Source of the DNA: an uncultured Lentisphaeria bacterium
Lineage (GTDB): Bacteria; Verrucomicrobiota; Lentisphaeria; Victivallales; Victivallaceae
Direction of reading: 5' to 3'
Assembly (NCBI GenBank): GCA_903821255.1
Contig: CAIJKT010000735.1
Span: 1-5,923, forward strand
Length of the DNA: 5,923 bases
This document shows positions 1-5,923 of this stretch, piece by piece. The position numbers and the translations under genes are program-made. The notes under the pieces are model-generated. The model saw nothing but the letters and a program-made list of their open reading frames with translations. It did not search any database and was not told where the DNA came from. Numbering within the stretch: the stretch's first letter is position 1; each line of letters opens with the position of its first letter.

Positions 1-816
1 CCAGATCATCGGTTTCAATTTGTATTTTTTGCAGATTTTGGAAACCTTATCCAGATGGCGGTTGAAAATCTCGAAGCCGCGCTCATAGCCGAACATATCC
101 ATGAATCTGCCGCGTCCCAGGTCGTGAGTCTCGTCCATGCCGACATGAATGCGGCGGCTGCCGAAAACCCGGCTCCACATCGCAACCATCTTGTCAATCA
201 GCTTGTAAGTGCCTGCTTCGTCAACCAGCATTACGCCGGCGGTGTCTCTGATTTTGCCGTAGGGCGCCCAGCGCAGAATTTGTTCCAGATGCCCCAGGGT
301 TTGAATGCAGGCAATCATTTCAATGCCCAGCGCCGCGGCATAGGTGTCTATCGCTTTCAGTTCATCTTCCGTATAGGCGCCGCGCATATAGCCGAAATAC
401 GGCTCGTCCGGCAGCTTGTAGGTGTCTTCCGTGTACAGCATCGCCTGATTGTAACCCATCAGCGCCAGTTGACGCAGCCATTTCTTGAAATGCGGCACGG
501 TCATTACCGCGTTCCGGGAGCAGTCCAGCATAATGCCCAGCGACTTGAAGACGGTGCTTTCTTCAGACTCAAGCCCGGCCAGCAGCGTTCCGACAGCCCT
601 GGACGCCATGCTGATGCCGCCGTATTCAATCGTGGCGCTGCCGCCTTTGCAGGAGACTGCGGAACGTCCGGAAGTTTTTGATTTAATGAATTTTACCTGA
701 ATGCCGTCTTTGCCTTTGCCGGCAACCACCGGATATTCCTCCGCCAATGCGGACAACATGGAATGGAGTTCAACCGGAGCGTCCTGTTTTGACCAGTAAA
801 TCTGTTTAATGGACAT
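1..816 (-). CDS. GH20 family beta-hexosaminidase-type glycosidase, 3' part outside the window
   Basis: Only the first 272 codons are present; the gene runs off the left edge with no stop. By family knowledge, GH20 enzymes remove terminal beta-linked N-acetylhexosamine (some members remove glucosamine) by substrate-assisted catalysis. Residues 1 to about 88 look like the alpha/beta domain that precedes the GH20 barrel. The barrel then starts with LGIMLDCSRNAV (93-104), where R101 is the expected substrate-binding arginine. It continues with MGYNQAMLYTEDTY (120-133), IQTLGHLEQIL (171-181) and the diagnostic HVGMDE (224-229). D228 and E229 form the catalytic Asp-Glu pair. The pattern resembles the compact bacterial GcnA/GH20C-like branch. 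No signal peptide is visible, so a cytoplasmic enzyme acting on imported oligosaccharides is likely. The start is fixed by a strong AGGAGGA (821-827, reverse strand) four bases upstream of the ATG. It is divergent from the exosortase gene. The family call is firm; the exact substrate is unknown. Confidence 0.92.
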   Translation of the reverse strand, partial: MSIKQIYWSKQDAPVELHSMLSALAEEYPVVAGKGKDGIQVKFIKSKTSGRSAVSCKGGSATIEYGGISMASRAVGTLLAGLESEESTVFKSLGIMLDCSRNAVMTVPHFKKWLRQLALMGYNQAMLYTEDTYKLPDEPYFGYMRGAYTEDELKAIDTYAAALGIEMIACIQTLGHLEQILRWAPYGKIRDTAGVMLVDEAGTYKLIDKMVAMWSRVFGSRRIHVGMDETHDLGRGRFMDMFGYERGFEIFNRHLDKVSKICKKYKLKPMIW

Positions 817-1051
817 TCTGTCCTCCTGAAAAATATTTTTAATGAATATCAATCTGATAAATATACTGCTTTATCCAATAAAAAAAATGGATTTTTCACT
901 CATTGCCAATGACAAATTCAACTTTCTTCATCCCTGCCGGTTAATTTTGCTTTTCTGATTCTTGTAAAGATTATGATTTGTTTATAACTTAAATGAGGTT
1001 ATAGTTAATTTCCATGATGGTTTTTCCGCTGTCTGTTTTTATGGAGAAGTA
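817..1051. promoter_or_regulatory. AT-rich divergent spacer between the GH20 and exosortase genes
   Basis: This 235-base spacer is clearly more AT-rich than the flanking genes and must contain the 5' signals for both divergent genes. On the plus strand, two weak sigma70-like arrangements can be written: TTGTAA (962-967) with TATAAC (983-988) at a short 15-base spacing, and TTGCTT (947-952) with TATGAT (972-977) at a long 19-base spacing. Neither is convincing. Two short inverted repeats could be operators: ATCCA/TGGAT (873-877 and 888-892), and CATTG-C-CAATG (901-911). Arms this short are also expected by chance in AT-rich DNA. GGAG (1043-1046) is the ribosome-binding site of the exosortase gene, five bases before its ATG. 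I see no riboswitch or RNA gene. Confidence 0.45.
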
Positions 1052-1624
1052 ATGGATAATGCTTGCAAACAACCTGTTGTTTATCTGCTGGCGTCGGTCA
1101 TTTATATTGTTGCGGCGGAATGTCTGGCGTTGAACTTTGCGCCCGGCATCAGCGCCCTGTTCTGTCAACCGGCGGCCTGGCTGACGCATGCAGTCACCGG
1201 GTGGCCGCTGAGTGTGGATGACCATGTCTTTGTGCTGGAAACTCCGGATATAATGCTGCGCATTACGGACAAATGCTCCGGCTTCTCGTTTTTTCTGACG
1301 CTCCATGCGGTGATTCTGCTGGCATTGGCATTGAAAAACCGGAAATTAATGATCATTTCCATTCCGCCGGTATTAGCCGCGAGCTATGTCCTGGCGGTCT
1401 CGCTGAATGTTTGCCGCGTAATGTGCAGCTACCAGTTGAAACGGCTCCTGCCGGGCGATTTTTTCATCCCCTATGCCGGAATTCATCTGTTTATCGGAGT
1501 AATGATTTTCATCCCGGCGCTGATCCTGGCTTTCATCTTAATCAATAAAACACTATTAAGATTTGAAAACAGCTTATGTACGGTAAATAGTATTCCAAAC
1601 CGGAAGCACGGAGAAACAAAGTAA
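1052..1624 (+). CDS. xrtK: Exosortase, probably exosortase K (XrtK) type
   Basis: This 190-residue integral membrane protein belongs to the exosortase/archaeosortase family, transpeptidase-like proteases that cut substrates at a C-terminal sorting signal in the cytoplasmic membrane. All three expected catalytic residues are visible. C75 lies in the C-S-G motif of DKCSGFSFF, R122 in NVCRV (119-123), and H145 in GIHLFIG (143-149). Hydrophobic segments fall at about 8-28, 78-95, 99-121 and 144-166, with a less clear one near 32-50. It is much shorter than EpsH-type exosortases and has no extra C-terminal domain. The start at 1052 follows GGAG with a five-base gap. The next gene on the same strand encodes a protein with an exosortase-type signal, which is the arrangement known for XrtK and MSEP-CTERM. 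The last residues, about 182-190 (PNRKHGETK), are encoded by the left arm of an inverted-repeat element. The exosortase assignment is secure; the K subtype rests on size and neighbour. Confidence 0.88.
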   Translation: MDNACKQPVVYLLASVIYIVAAECLALNFAPGISALFCQPAAWLTHAVTGWPLSVDDHVFVLETPDIMLRITDKCSGFSFFLTLHAVILLALALKNRKLMIISIPPVLAASYVLAVSLNVCRVMCSYQLKRLLPGDFFIPYAGIHLFIGVMIFIPALILAFILINKTLLRFENSLCTVNSIPNRKHGETK

Positions 1625-1694
1625 AAAATGTGGAGGATCTGCGTTAAATTTAAATCGGGAAATATATTTTTTCTGTGCCTCTGTGGTTAACTTT
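1597..1694. repeat. Imperfect inverted-repeat element between exosortase and substrate genes
   Basis: The left arm (1598-1616, beginning AACC and containing GAAGCACGGAGAAA) pairs imperfectly with the reverse complement of the right arm (1668-1688). That reverse complement begins AACC and contains GAGGCACAGAAAAA; 11 of these 14 positions match. The right arm also holds two tandem units, TCTGTGCC (1672-1679) and TCTGTGGT (1680-1687). A related TCTGCGTTAAATTT (1638-1651) sits between the arms and resembles TCTGTGGTTAACTTT (1680-1694). From memory, CTCTGTG/GTTAA-type repeats of this kind recur between genes in many environmental bacterial genomes; I could not check this. The element encodes the exosortase C-terminus and its stop codon, and ends just before the weak ribosome-binding site (AAGG, 1700-1703) of the next gene. 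It contains no gene of its own and may be a degenerate non-autonomous element. Confidence 0.5.
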
Positions 1695-1711
1695 TAAGAA
1701 AGGTATGCAAA

Positions 1712-4555
1712 ATGAGTCTGTTCAAGCACAAAATCGAACTCGGGCCGGCCGCCGATCCGCACTGGCTGCTGCTGGCGGTGTCACTGCCGCAAATTATCGT
1801 CGTGGCGATTCTGATGAGCGGGCTCGGACTGATTATCGGCGACATCACCTCGGCGCAACTGAGCAAATACGCCTGGCTGCTGGGAGCCGCCTCGCTTAAT
1901 ATCCTTTTCTGGACGGGGTTCAGCATTTACCGCTGCTGCCGGAAGAAATCATCAGGGCCGCTGGTGTCGCTGTTTCTGCTGTGGAGCCAGATACTGGTGC
2001 TTGCATTCAGCCTGCTCATGCTGTCGGAGGCGGTGCCGGGAACAGTCAATAACTTCATCTTCCCGGTCGAGACTTATTACGGCTATCTGTTCACTTTTTT
2101 CATGCCCGGCATCTTCTATCCGCTGCTGATTTTCGCGCAGACGCCGCTGCACATGCAACTGAAGAAGGAAACACTGATTTCCATCGTCATTATCGCCGCC
2201 GTGACCGGACTGGTTTATGTTCTGCTTTATCTGTTCCGGATGTCCAGCTACCTGTTTACCTCGGTCATCCTGCATCAAATCATGTTTTTCTGCACAGTAG
2301 TCGTGGTAATCGTGCTTTCGGTAATCTTTTTTACGGTGCTGCTGCGCCTGGCGGAACTCGTTTACCACCGGATTGAAAAGCATCCGGCGCTGATGGTTGC
2401 CTATACCGCCGTGATCGCGCTGGTGCTCCCGCTGGCCGGACTGCTGCTGAATATAACCATTCCATTCCCGGTCGATTTCCAGGACTGGCGGGTTTACGCG
2501 CTGACGATCCTCAACGGTATCGTGCTGCTGATTCCGTTCGGACGGAACCGCTGGCTCAATCTGCTGCTGTTTTTCTACAAAGCCATGCTCTACCCGTTCT
2601 GTTTATATTTTTTCCTGGTCTTTCTGCCGTATCTGCCGCTGGCGCTGTTTGCGATACTTGCCGCAGGCATGGGCTTCCTGATGCTCTCGCCGACGCTGCT
2701 GTTCTATGTGCAGTCCAGACGGATTTACTGCGACTTCAAACTGCTGTCGAATGACTTCAGCAGGCAACTGCTGCTGATTACCGGCATTGCCGGGATACTG
2801 CTGCTGCCGCTGTGGTATACAGCCGGAAGCATCTGCGACCGGATTGTGATAAACCCGGCGCTGGATTTTGTCTTCAGCAGCGATTACGCCAAAAGCGCGG
2901 ACAGCATTGCCGCCGGCAAACCCAGGATCAAGTCAGTCATCGCCAAAATCAATGACTGGAAACACGGCGTGGAAATGCCGTATCTCGACTTTTATTATCA
3001 ATGGCTGGTGTTCGACAACCTGACCATTCCCGACAAGAAACTGAAGGAAATGTACGAGAAGATATTCGACGAGGAATTTAAATCCGGCTGGCGGCATTCT
3101 TCTTTCCGGCAGATCCGGCGGTTCCCCAGGCAGCGCCTCTCCGGACTGGAAAAACATCTGCCCAACCCGCAGATCGCAATCGTTTCCGCGCAATCCGAAA
3201 TCAAGCCTCTCGGCGACGGCACGGTTAAAAACCGCGTCCGGCTGGAGATCAAAAACAATTCCGGCAGCAGCAACTCGGAATTTGTGACGGAAATCAAACT
3301 GCCGCGCGAGGTTTTCATCAGCGGATTCTGGCTGAAAGTGGACGGACAGGAAGTTCCCGGTAAAATCTTCGAGCGCAAGAGCGCGCTGTGGACCTACGAA
3401 ATGATTACGGAGACTTCCCGCCGCGACCCCGGCATCCTGTTTTATAATACTCCGCTGACTGTCAGGCTGCATGTATATCCGTTCAGCATCGGCGAAACCA
3501 GACAGGCGGATGTCGAATTTCTCTATCCGTCCATGCTCCGGCCCGACATCAGCATCGGCGGCGTCAGGATTGACGCCGCCCCCGGACAAAATGAAAGCGC
3601 CGACAACGGCAATCTGGTGGTGATGCCGCCGGAACAGATTGCGGGCATGCCGCTTTTCGAGCGCCAGCCAGTGCTAGAATTCGTCATCAACCGACGGGAT
3701 ATGGAAGCGGCGCTGAATCATAACGGGCGCATGCTGAAACGGATCGCGGAACTGTTCCGGATCAGGGAATACAATCTCTCGGTCGCCGCACTCGACGCCA
3801 AAGTACTGCTGCACAACCGGGACATTGGCAATCTGCCCGAAGACGTCAAACTCCTGGAGCAGACGCAGCCCGGCAGTCCCGCCGATACTGGCTTCATGCC
3901 GGAAAGAACCATCAAACAGCGGCTGCTGGAATGGGAGCAGAGCAAATCCCCGGATAAGTTTCCGGTAATCGTCTATATCTGCTCCAAACCGGAAAAGATC
4001 AATCTGCGCGATTTTGACTACTTCGATATGCTGATGCCGGAAACCGGCTTCTTTGTCGTCTCTGACATGGCGGGCAATCTGCAGAAATTCGATATCGCCG
4101 GAAACCGTGTCTCCGCCCTGGACATCCGGCCGAAATTAAGAAAAACATTCCGCGTCGGCATCTGGCAGATACTCCCCGCGGACCAGCCTTATATCACCGC
4201 CGTGGCGAAAGACAAACCGATGCTCTACAAACAGGCGCAGGAAATGCTGAACAACTACATGGTGATGCTCTATAATCCCTCGCTGAAAGCCCGGACTTAT
4301 CCCCGGCTGGTCAGTGAAAGCAAAAAGACCGGCATCATGCTGCCGCTGACGTCCTACATCGTGCTTGAGAGTTCCTCTCAGTGGAAAATGCTGGAGCGCG
4401 TGGAAAAGCACAAATTGAGAAACCGTTCCGAGCTGGAAAAAGATGAAGTGGACGCACCTGCCCCCTCCGCCTGGTTGCTGCTTATCGGGTTTGCGGCATT
4501 CTTCCTGTTCCACAACCGCAGGCAGATACTCCGCGGCAAAGAAGAAAATTGTTAG
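1712..4555 (+). CDS. MSEP-CTERM-type exosortase substrate: polytopic membrane protein with VIT-like domain
   Basis: This 947-residue protein has three parts. Residues 1-375 hold about 11 hydrophobic segments, roughly at 18-43, 54-73, 83-104, 124-142, 153-175, 185-212, 227-248, 259-276, 283-304, 305-332 and 352-371. Residues about 380-910 are hydrophilic. They include a VIT (vault/inter-alpha-trypsin) domain at about 487-606, with the conserved pattern ISGFWLKVDGQEVPGKIFERK (536-556), YE (562-563), RDPGIL (571-576), and PFSIGETR (590-597) leading to FLYP. Further on, GIMLPLTSYIVLES (874-887) resembles the segment that closes many VIT/VWA proteins. I see no DxSxS metal site, so any VWA fold is degenerate. 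The C-terminus carries DAPAPSAW (914-921), a hydrophobic stretch (921-934) and a basic tail with R936, R937 and R941, the three-part layout of an exosortase signal. It lies 87 bases after the exosortase gene and is probably its dedicated substrate. AAGG (1700-1703) precedes the ATG by eight bases. The protein's biological role is unknown. Confidence 0.87.
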   Translation: MSLFKHKIELGPAADPHWLLLAVSLPQIIVVAILMSGLGLIIGDITSAQLSKYAWLLGAASLNILFWTGFSIYRCCRKKSSGPLVSLFLLWSQILVLAFSLLMLSEAVPGTVNNFIFPVETYYGYLFTFFMPGIFYPLLIFAQTPLHMQLKKETLISIVIIAAVTGLVYVLLYLFRMSSYLFTSVILHQIMFFCTVVVVIVLSVIFFTVLLRLAELVYHRIEKHPALMVAYTAVIALVLPLAGLLLNITIPFPVDFQDWRVYALTILNGIVLLIPFGRNRWLNLLLFFYKAMLYPFCLYFFLVFLPYLPLALFAILAAGMGFLMLSPTLLFYVQSRRIYCDFKLLSNDFSRQLLLITGIAGILLLPLWYTAGSICDRIVINPALDFVFSSDYAKSADSIAAGKPRIKSVIAKINDWKHGVEMPYLDFYYQWLVFDNLTIPDKKLKEMYEKIFDEEFKSGWRHSSFRQIRRFPRQRLSGLEKHLPNPQIAIVSAQSEIKPLGDGTVKNRVRLEIKNNSGSSNSEFVTEIKLPREVFISGFWLKVDGQEVPGKIFERKSALWTYEMITETSRRDPGILFYNTPLTVRLHVYPFSIGETRQADVEFLYPSMLRPDISIGGVRIDAAPGQNESADNGNLVVMPPEQIAGMPLFERQPVLEFVINRRDMEAALNHNGRMLKRIAELFRIREYNLSVAALDAKVLLHNRDIGNLPEDVKLLEQTQPGSPADTGFMPERTIKQRLLEWEQSKSPDKFPVIVYICSKPEKINLRDFDYFDMLMPETGFFVVSDMAGNLQKFDIAGNRVSALDIRPKLRKTFRVGIWQILPADQPYITAVAKDKPMLYKQAQEMLNNYMVMLYNPSLKARTYPRLVSESKKTGIMLPLTSYIVLESSSQWKMLERVEKHKLRNRSELEKDEVDAPAPSAWLLLIGFAAFFLFHNRRQILRGKEENC
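4451..4516 (+). other. C-terminal exosortase sorting signal within the 947-residue protein
   Basis: This is the coding segment for residues 914-935: the motif DAPAPSAW followed by the hydrophobic run to F933, before the basic cluster. The order of short motif, transmembrane helix and positive tail matches PEP-CTERM-like signals. The core P-A-P-S-A-W aligns with the classical P-E-P-S-T-W, with Ala in place of the usual Glu. Cleavage would be expected within or near the motif, leaving the rest of the protein anchored by its N-terminal helices. The cleavage site is inferred by analogy only. Confidence 0.75.
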
Positions 4556-4562
4556 CACATCA

Positions 4563-4593
4563 GGAGCTGTAAAGTTTATTTTTGTACGGCTCT
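4563..4593 (+). terminator. Possible transcript-end hairpin after the sorting-pair genes
   Basis: GAGCTGTA (4564-4571) can pair with TACGGCTC (4585-4592), with one G-U wobble and a further G-U at the base, around a 13-base loop. It begins nine bases after the stop codon, where a terminator is expected. The downstream side lacks a run of T, so it is not a classical intrinsic terminator. It could instead be a 3'-end stabilising stem or a chance fold. Confidence 0.35.
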
Positions 4594-4615
4594 GGAAAGT
4601 TCGTCAGCGTTGAAT

Positions 4616-4627
4616 ATAATGCATTAT
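4616..4627. repeat. Perfect 12-bp palindrome
   Basis: ATAATGCATTAT is identical to its reverse complement over all 12 bases. It lies in the spacer about 170 bases before the lipoprotein start and about 60 bases after the previous stop. It could be a binding site for a dimeric regulator, but its AT-rich makeup makes a chance origin plausible. Confidence 0.35.
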
Positions 4628-4786
4628 CTTATAGCCATTCTCGAAAGGTGTAAAGTCATCTTGTAAGAAAGAGTTAATTATAAACTGTTCTAATGGCATT
4701 TAAACTTTTCTGATTTGATTATTTTTAGAATGTCGCTATTTTTATTGAATGGAGTAATGATTGATATACAAAAAAATCAAGGAGAA

Positions 4787-4792
4787 GGGAGG
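4787..4792 (+). promoter_or_regulatory. Ribosome-binding site that decides the lipoprotein start
   Basis: GGGAGG lies six bases before the ATG at 4799. The open frame extends upstream to a TTG at 4715 and an ATG at 4757. The TTG shows no good ribosome-binding sequence. The ATG at 4757 has only a GGAG two bases away, which is too close. Starting at 4799 also puts the hydrophobic signal peptide at the N-terminus. Confidence 0.7.
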
Positions 4793-4798
4793 CGGAAG

Positions 4799-5461
4799 AT
4801 GAGTGGAGGAAGAGGATCTTTATTAGTGGCGGCGGGAATTGCCATGCTTGCGGGATTGCTCGGAAGCGGGTGCGCAACGAACCGGGGAATTCTGGATGTG
4901 CAAGTAAACCAACCCCTGAATCCGGATTCAGGCCCCGCGGTGATGATTGCCCGCGTTACCGACTGCCGTAAGTTCGAGGAGGCGCCAGCCGACCCTTCGA
5001 TCCCCTCTCTCAAGGGAAATGAGATCAGCGACAAAGCCATAACCTCACGTGCGATAGCCCGCAAACGCAATACATTTGGAAAAGCTCTCGGGGACATTCT
5101 TCTGCCCGAAGGCAGAACCGTGGAAAACGTGGTTCGGGATGCGCTGGTGAAGTCATTTCGCGAGGCTGGATATCGCGTAATAGACAATGCCTCGCAGTCA
5201 AAGGAAAAGTATGTGACTATAGAGGCGGATATAGAACAATTCTGGGCATGGTGCAATCCCGGATTCTGGTCTATTTCACTCAATTTTGAAGCTAAAGTTA
5301 AAATCAAAGGCGCTGTTCCGCCATTCACGGACGGCGAGACGGTGCGCGGGTATGTCGAGACGCACACGCAGATGGCTGACACAAGCGCATGGCTGAACGC
5401 GATCAACAAGGGAATAGAAGCGTTTTCCGGAGAAGTGAAGAAACGGCTTGAGAAGAAATAA
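4799..5461 (+). CDS. Putative YajG-like lipoprotein
   Basis: The 220-residue product begins with a short polar stretch containing R5, then a hydrophobic segment (8-22) ending in LLGSGC. C25 is the likely lipidated cysteine. The residue three before it is Gly rather than the usual Leu, Val or Ile, so the lipobox is slightly unusual. The mature part has beta-strand-like VMIARVTDCRKFEE (48-61), GDILLPEGRTVENVVRDALVKSFREAGYRVI (98-128), and YVTIEADIEQFWAWCNPGFWSISLNFEAKVKIKG (138-171). It ends in an amphipathic helix with a basic terminus. This order (Asp/Arg-rich strand, gly-rich loop, helix with 'GYRV', then a tryptophan-rich strand pair) is like the YajG family of uncharacterised envelope lipoproteins. 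The family match is from pattern recognition and is moderate; the lipoprotein call is stronger. It sits alone, convergent with the Sel1 gene. Function unknown. Confidence 0.8.
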   Translation: MSGGRGSLLVAAGIAMLAGLLGSGCATNRGILDVQVNQPLNPDSGPAVMIARVTDCRKFEEAPADPSIPSLKGNEISDKAITSRAIARKRNTFGKALGDILLPEGRTVENVVRDALVKSFREAGYRVIDNASQSKEKYVTIEADIEQFWAWCNPGFWSISLNFEAKVKIKGAVPPFTDGETVRGYVETHTQMADTSAWLNAINKGIEAFSGEVKKRLEKK

Positions 5462-5493
5462 CCAGTCAAAATACCCGGAGATGATTTCATGCA

Positions 5494-5537
5494 TTGCCGG
5501 CAAGGCACATACCTGAAAGTATGTAACTGGCCGGCAA
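5494..5537. terminator. Two-part hairpin between convergent genes, possible bidirectional terminator
   Basis: An outer stem of eight perfect pairs joins TTGCCGGC (5494-5501) to GCCGGCAA (5530-5537). An inner stem of six perfect pairs joins ACATAC (5507-5512) to GTATGT (5519-5524) around the six-base loop CTGAAA. A symmetrical five-by-five internal loop separates them. It lies 32 bases after the lipoprotein stop and about 60 bases beyond the stop of the convergent Sel1 gene, so it could serve both. Neither side has a T-run, so it would not be a typical intrinsic terminator. TTGCCGGCAA (5494-5503) is also a perfect palindrome on its own. Confidence 0.6.
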
Positions 5538-5599
5538 GCACTTAGCAGGGTATATCCACTTCACGTCCTTCATGGTGATATTCACAACATGCGGGATTT

Positions 5600-5893
5600 C
5601 TATTTTTTCCGTTGCTTGATTACTTCAAGCAATTCACGGGCCTGCTCATAGCCCTGTTTCGCAGATTTCCGGAACCATTTGGCAGCTTCAACTTTATTTT
5701 TTATGATGCCGTCACCGAATTGATAGCAGCAGCCAAGCAAGTATTGCGCTTCAGCATCGCCCTGCCCGGCATCATTACGGTACTGTTTTACTGCGTCAAC
5801 AAGTTCTTTCTTTATGCTGATGCATTTTGCATAACGTTTTCTAAGCAAATCCAGCTTTTTCGTACTATTAGGTTCAATTTTTACAGATTTCAT
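5600..5893 (-). CDS. Small Sel1-repeat (SLR) protein
   Basis: The product is 97 residues. By family knowledge, Sel1-like repeats are TPR-like helical pairs that scaffold protein-protein contacts. One complete repeat is visible at about 46-81: DAEAQYLLGCCYQFGDG followed by KVEAAKWFRKSAKQGYEQA. It has the hallmark AxxLGxxYxxG and EAxxWxxxxAxxG patterns. Before it, VDAVKQYRNDAGQG (32-45) looks like the second half of an earlier, worn repeat, and EQARELL (83-89) starts a third. The N-terminus (1-22) is charged with no signal peptide, so the protein is probably cytoplasmic, unlike many exported SLR proteins. The start at 5893 is supported by AGGA seven bases upstream on the coding strand, with AAGG also abutting it. 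Longer SLR proteins are common, so this may be a trimmed relative, but the frame is intact. Its base composition looks more AT-rich than the sorting-pair genes. Confidence 0.82.
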   Translation of the reverse strand: MKSVKIEPNSTKKLDLLRKRYAKCISIKKELVDAVKQYRNDAGQGDAEAQYLLGCCYQFGDGIIKNKVEAAKWFRKSAKQGYEQARELLEVIKQRKK

Positions 5894-5923
5894 CCTTATT
5901 TCCTGTCCTATGTTTTAACTGTA

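Follow-up and report, generated by a model that had tools for sequence, protein, structure and literature searches.

Exosortases are usually viewed as a means of delivering secreted proteins to the cell surface. Passages of two papers (PMC12188702, PMC3237569) describe EpsH-type systems as serving numerous substrates that carry N-terminal signal peptides, and as often lying near polysaccharide genes. Passages of the second paper (PMC3237569) also cover proteins of the vault/ITI type, including marine proteobacterial sortase targets (TIGR03788), whose dedicated sortase is encoded next door, and report that GlyGly-CTERM, LPXTG and PEP-CTERM tails are swapped within one vault/ITI-type family. The locus considered here shares with the EpsH-type/PEP-CTERM systems (TIGR02602, PF07589) the enzyme superfamily, a tripartite tail and a Pro-x-Pro motif, but it has one substrate, predicted to be polytopic, and a short enzyme. 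Unlike the TIGR03788-type targets, which are not known to be polytopic and whose dedicated enzyme is a sortase, this predicted polytopic substrate stands beside an exosortase. With the exosortase K (XrtK)/MSEP-CTERM system (TIGR04287/TIGR04286) the locus has in common the gene pair, the enzyme size, the Cys-Arg-His set, the length and architecture of the substrate and, in the relatives tested, one substrate per genome; it differs in an enzyme score below the family cut-off, in a signal that reads APAPS rather than MSEP, and in the vWA DxS pair, which is missing from its substrate and the two nearest relatives. Neither "MSEP-CTERM" nor "exosortase K" occurs in the full text of 5.39 million open papers.

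A sequence-only reading of the window (the whole 5,923-nt stretch of DNA that was analysed) had reported an exosortase with intact C75, R122 and H145, directly beside a 947-residue protein with an exosortase-type C-terminal signal. Both open reading frames have the coordinates and lengths reported, and C75, R122 and H145 are where that reading placed them. The enzyme gene lies upstream, with a gap of 87 nt, and has the following features.

1052..1624, plus strand: XrtK-like exosortase, 190 aa (TIGR04287 33.1 bits, cut-off 55; TIGR04178 26.5, cut-off 23; PF09721 34.4, cut-off 25.7)
1274..1276, plus strand: codon of Cys75, the presumed nucleophile (C in 75 of 75 alignment rows)
1415..1417, plus strand: codon of Arg122 (R in 75 of 75 alignment rows)
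1484..1486, plus strand: codon of His145 (H in 75 of 75 alignment rows)

Membership in the exosortase superfamily is indicated by the TIGR04178 and PF09721 scores, both above their cut-offs, and by the Cys-Arg-His set. In the exosortase alignment, whose 75 rows represent 74 distinct sequences because the window enzyme was entered twice, C75, R122, H145 and G149 are invariant and N119 is kept in 74 rows. The best-scoring subtype is exosortase K, and no other subtype scored better; in particular, XrtN is absent from the profile matches at E<=1. The link to exosortase K and MSEP-CTERM drawn by the sequence-only reading stands as regards the best subtype and the neighbour, which exceeds the TIGR04286 cut-off, but not as regards the curated NCBI cut-off for the enzyme (TIGR04287, 33.1 vs 55) or the literal motif. 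TIGR04287 matches 49 of the 52 members of an enzyme alignment at E<=0.001 (49 of the 74 enzymes from the window and the loci, plus P0002-P0004). The AlphaFold2 model of the enzyme has a pLDDT of 90.6; a structure search with it gave no fold match at E<=0.001, and a profile search for solved relatives gave one match at chance level (E 0.39).

The substrate consists of the following parts.

1712..4555, plus strand: MSEP-CTERM family substrate, 947 aa (TIGR04286 418.7 bits, cut-off 150)
1757..2875, plus strand: predicted N-terminal polytopic membrane domain, residues 16-388, about 11 passes counted by eye (model helices; positive-inside pattern, 65 rows)
3173..3529, plus strand: VIT domain, residues about 488-606 (PF08487 at 504-601; model strands)
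3665..4201, plus strand: vWA-like domain, residues about 652-830, limits read from the model (Foldseek; alignment)
4349..4420, plus strand: conserved pre-tail segment, residues 880-903, including YIVLESSSQWKMLERVEKHKLR (E886, Q890 and L894 invariant in 65 rows)
4445..4552, plus strand: C-terminal signal, residues 912-947, with DAPAPS motif, TM helix and basic end (sequence; tail alignment)

The TIGR04286 match is above the curated cut-off and spans residues 15-937, and the AlphaFold2 model has a pLDDT of 87.4 and a pTM of 0.85. The Pfam VIT profile scores 30.4 (cut-off 26.5). In the vWA-like domain, the alignment places NxR where a MIDAS-type DxS would stand, and the DxS pair is likewise gone in the two nearest relatives. 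The Foldseek ranking of the substrate model, which gives no aligned ranges, begins with inter-alpha-inhibitor heavy chain 1 (ITIH1; PDB 6fpy, E 7.3e-9, probability 1.00), followed by several vWA domains. ITIH1 is eukaryotic and is not known to involve an exosortase; since the identity is 10-11%, the TM-scores are 0.18-0.26 and the rmsd is about 15, the domains match but the whole protein does not. The VIT region and the pre-tail segment also recall the exosortase N/VIT protein system (TIGR04476/TIGR04477). However, this VIT protein profile scores 41.1 bits over three stretches of the window substrate, and 18.7 against its C-terminal 120 aa, far under the cut-off of 250, and the enzyme best matches XrtK.

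The tail, DEVDAPAPSAWLLLIGFAAFFLFHNRRQILRGKEENC, consists of the motif, a hydrophobic helix and basic residues, and the model has a pLDDT under 50 in the linker 913-919. The second Pro of the tail, P918, is kept in 63 of the 65 rows of the substrate alignment (53 of the 80 loci, the window and P0006-P0016). Ahead of its C-terminal helix, the window substrate lacks the MSEP motif in literal form; M, E and P are invariant in 28 aligned Bacteroidota-type tails (of 39). The window substrate also scores below the PEP-CTERM cut-off of 20.7: PF07589 gives 14.6 with the C-terminal 120 aa and 10.4 with the full-length protein. Tails adjacent to XrtK can themselves look PEP-like: TIGR02595 matches 5 of 36 PVC-type tails and 4 of 28 Bacteroidota-type tails at E<=0.016, and the tail of L061 scores 19.8. 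A clean P-x-P is missing from some XrtK-adjacent tails (L097, L106, L107, L109). Note that the PVC-type tail alignment omits 5 of 41 tails (L001, L004, L009, L024, L061), that the tail of L018 is cut off by a contig end, and that each alignment includes one contig-edge row in which XrtK is unseen (L003, PVC-type; L065, Bacteroidota-type).

By prediction, the N-terminal end of the substrate anchors it in the inner membrane; residues 16-388 form a multi-helix domain that is predicted with good confidence and has invariant residues across the 65 rows. This domain bears on a classical sorting route, in which XrtK and a further cut would direct the VIT-vWA portion to the outer membrane or the surface in the manner of PEP-CTERM proteins. 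Such a route would agree with passages that describe exosortase-processed proteins as surface-attached or released (PMC12188702) and with the sorting tails borne by bacterial vault/ITI relatives (PMC3237569). However, cleavage of the tail should not release a polytopic substrate, so that sorting is doubtful, and we regard this route as improbable. With the other end of the substrate predicted to lie in the membrane, the enzyme probably exchanges or frees the tail and does not sort the substrate to the surface.

The reading that we favour, and hold to be reasonably probable, is a dedicated pair of one exosortase and one substrate that replaces or removes the tail anchor of a VIT-vWA protein held in the inner membrane. 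Cys75, with Arg122 and His145, would cut beside the A-P-A-P motif on the periplasmic side of the inner membrane, so that the neighbouring substrate would lose its C-terminal helix and basic end. The acyl group would then most likely pass to an amine-bearing molecule, for instance an aminolipid, or to a glycan of the envelope; an aminolipid acceptor has been proposed for archaeosortase A. The N-terminal helices would keep the substrate in the inner membrane, without sorting or release, and its C terminus would be freed, re-anchored or covalently coupled, so that the periplasmic VIT-vWA module ends up C-terminally coupled or free. A more specific version, to which we give a rather low probability, is that XrtK and its kin are not sorting enzymes but ligases that attach a lipid or glycan of the envelope to the C terminus of the VIT-vWA protein, which is held in the membrane, and so form a covalent bridge between inner membrane and envelope. 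If so, bacteria would have, in fold and in C-terminal processing, a counterpart to the coupling of inter-alpha-inhibitor heavy chains to glycosaminoglycans. A one-to-one pair with a polytopic substrate misfits the surface-delivery view of exosortases, and it isolates the chemistry to one enzyme, one tail and one product.

Tabulation of the neighbours across the relatives' loci confirmed that the two genes form the conserved core of their surroundings. Among the loci studied (the best 80 of 211 relatives), XrtK lies upstream of the substrate in 73, in addition to the window. Of the remaining seven, four have a substrate that starts less than 250 nt from a contig end (L001, L003, L040, L065), L018 has a transposase in the place of XrtK with a contig end just past it, and the flanks fetched for L004 and L009 contain no XrtK. 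Spacing is <=50 nt in 67 of 74 pairs. In the phylum of the closest relative, the substrate was found at E<=1e-30 in 28 of 387 genomes (26 over the cut-off). XrtK adjoins it in 24 of these, except that the two are 1.8 kb apart in G198; two stop at a contig edge (G238, G398), and G007 and G210 have no XrtK among the at most 8 candidates scored per genome. Conversely, all 23 genomes of this phylum with an XrtK match at E<=1e-16 contain the substrate. In 326 genomes of Bacteroidota, the phylum of G029, the substrate occurs in 5 and XrtK, sought among at most 10 candidates per genome, in 4, adjacent in each. Both samples contain the centre genome and genomes already selected, so that these frequencies are not unbiased. 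Enzyme and substrate distances are correlated (r 0.71 overall, 0.54 in the PVC-type set); we set this aside as proof of pairing because shared ancestry, which partly accounts for it, also yields correlation.

Substrates in genomes in which no XrtK was found carry other tails. Four genomes have the substrate and no XrtK found: two tails match PEP (L004 20.7, L009 23.2; cut-off 16), one matches PID (L114 33.3; cut-off 26) and one is VPDSG-like (L103 13.1, below the cut-off of 22). The PID tail is a clean case. PID matches none of the 28 Bacteroidota-type tails at E<=0.016, and the genome of L114, G582, contains three other PID proteins and one exosortase match of 201 aa; at E<=1e-8, none of the at most 10 candidates scored there matches XrtK. 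The follow-up searches, including these, covered samples of 10, 10 and 7 genomes. The two PEP tails are only suggestive, because XrtK-adjacent tails of both types also match the PEP model. Moreover, the absence of XrtK from G002 is judged from the L004 flanks and TIGR04178 only, a profile that, at E<=0.001, did not detect XrtK in G011. In a FastTree tree, which has many long branches, XrtK presence requires three changes over 88 scored rows (L001, L003, L018, L040, L065, P0014 and P0015 unscored). We claim only at least two, as the XrtK-less rows comprise one from Bacteroidota and three of PVC type. Genomes in which no XrtK was found and the substrate has the tail of another system, most clearly PID-CTERM in G582, are natural specificity controls.

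These cases also bear on a model without proteolysis, in which the tail helix would serve for docking and XrtK would be a permanent part of the complex that it forms with the substrate in the membrane. The tight pairing, with genes that overlap in 59 of 74 pairs (starts chosen mechanically), speaks for this model. Against it, Cys, Arg and His are invariant in all rows, and the one clear XrtK-less case keeps a tail, recognisable as a signal for a different exosortase system; we consider the model unlikely. For the favoured reading of a dedicated, tail-processing pair, sequence comparison shows the anatomy, the invariant triad, the pairing, the single substrate in the relatives tested and the other tails where XrtK was not found; the topology is predicted, and the cleavage, the acceptor and the biological role are inferred, the first two by analogy.

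The MSEP-CTERM neighbour is probably the only substrate of the enzyme. In agreement with the one-to-one system cited by the sequence-only reading, each of 40 relatives' genomes, which we chose from those of the 80 loci, contains one substrate over the cut-off (the copy in G015 is cut by a contig end). When relatives were scanned for other proteins with the same signal, the single clear tail-profile match was the substrate's own tail in 11 PVC-type and 8 Bacteroidota-type genomes; all 19 were chosen as having 0 PEP-CTERM matches, which favours this outcome, and 150 of 257 candidates were scored in G040. Weaker second matches occur in G036 (E 0.0116) and G031 (3.5e-4, helix part only, with one stop inside). 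Among the matches listed, PEP-CTERM occurs in 19 of the 40 genomes (150 of 176 candidates scored in G008), and in 10 of the 40 XrtK is the only TIGR04178 match with 0 PEP-CTERM matches listed.

The genome of the closest relative, G001, has a second, long exosortase (TIGR02602 75.7, cut-off 105.55), whose locus includes a 233-aa protein ending in QPAPSIICTLVAGIIAIGSVGWRNIF, a PAPS tail. This raises the alternative that the pair is not private in its organism, the tail being also read by, or the enzyme also serving, a second system of this kind. The G001 tail search argues otherwise, as it clearly finds only the substrate's own tail (1.2e-7; next match 0.084), as do the lack of PF07589 among the matches listed for G001 and the 10 genomes in which XrtK stands alone. 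We give this alternative little credence and retain the dedicated pair.

Upstream of the pair, the window contains a neighbour that is not part of the system.

1..852, minus strand: divergently oriented GH20-type glycosidase gene, cut by the window edge (PF00728 35.1 bits)

A GH20C gene likewise lies upstream of the pair in L002, where it is one of the four closest genes, together with a CPSase small chain, an AraC-type and a URO-D-like gene. In line with the sequence-only reading, a scan of five ORFs of the window recognised no exopolysaccharide gene. A link to exopolysaccharide was dropped, no such cluster being prominent among the recurrent neighbour groups listed. Neighbour group P370 was also rejected, since it seems to consist of shadow ORFs on the strand opposite to the 204-aa and HTH_34 genes. 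In the window, Rfam and tRNA scans gave no matches. The terminator scan showed no excess over expectation and the promoter scan gave 14 sites against 6.2 expected; neither is used in the argument. One neighbour group, present at 4 loci, has by eye the look of a sugar-nucleotide epimerase.

Exosortase K (XrtK, TIGR04287) and the MSEP-CTERM family (TIGR04286) are both defined by NCBI models, and the pair is reported to be one-to-one. The window carries both genes on one strand, with a gap of 87 nt:

1052-1624, plus strand: exosortase gene, 190 aa
1712-4555, plus strand: MSEP-CTERM substrate gene, 947 aa

Exosortase K is the NCBI model that the enzyme matches best (33.1 bits, under its cut-off of 55); next comes the superfamily signature (26.5, over its cut-off of 23), and the enzyme qualifies for Pfam PF09721. 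The subtype suggested from the sequence alone is retained, since no other subtype model outscores exosortase K. C75, R122, H145, and G149 are invariant across 75 alignment rows (74 distinct enzyme sequences). The structure model (pLDDT 90.6) contains five helices of at least 17 residues and a small strand region; from the helix order and basic loops, we read C75, R122, and H145 as lying on the periplasmic face. Profile comparison with solved structures gave a chance-level match alone, and the fold search returned nothing at E 0.001 or better. Protein matches assign the window to a Victivallaceae/Lentisphaeria lineage: enzyme P0001 (Victivallaceae according to its source) is 98% identical, and the substrate is 81% identical to those of two Lentisphaeria-titled records.

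The enzyme lies upstream of the substrate in 73 of the 80 best loci of 211 relatives, and the gap is 50 nt or less in 67 of 74 enzyme-substrate pairs; wider gaps include 0.3 kb (L059) and 0.9-1.75 kb (L015, L016, L024). In four of the seven loci without an upstream enzyme (L001, L003, L040, L065) the substrate starts close to a contig end, in L018 a transposase occupies the expected place, and in L004 and L009 XrtK is absent from the fetched flanks. In the phylum of G001, the closest relative's genome, the substrate was found in 28 of 387 genomes (26 over the cut-off), with the enzyme beside or near it in 24; two are contig edges, and G007 and G210 hold a substrate without the enzyme. A strong enzyme match (E<=1e-16) occurs in 23 genomes, each of which also has the substrate; one of these matches, in G295, has an internal stop. 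The match in G363 is weaker (1.7e-13), yet adjoins the substrate. In the phylum of G029 (Bacteroidota), the substrate occurs in 5 of 326 genomes, four of which also have the enzyme. Carriers of the system are few in these samples (7% and 1.5%). The dedicated pair proposed in the sequence-only reading is supported by these relatives.

Genome-wide counts describe relatives of the window organism, not its own genome. Each of 40 genomes contains one substrate-family member over the cut-off (in G015 it is truncated at a contig end); most of the additional low-scoring matches correspond to VIT regions in other proteins. A tail-profile search of 19 genomes, all with zero PEP-CTERM matches (19 of the 40 do have such matches), ranked the genome's own substrate tail first every time, with E values of at most 3.4e-7 in 11 PVC genomes and 3.7e-14 in 8 Bacteroidota genomes. 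The next-ranked matches were 0.0116 in the PVC set and 3.5e-4, covering the helix part only, in the Bacteroidota set. For the relatives searched, the proposed single-substrate relationship is supported. In 10 of the 40 genomes, the enzyme is the sole TIGR04178 match and there are zero PEP-CTERM matches. G001 is outside these ten, having a second exosortase:

L081:8119-13899: second exosortase locus of G001, with a long exosortase, a protein weakly matching EpsI, a PrsT-like TPR protein, and a 233-aa protein

The 233-aa protein has a PAPS tail and matches DUF4114 at 26.7 bits, just under the cut-off of 27.

In four genomes the substrate occurs without a detected XrtK.

Substrates where no XrtK was found (locus/genome; tail; tail model score; other exosortase matches; proteins matching the tail model)
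L004/G002; NVPEPATVWLL; PEP-CTERM 20.7, cut-off 16; 3; 17 PEP, which may or may not include the substrate
L009/G007; ATPEPSTWGLML; PEP-CTERM 23.2, cut-off 16; 1; 9 PEP, substrate included
L103/G210; TVPDAPGTFALTALG; VPDSG 13.1, below cut-off 22; 3; 4 VPDSG, substrate not among them
L114/G582; TDVPIDGEVWVLLAGG; PID-CTERM 33.3, cut-off 26; 1; 3 PID in addition to the substrate

XrtK absence is based on flanks and the TIGR04178 search for G002, with the phylum-wide enzyme search (387 genomes) as a further basis for G007 and G210, and on the phylum-wide search (326 genomes) plus an exosortase search of its genome for G582. The PID case is clean, because the PID model matches 0 of 28 Bacteroidota-type tails and G038, with XrtK and six PID proteins, still has an MSEP substrate tail, whereas the PEP cases are only suggestive, because in the two XrtK tail sets 5 of 36 and 4 of 28 tails also score with the PEP model; L061 and L017 combine XrtK with a PEP-scoring tail. 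Two Hymenobacter proteins have PID-like tails under the cut-off (21.3, 18.3). The XrtK presence/absence pattern takes three changes on a quick tree with uncertain branches. At L009:9585-9878, a ParE-type toxin gene (PF05016) occupies XrtK's expected place.

TIGR04286 spans almost all of the substrate (418.7, cut-off 150), and the structure model (pLDDT 87.4, pTM 0.85) shows the following parts:

Residues 16-388: helical domain (structure model)
Residues 488-606: VIT strands (structure model)
vWA-like domain (structure model)
Window 4349-4420: conserved segment before the tail
Residues 913-919: low-confidence linker (structure model)
Residues 920-946: final helix (structure model)

Mean K+R counts of loops 1-8 alternate (2.28, 1.17, 2.94, 0.92, 2.17, 1.09, 3.42, 0.58; 65 rows), which places the N terminus inside; the protein is predicted to make about 11 passes, with the basic end likewise inside and the VIT-vWA module periplasmic. 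Among PDB structures, the model is matched best by that of inter-alpha-inhibitor heavy chain 1 (E 7.3e-9, probability 1.00, TM-scores only 0.18-0.26), and the best sequence-profile match is ITIH4 (E 0.00026, VIT region). The vWA D-x-S pair is kept in 62 of 65 rows, the only exceptions being the window, P0006, and P0007. The window has N-R-R at this position (3689-3697, residues 660-662) and its two closest relatives have N-x-K; metal binding has therefore probably been lost in this clade. The pre-tail segment of the window and the corresponding C-terminal regions of L009, L061, and L114 show weak alignments to models for XrtN-VIT, PEP_integral, or marine sortase targets, which would fit a single juxtamembrane module placed ahead of different sorting tails.

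The mechanism proposed for archaeosortase A involves a catalytic cysteine, a thioester, and transfer to an aminolipid (PMC7157517), and by analogy this chemistry may carry over to the window pair. The geometry differs, however: tail removal should not free the substrate, which would stay held by its many N-terminal helices, so that the product would be a membrane protein with its periplasmic C terminus freed or newly coupled. Inter-alpha-inhibitor heavy chains have C-terminal pro-domains, and their C termini become ester-linked to glycosaminoglycan (PMC7170535). The substrate is alike in fold. This parallel does not show that the chemistry is shared, but it underlies a speculative reading in which the enzyme might couple the substrate's C terminus to the envelope.

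Among vault/ITI relatives, one-target dedicated systems are known and GlyGly-CTERM, LPXTG, and PEP-CTERM tails are exchanged (PMC3237569), and in Flavobacterium johnsoniae xrtF and a neighbour gene are among validated surface-colonisation genes (PMC10936215). Among the open full-text papers searched, none contained 'MSEP-CTERM' or 'exosortase K', and none combined 'exosortase' with 'VIT domain'. As far as our searches show, three features are new: the different tails of substrates with no detected XrtK, the ITIH-like and polytopic anatomy of the substrate, and a recurrent HTH_34 cluster.

Tabulating neighbours left the pair as the core, with no third gene general to the neighbourhood. However, of 55 loci whose upstream sequence reaches at least 4 kb, 17 have this cluster, with a same-strand gene for a 204-aa membrane protein upstream (L011, L014, L019, L024, L026, L028, L030, L031, L032, L038, L051, L053, L056, L060, L070, L075, L078). 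These are 9 Bacteroidota-type and 8 PVC-type loci, from two phyla, and the genes keep one orientation relative to the pair. An HTH_34-type regulator also lies upstream in 15 of them and follows the pair in the other two (L038, L075), and DUF4153 is near the pair in 7; Pfam names were assigned via representatives. The cluster is absent from the window and L002. It may represent a wider ancestral cluster. Downstream in the window are a probable lipoprotein (4799-5461; LGSGC near the start, by eye; no family over cut-off) and, on the minus strand, a Sel1-repeat protein (5600-5893).
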